IMG/VR virus record: IMGVR_UViG_3300017917_003044
Coordinates: 1-33,305 of that record
Reading direction: 5' to 3' (one strand)
Source of the DNA: a virus
DNA: 33,305 bases
Both the position numbers and the translations under genes were made by a program. Below are positions 1 through 33,305 of this stretch, piece after piece. Numbering within the stretch: the stretch's first letter is position 1; every line of letters begins with the position of its first letter. The notes under the pieces were generated by a model that saw only the letters and a list, made by a program, of their open reading frames with translations, searched no databases and was not told where the DNA came from.

Positions 1-4
1 AGAT

Positions 5-27
5 CCCAAATGGAATCAGTATTTGGG
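5..27. repeat. 7-bp inverted repeat after the leftmost gene
   Basis: A perfect inverted repeat (CCCAAAT at 5-11, ATTTGGG at 21-27, 9-base loop) lies just past the stop codon of the leftmost minus-strand gene. It could form an RNA hairpin at the 3' end of that long transcript. No T-run follows on the minus strand, so a standard intrinsic terminator is not supported. The rest of 1-49 shows nothing else I can call. Confidence 0.3.
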
Positions 28-49
28 TAGAGATAGAGATGCTGCTTAG

Positions 50-958
50 TTATTTCTTGACGGCTTTTTTACCAACAGGGCCAGGTGGATAGTAAAATTC
101 ATAGCCTTTTATTAAATTGGCAAATCTTTCCATCTCTTTGTTCAAGGTACCAGTAGTATTTGCTCCATAAGTAGAAACCGGCGGTCTACCGTGAACTTGC
201 ATCCAGTGCTGCATAGCAGCTTCGCGGGCATTGGTTGGTTCTTGTTTAAACACTGGGCTCATACCAGGAATATTTTTTCTGGTTCGTTCCCACTGTGCCG
301 CCTGTCTAGCTGATGGTGCATCGTCTGGTGAGATAGTACGCCAGGTCCCTGCTTGTCTATCAAATACCTCAACATCTTTAGAACGCACTGCACGACCACT
401 TGGAGTCTTGTTGGACGGAACCCGAACAGTGGTATAATATCCTGGTATATCTTTTGGATTGTCGGTATGTGTAAAATATTTTTTAGCTTTACCATCTGGG
501 CGAGGAGTCATAAAACCTGTGTTTAATAAATCTTCAATTTCCTCAGGTCTACGAACACCTCTAACATTGAATGCCTGCTGAGTTGATCCTGCAGAAAATT
601 CAGGTCCGCCAATTTGAGGATTGTATAATTTATTTCGTACCACAGGTCGAGTAGGATCTAGTCCTAACAAATGAGGTTGTACTTTTTGTGCTAGTTTGGT
701 GCCACCTTGTGCCAATTTGGCCATGCCTTTTGCCATGCTAGGAGCACCTAATCCAATTATATCTTCAGGACTTACTAGCGGTTGTTCTAATCCAGGTTCA
801 ATAGGACGACCCTGATCATCACGCGGTAAAGAAATACTTTTAGCTTTCAACTCTGGTGGTTGAATATCAGTCTTTGACGGTATCCAATCTCGTTGTAGCT
901 CTGCTTGTAAGTCAGATTTAAATGGCGCTGCTTCTAGTATTATTTCTCTAATTCTCAT
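50..958 (-). CDS. Putative internal virion protein with capsid-targeting-like N-terminus and toxin-like central domain
   Basis: A 302-residue protein I do not recognise as a named family. It starts MRIREIILEAAPF, which gives I-L-E followed by A at residues 7-10. This matches the T4 gp21 prohead-protease rule ([LI]xE before A/G/S) seen in T4 internal head proteins. Residues 70-90 are small and Gly/Ala/Lys rich. Residues 125-210 form the most structured region: FNVRGVRRPEEIEDLL, then YFTHTD near 161-166 and KDVEVFD near 194-200. This faintly follows the R - S/T - E order of ADP-ribosyltransferase toxins, but the match is weak and could be chance. The C-terminus is basic (KKAVKK). It starts by ATGA overlap with the stop of the 69-residue gene upstream, so it is translationally coupled. 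Seen: sequence and motifs. Inferred: packaging into the head and any enzymatic role. Confidence 0.6.
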   Translation of the reverse strand: MRIREIILEAAPFKSDLQAELQRDWIPSKTDIQPPELKAKSISLPRDDQGRPIEPGLEQPLVSPEDIIGLGAPSMAKGMAKLAQGGTKLAQKVQPHLLGLDPTRPVVRNKLYNPQIGGPEFSAGSTQQAFNVRGVRRPEEIEDLLNTGFMTPRPDGKAKKYFTHTDNPKDIPGYYTTVRVPSNKTPSGRAVRSKDVEVFDRQAGTWRTISPDDAPSARQAAQWERTRKNIPGMSPVFKQEPTNAREAAMQHWMQVHGRPPVSTYGANTTGTLNKEMERFANLIKGYEFYYPPGPVGKKAVKK

Positions 959-1164
959 ATAGGGTGTTCACCTGTCAAGTAAGGTTTGCTGAACCACAAC
1001 TTAAACCACTCTTCGGTGCCCGGGCGAATATCATGCTTTCGCATAAGTTCGCCTTTTTCATTGCCGGTAACACTGATGTTGCTGCCTGCAAAGCCTTTGT
1101 ATTCTTGCATGACTGCGCGATTACCTATCCCTGCTAATAGTTTTAATTCTTCAATGCTGTCCAT
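955..1164 (-). CDS. Small conserved marine T4-like phage protein with N-terminal LLAG motif
   Basis: A 69-residue protein starting MDSIEELKLLAGIGN and ending in a compact motif RPGTEEWFKLWFSKPYLTGE. I associate this C-terminal block (PG-x-EWFKLWFS-x-PYLTGE) with small proteins of unknown function in marine T4-like phages. The helical LxxLAG element at its N-terminus recurs in the 773- and 1489-residue proteins of the same operon. An in-frame TGA lies three codons before the ATG, so the start cannot extend upstream. The stop overlaps the next start as ATGA. No catalytic motif is visible. Role unknown; its place in the operon suggests a virion or assembly function. Confidence 0.7.
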   Translation of the reverse strand: MDSIEELKLLAGIGNRAVMQEYKGFAGSNISVTGNEKGELMRKHDIRPGTEEWFKLWFSKPYLTGEHPI

Positions 1165-1213
1165 ATGGAATCACTGGAAGATCTGTGTCTGGCGTTTGAT
1201 TTTCGTTACCCAT
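1151..1213 (-). CDS. Possible 20-residue micro-ORF between nuclease and LLAG protein
   Basis: A short frame (MGNENQTPDTDLPVIPYGQH) starts with an ATG fused to the nuclease stop codon as TAATG, the same coupling used throughout this operon. It ends 14 bases inside the following 69-residue gene, whose ATG lies at 1164 in another frame. It fills what would otherwise be a 48-base gap with no obvious ribosome binding site for the downstream gene. It may be a leader peptide that delivers ribosomes to that ATG, or the first part of a longer ancestral reading frame now shifted. It may also be chance. Confidence 0.35.
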   Translation of the reverse strand: MGNENQTPDTDLPVIPYGQH

Positions 1214-1647
1214 TACTGACACCATGATTGTTTGGCATCACCGTAGTATTCTCTAGCGAATCCATTTTGGATCAACATGGCTCTAAGGCTCTGCCCGTCA
1301 AGTATCATGTCGCCCAGCACACGCCCACCAAACTTGTCCCAACCGTAAAGGGTGACTTGGCGTTTGACTGATTTTGCTACAGCATTTTTTGTGAACGCCG
1401 TAGCAGCTTGGCCGCGTTGGTCTTCGCTTGCACATTGGGCACGGTGTCCTTTTTCAGGAGTATCAACACCATACACACGCACTGCCAATTCAGGCTTGAG
1501 TGGTTGGGGTAAGAATGGTGCAGCAATAACTACGGTATCGCCGTCATTGACTCTAACCACAGTAGCATCATATGTAACACCTTGTGGTGTTTTTTGTGCA
1601 AACGCTAACCCAGGTACTAATAATAGAACAGCTAATAATTTTTTCAT
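1213..1647 (-). CDS. Exported thermonuclease (SNase family)
   Basis: A 144-residue staphylococcal-nuclease-like enzyme that should cut DNA/RNA in a Ca2+-dependent way. Residues 1-18 are a textbook Sec signal peptide (MKKLLAVLLLVPGLAFA, cleavage after AFA), predicting export to the periplasm. The family's key residues are all present: DGDT at 35-38, VRVYGVDTPE at 56-65 with R57, D62, T63 and E65, and R109 in DKFGGRVLGD, corresponding to R35/E43/R87 of the classical enzyme. Two Cys (72 and 143) could form a disulfide outside the cytoplasm. A good Shine-Dalgarno sequence (AGGAAAA) lies 8 bases before the ATG. It sits in an operon of putative virion proteins, which is unexpected for a secreted nuclease. 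Degrading host or competing-phage DNA in the periplasm is a guess. Confidence 0.9.
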   Translation of the reverse strand: MKKLLAVLLLVPGLAFAQKTPQGVTYDATVVRVNDGDTVVIAAPFLPQPLKPELAVRVYGVDTPEKGHRAQCASEDQRGQAATAFTKNAVAKSVKRQVTLYGWDKFGGRVLGDMILDGQSLRAMLIQNGFAREYYGDAKQSWCQ

Positions 1648-1656
1648 TGATTTTTC

Positions 1657-2112
1657 CTATAAGTTTCTGTTGGTACTGTAAGTGGCTGTTTGGCCTTGTG
1701 GATTTGTGAATTTGGCAGTTGTGATAGCAGGATTACCCTGCTGAACATTTTTTCCTGCACCTTGGAACATGGCACCCTTATCTAATTGTAGATCAATTTT
1801 ACCAACCTCGGGATTGTTGTAGTTGGCCGAGACTTGACTGGTAGGAGTCATTTGTCCTCGATAGCCTGCTTGAGTGTGTGTGCCTCCAATCTTTAAGTTA
1901 GGATCAACTTGAAGATCGGCTGACATTGTACCAGCATGTGCTTTTAAATCTTGCGTTGCTTGAAGATTTAAATTGCCTCCTACTTTAGTTTGCATTCCAA
2001 TTGTTTTTGCAGCGGGGTCGACTGTTGCGCTTGTGTTGTCATCAATGTTCAGAGTGGTAGGTTGTTCATCCAGCATATCTAAATATCGTCTAAAAAATCT
2101 TGGATCACTCAT
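1657..2112 (-). CDS. Putative packaged protein sharing N-terminal DPRFFRxYLDxLxEQ tag
   Basis: A 151-residue protein of unknown function. It starts MSDPRFFRRYLDMLDEQ, nearly the same as the start of the gene just upstream (MDPRFFRQYLDILHEQ), after which the two proteins diverge. The tag ends L-D-E-Q, resembling a prohead-protease cleavage site except that Q follows the Glu. Residues 25-150 have alternating hydrophobic residues and many N, Q, T and G, with a run of predicted beta strands (GGNLNLQATQDLKAHAGTM and similar), so a beta-rich or repetitive fold is likely. There is no signal peptide or membrane segment. Its start overlaps the upstream stop as ATGA. I do not recognise the family. Confidence 0.65.
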   Translation of the reverse strand: MSDPRFFRRYLDMLDEQPTTLNIDDNTSATVDPAAKTIGMQTKVGGNLNLQATQDLKAHAGTMSADLQVDPNLKIGGTHTQAGYRGQMTPTSQVSANYNNPEVGKIDLQLDKGAMFQGAGKNVQQGNPAITTAKFTNPQGQTATYSTNRNL

Positions 2113-2798
2113 CTTTTAAGTAGTTCCTTTAACCGTACTAGTTCATCTTCTTGTACCGGTTGAGCAGTCGTGGCTGATTGAATAACCGGCACTTTCGGCT
2201 GTATCGCTCCAGTAGGATTTATGCCTGTTGCACCTGAGGGAGCAGGTGGTGCGTTAGGATCTAACAAGGTTGACCTTCTATCATACAATGAACCACCACC
2301 TTGTAATCCTTGTCTAACAACTTCACCTTTGGTTGGAGTTGCAATGCGTGTTGCGGTTGTTTGTGTTATTGGACCCATCTCGCTATCAACAGTTTTTTTA
2401 TCATACTGCCAATGTCCGCCGCCTGTTTTTTCACGACTGGCTGCTGTGTATTCTTGACCTGCTTGTCTTTCTTTTTGTTTTAAGTCAGTTGTCAAAACAC
2501 TTGATCTTTGTAATGGATCGCCGCTTGGTCCTACTGCATCAACTTCGCCGGAACTCAGTGCTTTAGTGACACTACCATATTTTTGTGTAGCAGCATCTCT
2601 TGCTGCCATATGTGCTTGCAAGCGTTGATCTTTTTCGCCTTGAATGTTCTGCATATTTTGCTGATATTGTGCGTTAGTCGCAGCCATCGGGTCAGCAGCA
2701 GCAGAATATGCTTGCGCACCTGGCATATTAGACATCGATCCTTGTGGTGCCTGTTCGTGTAATATATCTAAGTATTGTCTAAAAAATCTTGGATCCAT
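2109..2798 (-). CDS. Putative packaged protein, Gln/Ala-rich, with the same N-terminal tag
   Basis: A 229-residue low-complexity protein rich in Q, A, S and T. The N-terminal tag MDPRFFRQYLDILHEQAP matches that of the next gene downstream. Residues 40-75 (YQQNMQNIQGEKDQRLQAHM) look helical or coiled. The C-terminus ends EDELVRLKELLKR, similar to the ELxxLxxLAG helices elsewhere in this operon. A ribosome binding site (AAGGAC) lies 8 bases before the ATG. There is no recognisable enzyme motif. The tag and neighbours suggest a structural or internal virion protein; function unknown. Confidence 0.65.
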   Translation of the reverse strand: MDPRFFRQYLDILHEQAPQGSMSNMPGAQAYSAAADPMAATNAQYQQNMQNIQGEKDQRLQAHMAARDAATQKYGSVTKALSSGEVDAVGPSGDPLQRSSVLTTDLKQKERQAGQEYTAASREKTGGGHWQYDKKTVDSEMGPITQTTATRIATPTKGEVVRQGLQGGGSLYDRRSTLLDPNAPPAPSGATGINPTGAIQPKVPVIQSATTAQPVQEDELVRLKELLKR

Positions 2799-2810
2799 TT
2801 TTGTCCTTGG

Positions 2811-3371
2811 TTACCACGATCTGCATGACCAGTATCTGGCTTTCCATCGCGGACCAGGATTGTCGCAGTTGTGTCTTGCTCTAAAACTTCTACGTCTTGC
2901 AGGATTTGACTTTTTGATACGCATATTGGGATCACCAAATTCTACTTTTACAATATTACCATTTGGCTTTCTTACATACACTTTGCTTTTCTTAACATCG
3001 CCGGCCATTTTCTTGCCCAATGGTACAGTACGTCCACGATACTTGGCTTCTTCTAGGTCGTTGTCTGGCGATGTTTCAAACTTAACATCTTGATATACAT
3101 CTTCTTTGATGTTTTCGTCGCCATCAATTGGACTGGTAGAATCTTGGGCAGTGGCGTGCATGCGTGAATCTTCTATCAAGTATCCCACATGCGTTAAAAT
3201 TCTCATCATTGTGTCGTCTGCTTGGATTACAACACCATCTTCTACAATGTCAACTACATAACTTTCCAATACAATTTCTTCCCTGGCAATTTCAATGTCA
3301 AAACTATCACCAATTGCAGGATTTTCTGCTAGGTATTCGGATTCTTGCAAATAGTGTTTAAATGTTTTCAT
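2811..3371 (-). CDS. Conserved marine T4-like phage protein with capsid-targeting-like N-terminus and HNCDNPGP C-terminus
   Basis: A 186-residue protein. Its start MKTFKHYLQES is close to the capsid-targeting peptide of T4 internal proteins as I recall it (MKTYQEFIAE, cut after E), with L-Q-E before S. Residues 20-65 are acidic and beta-like. Residues 108-186 are basic and highly conserved in marine T4-like phages to my memory: AKYRGRTVPLGK, then FGDPNMRIKKSNPARR, then HNCDNPGPRWKARYWSCRSW, with Cys169, Cys183 and His167 as possible metal or structural residues. No function is known to me. The upstream gap is 19 bases with an AAAGA-type ribosome binding site. The basic C-terminus would suit a DNA-contacting protein inside the head, but that is inference. 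Confidence 0.75.
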   Translation of the reverse strand: MKTFKHYLQESEYLAENPAIGDSFDIEIAREEIVLESYVVDIVEDGVVIQADDTMMRILTHVGYLIEDSRMHATAQDSTSPIDGDENIKEDVYQDVKFETSPDNDLEEAKYRGRTVPLGKKMAGDVKKSKVYVRKPNGNIVKVEFGDPNMRIKKSNPARRRSFRARHNCDNPGPRWKARYWSCRSW

Positions 3372-3390
3372 TGGTTGCCATCTTTCTTTT

Positions 3391-5712
3391 TTACATTCCG
3401 GGTTTCAGTGGATTAAAAATAAAATCCTTGATACCTTGTACAATACTCTTGTTGGGGTTGTTGGTAGGATTCAGTTTTTGCTGTGGCGTTAGTGCATCTT
3501 GACCCACTGGGTACGGATTCTGTTGCCCACTGCCCTGTTCTTCAAGATCAGCCATTTCGTCTACTTCTTCGTCCCTACCTTTGTCATTAAATCTGATAGT
3601 GGCTGTGCGTGGACCGCTAACACGAGATTCCGGTTCGGGTGGCAAAGGTAATTCTTGCACCGATGGATCTTGTTTTTTTGGTGGAGGATAAGTGACACTC
3701 ACTCGCCCGGTGGAAGATGCCATTGGTTCTTGACCAGTGTCACGGTTCAAGTTTGCGGTGCTCATCAAGTTTGCGGTGCTCATGTCAGGGGTTGGTTCTT
3801 TTTTAGAGCGTATTGTTTTTGCTTCAGCCCCGGCCGGATTGGTTCCTACTACTGTAAACTTGGCATAATCACTGTCTAGATCATCTCTGAGCAATATGCT
3901 TTCCAACATGGCATCAAGATCAGGATCAATTATACCTTCGGCCATTGGGTTGTCACCTAGTCTTGCTTTCTTGGCAAACTGTTTTTTCTCTCTATTGAGA
4001 TCATTGCCTTGGCGTGTGATACTTGCCACAGTTTGATATTCTTCGTCGGGAGTGTTAACATAATGTGGTTTACGTTTTTTTGCTTCCTCTAGATCTTGTT
4101 CCATTATATCGTCGCTGCCAACCATGATAACTTCTGGTTTTGACATGCCCGAATGGTCATGATCATCATGCGGTCTCATGCCAGCCATTTTGAGCATTTG
4201 TAATAGCGCATCAGCTTGATCGCCTTGAGCACTAATGTTTACGCTACGAGTGCCATCGCTGCTCATGTTGGTACTAACATTCAGTCTATCTTCTGTATCC
4301 ATGCCCATGTCGCCACATTCTGTTAGGTCTTGTTCTTTTACTTCACTCTTTCTTGGACCAAATGGTTTGCGTGGATCCGCCGGTGTGTATTCAGGTGGAG
4401 GCATACCTATGCCGGTCATATATAGATCTGTGTATGCTTTGGCGCCTTTGGTGAGAAAATCTTTAGCTGCGTCTGCGCCACTTTGCATTTTATTAGCAGT
4501 TGATTTATCTTTGCCGTATAAGGCCGCTGCACCAGGACCGTCTTCGCTTAGGCCGGCTAATTCGGCCAATCTCTGTAATGTGTCATCACCTGCAACTTCA
4601 TGCACGGGTGCGCTTTCGCTCATGCCGCTGCCCATGTCTTGATAGAAACGCTCTTCAACCCATTGATACGGATCACCTTCGCGACCTTTTGCCACACCGT
4701 ATGGCATTTCACCTGTATCTAAATAATAGTCATATAAAGCATCATACAATGCATCTGCCATGTGACCCGTGTTCATGAAGTTTTTAGTTTCATGTTTGAA
4801 TCTATTGGCAATATGCTTCAATGCATTACCACCTTCGTCTAACATAACATCTTCTGTTACCTTTTGTGGTAAGCCTTTATGTTTTGTTTTGGCAAAATCT
4901 TTAGCGTCTTTCTTACTCATTGTTCGAGCCACTTTCTTTAATTCAGGGCTGGCGCCTTTGATCTTTTCGCCTTTTTGCATGGCATGTACCATGCCCATGA
5001 ATTTTTGTTGTTGCTTACTAACTGCTTTTTCGTTTAATGTCAGGCCACTTAGTCGCAACATGTCATTGAATGCTTCTGCTAATTCTTCTTCTAAATCTTC
5101 TTCTAGTTCATCCTCTGCCATTTGACCAAAGGCAGCCTGTCTTCCTAGTGATGTGCCACTGGTATTTTGAGCAGGAGCATTTAAGGCTGCTGTTGCAATT
5201 TGATCTGAAGTTTGTGCTGGTGGTGCTGCTGGTTGTGGCGCTGGTTGAGCGACAGCTGGTTGCATTGAACCAGCAATTGCATTTGCTTTACTGACGTCTT
5301 GGGCAGCTGATTGTGTAACACTAGCAGTTGGGGCAGTTTTTGTTGTGCCACCAATTGCACCTGCTTTGGCTGTGTCTAATGCAGCAGACTGCGTTGCACT
5401 AGCAGTTGGTGTTGGTTTACCGCCGTATGCGTATTGAACTTTGGTAGGATCATATCCACCACCATAAGTTTTTGTTTGTGGCGCTGGTTGAGCGGCTGCT
5501 GGTTGAGCGGCTGCTGGTTGAGCGGCAGCCGGGGCCGATGATGCAGCAACATCAGGAGCGGGATTAGTAAATGGAGTTCCACCAGCTGGTGGTGCATTTG
5601 CAGGTTTCGCTGTGCTGGTTGCTGGTACATTTGGATTTTTACCAAATGTTCCTACTGCTCCGGCCTGTGGTGGCGCAGCTTCTATTAAGTCTAATATTTT
5701 TCTGATTTCCAT
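3391..5712 (-). CDS. Large multidomain putative virion protein with DUF3008-like domain
   Basis: A 773-residue protein. It starts MEIRKILDLIEAAPP, giving L-I-E before A (residues 9-12), a prohead-protease-like site. Residues 30-185 are an Ala/Pro/Gln-rich linker with PAAAQ repeats. Residues 195-215 are strongly acidic. Residues 228-287 match the DUF3008 type (KQQQKFMGMVHAMQKGE ... MSKKDAKDFAKTKHKGLPQKV). Residues 318-360 (YDALYDYYLDTGEMPYGV) and 548-590 (PHYVNTPDEEYQTVASITRQ, then LGDNPM) are motifs I link to marine T4-like phage proteins of unknown role. LAG-type helices recur near 217, 383 and 505. Further LxE sites (462-465 and 540-543) could be processing points. The start overlaps the upstream stop as TAATG, and a late-promoter core lies at 5764-5770. 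A scaffold, core or internal head protein is likely but unproven. Confidence 0.7.
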   Translation of the reverse strand: MEIRKILDLIEAAPPQAGAVGTFGKNPNVPATSTAKPANAPPAGGTPFTNPAPDVAASSAPAAAQPAAAQPAAAQPAPQTKTYGGGYDPTKVQYAYGGKPTPTASATQSAALDTAKAGAIGGTTKTAPTASVTQSAAQDVSKANAIAGSMQPAVAQPAPQPAAPPAQTSDQIATAALNAPAQNTSGTSLGRQAAFGQMAEDELEEDLEEELAEAFNDMLRLSGLTLNEKAVSKQQQKFMGMVHAMQKGEKIKGASPELKKVARTMSKKDAKDFAKTKHKGLPQKVTEDVMLDEGGNALKHIANRFKHETKNFMNTGHMADALYDALYDYYLDTGEMPYGVAKGREGDPYQWVEERFYQDMGSGMSESAPVHEVAGDDTLQRLAELAGLSEDGPGAAALYGKDKSTANKMQSGADAAKDFLTKGAKAYTDLYMTGIGMPPPEYTPADPRKPFGPRKSEVKEQDLTECGDMGMDTEDRLNVSTNMSSDGTRSVNISAQGDQADALLQMLKMAGMRPHDDHDHSGMSKPEVIMVGSDDIMEQDLEEAKKRKPHYVNTPDEEYQTVASITRQGNDLNREKKQFAKKARLGDNPMAEGIIDPDLDAMLESILLRDDLDSDYAKFTVVGTNPAGAEAKTIRSKKEPTPDMSTANLMSTANLNRDTGQEPMASSTGRVSVTYPPPKKQDPSVQELPLPPEPESRVSGPRTATIRFNDKGRDEEVDEMADLEEQGSGQQNPYPVGQDALTPQQKLNPTNNPNKSIVQGIKDFIFNPLKPGM
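3748..3783. repeat. 18-bp perfect tandem duplication in the 773-residue gene
   Basis: Two exact, adjacent copies of an 18-base unit (3748-3765 and 3766-3783) encode the doubled peptide STANLM/STANLN near residue 645. It is in frame, so the gene stays intact; slippage could change the copy number. Confidence 0.85.
5486..5530. repeat. 15-bp tandem repeat, three copies
   Basis: The unit GGTTGAGCGGCTGCT occurs at 5486-5500 and 5501-5515, with a third slightly changed copy at 5516-5530. It encodes the AAAQP repeats of the linker in the 773-residue protein. The length is a multiple of three, so copy-number change keeps the frame. Confidence 0.85.
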
Positions 5713-8700
5713 TATTGTCTTCCCGCTAGTCGTAATATATCTAACAAATCTTTGTTTGATTCAGTATTTATGGTTTCATTGATCCTATCGCCGGATCGTG
5801 ATTGTTCATCCGTGTCCTTCTGCGAAAAAAGCTCTGGAGCAATAGTTTTCCAATCAACGTTTTGTCCTGGTGCATTGATTCTTGGATTCATTGGCTCTAT
5901 CCTATTATCCAGCTTATCAATGTCAACAATTTCCTCTCCGGCATCTAAGGCTGCTTGTTGTTGCTTAAAATCTTGCATGGCTTTTTTTATTTCGCTATCC
6001 GAAGGTGGTTCTGGTTCTAGTCTGGTTGACCCAAATTTATCACCGGCTGATTGCAACTGGTCAAAATTTTTCGTAATAGCCGGGGACAAAGTTCCTGTGT
6101 CTGCGCTTTTGTCTTTTGAACTCGTTGTTTTTCGTGCGATTTTATCTAATGTATCGCCAGGTTTAACTGTATAGTCTTTACCGTTTATTTTAAGTGTACT
6201 GCCTACCTGTATACGATTGACATCTTTAATGATGTCAGGATTTTGTTGCATAATTGCCTGTGCACCAGCACTGCCTTTATATGCTGCTCTAAGTCCAGCT
6301 TGATCTTTTGACAAAAGTTTTGTTACATCTTTATCTGCTGCAACTTTAGAAGTTTTATCCACTGCAGGCGGTTCCGTGCTCACTGCTTTCAATGATGCTG
6401 GTGCCAGAGATTGACTTTTTTGTTGCTGTTTTTCTCGTTCAAGTCTTTGTTTTTCTCGTTCAAGACTAGCTTTTTCACTTGCTTCTCGCTCGCGACTATA
6501 CTTCTCACCGGCCTCAATTTGGCGCTGCTCCATGTAGTCAGTGTATTCTTCCCAAGCTTTTGGATTGGTATCTGGGTCACCCGCCGGTACCTGCATTGGT
6601 AGATTTTTTTGTCTTGCTAGATCTCTTTCTCTTTTTTCTTTTTCTAAAGTGGCTTTGGTTAGTGGAGGTTCGTCTGGTTCAACAAAATCCTGAAACTTTT
6701 TTTGCAACACATCTGACAGTGCAGCAGCAGGAGGTAAAAGTGGAACAGCAGCGGCTACACTTGGTGTCCTAGGATCTGCCGCTGCCTGTGGACTTGTTAT
6801 ATCGGTAGCTTTTTGCAAATCAATTTTACTATCTTTTTTAGTTTTTGAGTCTGGTGCAACTGCTTTTTTCTTGTCGCCGAATACTTGTGAAACCAGTTCA
6901 CCTTTACCACCTAAGCTAGGGGGTAAAGTTCTTTGCAACTTGTCTAAGAAGGTTTCCTCTCCAGGTGTTGTAGGCTCCGCAGACTTGTCGTCTTTGGGCT
7001 CTGCCGCTACAGCTGGGCTACCAGGCTTCAATATGTCTTTGACATAATTTGCTATTTTGTTATATCCTTGCGGGTCTAAATGTACTTTCTGCTTGTCTTT
7101 TGTGGATGCCATGCCAAGATCCAGAATAGGCACATCTTTGTCAATTCCTTTAAGAATTGTTTGTCTCAGTGCTTCTCGTTGTGCCTTTTTGTCAGGATCA
7201 GGGCTTTCTGTAGGCAGCAAATATACCACTTGTAAACCTCTAGCACGGCCTGCGGCTATTAACTTGTTTAAATTATTTACTATAGCCTGATGATTTGATC
7301 TAGCAATATCATTGGCGCCACCACTGATTGTGACCACGCTACCTGGCGGAATAGTTTCAATGTTGGCCATATGCTGTTTAAATTGTACAGGATCTACAAC
7401 ACTGGCACCAACTTTAGACTTGTTGACCCAGTCTGAGCCATCTTTACCATTGCCGTATACAGCTACACCTTGTCCATGGCTATCGCCTACTGTGTAATAA
7501 CCCGGATCGTATCTTGGTATGAAGGACAAAAATGGATCTTGAAATTTATCGCCTAGTTTTCGCTCTTGTTGAGCTACTGTGTTTGCACCCGGTCTATAAT
7601 CAACTGATCCAAGATTACCAAACACACTTGCAAACACTCGTTGTCTATTTGGATCTTTGGAATACTGTTTCATTACTTCGCGGTATTTTTTTTCGCCGCC
7701 TACATCTCGATAGGCAGCAGGATTGGCAGCAGCAAAGTGCATCAAACCAGGTGGCACCAGTTTCAACATGCCTGCTATTTCTTGATCTATTCCAGGTAAA
7801 ATTATTTTGGCATTGGGATTGCTTTTTGGACCATCATAGGGTCTCAGCGCCGAGCCCTGATTGCCACCGGGACCAGTAATAGCTTGAAACTGAAATGGAG
7901 TATTTAACACTCCAAGAATATCTCCCTTTGCTGCTTTAGCTCTGTTTAGAATCACAGAAGCGACATGTGCTCGTTCCAATGGTTCTTTGCCTGATTCTGC
8001 ACCAACCGCTCGCAACAGTGCACCATATTCGCTGTCTGACATGGATCTACCAAGGTATTTCTCCATTGTCTGTCTTGGATTTAATTTCTTTTTTGTGTCT
8101 TCTAGTAGAAATTTGTTGTATTTTTCTAATAGACGCAGTTGTGTATCATACAAATCTTGTTCCGGCAAGAAGTCGGGTTGCATTATTTTTCCTTGGCTTG
8201 GCCGAGGTTTAAAATCTTTGTCTGTGCCCGGTCCTTTTTCTGGTCCTGGTTTTGGTGCAGCTTCTGGTCCGCCGCCACCGGCTGATGGTTTTTTGCCATC
8301 ACCATCTTTAGTGGTGCCTGGAACTTCTTTGTCTTTTGCTGCTTTACCGGGCTCAGGCTTTGGTGGCTCAGGCTTTGGCTCTGGTTTGGGTTCGGGTTTT
8401 GGCTCAGGCTTTGGTGGCTCGGGCTTTGGCTCTGGTTTGACTTCGGGCTTGACTTCGGGCTTGACTTCAGGTTTTACTGGTTCGGGTTCTTCGGGTTTTG
8501 TTGCGTCTGGCTTTGCTGGTTCTGGTGCAGGCTCCAGTCTGATTTCAGGCTCGTCAATTGGTAGTTCAGATGATTTTTTTTCTTTAGGGGGTGCTGAATC
8601 AGTTGCACTTGGCGCGGTTGTGTCTGGTACAATATCAGTGGTGTCAATCCAAGTGATTGCTTTGTCGTCTGCGTCTGGTGCTGCGCCGCCAGGAGTTTTA

Positions 8701-10181
8701 TCTTTGTCTTTTAAAGCTAACAAAGCTGCCAGCGCCGCTGCGGCATGTATGCCACCACTTTTGTATGCAGCCATTCTTTTTTCTTTGGCAGTTTCTCCAG
8801 GAATCTCATATCTCTTACCAGGCTCTGAAGACATTGGTGACTGTCTGTCTTTACCTCCAGGCGGTCTACCTTTTCCTCCGCCACCCGGAGCTCGACTGCT
8901 GCTCTTGCCATCTGGGCCATATCTCCACACCTTGGGTCCATCCTTAAACCCTTGTCCTGTTAGCAGTTCTTCTGCACGTTTTCTCGCCGCAGCCGAATCA
9001 GCTGATTGGCGACTGGCTGCAGATGGTTCCTTAATTGTAGAAGGTTCTCTGGCTGTAGATGGTTCCTTGGGGGCGGCTCGAACTACCGGCTCACCGTCTT
9101 TATTTCTTATCACACCTTGTCGGTCCATATAACCACCAGGTGGTATTTGTTGCGGTGGTTCTACTTTGGGTTTTTGTACAGCTTTAGGAACAACGGTTTG
9201 CCCATCAGGTCCGCGCCAAACTTTGGGTCTTCCGCTGCCGCTAATTGCAGAGGCAACACCACCACCACCAGCAAGCCCTTGAGCTATTACATCGTCGGGC
9301 GGAAGATCAACCCCAAACATATCTTTAAATGAAAAACTGCCACCGCCGCCGCCATCGGTCCATAGTGGAAGATATTGTTTCTCGCCGTGGCCACCCATTT
9401 GTTCGTCTAATTTTTTGCGAAGGCTTTCTTCAATTTGTTCTAGGGTGCGTACCGTTTTATTTTCTTTCATTGCTTTTTGTTTTCTTTTTGCAGTCAGCCG
9501 ATCGGCAATTTTTTGATCGCGTTCAATTCTCTGTCGCATTTCCCGTTGCTCTTGGTCACTTTTTTCCAGTCTTGCATCAGATTGTTTTAACCATTCAGCA
9601 CGCTCTGGTTCAGTTGATGACGGTGATGGACTTGACAATATGTCTAGGCCTTTTAGTCCAAGCCCTGCACCAATTAAACCTCCTCCCAATGCAGCTCCTG
9701 CCATGTTTGTTTTTGTCAAACCTGGCACGGCACGGGCAAGATCACCAATAGTGGCTGGCTCTGCTATGTCTAGGCCACGTCGTGCCAGTTCTGCTTGTCG
9801 CACAAGTCTTTCTCGTGCGGTCTGCTGCGGCGGAACTGCACTGGACTTACCAGTGTCTCGAGGTTCTGCTCGAGGTTGAAATCCTTGACCGGATAAAAAT
9901 TGTTCTGCTCGTGCTCGTGCATCTCTTGCTGCTCTTGCCTGATCTATTGTTACTCTTGGTTTTGAACTTCCGGCACCGCCTCGGCCTGCGCCTCCTGGAC
10001 CGATATCAATTTGCATTGGTGCACCACCTCTGCCACCTAAACCAAAGGCATCGGTGCCGCCTCCTAGTCCGCCTGATGGTGGACCTTCAAGTGGCGGTTG
10101 TGATTGTTCTCCGCCTCTACGCCAAACTTTGTATTGTTCAAATAGAGTGTCTTGAATCTGCTTAGAACCGCGTCGCGCCAT
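5712..10181 (-). CDS. Giant multidomain protein: SleB-like wall hydrolase, SGNH hydrolase and LysM-like segments
   Basis: A 1489-residue protein. Order: N-terminal MARRGSKQIQDTLFEQ (LFE-Q, capsid-targeting-like); modules (P)KVWRxGPDG near 18, 319 and 416 and RAExLLxGQGF near 91 and 402; Gly-rich hydrophobic segments at 161-182 and 476-491; charged helical region 195-260; K-P-E repeats 559-612; SleB/Hydrolase_2-like domain about 705-860 (LLRAVGAESG with putative catalytic Glu729, then HVASVILNRAK and FQFQAI), predicted to cleave peptidoglycan; SGNH/GDSL domain about 895-1050 (GDSHG with Ser901, GGAND with Asn957, HLDPQGY with His1034), possibly a deacetylase or esterase; charged coiled region 1170-1255; LysM-like pieces 1303-1353; C-terminal DILRLAGRQ. 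It starts one base after the upstream stop. A head-stored protein ejected to open the cell wall is plausible, by analogy with T7 internal protein gp16. A tail-associated hydrolase is the alternative. Confidence 0.8.
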   Translation of the reverse strand: MARRGSKQIQDTLFEQYKVWRRGGEQSQPPLEGPPSGGLGGGTDAFGLGGRGGAPMQIDIGPGGAGRGGAGSSKPRVTIDQARAARDARARAEQFLSGQGFQPRAEPRDTGKSSAVPPQQTARERLVRQAELARRGLDIAEPATIGDLARAVPGLTKTNMAGAALGGGLIGAGLGLKGLDILSSPSPSSTEPERAEWLKQSDARLEKSDQEQREMRQRIERDQKIADRLTAKRKQKAMKENKTVRTLEQIEESLRKKLDEQMGGHGEKQYLPLWTDGGGGGSFSFKDMFGVDLPPDDVIAQGLAGGGGVASAISGSGRPKVWRGPDGQTVVPKAVQKPKVEPPQQIPPGGYMDRQGVIRNKDGEPVVRAAPKEPSTAREPSTIKEPSAASRQSADSAAARKRAEELLTGQGFKDGPKVWRYGPDGKSSSRAPGGGGKGRPPGGKDRQSPMSSEPGKRYEIPGETAKEKRMAAYKSGGIHAAAALAALLALKDKDKTPGGAAPDADDKAITWIDTTDIVPDTTAPSATDSAPPKEKKSSELPIDEPEIRLEPAPEPAKPDATKPEEPEPVKPEVKPEVKPEVKPEPKPEPPKPEPKPEPKPEPKPEPPKPEPGKAAKDKEVPGTTKDGDGKKPSAGGGGPEAAPKPGPEKGPGTDKDFKPRPSQGKIMQPDFLPEQDLYDTQLRLLEKYNKFLLEDTKKKLNPRQTMEKYLGRSMSDSEYGALLRAVGAESGKEPLERAHVASVILNRAKAAKGDILGVLNTPFQFQAITGPGGNQGSALRPYDGPKSNPNAKIILPGIDQEIAGMLKLVPPGLMHFAAANPAAYRDVGGEKKYREVMKQYSKDPNRQRVFASVFGNLGSVDYRPGANTVAQQERKLGDKFQDPFLSFIPRYDPGYYTVGDSHGQGVAVYGNGKDGSDWVNKSKVGASVVDPVQFKQHMANIETIPPGSVVTISGGANDIARSNHQAIVNNLNKLIAAGRARGLQVVYLLPTESPDPDKKAQREALRQTILKGIDKDVPILDLGMASTKDKQKVHLDPQGYNKIANYVKDILKPGSPAVAAEPKDDKSAEPTTPGEETFLDKLQRTLPPSLGGKGELVSQVFGDKKKAVAPDSKTKKDSKIDLQKATDITSPQAAADPRTPSVAAAVPLLPPAAALSDVLQKKFQDFVEPDEPPLTKATLEKEKRERDLARQKNLPMQVPAGDPDTNPKAWEEYTDYMEQRQIEAGEKYSREREASEKASLEREKQRLEREKQQQKSQSLAPASLKAVSTEPPAVDKTSKVAADKDVTKLLSKDQAGLRAAYKGSAGAQAIMQQNPDIIKDVNRIQVGSTLKINGKDYTVKPGDTLDKIARKTTSSKDKSADTGTLSPAITKNFDQLQSAGDKFGSTRLEPEPPSDSEIKKAMQDFKQQQAALDAGEEIVDIDKLDNRIEPMNPRINAPGQNVDWKTIAPELFSQKDTDEQSRSGDRINETINTESNKDLLDILRLAGRQ
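5764..5771 (-). promoter_or_regulatory. Late-type promoter core (ATAAATAC) before the 773-residue gene
   Basis: The minus strand reads CATAAATACTG, the core shared with other genes here, 51 bases before the ATG at 5712 and inside the end of the upstream gene. It matches the T4-type late promoter TATAAATA at the AAATA core. Function is inferred from the pattern only. Confidence 0.4.
8346..8507. repeat. Degenerate tandem repeats encoding K-P-E-P/V linker
   Basis: Short in-frame repeats of 6 and 12 bases (for example a TTGACTTCGGGC unit repeated in a row) encode a K-P-E[PV] stretch of about 54 residues between the N-terminal region and the hydrolase domains. Such stretches usually form stiff, extended linkers. 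Confidence 0.8.
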
Positions 10182-10182
10182 G

Positions 10183-11655
10183 TTAGTCTTTGGGTTTCTT
10201 AAAGCTGAATTTTGCTCCGCCTCCGGTGCCCTTGGGACGACCTTTTTTCTTTTCTACTGGCTTGCCTTCGCCGTCCATTTCTTCGTCGTCGTCCTTCTGT
10301 GCCGAACCGCCGTAACGGGTTCCGGCTTTTTTACCAGCACCACCTTTAGATTCAGGACCACGTTTTTTCTCAAGATACTTTTGCATCTCTTCCCAGCCTT
10401 CACGCATGCTGCTGCGAGCTTCTTTTACTGGCGTACTGCCTGGTTTGTTAAGAAGATCCCACTGCGCATTGGCCGGAAGATTTGGATTGTATTTGGGATG
10501 CTTACCAACTTGTACTGCTTGGTCGTGGGTCATACGCTGATAACCTCTGTCATCAAAGTGCTTGCTGTATTGTGCGTTTGCTGACTGATTAGGGTCATAA
10601 TTTGGATGATTTTGAACCTTGGCAGCTCCAGATGGACTGAGTCGTAGGTTACCACGGTGATCAACAGGATCATCGCCACCAAGGAAATCATCATTGTCTT
10701 CTTTCACTTTGTAAGTTTTTCCATCAACTTTGAATTCAGGTGCTCCGGCGTCTCTTGCAGCATCCAATGCGCCGCTAAAAGCATTGCCTTCATCTTTTTG
10801 TTTTTTCTTGGCACCGGCAATTTTGTCTGCATAGGTGATTTTATCTTTAGGTTCTGCTAGTGCAGCAAAACTTTTTTGCTTAGGCGACAACATGTCTTCA
10901 TTATAATCACTTTCATCCATCTTGTCGTGCTTGGCACGAATCATAGCCATCTTTTCTTTGCTAGCACCTTCACGGCCGGCTTTTTGTAATGCTTTCATGC
11001 CAGTTTCGCCGTATTTCTTTTTGCCTAAGTATGCTTGTAAGCCACTTTCTTTCATATCTTTATCTTTATATGCTGCCCAACCCTCATCATCATCTTTATA
11101 ATTTGGGTCTGCTTTTTTTCTCTCTAACTCTGCTCGTCCAGCTGGGAACTTTTGCATTACACCTTCTATTCCGCGTACAAATGCTTTTCTACCTGGTTCT
11201 AATGCTGGACCAACATAGTTTCTCATTGCATAATCAATTTTTTCACCAGCCTTCTTTATTGGCCGCAGAATAGGATCATCGTCACCAGCTATATCTTCGC
11301 CTAGTTTCTTGCCTGCGGCTGCGGCTTTCTGGAACTTTTCCTTACCGTATTTTTTACGACCAATTGCTGCTGCAACCGCTTCAGGATTCTCTGCTGATCC
11401 ACCTTTCTTGATAGCGGCTACAGTTTTTTTGAAGCCCATGTACTTTTCGTTTAGTTGGCTTTCAACTCGAGCAACTGCTTCTGCAATCCCACCTTTAGCT
11501 TTGTCCTTGACAGCTTTCTTCATTGGTTCTTTTTTGTCGCCATCTTTGTCAATATCAATATAATCAGGTTTTGCCTTTTTGCCTTCTGTCAAATTTTGAC
11601 GCGGGGTCTCAAGGTTCTCAATTTTCTTTAAGATATCGTATATGTTGTTGCTCAT
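10183..11655 (-). CDS. Basic putative internal head protein with AT-hook-like C-terminus
   Basis: A 490-residue, very Lys-rich protein. L-T-E before G at residues 22-25 is a possible prohead-protease site. It contains motifs I link to marine phage proteins of unknown role: KPDYIDIDKDGDKKEPMKKA (29-48), FKKTVAAIKKGGSAENPEAV (75-94, followed by AAAIGRKKYGKEKF) and KSFAALAEPKDKITYADKIA (261-280). A repeat HPxY[DN]PNxxANAQ occurs at 350-362 and 386-398. The C-terminus has KKKGRPKGTGGGAKF (469-483), an AT-hook-like core (GRP flanked by basic residues), suggesting minor-groove DNA binding. Its start overlaps the upstream stop as ATGA, with AAAGGAAAG as ribosome binding site. A DNA-binding internal head protein fits, but is inferred. 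Confidence 0.7.
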   Translation of the reverse strand: MSNNIYDILKKIENLETPRQNLTEGKKAKPDYIDIDKDGDKKEPMKKAVKDKAKGGIAEAVARVESQLNEKYMGFKKTVAAIKKGGSAENPEAVAAAIGRKKYGKEKFQKAAAAGKKLGEDIAGDDDPILRPIKKAGEKIDYAMRNYVGPALEPGRKAFVRGIEGVMQKFPAGRAELERKKADPNYKDDDEGWAAYKDKDMKESGLQAYLGKKKYGETGMKALQKAGREGASKEKMAMIRAKHDKMDESDYNEDMLSPKQKSFAALAEPKDKITYADKIAGAKKKQKDEGNAFSGALDAARDAGAPEFKVDGKTYKVKEDNDDFLGGDDPVDHRGNLRLSPSGAAKVQNHPNYDPNQSANAQYSKHFDDRGYQRMTHDQAVQVGKHPKYNPNLPANAQWDLLNKPGSTPVKEARSSMREGWEEMQKYLEKKRGPESKGGAGKKAGTRYGGSAQKDDDEEMDGEGKPVEKKKGRPKGTGGGAKFSFKKPKD

Positions 11656-12278
11656 TTGTTCTTTCCTTTAACGGGTGGTAATTTGTTTTGCTGACTGCCA
11701 ACTGGGCTTTTTGTACCTTGAGGTAATTGATTGGTTGTTGCTGCTGGTTTAGTTTTTTCAGGTATCTGTTTAACATCACTAAGTGGTGTAGCATAGGCAT
11801 CTCTTTTTGGTCTTTGACTATCTAGTTCTTTCAGCATGCTATCCTTGCGCTTGTCTGCTACAAGATCTTGTGCACCGGCCACATCCTGTAACTTGTCATC
11901 TAGCAGCAATGCGCCTTCATGGTCTTTGCCGTAAGCTTCAAATGCGTCATTGTCTTCGGCCTGTTGTTTGCCATACACACATACCCACTCGGGGTTGATG
12001 CCAGCACGCTCAATGATTAGTTGTCTAATCTGTGTCGTGATAGTAGGATATGCCACGCTCGCTTCAAACTGCCAACACTCACAAGCACCCCATTTAGGAA
12101 ACTCTCTATGCTCCTGAATTGGTAAACTTTTGGCAGGTGTTACGCTTACTAATTCGTATGCATCAAGTGCATTTTTGATGCGCTCCATGATTTCACCTTT
12201 GGGTTCAATTTTGGCCAGCTTGATGCGGAAATCGTAGGGTTGATTTCTGCTTGCAATATATTCGGTAAGACTTTTCAT
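11652..12278 (-). CDS. Conserved phage protein of unknown function, alpha/beta N-terminal domain with disordered tail
   Basis: A 208-residue protein. It begins MKSLTEYIASRN, similar in layout to T4 capsid-targeting peptides but without the Glu at the cut position. Residues 15-105 look like a compact alpha/beta domain (YDFRIKLAKIEP, MERIKNALDAYELVSVTP, KSLPIQE, then VAYPTITTQIRQLIIERAGI). I associate this arrangement with a conserved protein of marine phages whose role I do not know. Residues 120-208 are charged then Pro/Gln/Lys-rich and probably disordered. It is the first gene of the putative packaged-protein operon, with its own late-type promoter core at 12301-12308 and a GGAT ribosome binding site. 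Confidence 0.65.
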   Translation of the reverse strand: MKSLTEYIASRNQPYDFRIKLAKIEPKGEIMERIKNALDAYELVSVTPAKSLPIQEHREFPKWGACECWQFEASVAYPTITTQIRQLIIERAGINPEWVCVYGKQQAEDNDAFEAYGKDHEGALLLDDKLQDVAGAQDLVADKRKDSMLKELDSQRPKRDAYATPLSDVKQIPEKTKPAATTNQLPQGTKSPVGSQQNKLPPVKGKNK

Positions 12279-12300
12279 AGGTTATCATCCTGTTTATAGA

Positions 12301-12308
12301 GTATTTAT
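12301..12308 (-). promoter_or_regulatory. Late-type promoter core (ATAAATAC)
   Basis: The minus strand reads AAATAAATACTC in the 26-base gap between gp16 and the 208-residue gene, 22 bases before the ATG. It matches the T4-type late motif and the core found before gp18, gp19 and the neck-like gene. It probably starts the long transcript of the 50-12278 block. Confidence 0.6.
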
Positions 12309-12799
12309 TTGTTTTTGTTCTTTTGGAGAATCTGTTCCAATAATGCATTACGATCTAGAACCATGCCTTGACCATCAATTGGGCGATCTTCAGGATTGTC
12401 TTTGTTCACTTGATGATCCAATCTGGCCTTCTGGAGCTGTAATTGCACCATACGGAGCTTTTTGTCCATTTTGGCAGTTTTAGCTGTGATAGCATGCCCA
12501 AGCAATGTTCCCGCTGTCTGAAACACAACTCCACCAAATCTAGGATCCATGTTCATTCCAAGATCCATTAGATCTTCAAATTTTGCTTTAGCCAAATCGG
12601 CTAGTTCATCCATTTCAGCGTCGCTAGCTTCGAGGTCTCGTACCGTAGGTAGTGCTATGTCAATCTTGTCAATGGCATCATCTACTCGCGCAATTATTTC
12701 TTTGTTTTCTCTTATGCTTTGAAGTGCCTCTGAAGATTCTGCAGAATCTGTGGAGGGAATATCCGGAAGATCAAATAATTCAGATAATTTTTTAGTCAT
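12305..12799 (-). CDS. 16: Terminase small subunit gp16
   Basis: A 164-residue protein, the same length as T4 gp16 as I recall it. It belongs to the T4-type DNA-packaging small subunit family, which helps load DNA onto the large terminase and portal. Diagnostic features: an acidic N-terminus, the coiled helix around 85-145 with LMDLGMNMDPRFGG (76-89) and TAKTAKMDKKLRMVQLQLQK (103-122), then a short C-terminal tail LLEQILQKNKNK. The helical hairpin is the oligomerisation core in this family. A TAAATAC core lies only 4 bases upstream of the ATG. The large subunit gp17 is not in the window, and gp16 sits beside gp4 rather than next to gp17 as in T4. Confidence 0.85.
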   Translation of the reverse strand: MTKKLSELFDLPDIPSTDSAESSEALQSIRENKEIIARVDDAIDKIDIALPTVRDLEASDAEMDELADLAKAKFEDLMDLGMNMDPRFGGVVFQTAGTLLGHAITAKTAKMDKKLRMVQLQLQKARLDHQVNKDNPEDRPIDGQGMVLDRNALLEQILQKNKNK

Positions 12800-12803
12800 G
12801 CTC

Positions 12804-12810
12804 GTATTTA
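12804..12810 (-). promoter_or_regulatory. Late-type promoter core (TAAATAC) abutting the gp16 start
   Basis: The minus strand reads CGGTAAATACGAGC directly before the ATG at 12799; the core ends 4 bases from the start codon and overlaps the stop of gp4. If used, transcription would begin at or just inside gp16, giving a leaderless or N-terminally shortened message. It may instead be a chance match. Confidence 0.35.
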
Positions 12811-13245
12811 CCGAGCTCGTCCTTGATGAAACATATCTGATTCTGTGACTACTCTAAAGCGTAATCCATTTTGTTGAGCCCAAGCATTTGCAGCTTGCCA
12901 TTTAAACATATTAAGCACTGCTGCTGCTTGATCTCTAGCACTATTGCCGGCGGCTTCTAGTGTTGTTTGCTTGCCTGGTTTTATCTCTATTAGCTCGCCA
13001 ATACGGTTACCACCTTTGTTCTGATATATAATTAGAAAATCTGGAACATATATTGTGTTGCGATTGGTAAAAGGATTTGTGTAAGGTATGTGGACTGCTT
13101 CGCTGGCCCATTGCAACACTGCCGGATTGTTATCACAAAATCGCATAAAGCTGTGTTCCCAACTGCTACGATAATGTGGCGTTTTTTTACCTACATATTT
13201 GTCAGGGTTGAGAATTTGATAAAACCCATTGGCAAACTTGCCCAT
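12808..13245 (-). CDS. 4: Head completion protein gp4 (PD-(D/E)XK-like)
   Basis: A 145-residue protein of the T4 gp4 head-completion family, which acts after DNA packaging to make the head ready for tail joining. The family opening is clear (MGKFANGFYQILNPDKYVG, then YRSSWEHSFMRFCDNN). The core has a nuclease-like pattern: Glu30, PDF with Asp69 and ELIEIKP with Glu87 and Lys89, as in PD-(D/E)XK/TnsA-like folds. Length is close to the roughly 150 residues of T4 gp4. The start overlaps the upstream stop as TAATG, and the gene lies in a coupled string with baseplate genes. Identity is well supported; nuclease activity is inferred from the residues. Confidence 0.85.
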   Translation of the reverse strand: MGKFANGFYQILNPDKYVGKKTPHYRSSWEHSFMRFCDNNPAVLQWASEAVHIPYTNPFTNRNTIYVPDFLIIYQNKGGNRIGELIEIKPGKQTTLEAAGNSARDQAAAVLNMFKWQAANAWAQQNGLRFRVVTESDMFHQGRAR

Positions 13246-13649
13246 TATGGAAGTATAGCCCTTGTTATGTATTTGTTTTGCAACGGTCTATTTTTTAGCC
13301 CAAGAAAACTAGTGCCCACTCTTTCAAAATTTAAAAAAAGTGCTGTGTAAGCATTTAATTCTCCAATTGGAATTTTTTTAAATTCATCAAGCGCCGACAT
13401 TGGATTTATTCCCTGTTTTACCGCTGTGTAAATCACTGCACTGGCCAACGCCCTAGCTGATTCTTTATTGTCTGCTATTTGTTCAAAATATGCAACAACT
13501 GCGGAATCAACATTACTGCTAACTTCCACTGGAAAGTTAAAAAAATTATTAAAAAATTTATCTGGATTGGGTGGATCAATCGCATTAGTGTTTACTCTGG
13601 ATAAATTGCTTGGGTAAGGAGTTTGCGAATATTTTGTTTGTATCATCAT
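13245..13649 (-). CDS. Conserved structural-cluster protein, unknown role
   Basis: A 134-residue protein. It begins MMIQTKYSQTPYPSNLSRVN and contains KFFNNFFNFPVEVSSNVDSA, YFEQIADNKESARALASAVI, ELNAYTALFLNFERVGTSFLG and the ending NKYITRAILP. I associate this pattern with a conserved protein in the tail/baseplate gene cluster of marine T4-like phages, function unknown to me. It lacks the N-terminal motifs expected of baseplate wedge gp53. Two adjacent ATGs are possible; the first (13649) overlaps the upstream stop as ATGA. A virion protein is likely from context. Confidence 0.7.
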   Translation of the reverse strand: MMIQTKYSQTPYPSNLSRVNTNAIDPPNPDKFFNNFFNFPVEVSSNVDSAVVAYFEQIADNKESARALASAVIYTAVKQGINPMSALDEFKKIPIGELNAYTALFLNFERVGTSFLGLKNRPLQNKYITRAILP

Positions 13650-13834
13650 GTGTCCTTTGCTACACGTTGATTGCTAGGAATTTTAGGAAGAACTGTTCCT
13701 AAATTACTAATGCCACTTGAAGCTAGATATTCCTCTTGTGTTGTTAAATTTTTATTCACCAGGTTAGCAGATATATCGTTTGTGCCTAAGCCAAATACTG
13801 TAGTTGTAAAAATTTTACTGTTAGATTGTATCAT
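13646..13834 (-). CDS. Small protein in baseplate cluster, unknown
   Basis: A 62-residue protein with a hydrophilic composition and no membrane segment, signal peptide or recognised motif. Support for it being real comes from tight coupling: its ATG overlaps the stop of the tube cap/initiator gene as ATGA, and its own stop overlaps the next start as ATGA. Such exact double overlaps are the rule in this operon. It could be a small connector or assembly protein of the baseplate; nothing in the sequence tells which. Confidence 0.6.
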   Translation of the reverse strand: MIQSNSKIFTTTVFGLGTNDISANLVNKNLTTQEEYLASSGISNLGTVLPKIPSNQRVAKDT

Positions 13835-15471
13835 GTTGATTGGGCTGGATTTGTAGAAGTGTTACCAATATATCCAGCTGCCGACGGAGCTGAAAAATAT
13901 CCAGATGTTAAATTATTGGCAACTTGTGTACTAGCATTGAACTGTAAATTTTTAAACGGTGTTGTGGCCAAAGAGTTTACTGATTGAACAAGATTGTTTG
14001 TTCCGGTCTGAAATGCTGCTACTGCGCCTTGTGCATTGGGCCCAGTAAAGAATGAAGTTGCTTTACCTAAACTTTCTTGTAGTGTTTTGGTGTTTTCTGC
14101 TGTTGCTAAAGATTTTATTCTTTCGTTTGCTGCTTGAATTCCGGCAGTAAAGCTGTTTGTAGGGATTAGATCACTTGCCTTGGCCACCAATTGATTTCCG
14201 GCATCTTTAGCAATGTCAACTACTTTATTTAAATTGGCTCCCCGCATTAAACCTTGAGCATCTGTAACTAGTCCAGAAATACCGGAACCAATACCAGCCA
14301 ATGGATTTCCTGCTAACGCAGTGGCGATGCCGCCAGTTATTGGAGCAGTAACCCCGGTAACATTCAGACCGTTGCTTGATACACTACCTGGTGCCGCCGT
14401 GGTTTGTGTTGCTAATGCGGATTGAAAACCTGTGCCGGCACCGGCCTGAACCCCTCTATAGGGAATATATGTAGCATTAGCTGCTGCTCCAAAATTTAAT
14501 TGTCCTGTACTACCGCCACTGCGTAGAATATTTGTAAATGCTTGTGTCAATTCACCTTGTGCCAAATTGACCAAATCAACATTTTTGTTTTTTTCATATC
14601 CACGTATCAATTTAAATGCAGCACCTCCCCAGTTGCCCCCAGCACCATCAGTAATAGATTCGCTCACGGCTTGAACAATACCACCCGGACCTAATATACT
14701 GTTTGTGCCACCTCCAGCAGGAGTTAGAGGACTTGGTGCCTTGTCATAATATAAATCAGCAAATCCTCTTGCCACTTTAGTAGACCCGCCTGCGTAAAGC
14801 ACAGTTTCGTATTGAATGGTCATGGTATTTTCCATAGTGCTTTCGTTACCATTTTGATGAGTACCGTGGCGATAACTGGAAATTACTGGATTCAATAAAG
14901 TATATTCACTGAATCTTTTTTGATGTAAACTATAAATCCTTATGGCTTGAATATACTGATTATTATATTCGCCAGAACGAGGACTGTAGCCAAACTTATT
15001 AAATAGTGCTCTACGACCCAACACCTGTTTGTTGTTTGCTAGATAAATTGGATTTAGACTTCCGGTTGCATCACCGTAGTTATTGTCCATGTCTCTGTAA
15101 TAATAATTATAATAATCGAACCACAACTCCCTGATAACATTGGCAGAATCGTCATGGAATACAATATTAATGTCTTCAAATCGAGCTTTGGTTTGCACCA
15201 CAGACGGTCTATTATAATTATTATATGTTTTTGTATCTATACGGAATCTTGGCAAATCTGCTGATTTAACTAATATTCCTGCTGTAATTTGTTTATCTTT
15301 TGCTAATGAAGTAAATGCAGGATTAAGATCAAAATACACATGAAACAGCCAAGTGTATTTAGGAGAACGTTCATAATTGTTGTCAACAAATAATCTAGCA
15401 GCGTGTTGATAATCTTTGATATTATCACCGCGTTTTATTTGCTTTAAAAATCCATCAAATATATTAGGCAT
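13831..15471 (-). CDS. Tail-tube cap/initiator-like baseplate protein (gp48/gp54 type)
   Basis: A 546-residue protein. The first 245 residues look like the tube-nucleating proteins of T4-like baseplates: MPNIFDGFLKQIKRGDNIKD, FHVYFDLNP, then LPRFRIDTKTYNNYNRPSVV and FEDINIVFHDDSANVIRELW, a pattern shared with tail tube proteins. In T4, gp48 and gp54 cap the baseplate hub and start tube assembly. I lean to gp48 but cannot separate the two. Residues 250-546 are Gly/Ala/Asn-rich with long helices and exceed the T4 proteins (320-364 residues) by about 200 residues, perhaps a tape-measure-like or hub-binding extension. Expression is probably from its own late-type promoter at 15487-15494, isolated from gp19 by a terminator. 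Confidence 0.75.
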   Translation of the reverse strand: MPNIFDGFLKQIKRGDNIKDYQHAARLFVDNNYERSPKYTWLFHVYFDLNPAFTSLAKDKQITAGILVKSADLPRFRIDTKTYNNYNRPSVVQTKARFEDINIVFHDDSANVIRELWFDYYNYYYRDMDNNYGDATGSLNPIYLANNKQVLGRRALFNKFGYSPRSGEYNNQYIQAIRIYSLHQKRFSEYTLLNPVISSYRHGTHQNGNESTMENTMTIQYETVLYAGGSTKVARGFADLYYDKAPSPLTPAGGGTNSILGPGGIVQAVSESITDGAGGNWGGAAFKLIRGYEKNKNVDLVNLAQGELTQAFTNILRSGGSTGQLNFGAAANATYIPYRGVQAGAGTGFQSALATQTTAAPGSVSSNGLNVTGVTAPITGGIATALAGNPLAGIGSGISGLVTDAQGLMRGANLNKVVDIAKDAGNQLVAKASDLIPTNSFTAGIQAANERIKSLATAENTKTLQESLGKATSFFTGPNAQGAVAAFQTGTNNLVQSVNSLATTPFKNLQFNASTQVANNLTSGYFSAPSAAGYIGNTSTNPAQST

Positions 15472-15486
15472 AGCAATCCATTTTTA

Positions 15487-15494
15487 GTATTTAT
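15487..15494 (-). promoter_or_regulatory. Late-type promoter core (ATAAATAC)
   Basis: The minus strand reads ACATAAATACTA, 15 bases before the ATG of the tube cap/initiator gene and immediately after the strong gp19 terminator. The terminator-promoter pair resets transcription between the two genes. Confidence 0.6.
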
Positions 15495-15501
15495 GTCAAA
15501 A

Positions 15502-15526
15502 AAAAGCCCGGAATTTCCGGGCTTTT
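15502..15526 (-). terminator. Strong intrinsic terminator after gp19
   Basis: A near-perfect GC-rich hairpin (AAAGCCCGGAA ... TTCCGGGCTTT, one central base) is followed on the minus strand by a run of eight T (15500-15507 read in reverse). It lies between the gp19 stop and the next late promoter. This is the clearest rho-independent terminator in the window and would keep tube protein messages separate from the baseplate operon. Confidence 0.9.
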
Positions 15527-15545
15527 AATATTTTAGTACAACTAT

Positions 15546-16169
15546 TTAAAGAACGCCAGTAATAACTGTGCCTAGAGTTCTACCTACTAGTGTACCAATA
15601 CCAGTACCGGTTGGGCTCTGGATAGCGTTATCGTACATAATCGACAACTGGATTGTTGCCGGAGAACTTTCGCCATAAGCCATGTCGCCGTAGTTTACTG
15701 TGCTCAATAACGCACCGTACAGCTCCCATGTTTCTAAAATGTTAGGCTGATTAGCGCCATTACCGCCGTCTAGCATTTCAAATTTAAGTATAAACTTGTA
15801 ATCAATACCAGATGCTGCTGAACTTTGTTCTGAAAAATCAAATTGCTTTTGAATTTGTTCGCCAACTAATTTACTTACGTTGCCACCTGCATCATCGCGC
15901 AGTGTAACTGTGACAGCTTCCCAGCTTGGCTTACCTACTAAGTTTACTTTTGAGTTATAAACATCAATAGTAAACGGGTTCATATTTAAATTGGGACGAC
16001 TAATACTTTCAACTTGTTTTGTGAGTTCCACCCGATCAGTGCTAACGCCAAAATTTTCAAACACCGCACGGAAGCGATATTTTAATTTTGGCATCAACAA
16101 ACCTTGTGCGCTGGCGCTTTGATTTGTTGCTAAAGGAACTGTAAATTTGTTTAGTGAGGCAATTGCCAT
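15546..16169 (-). CDS. 19: Tail tube protein gp19
   Basis: A 207-residue major tail tube protein, whose hexamers stack to form the inner tube through which DNA passes. Evidence: the tube-family layout, with PKLKYRFRAVFENFG near 28-42, QVESISRPNLNMNPFTIDVY near 68-87, WEAVTVTLRDDAGGN near 99-113 and a late strand region YGDMAYGESSPATIQLSIMY near 160-180. It is longer than T4 gp19 (about 163 residues). It lies directly downstream of the sheath gene as in T4. It has its own late-type core (GGTAAATACC), a good AGGAG ribosome binding site and a strong terminator behind it, as expected for a very abundant product. Confidence 0.9.
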   Translation of the reverse strand: MAIASLNKFTVPLATNQSASAQGLLMPKLKYRFRAVFENFGVSTDRVELTKQVESISRPNLNMNPFTIDVYNSKVNLVGKPSWEAVTVTLRDDAGGNVSKLVGEQIQKQFDFSEQSSAASGIDYKFILKFEMLDGGNGANQPNILETWELYGALLSTVNYGDMAYGESSPATIQLSIMYDNAIQSPTGTGIGTLVGRTLGTVITGVL

Positions 16170-16188
16170 TTGTTATCTCCTGTTATAG

Positions 16189-16195
16189 GTATTTA
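16189..16195 (-). promoter_or_regulatory. Late-type promoter core (TAAATAC) before gp19
   Basis: The minus strand reads TTGGTAAATACCT, 19 bases before the gp19 ATG, followed by the ribosome binding site AGGAGAT. Same core as the other late-type sites. Confidence 0.55.
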
Positions 16196-16215
16196 CCAAA
16201 AATTAGTTGGAATCT

Positions 16216-16237
16216 ATTGGAGCCAACAGGCTCCAAT
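16216..16237. terminator. 9-bp perfect hairpin between gp18 and gp19
   Basis: ATTGGAGCC - AACA - GGCTCCAAT forms a perfect 9-bp stem with a 4-base loop, 12 bases past the gp18 stop. On the minus strand the T-rich stretch (TAATTTTTGG) begins only about 14 bases after the stem, so termination may be partial. It could also be a message-stabilising or processing hairpin between sheath and tube genes. Confidence 0.6.
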
Positions 16238-16248
16238 ATATACCCATA

Positions 16249-19200
16249 TTATACTCCTGCTGCAATGTCACCTGGATTCTTCAATCGGATTGGGATGTAA
16301 ATAAATTCAACATCTTTCATTGGTTCAATTGCAATATCTACATAAAGCTCATTACGTGCAATACGGGTTGGTGTGTTATTGGTGTCATCACATACAACTA
16401 GATAATCGTACACACCACGCTTAGCCACAAGATCATTGATAGCGCCGCTGATAATGTTAGAGATCTGATCTCTTGTGATCTTGTCATTTGGTTCAAACAA
16501 GAAACCATTGCCAGCAGTTGCCAATATTGTACGAAGATAGTTCACCAAACGAGCCACATTGATACGATCAAGACTGCTTGCAGTTGGGTTACGTGTTTTT
16601 TGTCCCCAAACTACCAATCCAATACCAGGTAAATTAGTAATTGGGTTGATTCTATTTTCATACAAAGTGTCTCTTAGGCCTTGACGAATACCATCAAAAG
16701 TAAATTCGCCAGTGGCTGCATCAATGTATCCAATGTTGCTTGCATTATCTACTAGACCGCGACGTGTACCAGCTGGTGCAAACCATTGATAACTTACATT
16801 ATCGTTAAAGATAATAGTACGTAATGCCATGTGACTTGCTGGAACCACAATTGTGTTTCCTTGTAAATCTGACGTTTGGCCACAAGGATAATACACACCT
16901 AGGTAAGGACTTGCTGTTGCCAGTCCATCACCGTTGGTATTGTTGCTCCAATTGGCAATATCAATTGCATTAGGAGCAAGACGCATAGGTGTGTCTCCAA
17001 CTACAAACGCTGTTTGTGAACGATCATTGTTTAATGCAATCATTTCATCAATCAATTCAGGATAACCTGGACAAGCAATTAAATTAAACTGATATTGATC
17101 TTCACGCACTTCGGTGTTAGCAATCAAGGCTGCTTGCATTGCTGCCGTGACCATACGACGTTGAGCTTGTCTACCCATGTACGGACTTCCGTTGTCTTTT
17201 AGGCCACTAGCAGTTTGCCATGTGTCTTTGACAGTAGGCAACGAGCCGCCGGCACCTGGTACAGCTGGAAGATCAGGATACGCTGCTGCATTAAATTTGT
17301 TACTTACAAATTGTTTGACATTGTATCCGCTTCTGCGTGTATTGAACAGTAGCATACCGCGTGGATATAATCTGTAATCTGGTGCATCTTGATCAATGTA
17401 GTTGCTTGCCAACAAATCTGTGATAGCTGGCAGACTGCCTGTAATTACGTCTGTTGTGCCATCAGTATCCCAACGTGCATCAGCAAATAATATACCATTT
17501 TGTCCAACTTGATCTGTGTTGTCTATTAGAATCCATTCTGATCCATCATAGCGATATAATGACGGGTAATTTTCTAGATCACCGCTATCTAACCATAGAT
17601 CACCGGCCACCAATGAAGTCACACCGTCGCTTTGGAACTCTGGTTCACTTGCGCTTACAATTACTCCGTTTGGATCAGTATTGGCCAGTGTGTAACCTCT
17701 AGCATCAGTTTTGCCTGTCCAATAACTACTTCTGTAACCTTTCCATCCACCAATGTCATTGATCATGATGTCAACACTGGCAGGATCGCTATAATACCAA
17801 AGAGTTCCATCTGCAGGTGCTTGATACGGTTCAGTGGTGCTGTAGGTATAAGTCAATGATTCCCAATTGGTCAATGCCAAAGTGGTACCATACACTATTG
17901 TGCCTGTAGTGTTGCTTGTGAATCCTGCATCTGCAGTTGGTGTTCCAGTTACATCAGTCAGATAGATGTCGCCACCATAGATATGAGTAAATGTTATAAC
18001 ACCGTTTGTTACACTCACATTCAGTTCCGGAATATCCAATGCCAACACATCTGACACAAAGCTGGCTGGGGTAGTGCCTGTAAGTGTTACAGTGTATTCT
18101 GTGATGGTAGCTGATCCAATTTCTGTCACGCCAATGGTCAATTCGTCACTGGCGGTAAAAGGATTCGCCGCCAATGTGCTTCCGCTAACCACTGTTTGTC
18201 CAGTCACACGTCGGCGGAATGGCTTAAATGCATCTGTATCATCTCTTAGAGGATCCCATGCTATCCAAACTGTACCAGCTACAATACCGTTTCCACCACC
18301 TGCTGGGTCTAAACCATATAGTGCATCTTCGGCCCTGTTAAAAAACTCAGTTGCCAATGTTGCAAAAGTTTCTACGGTGCTGCTGTAACGTTTAATAACT
18401 ACATCTGCACCACTACCGGTTGCGCCCACTTTCATGAACACACTACCACTTGGACGTGGTACTGTGTCTGTGCTACGCCAACTTGGAATTTCTGCAAAAG
18501 TACCAAATGTCATCAATGGATTAGCATATGTACTACCGCTAGTGCCTAAACCTAAACTGGCCATTGGCGTTCCTGAGGCGTTGCTTATTGTAACTTTACC
18601 GTCTGCAGTGACCCCATTACTTGCTGCAGAATCTGTGGCATAAATTTCTAATCTGCTATCAATGTAGGCAGCAGTAACTCCTGTTATACCTGCGCTATTG
18701 ATTGCACTTACTACTTGTGCAATAGTTCTTGCTGATCCTGTGTTGCCTACAGTTACCGATGTGCCATTGATAGTCAAGGCCGCTGCAGGTGTACTTGCTG
18801 GAATCGCAGTTGTAGAACTAGTTGCAAAAGTCACTGTACCTCTGATAGTTGCCCAACTCTGTGCCCATGCGTCAGTACCAATTCTTACCCAAACGTTATT
18901 TCTATTTTTGTAAAATAAAATTGCATTGCTACCTGTACCAAAACTTACTGCATAACTTCCAATTTGACCAATGTCACTATTTGGAACATAGATGCCGCCG
19001 CTCAATGTTTGACTTGTGGTGCTGGTAACCAGAATAGGAGTTTTTAAATTAAATTCACTATTGATAGCATCCCATTCATTGATGCCCCAAACAGATTCAG
19101 TTAAATCCATCCAATGAGTACCATCTGCTACTGATCCAGTTGGTCTAACGCTAGTGCCTTGTAATTCATTCAAGTCAACATCTGCTCTGATAGCATAAAT

Positions 19201-19515
19201 TCTGTTGACGTTGCCTAAAATACTATAGGCAGTCATTAGTCCATATTCGTTTCTTTCGTCGCCGTTTAAAGGCGTTCCTGCGGCACTTTGTTGGAAGCTT
19301 GGATAACCCATAGCTGCAATAAGTTCGCGCTGACTTGAATATGTAAGTAATTTGCCTGCCCTAGCAGCAGTGGTATCTGTAGCTGATCCACCCGACGGAT
19401 TAGTTTTATCCTGGGCAGTAGCCATAATAATAAGAGGTACGGTGCCTACTGCACCTGGTACATATTGACTTTCATCTGTTACGGTAATTTCAATACCTGG
19501 GGATACTAGTGCCAT
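16249..19515 (-). CDS. 18: Tail sheath protein gp18, enlarged
   Basis: A 1088-residue contractile tail sheath protein; T4 gp18 is 659. The N-terminus (MALVSPGIEITVTDESQYVP) and the C-terminal third (about 700-1088: AQRRMVTAAMQAALIANTEV, FAPAGTRRGL, NPITNLPGIGLVVWGQKTRN, NVARLVNYLR, then NDLVAKRGVYDYLVVCDD) are typical sheath core, forming the contracting shell and handshake strands. About residues 160-560 hold extra beta-rich domains: one around 225-330 (ALTINGTSVTVGNTG ... AINSAGITGVTAAYIDSRLE) and one around 440-535. Residues 560-665 carry LWYYSDP / GDLWLDSGDL / LYRYDGSEWILID modules. These should project from the sheath surface. A late promoter (19545-19552) and AAAGGAT ribosome binding site precede it. 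Confidence 0.95.
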   Translation of the reverse strand: MALVSPGIEITVTDESQYVPGAVGTVPLIIMATAQDKTNPSGGSATDTTAARAGKLLTYSSQRELIAAMGYPSFQQSAAGTPLNGDERNEYGLMTAYSILGNVNRIYAIRADVDLNELQGTSVRPTGSVADGTHWMDLTESVWGINEWDAINSEFNLKTPILVTSTTSQTLSGGIYVPNSDIGQIGSYAVSFGTGSNAILFYKNRNNVWVRIGTDAWAQSWATIRGTVTFATSSTTAIPASTPAAALTINGTSVTVGNTGSARTIAQVVSAINSAGITGVTAAYIDSRLEIYATDSAASNGVTADGKVTISNASGTPMASLGLGTSGSTYANPLMTFGTFAEIPSWRSTDTVPRPSGSVFMKVGATGSGADVVIKRYSSTVETFATLATEFFNRAEDALYGLDPAGGGNGIVAGTVWIAWDPLRDDTDAFKPFRRRVTGQTVVSGSTLAANPFTASDELTIGVTEIGSATITEYTVTLTGTTPASFVSDVLALDIPELNVSVTNGVITFTHIYGGDIYLTDVTGTPTADAGFTSNTTGTIVYGTTLALTNWESLTYTYSTTEPYQAPADGTLWYYSDPASVDIMINDIGGWKGYRSSYWTGKTDARGYTLANTDPNGVIVSASEPEFQSDGVTSLVAGDLWLDSGDLENYPSLYRYDGSEWILIDNTDQVGQNGILFADARWDTDGTTDVITGSLPAITDLLASNYIDQDAPDYRLYPRGMLLFNTRRSGYNVKQFVSNKFNAAAYPDLPAVPGAGGSLPTVKDTWQTASGLKDNGSPYMGRQAQRRMVTAAMQAALIANTEVREDQYQFNLIACPGYPELIDEMIALNNDRSQTAFVVGDTPMRLAPNAIDIANWSNNTNGDGLATASPYLGVYYPCGQTSDLQGNTIVVPASHMALRTIIFNDNVSYQWFAPAGTRRGLVDNASNIGYIDAATGEFTFDGIRQGLRDTLYENRINPITNLPGIGLVVWGQKTRNPTASSLDRINVARLVNYLRTILATAGNGFLFEPNDKITRDQISNIISGAINDLVAKRGVYDYLVVCDDTNNTPTRIARNELYVDIAIEPMKDVEFIYIPIRLKNPGDIAAGV

Positions 19516-19544
19516 GTTTTTATCCTTTTATAAAACATTTGCAA

Positions 19545-19552
19545 GTATTTAT
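19545..19552 (-). promoter_or_regulatory. Late-type promoter core (ATAAATAC) before gp18
   Basis: The minus strand reads TTAATAAATACTT, 29 bases before the gp18 ATG, with AAAGGAT between them. It is the clearest late-type match for a high-level structural gene in this window. Confidence 0.65.
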
Positions 19553-19602
19553 TAAAAGCTTATTATTTTGGGCAGATACGAGGTGCCTTTAAAAGGTTTT
19601 AC

Positions 19603-19610
19603 TATAAATA
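19603..19610 (+). promoter_or_regulatory. TATAAATA late-promoter match abutting plus-strand gene
   Basis: A perfect match to the T4 late consensus TATAAATA ends 5 bases before the ATG at 19616. If used, the transcript would start at about the ATG and be leaderless. It is divergent from the gp18 promoter, about 50 bases away. Confidence 0.45.
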
Positions 19611-19615
19611 GTGTT

Positions 19616-19960
19616 ATGGAAAGACCTCTTTGCACACTATGTCGTGGCAATTATGCTGCTATAAATTACCGCTTGGGTGATAAAACTTATTATAGAAAGA
19701 TGTGCGCTAGTTGTGCCAGAAAAGGCAAGCGTGTGAAAGAAATGCCAGGATGGACTAAAACTGGTTACAAGAAAAAAAACACATGCGAACGTTGCAATTT
19801 TATATCAAAAACAGCTCAACAAATTTTTGTTTTTTACATCGATGGCAACTTAAAAAATAACACATGGACTAATTTAAGAAGTGTGTGCGCCAATTGCAGA
19901 ATTGAATTAAATGCCAGCAAAACTACTTGGCGCGAGAGTACGTTGGTAGCAGACTATTAA
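19616..19960 (+). CDS. Small four-CxxC zinc protein, degenerate HNH-like
   Basis: A 114-residue protein from the ATG at 19616; an upstream TTG at 19568 is in frame but has no ribosome binding site. It has four CxxC pairs: CTLC (6-9), CASC (31-34), CERC (56-59) and CANC (93-96), enough for two zinc sites. The C-terminal half has the HNH-endonuclease frame DGNLKNNTWTNLRSVCANC, but the usual catalytic His pair before DGN is Phe-Tyr and the His after the last Cys is Arg, so cleavage activity is doubtful. Similar small HNH-like genes are frequent between T4-like phage genes. Its 3' end overlaps the end of gp1 on the other strand by 38 bases. A DNA-binding protein or decayed homing-type endonuclease is the best reading. 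Confidence 0.7.
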   Translation: MERPLCTLCRGNYAAINYRLGDKTYYRKMCASCARKGKRVKEMPGWTKTGYKKKNTCERCNFISKTAQQIFVFYIDGNLKNNTWTNLRSVCANCRIELNASKTTWRESTLVADY

Positions 19961-20582
19961 TTTTGTCATATAGTTCTTGTACGGTGCCGTTATTTTCAAT
20001 TTCATAATTAAAAATTTGTCCTATCCAAGCCCATTCACTATGATGCACCTGCGGGTACATTTGTGGCATCAGCAATCCAGAGTCTTCAAGTAACCATTGT
20101 CTATCTTCGTGCGTGGTGTTTTCGCGCAAGGCGCAATCATACCACTCGGGCAATTTTCCCCTTTTGACCCAGAAGCAAACGCCGCCGTGTTTTCTAATAG
20201 CAGCAATTTCGTTTGGAAATCTCACATCACTGATAACTATATCTTCTGTAGTTTTACGTAGTCTGTTCTCTAAACTGGCTATCCAAATATCGTTGTGAAA
20301 CCCTCTACGGCAAACTTCAGTTCCCCAAAGTTGTAGCATGTAACGAGGCGTAAGTTTGGGCATATCAAGTCTTTTTGACCACCAAGGATCTACTTGTTCC
20401 CGCCATTCCCTAGCCTCAGGAGTTAAACCTTCAAGTAATTCTCTATCCCATCCAAATACCTGTGCTACTGCATCTTTAAGTGTGCCGGCGAAACTATCCC
20501 TTACAAAACCGTGTTTTGCAACTAAGTAGTTTGCTACCGTATCTTTGCCTGATCCAATGAATCCTGTAATACCTATGATCAT
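19923..20582 (-). CDS. 1: Deoxynucleoside monophosphate kinase gp1
   Basis: A 219-residue dNMP kinase of the T4 gene 1 type, which phosphorylates deoxynucleoside monophosphates to feed phage DNA synthesis in the cytoplasm. The P-loop is GFIGSGKDT (residues 7-15). Further family signatures are KLTPRYMLQLWGTEVCRRGF near 95-114, supplying lid and substrate residues, and IVISDVRFPNEIAAIRKHGG near 134-153. T4 gp1 is about 241 residues. The ATG follows directly after a T6 run at the foot of a hairpin that includes its ribosome binding site (AGGGGG). A sigma70-like promoter overlaps that hairpin. It is the only nucleotide-metabolism gene amid structural genes here. Confidence 0.9.
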   Translation of the reverse strand: MIIGITGFIGSGKDTVANYLVAKHGFVRDSFAGTLKDAVAQVFGWDRELLEGLTPEAREWREQVDPWWSKRLDMPKLTPRYMLQLWGTEVCRRGFHNDIWIASLENRLRKTTEDIVISDVRFPNEIAAIRKHGGVCFWVKRGKLPEWYDCALRENTTHEDRQWLLEDSGLLMPQMYPQVHHSEWAWIGQIFNYEIENNGTVQELYDKINSLLPTYSRAK

Positions 20583-20584
20583 AA

Positions 20585-20608
20585 AAAATGCCCCCTAAGG
20601 AGCATTTT
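20585..20608 (-). terminator. Hairpin with T6 run overlapping the gp1 ribosome binding site
   Basis: On the minus strand AAAATGCTCC - TTAG - GGGGCATTTT folds with one mismatch (7-bp outer stem, 2-bp inner stem) and is followed by six T and then the gp1 ATG at 20582. It can act as an intrinsic terminator for transcripts from the 124-residue gene. In messages that read through, it pairs part of the gp1 Shine-Dalgarno (20591-20596). Confidence 0.65.
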
Positions 20609-20632
20609 AATATATATAATCTTAAAAGTCAA
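20604..20632 (-). promoter_or_regulatory. Candidate sigma70-type promoter for gp1
   Basis: On the minus strand TTGACT (20632-20627) and TAAAAT (20609-20604) are separated by 17 bases, each one base from consensus. The predicted start near 20597 would produce a message lacking the 5' arm of the hairpin, leaving the AGGGGG ribosome binding site open. Confidence 0.5.
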
Positions 20633-21003
20633 ACACCGTATTTGTTCTTTTTAGGTTTAGCAACTGGGCTATCCTTGTTGATGGTTGGTCCTTCTTGACT
20701 GCGCAAATCGCCGTGATTCATGTCTTCATGATCGGCATGAACTGCTTTATAAGCCAACTTTAGCATGTCCTGTTCTTCCTGGCTATAAGGAGCAGTTAGT
20801 TTCCATTTGCCCAGCCAAGACTCTTCATCAACTTCGGGCATGGTTTTACCATCTGTGGCAGCCAATGCCAAACCTAAACGATATAAAGTATAATCGCTAT
20901 TCCATTTTTTGCCGTCTGTAAATTTATTCAAGCCGCGTGTGGCTCTTCTTGCACGATCAGGTAATGTGCCTTTAGTTTCTATTATAATATCTTTTATTTT
21001 CAT
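20629..21003 (-). CDS. Small conserved marine T4-like phage protein
   Basis: A 124-residue protein; the start at 21003 is chosen because it forms a TAATG overlap with the upstream stop, rather than the in-frame ATG 15 bases earlier inside that gene. It begins MKIKDIIIETKG, giving I-I-E before T, loosely like the prohead-protease site. The middle (RRATRGLNKFTDGKKWNSDY, then LALAATDGKT and WLGKWKLTAPYSQEE) and the end (HGDLRSQEGP ... SPVAKPKKNKYGV) match a pattern I recall from conserved hypothetical proteins of marine T4-like phages. No catalytic motif is seen. Coupling to the neck-like gene suggests a virion or assembly role. Confidence 0.7.
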   Translation of the reverse strand: MKIKDIIIETKGTLPDRARRATRGLNKFTDGKKWNSDYTLYRLGLALAATDGKTMPEVDEESWLGKWKLTAPYSQEEQDMLKLAYKAVHADHEDMNHGDLRSQEGPTINKDSPVAKPKKNKYGV

Positions 21004-21923
21004 TAGCCTATCACCCACGTCATTGGATACGATCCGTCCACATAATCTTTTAATTCTTGTTCTAATTTTTCCATTTCCGCTTGTGCTTCGCCTTTTAATG
21101 TAGCACCATTGAGTTGTGTGCCGCCTTGCGGTCCTGCAATTGATGCAAACTTTTCTCTCGCTTCGCCTACGATTCGTTTAGCAAAACTGTATGCGTATTC
21201 TTGTATCCACGGAAACGCTTGATAATCATTCAACAACATGCTGTCTGGTTTGTAGTTATACAAATGCAGCAACACATCTTCGAAATCATTGGGATTTGCA
21301 TTTGCTCCCGCGAAAGGGATTTTACGAATCAAAGTTAGTTTTTTCGTTGTCTTGTTGAATGTAAAATTCAAATAGCCGCCAAACATACGCATCGCCAGCT
21401 TCTGATAATCAACAAATAGTTCGTAATTTAGTAGGCCGCCTACTCGCCCTGCTACTAACATATAGGTATTTAAATACCCCGAAGCAAACGGTTCAAATTG
21501 ACTTGCAGTAGTGCCCGAAACAGATCCAATACCACGGCGGTATGCAGCTCTTACTTCCATTACGATGTCGGGTAAAATAATTTCTTGTGTTTCAGGAAAT
21601 AGTTTCAAAAAAGCATAGCTTTCTTCTTGGCTGTTGCTGGCTCGCTGTCTATACTTCAGTAAGGCTTGATCAATAGCCATTTCATAGTGCTCTTTATCGA
21701 GCTCAACATCCACAATACCATCGCCCAGTCGCATTCTTATATAGTCTGTTATTGCAGATCTACGCTTGTGAAGCGATTCTAGCCATTCGGCATTTTCGTC
21801 GTACTCAATATGGCCTACACCTGAGCCAGTAGCAGGGTTGTAAAGGCTATCAGTTTTTAATGTACCGTTGGCATTAAAATAAGTAGTATCTGCGACAACA
21901 TTGCCAGTAAAAGGATTGGACAT
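21003..21923 (-). CDS. Neck/connector-like structural protein (gp13-like)
   Basis: A 306-residue protein, close in length to T4 neck protein gp13 (about 309). The segment IRMRLGDGIVDVELDKEHYE, followed by MAIDQALLKYRQR, has the RLG - V - AI..AL..Y pattern of the gp13/connector helical core. YAFLKLFPETQEIILPDIVM, VRAAYRRG and the FGGYLNFTFNKTTKKLTLIR stretch follow. The first 35 residues are Asn/Thr-rich and probably flexible. This family is common in marine T4-like phages and probably sits at the head-tail joint. I am sure it is structural and less sure that it is the gp13 orthologue. A late-type promoter overlaps the stop codon of the gene before it. Confidence 0.6.
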   Translation of the reverse strand: MSNPFTGNVVADTTYFNANGTLKTDSLYNPATGSGVGHIEYDENAEWLESLHKRRSAITDYIRMRLGDGIVDVELDKEHYEMAIDQALLKYRQRASNSQEESYAFLKLFPETQEIILPDIVMEVRAAYRRGIGSVSGTTASQFEPFASGYLNTYMLVAGRVGGLLNYELFVDYQKLAMRMFGGYLNFTFNKTTKKLTLIRKIPFAGANANPNDFEDVLLHLYNYKPDSMLLNDYQAFPWIQEYAYSFAKRIVGEAREKFASIAGPQGGTQLNGATLKGEAQAEMEKLEQELKDYVDGSYPMTWVIG

Positions 21924-21944
21924 TCATAGTTCCCGTAATTCAAT

Positions 21945-21952
21945 GTATTTAT
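21945..21952 (-). promoter_or_regulatory. Late-type promoter core (ATAAATAC) before neck-like gene
   Basis: The minus strand reads TCAATAAATACAT, 21 bases before the ATG at 21923, overlapping the stop codon of the 395-residue gene (21949-21951). It separates a possible early unit (sigma70-like promoters upstream) from a late structural unit. Confidence 0.6.
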
Positions 21953-23136
21953 TGAACTTTGAGCAGAACTATATCCGAATTCATGCGTCCGTTACCAGCT
22001 GTTTCTGTGGCTTTTATTTCGTCCAAAAACTTGCGTAGCTGCACCTTACTTGCTTTTGCAAACTCCTTTAGTTTTTCTTCGGGTTTCCGCAAAGTTTTTC
22101 CCACACTTTTCGCAGTATCAAAATTGATTATACTGGTACCTTTGATAGCCAGTGGGCCAGTTAAACTGTCTGCAATGTATTTGTACAATTTACGGGTTTT
22201 GGTATTGTAGCACCATAGCTCTTGAGCCCCAATAATGTCCACAGGATTGATACTGACCAGTTTAAGTGTCTTTTCTTCCTTCATGTATTTGAGCTTGCTA
22301 ACAACTTTTTCCTTGTTAGGCGCACGTTTTACCCGGGCCTTTTTGGTTGCCTTTTTGACTTGACGATATTGATCAACGGCTGTTTGCATCAAATCTAAAA
22401 AAGCAAAATGTCGTTTGTAATCGGCTGCACGATAATGACGATATGCTTCTACGTATTGTTCATCCATTTTATCTATAGCCGCAGTCAAATACATACGTTG
22501 ACGTTCTATGTAATCTTCAAATTTTCCCAATTGCCCTTGCGGCACATTGTTAGCAACAAAATAGTCATATGCTTTTGGGTCTACTGTTACGCCAGTTACT
22601 ACTTCGTCGTATAAACCCTCAAAGTGTGCCAGATGCTCACTGGTTTTTTCGTTTAGTCTGTCTTGTATAGTTGGAATCTTAGCTGGTGCTACAATTTCTA
22701 CTGGCTTGGATCCAGTAGCAGAGTCTATAGGTTCTGCATCTGCTGCGGCAATTGCATTGGCAATTTGTTGTTTAAAATAGTTTAATTCTTTTTCACGGAA
22801 CGGCATTCCTTGGCGATGTGACATTAGCAAAGCATACGCTGTCATTGGTATGGCACGGTCCGAACTGCGAACAAAAGCACTCACATCTGCTTTGCTGTAT
22901 TTGTTTTCTTGCATCCATTTGACCGCATGTTTTTTGAGATCTTTTTGAGCGTAAAAGTAATTGTAATAAAAAAAACTTTTACGCAAGAAATGATCAAATT
23001 CTTGCTGGCTCATTTTTAGCGCACGTTCAGTGTCCCATACTGGCTCACCGCCTGTGTATTTTTCATCTGTAAAAAGTGGATCTCTAGTTTTTTTTGGGGC
23101 TTTTTTAGGTGCTTTTACGCTTTGTGCTGTGGCCAT
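21949..23136 (-). CDS. Conserved marine T4-like phage protein, unknown function
   Basis: A 395-residue basic protein. The start is Lys/Pro-rich (KAPKKAPKKTRDPLF). Residues 30-110 contain EPVWDTERALKMSQQEFDHF, then LRKSFFYYNYFY and SFVRSSDRA-type helical sequence (as AFVRSSDRAIPMTAYALL). Residues 170-265 are long charged helices. Residues 265-330 are basic (KKATKKARVKRAPNKEKVVS), then a compact segment VDIIGAQELWCYNTKTRKLY, and the end GRMNSDIVLLKVQ. I recall similar proteins in T4-like phages of aquatic bacteria with no assigned role. A sigma70-like promoter (TTGACC-17-TATAAT) and a strong AGGAG site precede it, so it may be expressed early. The basic nature suggests nucleic-acid contact; not proven. 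Confidence 0.65.
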   Translation of the reverse strand: MATAQSVKAPKKAPKKTRDPLFTDEKYTGGEPVWDTERALKMSQQEFDHFLRKSFFYYNYFYAQKDLKKHAVKWMQENKYSKADVSAFVRSSDRAIPMTAYALLMSHRQGMPFREKELNYFKQQIANAIAAADAEPIDSATGSKPVEIVAPAKIPTIQDRLNEKTSEHLAHFEGLYDEVVTGVTVDPKAYDYFVANNVPQGQLGKFEDYIERQRMYLTAAIDKMDEQYVEAYRHYRAADYKRHFAFLDLMQTAVDQYRQVKKATKKARVKRAPNKEKVVSKLKYMKEEKTLKLVSINPVDIIGAQELWCYNTKTRKLYKYIADSLTGPLAIKGTSIINFDTAKSVGKTLRKPEEKLKEFAKASKVQLRKFLDEIKATETAGNGRMNSDIVLLKVQ

Positions 23137-23165
23137 TGCGGGCTCCTTTGACTGTGCAAAATGCT

Positions 23166-23194
23166 ATTATACTATTCTTCGGGTTTCTGGTCAA
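23166..23194 (-). promoter_or_regulatory. Near-consensus sigma70-type promoter
   Basis: On the minus strand TTGACC (23194-23189), exactly 17 bases, then TATAAT (23171-23166). The predicted start near 23159 gives a 23-base leader containing AAAGGAG before the ATG at 23136. The -35 lies within the end of the upstream gene. Confidence 0.7.
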
Positions 23195-23453
23195 GTAGTG
23201 TTGCAAACATGAGCCAGGATTGCAATTCTTGCAACTCTTGTTGCACTTTTGCTAACTGTTCGTCATATTTTACACTGTGCCCAAAGCGGCGCCTATCCAC
23301 ATCGGCCCGACTTAGTGCTGTTACACTACTCATCAAGTTTTTGTACATGCGTTCAAGTTGACGCTTGTGTTGCAAATTGTATAACGCCCACAACGAACGT
23401 TTAATTTGCGTTTCAATTTCTTGCCAATCGTGTAGACTTTGAAATTCGCTCAT
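23172..23453 (-). CDS. Small helical protein, unknown, under a consensus sigma70-type promoter
   Basis: A 93-residue protein, predicted almost entirely helical: WQEIETQIKRSLWALYNLQH near 10-29, KRQLERMYKNLMSSVTALSR, then DEQLAKVQQELQELQSWLMF near 63-82 with heptad-like hydrophobics. This suggests a small coiled-coil protein. No signal peptide or catalytic motif. It sits directly under a perfect TTGACA-17-TATAAT promoter whose predicted start is only 2 bases from the ATG, so it would be leaderless, or translation may begin at an internal Met. Likely an early host-interaction or regulatory protein, inferred from promoter type only. Confidence 0.55.
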   Translation of the reverse strand: MSEFQSLHDWQEIETQIKRSLWALYNLQHKRQLERMYKNLMSSVTALSRADVDRRRFGHSVKYDEQLAKVQQELQELQSWLMFATLLDQKPEE

Positions 23454-23461
23454 GTGTCAGT

Positions 23462-23490
23462 ATTATATACAATGTTCTAATTTATGTCAA
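23462..23490 (-). promoter_or_regulatory. Perfect-consensus sigma70-type promoter
   Basis: On the minus strand TTGACA (23490-23485), exactly 17 bases, then TATAAT (23467-23462). Both boxes and the spacing are ideal. The predicted start is near 23455, just before the ATG at 23453. It is divergent from the late-type site of the plus-strand operon. Confidence 0.8.
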
Positions 23491-23501
23491 TTTGGACCGT
23501 C

Positions 23502-23509
23502 GCTAAATA
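23502..23509 (+). promoter_or_regulatory. Late-type promoter (GCTAAATA) for plus-strand operon
   Basis: GCTAAATATAA lies 20 bases before the GTG start at 23530, with an AGGAAAAG ribosome binding site between. It fits the late motif at TAAATA and drives the three-gene plus-strand unit. Confidence 0.5.
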
Positions 23510-23529
23510 TAAAATAACAGGAAAAGATT

Positions 23530-24912
23530 GTGCCAAGATTATCACTTTGGAAAGACGGAGCTCACACTAACGACTACAAGTATATGGACCGCAACATCAG
23601 CGAAATGTTCACTGTGGGCGGCACCGGTATTCTTGTACACAAATATTTAGGCACAAACGAACAAAATTTAACAAAAATTACTAGTGCTGCTCAAGCCGGA
23701 GTTGGGACTACACTAAACTTTACTAATACCGGTGATATAGATTTGGGTATGTTTGTAACTACTGCAGGTGTAGTAGCCGGTACAACCGTCACAGCCAAAA
23801 CAGCAAACACAGTTACTCTTAGCACAACCACCACCAGTGTTGTAGCATCAGGTGCAACAGTTAAATTTTACACTGATGCAGCCAAACCCAGTTATATAAA
23901 TCAATCTGCATTGAACATACAAGATTTATTATTCTTGGAAAATCGTGATAGAAAATACGACACAGATGTGTATTCCATGCGAGGCATATATCAAGTACAG
24001 GATGTAACCTTTGATCTAAGTCAATTTGGTATGTTTTTACAAACAGGTACTTTGTTCATGGTTTTTCATATCAACGACATGGTTGCTACCTTGGGCCGTA
24101 AACTAATGCCCGGTGATGTAATTGAACTCATGCACCTAAAAGACTACTATCCACTAGATGACAGCTTACCTGTAGCTCTTAAACGATACTATGTGATTAG
24201 TGATTGTCAAAATGCAGCCGAAGGGTACAGTGCCACATGGTGGCCACACTTGTGGCGTGTAAAAATCAATCCGTTGACCGATAGTCAAGAATACAAAGAC
24301 ATATTAAATCAAATCAAAGTTGATACTGATATAAATGGAAATACTGGTAATGTAACATTAGGATCTGTGTCTAGTATATTGAACAAATATATTGAAATAA
24401 ACGATAGTATTTTACGCGAAGCAGAAACTAATGTTCCATTTTCGGGATATGATATTGACCATATCTATATTAAACCAACAGATCCGTTGGGCGGACCCGG
24501 GGATCCTTCAGGTATAACTGCCGACAACGTTGCAGTAACAGCCGACGAAACAATTGTCGAAGCCGATGGTGGTATTGTAAGTCCTAATGCAACGGTTCAA
24601 GGATACCTTACCGGTGATGGTAAAACACCTAATGGACTACCAGTCACTTCGGGAATCGCATTTCCAATTAACCCATTAGTCGGTGACTATGCATTACGAA
24701 CCGACTACTTGCCCAATAGACTGTTTAGATGGGACGGGCGCCGTTGGATCAAGATCGAAGACAACGTGCGAACCACTCTGACTCCCGGCAGTAGCAGTCA
24801 AACATTACGAAGCGGATTTATCAACAATACAAATACCTATACCAACAACACTGGCGAAGTGACTGAGCGGCAGAGTCTAAGTCAGGCACTAAGACCAAAG
24901 GCAGATAACTAA
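23530..24912 (+). CDS. Conserved virion structural protein of marine T4-like phages (neck/tail region)
   Basis: A 460-residue protein with a GTG start supported by AGGAAAAG 4-11 bases upstream. The start PRLSLWKDGAHTNDYKYMDR, then ISEMFTVGGTG and HKYLGT, is a conserved opening I recall from structural proteins next to gp15 in marine T4-like phages. The core (120-270: NIQDLLFLENRDRKYDTDVY, FDLSQFGMFLQTGTLFMVFH, RKLMPGDVIELMHLKDYYPL and WWPHLWRVKINPLTDSQEYK) is highly family-like and resembles neck protein gp14 in layout, though I do not claim orthology. Residues 46-117 are an inserted beta domain (TTLNFTNTGDIDLGMFVTTA, GTTVTAK, TVTLS). The C-terminal region has a LFRWDGRRWIKIE module near 398-410. 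Its stop overlaps the gp15-like start as TAATG. Confidence 0.75.
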   Translation: MPRLSLWKDGAHTNDYKYMDRNISEMFTVGGTGILVHKYLGTNEQNLTKITSAAQAGVGTTLNFTNTGDIDLGMFVTTAGVVAGTTVTAKTANTVTLSTTTTSVVASGATVKFYTDAAKPSYINQSALNIQDLLFLENRDRKYDTDVYSMRGIYQVQDVTFDLSQFGMFLQTGTLFMVFHINDMVATLGRKLMPGDVIELMHLKDYYPLDDSLPVALKRYYVISDCQNAAEGYSATWWPHLWRVKINPLTDSQEYKDILNQIKVDTDINGNTGNVTLGSVSSILNKYIEINDSILREAETNVPFSGYDIDHIYIKPTDPLGGPGDPSGITADNVAVTADETIVEADGGIVSPNATVQGYLTGDGKTPNGLPVTSGIAFPINPLVGDYALRTDYLPNRLFRWDGRRWIKIEDNVRTTLTPGSSSQTLRSGFINNTNTYTNNTGEVTERQSLSQALRPKADN

Positions 24913-26270
24913 TGGCACAGCAGTTCTTTTACGACGCACAAATAAGACGGTTCTTGGTTCAATTCATAAGAATAGTCAGCAATTTTGAAGTTGAATTTGG
25001 TAAAGACCGAGATGGTACGCGAACTTTACAACGTGTACCTGTATATTATGGTGATCCTAGTAGACAGGCAGCAGCCATACTGAGACAGAACAGTGAAAAT
25101 GTCATGAACGCTGTGCCCGCCATGAGTGCATATATCAGCGGGTTTACTTATCAACAGGACAGGATGCAGGAGCCGTTTTTTGTAAGTAAAATGAACATGC
25201 GTGAACGGCAATATGACCCAGAAACAGGTTTATATAATAGTCAACAGGGCGACAGCTATACCATAGAGCGTTTAATGCCTGTACCGTATAATCTTGAAGT
25301 CAAGCTTGATATTTGGACCAGCAATACCGAACAAAAAATGCAGTTGATAGAACAATTGGCAGTTTTGTTTAATCCTGCTTTTGAAATTCAAAGCACCGAC
25401 AATTACATTGATTGGTCTAGTTTAAGTTATGTTCAGTTGACCGGGGTAGTGTGGAGTTCAAGAACTATTCCCACTAGCACAGAAGAACCCATTGATGTAG
25501 CTACATTGACTTTCATGATGCCAATTTGGATTAGTGCTCCAGCAAAAGTTAAAAGACTTGGTGTAATTCAAAAATTTATTGGCAGTGTGTACGACGAAAC
25601 TGGCGCTTTTAGTTCTGATACCATATTGACTAACTTGAGCACACGCAGGTACGTGACTCCACTAGACTATGGATTATTTTACAGTGGCAATCAATTACAA
25701 TTGCTAAAACCCGAAGAACTTGTTGACGCCAACAACAATATCATTGAAGTAGCACCACCTGCCACCTGGCGTTCTGTAATTGAGATATATGGCACATTAG
25801 TAACAGGTACCACTGAAATAAGATTAGCTTTACCAATTGACACAGAACTAATTGGTACAATTGCTTATCATCCAACAGATCCTTACATACTGTTGTTTGA
25901 ACCTATAGAAGATACTCTGCCATCTAACACTTTGAATCCGGTTGATGCTATTATCAATCCTAGAAATATAGTTGTTGACAGTAATTTATTATCACCAACA
26001 GCTGGCACTCGTTATTTACTAACAGCAGCAATCGGTAGCAATACCAATTTAGAAGGTAGTATGGTTTGGCAAAATTTAGTTGCAAATGAAAACGACATTA
26101 TTGAATTTAATGGGTCTAGATGGCAAGTGGTTTTTGATAGTCGACGCCAAAATACTACAGAATATGTTACAAACACTTTAACAGGTGTTCAGTATAGATG
26201 GACCGGTGCAGAGTGGGTCAAGAGTGTAGAAGGTGTATATCGAGGTGGTGAATGGAGTCTAGTCATATAG
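24912..26270 (+). CDS. 15: Tail sheath stabiliser/terminator gp15-like
   Basis: A 452-residue protein. The first 225 residues strongly match gp15 of marine T4-like phages as I remember it: FFYDAQIRRFLVQFIRIVSN, VPVYYGDPSRQAAAILRQNS, YTIERLMPVPYNLEVKLDIW, WTSNTEQKMQLIEQL, NPAFEIQSTDNYIDW and TLTFMMPIWISAPAKVKR. In T4, gp15 (272 residues) forms the ring that ends the tail and joins it to the neck. Residues 230-452 are an extension: a Thr/Asn-rich part, then FNGSRWQVVF, YRWTGAEWVKS and YRGGEWSLV modules of the same W-rich type as in gp18 and the gene before. It starts by TAATG overlap with its neighbour and overlaps the Nudix gene by 19 bases. Confidence 0.8.
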   Translation: MAQQFFYDAQIRRFLVQFIRIVSNFEVEFGKDRDGTRTLQRVPVYYGDPSRQAAAILRQNSENVMNAVPAMSAYISGFTYQQDRMQEPFFVSKMNMRERQYDPETGLYNSQQGDSYTIERLMPVPYNLEVKLDIWTSNTEQKMQLIEQLAVLFNPAFEIQSTDNYIDWSSLSYVQLTGVVWSSRTIPTSTEEPIDVATLTFMMPIWISAPAKVKRLGVIQKFIGSVYDETGAFSSDTILTNLSTRRYVTPLDYGLFYSGNQLQLLKPEELVDANNNIIEVAPPATWRSVIEIYGTLVTGTTEIRLALPIDTELIGTIAYHPTDPYILLFEPIEDTLPSNTLNPVDAIINPRNIVVDSNLLSPTAGTRYLLTAAIGSNTNLEGSMVWQNLVANENDIIEFNGSRWQVVFDSRRQNTTEYVTNTLTGVQYRWTGAEWVKSVEGVYRGGEWSLVI

Positions 26271-26686
26271 GTTGTGGTGCTTTGATTTACAGTATTCAAA
26301 CCAAACGATATCTTTTTTTATTACGTAATCAAAAAAGACATGCAGGATCATGGGGTCTAGTGGGCGGTGGCGTTGAACATGGAGAAACTCCAGCAGAAGC
26401 ACTGCACAGAGAAATACGCGAAGAAATCAATCTCAATGAATTTTCGCAGTTGATACCGCTAGAAAAATTCACTGCCGAAGCTGGCAATTTTGAGTATCAC
26501 ACTTATCTGATCACGGTTAAAAATGAATTTGTGCCTGAATTAAATGACGAACATAGAGGTTATGCATGGACATCAATTGAAGATCATCCAAAGCCATTAC
26601 ACCCTGGTGTATGGCGCACATTTAATTTTCGAGTAATATTAGATAAAATTAAAACATTTGAAGAATCATTAGAGATCACATTCTAG
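26252..26686 (+). CDS. Nudix hydrolase
   Basis: A 144-residue Nudix family enzyme that should hydrolyse a nucleoside diphosphate linked to another moiety; the substrate cannot be told. The Nudix box spans about 31-53: GGGVEHGETPAEALHREIRE followed by EIN. It has G-x5-E, x7, R-E and E-E in the right places; only the Gly after EE is Asn. RYLFLLRNQKRHAGSWGLVG before it is the usual first strand-loop. It begins inside the end of the gp15-like gene and ends overlapping, tail to tail, with the minus-strand MptE-like gene by 18 bases. Metal-binding Glu residues are intact, so activity is expected. Nudix genes are frequent in T4-like phages (T4 NudE), usually with nucleotide housekeeping roles. Confidence 0.9.
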   Translation: MESSHIGCGALIYSIQTKRYLFLLRNQKRHAGSWGLVGGGVEHGETPAEALHREIREEINLNEFSQLIPLEKFTAEAGNFEYHTYLITVKNEFVPELNDEHRGYAWTSIEDHPKPLHPGVWRTFNFRVILDKIKTFEESLEITF

Positions 26687-26700
26687 TACTAGATCTCTAA
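26669..26700. terminator. 9-bp inverted repeat at the convergent gene ends
   Basis: TTAGAGATC (26669-26677) and GATCTCTAA (26692-26700) form a perfect 9-bp inverted repeat with a 14-base loop exactly where the two convergent genes end. It could serve as a weak bidirectional terminator, but there is no strong T-run on either side. Confidence 0.35.
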
Positions 26701-27373
26701 AACTGATTCTACGCAAATTTGTAAATCCGTACCATGCCGCTGGCATGTATCCTCTGCCTGTACTATTGACCAAAACAAAATCTACTAACGGATAAGTTTT
26801 AAAAACATGGCCCATGGTCAACGACATAAAGCTATCATTTTGAACTTCTCTGCGTTCATAAACATTGTTATTTTTGTCAATTGCATCGTTACCATCAAAC
26901 CCTAACAAGTATACAACAGAATGCCCATCAAAGCAGGCCAAATATGCAGCAATTGATCCGGAGTTCCAACTTGGGTCTTGTGGAATTAAATGAAAAGAAC
27001 CAGGATATTGTAAAATTGCCTTGCTACTTGAATAAACTACATGATCTTGGCAATAACCTGTTTGATTTACTTTTTTGACCACTTCAGGTCTGGTTACTAC
27101 AAGAAAATCTGGAGTGTAATCTTTGTAAATATCGTTACATCCATAGGTTTGTATTCTCTTTTTGACATAGGATTTTTGAAACTCTAATAAATTAAATCCT
27201 AACCTACTTGTGCCATTACCAATTATAATGGCTTTTTTACTAAATCCTTGATTGTCTAAGGTTCTTGCTACATATTCTTTTTCGTAATTCCATTTACCTT
27301 CGTTGTAAGTGGCGGTTGAGTAAATGTCTTCGCCCAGATAGGCATTTCTAAACAATCTTTTTATTGTCTTCAT
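26669..27373 (-). CDS. MptE/DUF115-like protein (possible glycosyl- or nucleotide-transferring fold)
   Basis: A 234-residue protein. Key motifs: KKAIIIGNGTSR (46-57), YGCNDIYKDYTPDFLVVTRP (77-96), DPSWNSGSIAAYLAC (133-147) and VVYLLGFDG (153-161). This order of GNGxSR, YGCN-DFL, SG-AAYLAC and LLGFD matches the MptE-like/DUF115 type found in many phages and in flagellin-glycosylation proteins. Sugar or nucleotide handling is suspected from those relatives; the exact reaction is unknown. It is coupled (TAATG) to the short fibre gene upstream, so it may modify or support tail fibres. No signal peptide or membrane segment. Confidence 0.6.
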   Translation of the reverse strand: MKTIKRLFRNAYLGEDIYSTATYNEGKWNYEKEYVARTLDNQGFSKKAIIIGNGTSRLGFNLLEFQKSYVKKRIQTYGCNDIYKDYTPDFLVVTRPEVVKKVNQTGYCQDHVVYSSSKAILQYPGSFHLIPQDPSWNSGSIAAYLACFDGHSVVYLLGFDGNDAIDKNNNVYERREVQNDSFMSLTMGHVFKTYPLVDFVLVNSTGRGYMPAAWYGFTNLRRISFRDLVLECDL

Positions 27374-28083
27374 TAAAATCTTCCAACCACAACCTCAATT
27401 GTTTTTATAGATTCGTCATCAATGTTTTCTAAACTTTTACCTAAAACACAACCAGGAATAAATTTGCTGTTATCTAAAGCTTTGGCTGTTCCTGAAATAT
27501 GACTAGATACCAACAGGTCACCTTTGCGTATTGGGCCTAATACAAAACAAGGAACTCTTCCAGTAAGTGCAATAGGAGTATAATTTCTAGCCACAGCGTT
27601 CATTAGATAAGCCGGATTAGATGAAACAACTCCAGCCACTCTGTGATCGTATTCTTGCGTACTAATTGTTACTTCTTTTTCACCACCAAAAATAACCACA
27701 GTGCCTGCGGGATATTCAATATCTGCAGCATAATTTTCTGCCAAGTCAGCATATTGTGCTTGGACTGATCTACCATAAAAAATGTTCCACCAGGTCACAG
27801 TTGACCCTAAATTAAAGGTTACATTGGACCCTGGCATTATGTTACCGGATATGGTCAAATTTCCTGATGTAACTGTGGGTGTTGTCATTGACGGTGCAGT
27901 CAAGGTTTTATTGGTTAGAGTTTGAGTTGCTGTTCGATTTACTATTTCAAATCCGCCAGCAGTGGATCCATCGTGTACCCTAATGGTATCTAAGGTGGTG
28001 TCAACAGAAAGTTCCCCAATGGCACCGGTAAATGCATCATTTTGTGCTGTAGTTCCTCGTCTAAATTGTACTTGTGTTGGCAT
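27373..28083 (-). CDS. Short tail-fibre protein with Mtd-N-like start and ADLAENY C-terminal domain
   Basis: A 236-residue fibre-type protein. Residues 1-48 (MPTQVQFRRGTTAQNDAFTG, then IGELSVDTTLDTIRVHDGST) match the small N-terminal domain seen in the major tropism determinant and many tail proteins. Residues 50-105 are fibre beta repeats (TLTNKTLTAPSMTTPTVTSG, then NLGSTVTWWNIFYG). Residues 109-236 are a C-terminal domain (YADLAENYAADIEYPAGTVV, then VAGVVSSNPAYLMN, TGRVPCFVLGP and KGDLLVSS) also found at the end of the long fibre gene at the right edge. Probably a baseplate- or fibre-associated receptor-contact protein. The gap to the upstream gene is 28 bases, with AGGAAAT as ribosome binding site and no late-type core. 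Confidence 0.75.
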   Translation of the reverse strand: MPTQVQFRRGTTAQNDAFTGAIGELSVDTTLDTIRVHDGSTAGGFEIVNRTATQTLTNKTLTAPSMTTPTVTSGNLTISGNIMPGSNVTFNLGSTVTWWNIFYGRSVQAQYADLAENYAADIEYPAGTVVIFGGEKEVTISTQEYDHRVAGVVSSNPAYLMNAVARNYTPIALTGRVPCFVLGPIRKGDLLVSSHISGTAKALDNSKFIPGCVLGKSLENIDDESIKTIEVVVGRF

Positions 28084-28111
28084 TTTACATTTCCTATATT
28101 TTACTTATCTT

Positions 28112-30292
28112 TTATGCGTTTAGATCTAAAAACACGTAATATCCAACCGGATCCATCATGTCATAAACGGGCATACCAGTGTTGATTCCAAATGCATCTA
28201 GCATTGAGGTTGGTGCAGCTTCACCTGCTCCGTAATCTAAAGTGTTGCTCAATGGAGCAGTTGTGGTTGTTGTGTAACCCAACAAATAATATTGTCCATT
28301 GGCTGCCCACCGAACATTATCACCAACTTCAATATTTGCTGACGTGTATACGTCCCCTGTGGCAACAATAGAATTTCCGCCGCTACTTCCAACATTTATA
28401 TTACCGCTTATACCTGCACCACCAACAACCACTAAAGCGCCAGTTGACACTGAAGTGCTTGCTGTTCCAGAATTGGCAACTAGGTTACCCGATGCAAATA
28501 CCCCTTTATCAAATATCCATGAATCAGTGGCGGATTTATATAACAATCTTGCGTTGGCTCCTGCCACTGTTAAACCAGCGCCGTCGGCTGCGGCCGAGGT
28601 TACTGCCCCGTTGGCAATAGTTATATTTAGATCTTCTACTGTGAGTGTTTCGGTATTAAGTGTTGTGGTATTCCCTTGTACAACTAAATTTCCCGTTACA
28701 GTTACATTACCTGGTGCTGTTATATCTTGTGCAAATGAAATTGTGATTGTGCTGGCGCTTACTGCGGTTGTTATTTGGTTGGTGGTTCCGTTGACTGTTA
28801 GTGTGCCACCACCAGCCACACTGCCTGAGCCTGAACCGCCTGCTAAATTGATTGTGGTACTTACCACATTGGATGTTACACTAGTTATACGTCCTTTGTT
28901 GTCAACAACAATTGTGGGAATACTGGTAGCACTACCATAGTTTCCTGCTACCACACCAGTGGTAGTTAAATTTAATCCAACATTCTGTCCGCTGGTTAAA
29001 TTGGCAGTTATTTCTGCTGTGTTTGCTAGGGTAGTAGAAGTGAATGCTTGTCCGTTGCCTGCCCAATAAACACCTTGCGTTGTATAAAGTGTATTTGTAT
29101 AAACATTTCCTGCTACACCTGCACCACCTCTAACAATTAAAGCTCCAGTAGTAGTGCTTGTACTTGTGGTTGTGTTGGCCACAACTAAATTACCAACTTT
29201 GACTGGATCGTAAATAATCTTAGTGTTATTAAGTCCAACTGTACCAGCGGCTGGTGCTATGTCTATATTACTAAAAAATACCCATTCGTTAGTTTGATAA
29301 CTTCTTACTGCTCCTGTATACTGAGATTTGTTAAGACTGCCTCCAGTAAAATCACTGAATACTCCAATATCATAATTATAAGGATTATTGTTGCCTTTCA
29401 AGTAAACCAATGGATCATTGACTTGAATTATAGTAGAAGTCTGAGAAATAACATTTGCCACATAAAGATTGCCACCGATCCAAAAATCCTTACCAATACT
29501 CATGCCACCGGCTACATAAAATGCCCCAGATCCCATTATATAAGGTTCAGAATTTGTTGACTCATTTACAATAAACTTGCCAGCATGAGTGCTGTTACCG
29601 CCAAAAGTCACATTAGACGAAATGCCCATGCCTCCTGCAACTACCAAAGCACCGGAGGTAGTCGAAGTTGAATTTTGTGTAGATATTACAACTAAATTGC
29701 TATTTGAATTTGTGCCAATTTTGGTATTAGCGTAAGCTTGAAACGCTCCAATATTGGCAGATACATCACCTGTGTTAGCAATATACAACGAGTCACCGAT
29801 GCCAACTCCGCCAATTACAACAAGTGCTCCTGTTGTTGCGCTGGTACTAACAGTGCCACTAGATATTACTAAATTACTTTCAAATACAGAAGGATTAGGA
29901 ACTATACCGCCAGTGAATCCACCTGGAGCAGCCCAGTAGGTTTTTGATCCGTCTGACGCAAGAACTTGGCCATTGGTACCCAGTGTGCCATTCACGTAAA
30001 TACCGGCATCGTTTATCAGTAGAACATTACCAACGCTGACATTGGCATAACTTTGTACAGCAAGATTGCTGTCAGCGACGCCGCTTGAGTTGGTTAAAAT
30101 GTGTACAAAACTTTTGGAACTTTCTTGCCAAATGACTGCTGCGTTTGAAGTTAAACCGTTACTTCGGTTCATCAAGAAACCAACATCTACGTTGGCTAAT
30201 GTTGAACCTTGATGTAACACTAGAATTGGATCACTGAATACTGATATGTCAGTATCAATGTTTTGGCTAAGTTTTGGTTTTGTTAGTGCCAT
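28112..30292 (-). CDS. Long tail-fibre-like protein with GGxG repeats
   Basis: A 726-residue protein made largely of fibre repeats. The unit T(S/T)TTGALVVxGGxGIxxN recurs near 150, 210, 380 and 615. LNTETLTVEDLNITIANGAV (about 550-570) followed by GAGLTVAGANARLLYKSATD is also present in the 983+ residue fibre next door. The N-terminus (KPKLSQNIDTDISVFSDPIL) and C-terminus (LDYGAGEAAPTSMLDAFGIN, then DPVGYYVFLDL) are unique and may attach to the virion and to the next fibre segment or receptor. The ADLAENY domain of its two neighbours is missing. It starts 14 bases after the upstream stop with an AGGTGG site, so it is probably on the same transcript. Confidence 0.75.
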   Translation of the reverse strand: MALTKPKLSQNIDTDISVFSDPILVLHQGSTLANVDVGFLMNRSNGLTSNAAVIWQESSKSFVHILTNSSGVADSNLAVQSYANVSVGNVLLINDAGIYVNGTLGTNGQVLASDGSKTYWAAPGGFTGGIVPNPSVFESNLVISSGTVSTSATTGALVVIGGVGIGDSLYIANTGDVSANIGAFQAYANTKIGTNSNSNLVVISTQNSTSTTSGALVVAGGMGISSNVTFGGNSTHAGKFIVNESTNSEPYIMGSGAFYVAGGMSIGKDFWIGGNLYVANVISQTSTIIQVNDPLVYLKGNNNPYNYDIGVFSDFTGGSLNKSQYTGAVRSYQTNEWVFFSNIDIAPAAGTVGLNNTKIIYDPVKVGNLVVANTTTSTSTTTGALIVRGGAGVAGNVYTNTLYTTQGVYWAGNGQAFTSTTLANTAEITANLTSGQNVGLNLTTTGVVAGNYGSATSIPTIVVDNKGRITSVTSNVVSTTINLAGGSGSGSVAGGGTLTVNGTTNQITTAVSASTITISFAQDITAPGNVTVTGNLVVQGNTTTLNTETLTVEDLNITIANGAVTSAAADGAGLTVAGANARLLYKSATDSWIFDKGVFASGNLVANSGTASTSVSTGALVVVGGAGISGNINVGSSGGNSIVATGDVYTSANIEVGDNVRWAANGQYYLLGYTTTTTAPLSNTLDYGAGEAAPTSMLDAFGINTGMPVYDMMDPVGYYVFLDLNA

Positions 30293-30306
30293 TTGCTAAC
30301 CACCTA

Positions 30307-33305
30307 TTACAATCTGCCAACAACAACTTCAACCGAGCCTTTTTCACCTTCAAAATTCGCAACTGCTTTACCTATAACTGATCCTATTACAGGACTTGCA
30401 CAAGCTCGAGCATATCCGTATCCAGCACTAATTAGCATATCGCCTTTATACACTGGTCCAATTACATTAACTGGCACCCGTCCAACCAATGCTACACTCG
30501 CCACTGTGCTTCCTTTTAATCCACCGTTCATGACATGTGCAGGGTCAGAACTAACAACGCCTGCTACACGAACACTGCCTTCTGTCATTGACACTGTTAC
30601 TTCTGCTTCACCACCAAATTCAACTACAGTACCTGGATTGTAAACTGCGTCGGCTAGATAATTTTCTGCTAAGTCGGCCCCACCGGTAACAGTTTTGTTT
30701 ACAAATATGTTTTTCCACCAACTGTTTACATTGCCTAGGTCGTATGCAACATTGGCGCTCGGTGCAACGTTAGCAGTGATTGTAACATTACCGGTTGTGT
30801 TGAAACTCATTCTGTTTGTAGCTGCACTGGTTCCGGCATTGATATTAGCAAATGAATTGGTTGCCACAAAAGAAACATATCCGTTGCTGGATTCAAAGGT
30901 ACTAACTGTTGCAGTAGTAGATAATCTACGAACTTCAATCTTGTCGCCTGTGGCCGGCGCTTGTGTAAATGTCAGTGTTGTGCCACTTACACTATACGCT
31001 ATAGTTGGTATCTGTAGAACACCATTTAAACTTACTATAACACTTTGTGTAGTTGCTGCTGCACCTAGTGTGAATATGGTTGTGTTGTCGTCACCATCAA
31101 AAGTCTCAGACGCTATCACAGTAAAGTCTGTGCCTGTGTTTTGCCAAGCAGCACCATCATAAAATTCTAATTGGGCATTACTCGTGTTAAATCTAATCAT
31201 GCCGGCTGTATCTGTGCCGCCTGTTGAACCCGGACGTTGAGCTGTTGATCCGGCTGGTAACAAAATACTGTCGGTGGTGTTAACAATTAATTTAGCCCCA
31301 GTTACTAATGTACTTGTAGTAGCTGAATTTCCTATTACAACTGAATCATAAGTGCTGGAAGGTCTAGCCCAAATTAATGTATCATCATTGTCACCGCGTA
31401 CAATGAAATCGTAGTTGGCAGCTTTGCTTGCATTGAAGATTGCACCAAGCCCAACATTAATATTGCCCGCTATACCGGTTCCACCATCTACCAATAATGC
31501 ACCAGAAGTGGTTGAGGAGCTAGCAGTTGTGGTGTTTACTCTTAGTCCTGTGTTAGTTACTGCGGCTCTTACATTGGCATCACCAAAACCCCCTACGATA
31601 AACTTGATAATTGATCCGGTATTGTGTGAATGAATATTTAAATTGCCAGTGGCAGGTTCAAAGCCATGATGTATCAGATAACCATCATTAGGATAATAAC
31701 CAGGATAATCTGGATCTGCAAATGTGCTCGAGTTAATTCCTACATTGATATAACCGTCATTGTCGTCACCATTGTCTGCTGTGGCTACAAAATCTGTTGA
31801 CGCACTTGATCCAGTATTAATATTTTGAAAATTGACCTGAGCGTAAGTGTCAACATTACCTGTCATTTGTAACACTGTGACAGGTAACACTGTGTATGTA
31901 CTTGTGCCTGCATACAGTGCCCCAATTCCACCTGCATTACCATAAAACACACCAAAACTGGATTGTACTGCACCTACACTAACATTAATATTTCCGCTGA
32001 GTATAATATTACCAGCATTAATATTGCCTTGGAATGTGCTTTGACCTTGTACATGTAAATCACCCGTAATACCAACGCCACCACCACCAGGAACAACTAA
32101 CGCACCAGTGGTGAAGTTGGTAGCGTTAACTCCTGATGCTGCTACAATATTACCGGTGGCTTTAAGTAGACTTACTGTTGCATTGGCCGGAGTAGTGTTT
32201 CCAATAACTGTATTATTGATTGAACCACCAGTGATTACAGCATTACCAGAACTAAAATTGGTTGCTACTAATGTGGTTGCTACACCGCCTGTTATATTGG
32301 CAGCTGTGGTATTAAGAACTGCTGAAGTTGTAGTGCCTGCATCTAATGTTGTTATATTACCGGTGGTTGCATTTAATGTTGCACTTGTAGTTGTACCTGC
32401 ACCCAGTGTTGTAATATTACCAGTTGTGGAATTTAATATTGCACTGGTGGTAGTTTGAGTATCAAGTGTAGTGATATTACCAGTGGTTGCATTGAGTACA
32501 GCACTTGTAGTTGTGCCAGCGCCTAAAGTTGTGATATTACCAGTTGTGGCATTTAATGTTGCGCTGGTTGTAGTACCTGCATTTACAGTAGTTGATGTTA
32601 ATGTAGTAATATTGCCTGTGGTTGAATTAAGTGTAGTACTGGTAGTTGTAATTGCATCAACTGTGGTTATGTTTGCCGTAGTAACATTAACTACTGCAGC
32701 TCCTACAGTAGTTGCATTTAATTTTTTGTTTAGATTCCAACTGTCATCAGCATTTAAATATATCAAGGTAGCGTTTGCACCAGCAACAGTCAAACCAGCG
32801 CCATTTGCTTCTGCACCACTGGTAGCATTGGCTGCTACAGTAATGTTTAGGTCTTCTACATTTAATGTTTCAACATTTAATGTGGTTGTATTACCTAAAA
32901 CTAATAAATTTCCAGTAACAGTTACATTTCCTGCTACATTTAAGTTAGCACCAACACCTAAACCACCTGTTACAACAACAGCACCTGTAGATGCAGTATC
33001 ACTTTGTGTGGCACTGGTAAATGTTGTTGCACCACTGGCGGTCAAAGTGGTGAATGCACCTGTAGACGGTGTAGAATTACCAATTGGGCTAGCGTTTACA
33101 CTGCCACCTGTAATAACTGCATTGCCTGAACTAAAATTGGTTGCCACTAACGTGGTTGCTCTACCGGAGGTGATGTTTGCTGTGGTAGTGTTTACGATAG
33201 CCGAAGTAGTGGTGCCAGCGTCCAGTGTTGTAATATTACCAGTGGTTGCGTTTAACACTGCACTAGTAGTAGTGCCTGCATCCAGTGTTGTAATATTACC
33301 AGTGG
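30307..33305 (-). CDS. Long tail-fibre protein, 5' end beyond window
   Basis: At least 999 residues, incomplete: the frame stays open through the right edge, so the GTG at 33258 is not its start. From the visible N-terminus: 20-residue repeats (LNATTGNITTLGAGTTTSAV type), a duplicated block VATNFSSGNAVITGGS followed by IGNTTP-like sequence, a shared VEDLNITV/GAGLTVAGAN block, a tandem repeat array, a varied middle with YPGYYPNDGYLIHHGFEP, a LEFYDGAAWQNTG module, a TLGAAATTQSVIVSLNGVLQ domain and the C-terminal ADLAENYLADAVYNPGTVVE domain (about 125 residues) seen in the short fibre. A distal receptor-binding or whisker-type fibre is likely. No promoter is visible. Confidence 0.8.
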   Translation of the reverse strand, partial: TGNITTLDAGTTTSAVLNATTGNITTLDAGTTTSAIVNTTTANITSGRATTLVATNFSSGNAVITGGSVNASPIGNSTPSTGAFTTLTASGATTFTSATQSDTASTGAVVVTGGLGVGANLNVAGNVTVTGNLLVLGNTTTLNVETLNVEDLNITVAANATSGAEANGAGLTVAGANATLIYLNADDSWNLNKKLNATTVGAAVVNVTTANITTVDAITTTSTTLNSTTGNITTLTSTTVNAGTTTSATLNATTGNITTLGAGTTTSAVLNATTGNITTLDTQTTTSAILNSTTGNITTLGAGTTTSATLNATTGNITTLDAGTTTSAVLNTTAANITGGVATTLVATNFSSGNAVITGGSINNTVIGNTTPANATVSLLKATGNIVAASGVNATNFTTGALVVPGGGGVGITGDLHVQGQSTFQGNINAGNIILSGNINVSVGAVQSSFGVFYGNAGGIGALYAGTSTYTVLPVTVLQMTGNVDTYAQVNFQNINTGSSASTDFVATADNGDDNDGYINVGINSSTFADPDYPGYYPNDGYLIHHGFEPATGNLNIHSHNTGSIIKFIVGGFGDANVRAAVTNTGLRVNTTTASSSTTSGALLVDGGTGIAGNINVGLGAIFNASKAANYDFIVRGDNDDTLIWARPSSTYDSVVIGNSATTSTLVTGAKLIVNTTDSILLPAGSTAQRPGSTGGTDTAGMIRFNTSNAQLEFYDGAAWQNTGTDFTVIASETFDGDDNTTIFTLGAAATTQSVIVSLNGVLQIPTIAYSVSGTTLTFTQAPATGDKIEVRRLSTTATVSTFESSNGYVSFVATNSFANINAGTSAATNRMSFNTTGNVTITANVAPSANVAYDLGNVNSWWKNIFVNKTVTGGADLAENYLADAVYNPGTVVEFGGEAEVTVSMTEGSVRVAGVVSSDPAHVMNGGLKGSTVASVALVGRVPVNVIGPVYKGDMLISAGYGYARACASPVIGSVIGKAVANFEGEKGSVEVVVGRL
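32281..32640. repeat. 60-bp tandem repeat array in the long fibre gene
   Basis: A 60-base unit is repeated in register at 32281, 32341, 32401, 32461 and 32521, then an irregular copy with an insertion to about 32640. It encodes the 20-residue fibre repeat LNATTGNITTLGAGTTTSAV and variants. Copies differ by several bases but keep a TATTACC core. In-frame copy-number change could alter fibre length. Confidence 0.9.
33171..33305. repeat. Second 60-bp repeat array running off the window edge
   Basis: The same 60-base unit reappears near 33181 and 33241 and continues past 33305. The stretch TCCAGTGTTGTAATATTACC occurs twice exactly 60 bases apart (33221 and 33281). The true extent cannot be seen. 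Confidence 0.85.

Follow-up and report, generated by a model that had tools for sequence, protein, structure and literature searches.

In bacteriophage T4, the targeting sequence of the internal proteins stays constant and their cargo varies (PMC3012670). The protease gp21 cuts after L/I-x-E, the first 10 residues of IPIII are sufficient for packaging, and Alt is cut at its C-terminus as well (PMC9026906). Wall enzymes, including members of PF07486, have been described in the polyvalent proteins, multidomain phage proteins proposed to be packaged in the capsid (Iyer et al. 2017; PMC5512222), and mosaic wall hydrolases are known from the ejection proteins of podoviruses (PMC8954989). Here, we describe a 1489-residue phage protein that carries a SleB-like wall-hydrolase domain and an SGNH hydrolase domain in one chain, and compare the locus that encodes it with these systems.

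Results

A 1489-residue protein in an uncultured jumbo phage

The analyzed stretch of DNA, referred to as the window, comprises 33,305 nucleotides (a 33-kb IMG/VR fragment) and comes from an uncultured jumbo T4-like myovirus. By sheath protein, the nearest phages are PA5oct (40% identity, 81% covered) and Atu_ph07/Phosso (45–47% identity, 63–64% covered). A preliminary description, made from the sequence alone, had placed an open reading frame for 1489 residues at 5712–10181, and this gene is real: a single open frame on the minus strand with an ATG start and 1489 codons, surrounded by genes for the sheath, two tube proteins, head closure, a connector, and a sheath-stabilizer. The gene, its flanks, and the parts of the chain outside the enzyme domains are as follows.

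10183–11655, minus strand: 490-aa protein (MSNNIYDIL..), conserved upstream neighbor and upstream flank of the slot
5712–10181, minus strand: gene of the 1489-aa protein, whose place between the 490-aa and 773-aa genes (the slot) is kept in relatives
3391–5712, minus strand: 773-aa protein with a DUF3008-like part and LAG-type motifs (profiles, motifs), downstream flank of the slot
9636–9710, minus strand: first Gly/Ala-rich hydrophobic segment, residues 158–182 (hydropathy)
8712–8774, minus strand: second Gly/Ala-rich hydrophobic segment, residues 470–490 (hydropathy)
8337–8519, minus strand: K-P-E tract, residues 555–615 (sequence)
6117–6299, minus strand: LysM-like segment, residues ~1295–1355 (PF01476)

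The two Gly/Ala-rich segments and the K-P-E region had been noted before and were found again, together with a third Gly/Ala-rich hydrophobic segment at residues 1141–1159. Newly recognized are an internal targeting-like peptide, a conserved C-terminal peptide, and the LysM-like segment, for which the PF01476 profile passes its curated cut-off, but with a best stretch that spans 16 of 43 profile positions.

The whole protein gave no match by tblastn against phage records and no relative in direct scans of viral contigs, domain-level tblastn among phages returned chance matches only, and the two-domain (SleB-like plus SGNH) segment was not found in the contigs of 41 sheath relatives. Relatives were reached solely via scans with neighboring genes, which brought in more than 200 loci. 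With the SleB-like or the SGNH domain as query, genome-contig scans yielded no relatives in bacteria, so that the domains offer no clue to the host. The set analyzed below (n = 24) is made up of the window protein, 22 slot proteins of full length, and L215, which is related but encoded elsewhere in its own contig. Cysteine is absent from 23 slot proteins (19,167 residues) and from the window protein (1489 residues); the cysteine content of neighboring proteins ranges from 0 to 1.5%.

A remote SleB-like domain next to an SGNH domain

Two enzyme domains lie side by side in the chain.

7587–8069, minus strand: SleB-like (Hydrolase_2-like) domain, residues ~705–865, with catalytic Glu729 (profiles, conservation, AF2 fold)
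7026–7514, minus strand: SGNH hydrolase domain, residues ~890–1052, with Ser901, Asn957, and His1034 (PF13472, conservation, AF2 fold)

SleB is a lytic transglycosylase. That the first domain is SleB/Hydrolase_2-like and uses Glu729 had been proposed in the preliminary description, and the proposal is borne out by profiles, the predicted fold, and the conservation of this residue. The TIGR02869 SleB profile matched the domain at 3e-4 and an endolysin PHROG at 8e-4. When a two-row profile of the domain was compared with the PDB, the sole matches were the SleB entries 4fet and 4f55 (E 0.24 and 0.39, respectively), in which Glu729 aligns onto the SleB catalytic Glu (AE/ES motif); this residue is invariant in four of four homologues. 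Homologous domains of other phages match PF07486 below the cut-off (2.9e-4 and 0.0024), scoring 13.1 bits in L118, 21.9 in L237, and 18.9 in L239 against a curated cut-off of 27. Since the window domain does not reach this cut-off, we name it SleB-like and do not file it as a member of PF07486.

The AF2 model of the domain is of medium quality (pLDDT 66, pTM 0.71); a prediction from two alignment rows missed the SleB domain, and a four-row alignment mostly mended it. In a structure comparison, SleB entries alone reached Z ≥ 2, with a modest Z of 6.6 over 100 aligned residues at 3.6 Å. Of the checks proposed at the outset for this domain, structure prediction supports it through SleB-only structural matches; the HMM search with PF07486 found no match in the window protein. 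The SleB-like assignment is well supported but remote.

The identity of the SGNH domain is solid. PF13472 exceeds its cut-off of 32.9 bits both for the whole protein (E 7.6e-8, 33.5 bits) and for the domain scanned alone (38.2 bits), and the residues named earlier, Ser901, Asn957, and His1034, do not vary among six homologues, nor does a Gly between the first two SGNH blocks (six sequences). The AF2 model of this part, mostly at pLDDT 80–92, matches GDSL/SGNH esterases with Z 10–11.7 over ~150–160 residues, including lipases, sialate O-acetylesterases, and PatB. Missing folds or unconserved catalytic residues had been named as grounds for rejecting the two-domain assignment; both folds are predicted, and Glu729 and the Ser/Asn/His residues are conserved.

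The last SGNH block of the window lacks the usual Asp three residues before the His and reads QKVH. The same Asp is missing in three relatives (QQVH or MNLH) and present in others, as DGVH or DDVH. The position varies in some known SGNH enzymes, and we therefore read the absence of the Asp in the window as a variant, in which a Ser-His dyad may operate or the acid may lie elsewhere.

SGNH domains recur beside unrelated wall enzymes

In all fully readable SGNH relatives, the same chain also holds an identified or candidate peptidoglycan enzyme. The SGNH domain is joined to a SleB-like domain in the window and L118, and to a GH104 domain in L116, L154, L142, L215, and L233. The C-terminal domain that accompanies it in L236 looks GH104-like by eye and is not counted as proven, because the PDB search gave a weak match, with a phage hub at E 0.021; the SGNH chain of L232 is cut by the contig end. 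On a 259-kb contig (L237:4953–6966), tandem genes, both beginning with targeting-like peptides, encode SGNH plus a PF07486-like domain in reverse order, and SGNH plus VanY. As a separate observation, the gene at L239:5563–6441 joins a T4 gp5-type OB domain to a SleB-like domain in place of the T4 lysozyme, and, by its sequence, appears to encode a tail lysozyme with another enzyme fold.

The recurrence of SGNH with three proven unrelated cutters argues that it acts on the wall. The preliminary description had suggested that one activity cuts glycan chains or crosslinks and the other removes acetyl or ester groups that block cutting; cooperation of this kind is favored by the adjacency of SGNH to the unrelated SleB-like, GH104, and VanY domains, but the acetyl or ester substrate is one that we infer. 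We also considered that the protein is packaged in the head and its enzymes act elsewhere, with SGNH directed at capsule, LPS, or lipid, or with the protein serving host takeover or phage exclusion. SGNH substrates are broad, as the span of structural matches from lipases to PatB illustrates, and the T4 internal proteins counter restriction rather than aid wall entry (PMC3012670). Set against the recurrence of SGNH beside unrelated peptidoglycan enzymes and the presence of LysM, a wall-binding module, such a role away from the wall seems unlikely.

Both SGNH copies of L237, which are remote, lack the Asn and the His, and a binding role is possible there. Taken together with the Asp missing from the window, this means that SGNH catalysis is not certain, and both observations would fit an SGNH domain that is enzymatically dead and serves as a wall-binding part, with the SleB-like domain as the sole cutter. 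We consider this improbable given that the Ser, Gly, Asn, and His blocks are intact in the window and in its five nearest relatives.

Enzymes are exchanged in a conserved slot

In 22 relatives, the slot is occupied by one large protein of a common plan. It begins with a T4-style N-terminus (L/I-x-E), followed by Gly/Ala- and Pro-rich stretches; a prohead-protease-like site comes next, directly ahead of a wall hydrolase and, usually, a C-terminal peptide of the type ..DILRLAGR. Nearly all of the 24 proteins have a recognizable wall-hydrolase domain, yet its type differs. Nine have SLT (PF01464), and two more match it weakly; L139, which has no Pfam match, was grouped by eye with these two. Six have GH19 (PF00182). 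Four have a lambda-type GH104 lysozyme, namely L116 by database matches (PDB 1am7/3d3d at E 2e-25, and also the endolysin phrog_90) and three others by sequence resemblance. Two, the window and L118, have the SleB-like domain.

When mapped onto a tree built from the neighboring 208-aa protein, enzyme type requires 11 changes, compared with a mean of 12.4 for shuffled labels, so that it is about as scattered as at random; the closest kin carry different enzymes. By BLAST, L113 aligns with residues 1–731 and 1017–1488 of the window protein, yet its enzyme is SLT; residues 2–984 of L118 align with window residues 243–1110; and L116, L154, and L142 match the window protein in the SGNH part alone. 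This modular pattern indicates that the enzyme is exchanged and the ends stay.

Slot proteins range from 496 to 1386 aa in the relatives (496–1489 aa including the window), and the sheath and tube genes of these length-varying phages are mostly 70–90% identical to those of the window. Such variation would be unexpected for a tape measure, and bears on the possibility that the protein is a tail component, either a tape measure or hub-associated, that carries a wall hydrolase in the manner of P1 Sit or T4 gp5. The gene does sit in the sheath-tube gene cluster, SLT-bearing tape measures such as P1 Sit are known (PMC9024508), and a homologous SleB-like domain is carried on the gp5-type OB fold of L239. 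However, profile scans of the window protein found no OB fold or tape-measure match, and its ends are of the head-targeting type described below, rendering a tail component rather unlikely.

The slot of PA5oct, the best-studied relative used, is without an enzyme, which weighs against the packaged-lysin reading proposed below. The genes at the corresponding place encode gp281 and gp282, both annotated from mass spectrometry as virion proteins, and gp281 bears LAG-type motifs (NDILRLAGVQAVKES). In one pair of near-identical relatives, the slot gene is open in L030:19478–21430 (650 aa) and broken in L051:19478–21430 (257 + 264 aa), a difference that could be either a sequencing error or a recent inactivation.

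Targeting-like ends and predicted cleavage sites

The window protein contains four short elements that resemble targeting peptides or sites of a prohead protease (a slash marks the predicted cut).

10137–10181, minus strand: capsid-targeting-like peptide MARRGSKQIQDTLFE/Q with an L-x-E end, residues 1–15 (motif enrichment, T4 rule)
9402–9455, minus strand: internal targeting-like peptide TVRTLEQIEESLRKKLDE/Q, residues 243–260 (BLAST homology to the N-terminus of L118)
8100–8144, minus strand: predicted protease site TQLRLLEKYNKFLLE/D before the enzyme, residues 680–694 (L/I/V-x-E enrichment)
5715–5774, minus strand: conserved C-terminal peptide TINTESNKDLLDILRLAGRQ, with an I-N-E/T site before it, residues 1470–1489 (LAG-type tail counts)

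The packaging-like N-terminus noted in the preliminary description ends in L-x-E at residue 15 (LFE15/Q), and the motif is enriched in the slot proteins. L/I/V-x-E occurs within residues 2–25 of 22 of the 24 proteins (9.6 in shuffles, maximum 18 in 5000 trials), the strict form L/I-x-E in 18 of 24 (7.8, maximum 17), and L/I/V-x-E again in the 45-residue stretch preceding the enzyme in 18 of 19 proteins (11.4 in shuffled segments, p 0.0004; 3.5 at random positions), although these statistics overstate independence because the sequences are related and L/I-x-E is short. The site before the enzyme of the window reads FLLE694/D. Since residues 243–260 correspond by homology to the true N-terminus of L118, the window protein resembles a fusion of two cargo proteins.

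At the other end, the window carries the LAG peptide ETINTESNKDLLDILRLAGRQ. LAG-type C-terminal tails are found in 20 of the 24 proteins and in 59 of 1245 other ORFs, a count that includes a false-positive class (the dNMP kinase ends in LLLAGFRAK). The peptide is also present on a protein whose gene neighbors that of the S77 head protease, and in a family of ~480–980 aa. The former, a 368-aa protein (L085:2099–3205, L083:258–1364) in the place of the T4 gp22 scaffold, matches phrog_10922 and ends in a RLAGLK-type peptide like the slot proteins. The S77 (gp21-family) head protease itself is present in the contigs of five relatives and not within the 33-kb window, which is a fragment.

Several neighboring genes share an L/I-x-E type N-terminus, which is lacking in the sheath, tube, head-closure, and connector genes. 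Targeting-like N-termini of this type are encoded, all on the minus strand, at 50–958, 1657–2112, 2109–2798, 2811–3371, 3391–5712, 10183–11655, and 20629–21018; the peptides in the neighboring cluster are MRIREIILE, MSDPRFFRRYLDMLDE, MDPRFFRQYLDILHE, MKTFKHYLQE, MEIRKILDLIE, and MKIKDIIIE. By this motif, these genes probably encode several more head-packaged proteins.

Three further observations concern the surroundings. The 186-aa protein (2811–3371, minus strand) terminates in a strikingly conserved peptide, RSFRARHNCDNPGPRWKARYWSCRSW, which hardly changes even between distant relatives and is found again at the end of a 622-aa protein in L233. A staphylococcal-nuclease homologue (1213–1647; SNase, E 1.4e-10) with a secretion-signal-like N-terminus sits in the cargo gene cluster and is retained in relatives. 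Between the genes for the sheath and the dNMP kinase, the opposite (plus) strand carries an ORF (19568–19960) with Cys-pair motifs and an HNH-like look, possibly a homing endonuclease.

The ends also bear on whether the protein is a lysis enzyme, that is, an endolysin with an oversized N-terminus, as the weak endolysin PHROG matches and the enzyme families, which are typical for endolysins, might suggest. To our knowledge, endolysins are normally short and without such propeptides; the large size of the protein, its packaging-type ends, its place among virion genes, and the similar N-termini of its neighbors make this reading very improbable.

Discussion

We conclude that the 1489-aa protein is probably an exchangeable ejection lysin that is packaged in the head and matured by a protease, with SGNH as an accessory wall esterase. 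This interpretation builds on two folds with conserved catalytic residues, constant ends, enzyme swapping, the enrichment of site motifs, and a protease in relatives, all of which were computed. The packaging, cleavage, and ejection of the protein, its substrates, both activities, and their cooperation are suggested by motifs, context, and analogy. In the mechanism we propose, the protein would be made late and drawn into the prohead core by its N-terminal, and perhaps its C-terminal, peptide. A gp21-like prohead protease would then trim it at L/I-x-E, with cuts predicted after Glu15, Glu260, Glu694, and Glu1469, freeing a SleB-SGNH-LysM enzyme of ~775 residues from a disordered pro-region. 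The freed enzyme would exit the head along with the DNA and open the host wall for genome entry: the SleB-like domain would cut glycan strands, the SGNH domain would strip ester groups, most likely wall-sugar O-acetyl, that would otherwise block cutting, and the LysM-like part could anchor the enzyme on the wall.

If correct, the principle of constant signal and variable cargo, known in T4 for anti-restriction proteins, would extend to wall-opening enzymes of jumbo phages. The slot would supply a natural set of interchangeable head-packaged lysins whose borders can be mapped, as well as pairs of cutter and esterase that might be active on modified walls, and the short C-terminal peptide may constitute a second head-targeting signal. 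More tentatively, and with less than even confidence, we suggest that this jumbo-phage lineage maintains a dedicated exchange locus for a head-packaged lysin. Constant targeting ends and a pro-region would frame a single wall enzyme, drawn from at least four unrelated types and released by the prohead protease in the head, some versions having an added SGNH esterase for modified (for example, O-acetylated) walls. Such a locus would record the wall chemistry of the hosts and, with it, an arms race over wall modification waged with proteins that are co-delivered with the DNA.

The literature searched, which was covered in part, yielded no head-packaged protein with SleB and SGNH domains. Within it, we found no description of the SleB-SGNH pairing, of a slot that swaps at least four unrelated wall enzymes behind constant ends, of a predicted release site before the enzyme, or of the shared C-terminal peptide.

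Each enzyme domain departs from its family in certain respects. The SleB-like domain shares the fold, catalytic Glu, and flanking motifs of SleB/Hydrolase_2 (PF07486, TIGR02869), but is below curated cut-offs, phage-borne, and fused to SGNH. The SGNH domain has the fold and the GDS, GxND, and catalytic His blocks of the SGNH/GDSL family (PF13472; PatB, sialate O-acetylesterases), but lacks the DxxH Asp and is fused to wall hydrolases.

Like the polyvalent proteins, the window protein is large and multidomain and includes a wall enzyme; packaging in the capsid and processing into units, proposed for the polyvalent proteins, are predicted for it as well. It appears to differ in having wall-directed domains only, where polyvalent proteins combine disparate activities in one chain: its two enzyme folds both plausibly act on the wall. 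Its processing, moreover, is predicted to proceed via a prohead protease, and scans against Pfam, NCBIfam, and PHROGs found no processing metallopeptidase domain, which is frequent in polyvalent proteins. SGNH is absent from the polyvalent-protein paper (PMC5512222).

The layout had first been likened to ejected internal proteins such as T7 gp16. The idea of an ejected internal protein draws strong, though indirect, support from the L/I-x-E N-terminus, the protease in relatives, the shared C-terminal peptide, and the swappable slot, but kinship with gp16 does not hold: profile and tblastn searches found no gp16-type match in the window protein. The similarity is that gp16, an internal virion protein as the window protein is proposed to be, carries a wall-cutting domain, and that such domains are exchanged among ejection proteins and among phages. 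In contrast, the window phage is a contractile-tailed jumbo phage with different enzyme families and no sign of a gp14/gp15 partner set, and on sequence grounds gp16 appears to be an analogue, not a relative.

A further parallel is with T4 IPI, IPII, IPIII, and Alt, which share with the slot proteins a short N-terminal peptide ending in L/I-x-E and variable cargo with a conserved targeting end. C-terminal processing, as in Alt, is possible in the window protein, and a gp21-family (S77) protease is present in relatives. The slot proteins differ in being much larger and in having an extra predicted site before the enzyme and a shared C-terminal LAG peptide, and their cargo consists of wall hydrolases, whereas that of T4 consists of anti-restriction proteins or an ADP-ribosyltransferase.

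Follow-up and report, generated by a model that had tools for sequence, protein, structure and literature searches.

Translation of gp1 probably depends on where its messenger RNA begins. In the window, as we call the whole 33,305-nt stretch of viral DNA analysed here (IMG/VR record IMGVR_UViG_3300017917_003044), a sigma70-like promoter lies within a hairpin that takes in the gp1 ribosome-binding site, and this promoter-in-hairpin layout is confirmed (Table 1). We consider a start-site gate on gp1 translation, with termination added in one clade, the likely reading of computed layout, fold, conservation, covariation, gene order and late motifs, together with two hairpin-free sets of control promoters. 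The gene sits in a late co-directional block of neck gene, 129-aa gene, gp1 and sheath gene. We infer that its host-type promoter would be used by sigma70 and fire early, giving an RNA that begins in the hairpin loop; as this RNA would lack the 5′ arm, its Shine–Dalgarno (SD) site, whose first base lies 14 nt before the AUG, would be free. Late RNA initiated at the TAAATAC promoter of the neck gene would carry both arms and, in the window's clade, would end at the U-run or continue with the ribosome site locked. The gp1 product would then come from the gene's own promoter and none from late messages.

Table 1. Features around gp1 in the window (positions of the 33,305-nt stretch).
Feature	Position	Strand	Basis or remark
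−35 box TTGACT	20627..20632	−	sequence; conserved in relatives
−10 box TAAAAT	20604..20609	−	17 nt from TTGACT
Hairpin 5′ arm AAAATGCTCC	20599..20608	−	upstream of predicted start; fold and covariation
Hairpin 3′ arm GGGGCATTTT	20585..20594	−	fold
Predicted transcription start	20597	−	inferred from promoter geometry, the usual +1 being 7 nt after the −10 box
SD site AGGGGG of gp1	20591..20596	−	spans loop and 3′ arm; opening energies
T6 run, terminator-like	20583..20588	−	immediately 5′ of the ATG; minority of relatives
gp1 ATG	20582–20580	−	after the T6 run
gp1, deoxynucleoside monophosphate kinase, 219 aa	19923..20582	−	Pfam DNMK 9.3e-12; phrog_139 2.1e-49
129-aa gene between neck gene and gp1, function not assigned	20629..21018	−	ORF
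Neck protein/head–tail adaptor, upstream late gene	21003..21923	−	phrog_211 1.7e-33
Late-type promoter motif TAAATA(C) before neck gene	21946..21951	−	presumed source of read-through
TAAATA(C), late-type motif preceding the tail sheath gene; downstream of gp1	19546..19551	−	motif match

The original prediction, drawn from the boxes TTGACT and TAAAAT spaced by 17 nt, put the start of transcription near 20597 and within the hairpin loop; sequence and fold bear out the layout, with the start itself a predicted one within the loop (20598–20595, minus strand). The −35 box shares bases with the stop codon (20631–20629) of the 129-aa gene upstream, and five of the six bases of the −10 box are shared with the start of the 5′ arm. 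RNA from 20612 to 20583 forms a 10-pair hairpin of −12.7 kcal/mol (dinucleotide shuffles: mean −4.15, z = −3.85, 1 of 200 equally good), and the claimed overlap of its 3′ arm with the ribosome-binding site was found. Opening of AGGGGG was computed to cost 9.5–11.1 kcal/mol in RNAs begun at or upstream of 20608 (five starts, 20608 to 20720), and 0.06 kcal/mol for an RNA begun at 20597, in agreement with the idea that the gene's own message, without the 5′ arm, leaves the site open. The predicted own RNA places the SD site within a few nucleotides of its 5′ end, which counts against the gate. A 121-nt plus-strand fold was ordinary. Promoter matches of 10 of 12 positions are about as common in the window as chance predicts (57 against 54.1 expected), so the case rests on conservation in relatives. 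Opposite gp1, and overlapping its 3′ end, lies a weak match to an HNH endonuclease (19568–19960, plus strand; phrog_14736, 1.6e-4).

Relatives were the metagenomic viral loci L001–L080 and L093–L294, obtained by scanning IMG/VR with gp1 proteins. The gp1 start was located in 285 of 295 sequences, including published loci and the window, and 10 sequences were dropped at this step (no match, no start, or upstream DNA too short); removal of duplicates and of 10 published loci left 210 distinct gp1 upstream sequences. A sigma70-like promoter matching at least 10 of 12 positions was present in 179 of these 210, compared with a mean of 5.1 (maximum 9) over 20 rounds of dinucleotide shuffling, and 174 of those 179 had a −10 box ending 18–26 nt before the gp1 ATG. 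Both the scored promoter and the element were absent from the 10 published gp1 loci, all from cultured jumbo phages, so gp1 does not depend on the element everywhere. In Agrobacterium phage Atu_ph07, gp1 was not found in the stretch examined. A search of phage records for DNA near the window gave no match, and the exact pattern of the window's clade occurred 0 times in bacterial and archaeal genomes.

The position of gp1 within a late block is also conserved. Among promoter-bearing loci with enough flanking sequence, 146 of 147 had the neck gene upstream of gp1 and 151 of 151 had the sheath gene downstream of it, in the same direction as gp1. The motif TAAATA occurred within the last 60 nt upstream of the neck gene in 147 of 156 sequences, of the sheath gene in 182 of 185 and of gp1 in 7 of 210. 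That TAAATA acts here as a late promoter is suggested by its likeness to T4's TATAAATA, as given in PMC3014915. With the neck and sheath genes on either side of gp1 both preceded by this T4-late-like motif, late read-through should carry the entire hairpin. Elsewhere in the window, a strong terminator-like inverted repeat (15488–15526, plus-strand listing) stands directly 5′ of a late-type TAAATAC motif, and the gene behind them has a tube-like domain.

Covariation of the two arms was assessed by a swap test, in which the sequence leading up to the predicted start and the sequence between that start and the ATG served as arms. The input comprised 181 loci with a promoter of 9 of 12 positions or better located 15–28 nt before the ATG (29 of the 210 had no promoter at this distance and were left out), clustered at 72% into 55 representatives. 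Own arms paired with a mean of −9.35 kcal/mol and foreign arms with −6.36 kcal/mol, and none of 5,000 permutations reached the observed value. The same layout thus recurs in the relatives, both as the promoter in 179 of 210 upstream sequences and as arms that match their own partners. Arm sequences are diverse (TGCTCC/GGGGCA, TAGCCC/GGGCT, AATGTC/GGACATT and ATAACT/AGTTAT), and some 5′ arms lie inside the promoter spacer (for example, CCCCTCA/TGAGGGG). Complementarity to the start region was strongest for the 14 nt that run up to the predicted start (mean −6.86 over the 55 representatives; −2.7 to −5.3 at other offsets from −150 to +60). In 30 of the 55 the 5′ arm ended at most 2 nt from the predicted start; the remaining 5′ arms fell 9–27 nt before it, within the −10 or −35 region or the spacer. 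These comparisons indicate that the hairpin is kept across relatives despite sequence turnover, by compensatory change. Chance complementarity between SD sites rich in purines and promoter spacers rich in pyrimidines would account for the fact that foreign arms also pair (mean −6.4 kcal/mol), yet the permutations preserve composition and still exclude chance, and two control sets showed no effect; we regard this explanation as extremely improbable.

The same turnover bears on a DNA-level reading, in which the inverted repeat is an operator through which a regulator controls the early promoter. The repeat does overlap the −10 box and the start, as an operator might; its sequence, however, changes among relatives, some arms lie in the −35/−10 spacer, and, of 553 pairs counted over the 55 representatives, 88 are G–U, which make no DNA palindrome. 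An operator is therefore very improbable.

A T-run was present at 44 of the 181 gp1 loci and absent from 137. Across 37 distinct sequences with a T-run, stem pairs one to six were standard in 37 of 37 and the seventh in 23 of 37, with two-sided changes at pairs 1, 4, 5 and 6 and with exchanges between T–A and A–T (26/11) and among T–A, C–G and T–G (12/10/15); the alignment held 30 of the 37 distinct leaders, and the pair counts cover all 37. The swap test gave 10 of 5,000 for the 10 representatives with a T-run and 0 of 5,000 for the 45 without one (own −8.62, foreign −6.24 kcal/mol). An element that is mainly the intrinsic terminator of the late neck unit, enclosing promoter and ribosome site only from tight space, would fit the association of T-runs with strong hairpins, both at gp1 (mean −13.6 with a T-run versus −9.1) and at the DsbA-like genes described below. 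It is nevertheless unlikely as the main function, given the missing T-run at most loci, the covariation of the representatives without it, the uptake of four of the six Ts by the stem and the absence of the site from a terminator scan, which predicted no minus-strand terminator from the neck promoter down to gp1. The conserved part of the layout appears to be hiding of the ribosome site, not the terminator U-run. For read-through RNA, the original prediction had allowed for either outcome, ending at the T6 run or hiding of the site; hiding fits the opening energies and the covariation, and ending could apply to a minority of loci.

Predicted opening of the SD site in relatives followed the pattern of the window. 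Means over the 55 representatives were 6.9 kcal/mol for read-through RNA and 1.6 kcal/mol for own RNA, with a gain of at least 3 kcal/mol in 43 of 55 (144 of 181 loci overall). The 12 representatives below 3 kcal/mol count against the gate, which may be weak or otherwise built there. An opening cost of at least 5 kcal/mol was found in 39 of the 55 gp1 representatives versus 13 of 44 control gene starts. Hairpins between genes are frequent processing sites, and the structure could in principle serve processing or stability of read-through messages, with the hidden ribosome site a side effect. Processing, however, needs neither an SD site in the 3′ arm, which is regular here, nor a 5′ arm that ends at the promoter start, which is frequent, and we judge this account quite improbable.

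Similar promoters elsewhere served as controls for the gate. The gene p395, which is of early type and precedes the neck gene, has a sigma70-like promoter in 20 of 32 upstream sequences; here, with an early-type gene following another early-type gene, the swap test on 17 sequences (three near-duplicates of the 20 dropped) gave no own-arm advantage (3,462 of 5,000). Nor did 31 other sigma70-like sites with an SD site on seven large relative contigs (1,874 of 5,000). All 57 non-gp1 sigma70-like sites pooled gave a weak own-arm signal (34 of 5,000), which counts against the gate; the pool includes two DsbA-like and two function-unassigned genes with a gp1-like layout, and the signal is partly due to such sharing. 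The proposed switch, with gp1 expressed early and not late, is thus supported at the sequence level by a conserved promoter, covarying arms, late-block context and similar promoters elsewhere that are hairpin-free.

The closest known systems are in T4. PMC3014915 describes genes e, soc, 49 and I-TevI with a promoter in the 5′ strand of an SD-hiding hairpin, such that long upstream transcripts are silent and short own transcripts are translated, with an effect of about 100-fold for gene e. According to PMC2988022, every gene regulated in this way is a late gene located on early- and middle-gene transcripts, and the same hairpin logic is given there for I-TevII, I-TevIII, segB and Aeh1 mobE. The anatomy is alike at gp1, where the long RNA would hide the SD site and the predicted own start drops the 5′ arm. 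The class differs: in T4 the own promoter is late and early or middle read-through is silenced, whereas gp1 has a host-type promoter (sigma70-like in 179 of 210, TAAATA in 7 of 210) and late read-through would be silenced; in addition, one clade has a U-run. Sharing the T4 anatomy without the late class, gp1 would work alike, as a mirror-image variant. The homing-endonuclease hairpins also differ in belonging to mobile genes with late or middle promoters, whereas gp1 is a nucleotide-metabolism gene in conserved order. A literature search for the same layout recognised none by title or start of abstract, with subscription papers mostly outside its coverage. In IS10 and IS50, read-in RNA hides the transposase start and own RNA leaves it accessible; there, the arms come from the element ends and no temporal classes are involved, and gp1 is a deoxynucleoside monophosphate kinase in conserved gene order, not a transposase.

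The layout extends to other genes. DsbA-like genes (phrog_639; one record annotates a similar gene as DsbA) from L295, L298 and L304–L383 had a promoter of 9 of 12 positions or better 12–30 nt before the ATG in 55 of 57 distinct upstream sequences, and 26 representatives passed the swap test (1 of 5,000). A hairpin at −9 or below was found in 20 of 20 upstream sequences with a T-run versus 6 of 35 without. These upstream sequences often carry T5–T7 before the ATG. In L295, the DsbA-like gene is followed by a long ORF that we take to resemble DNA polymerase. A 141-aa gene of unassigned family in L297 has promoter, hairpin and T6 before its ATG (element at about 2778–2829 in the orientation of L297), and its upstream region resembles that of gp1 in the window's clade.

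The neck gene, which has a late promoter, gave −7.81 kcal/mol for own and −5.13 kcal/mol for foreign arms (0 of 5,000) in 40 representatives, including four published phages, drawn from the 89 of 157 distinct upstream sequences that carry the motif within their final 45 nt. In the window, its arms are ATAGTTCTG (21972–21964) and CGGGAACTAT (21935–21926), minus strand, with the late promoter between them and the SD site hidden by pairing; the 56-nt fold of this region was ordinary (z = −0.46). Strong versions of the neck arms occur in relatives such as L020, L044 and L047. The sheath gene was considered as a further late case and rejected: its swap test fell short of significance (381 of 5,000), although single relatives look convincing.

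Other arrangements were seen at gp1. Six upstream sequences had a promoter of 9 of 12 positions or better ending 4–8 nt before the ATG and no SD site, and these six genes are leaderless by appearance. Eleven other gp1 genes overlap the end of an exonuclease gene that precedes them (Rv2179c-like; Pfam 2.2e-33 in the single case scanned), and in several of these, among the matches listed, the promoter ends 6 nt before the exonuclease ATG. Both arrangements would also tie translation to the gene's own start. A 93-aa gene of the window has a perfect TTGACA-17-TATAAT promoter (23453–23490, minus strand) that would start RNA at about the ATG, and it too is leaderless by appearance. We propose tentatively, with somewhat more doubt than confidence, that start-site gating is a general insulator at temporal-class borders in this group of large T4-like phages, with leaderless, SD-less starts as a second route and same-class neighbours hairpin-free. 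Such an insulator would act wherever late genes are followed by an early-type one (gp1, DsbA-like) and also where a late gene comes after an early-type one (neck), the promoter within the hairpin silencing the gene on the other class's messages.

The lesson from T4 is that late genes can stay silent on early messages. gp1 would be the mirror image, an early-type gene shielded from late messages, and the gate would explain how an early enzyme gene stays within a late structural block. If true, this mirror-image gate is kept across a wide range of uncultured phages and at more than one gene, and it suggests a compact rule by which temporal classes may be legible from phage DNA alone.
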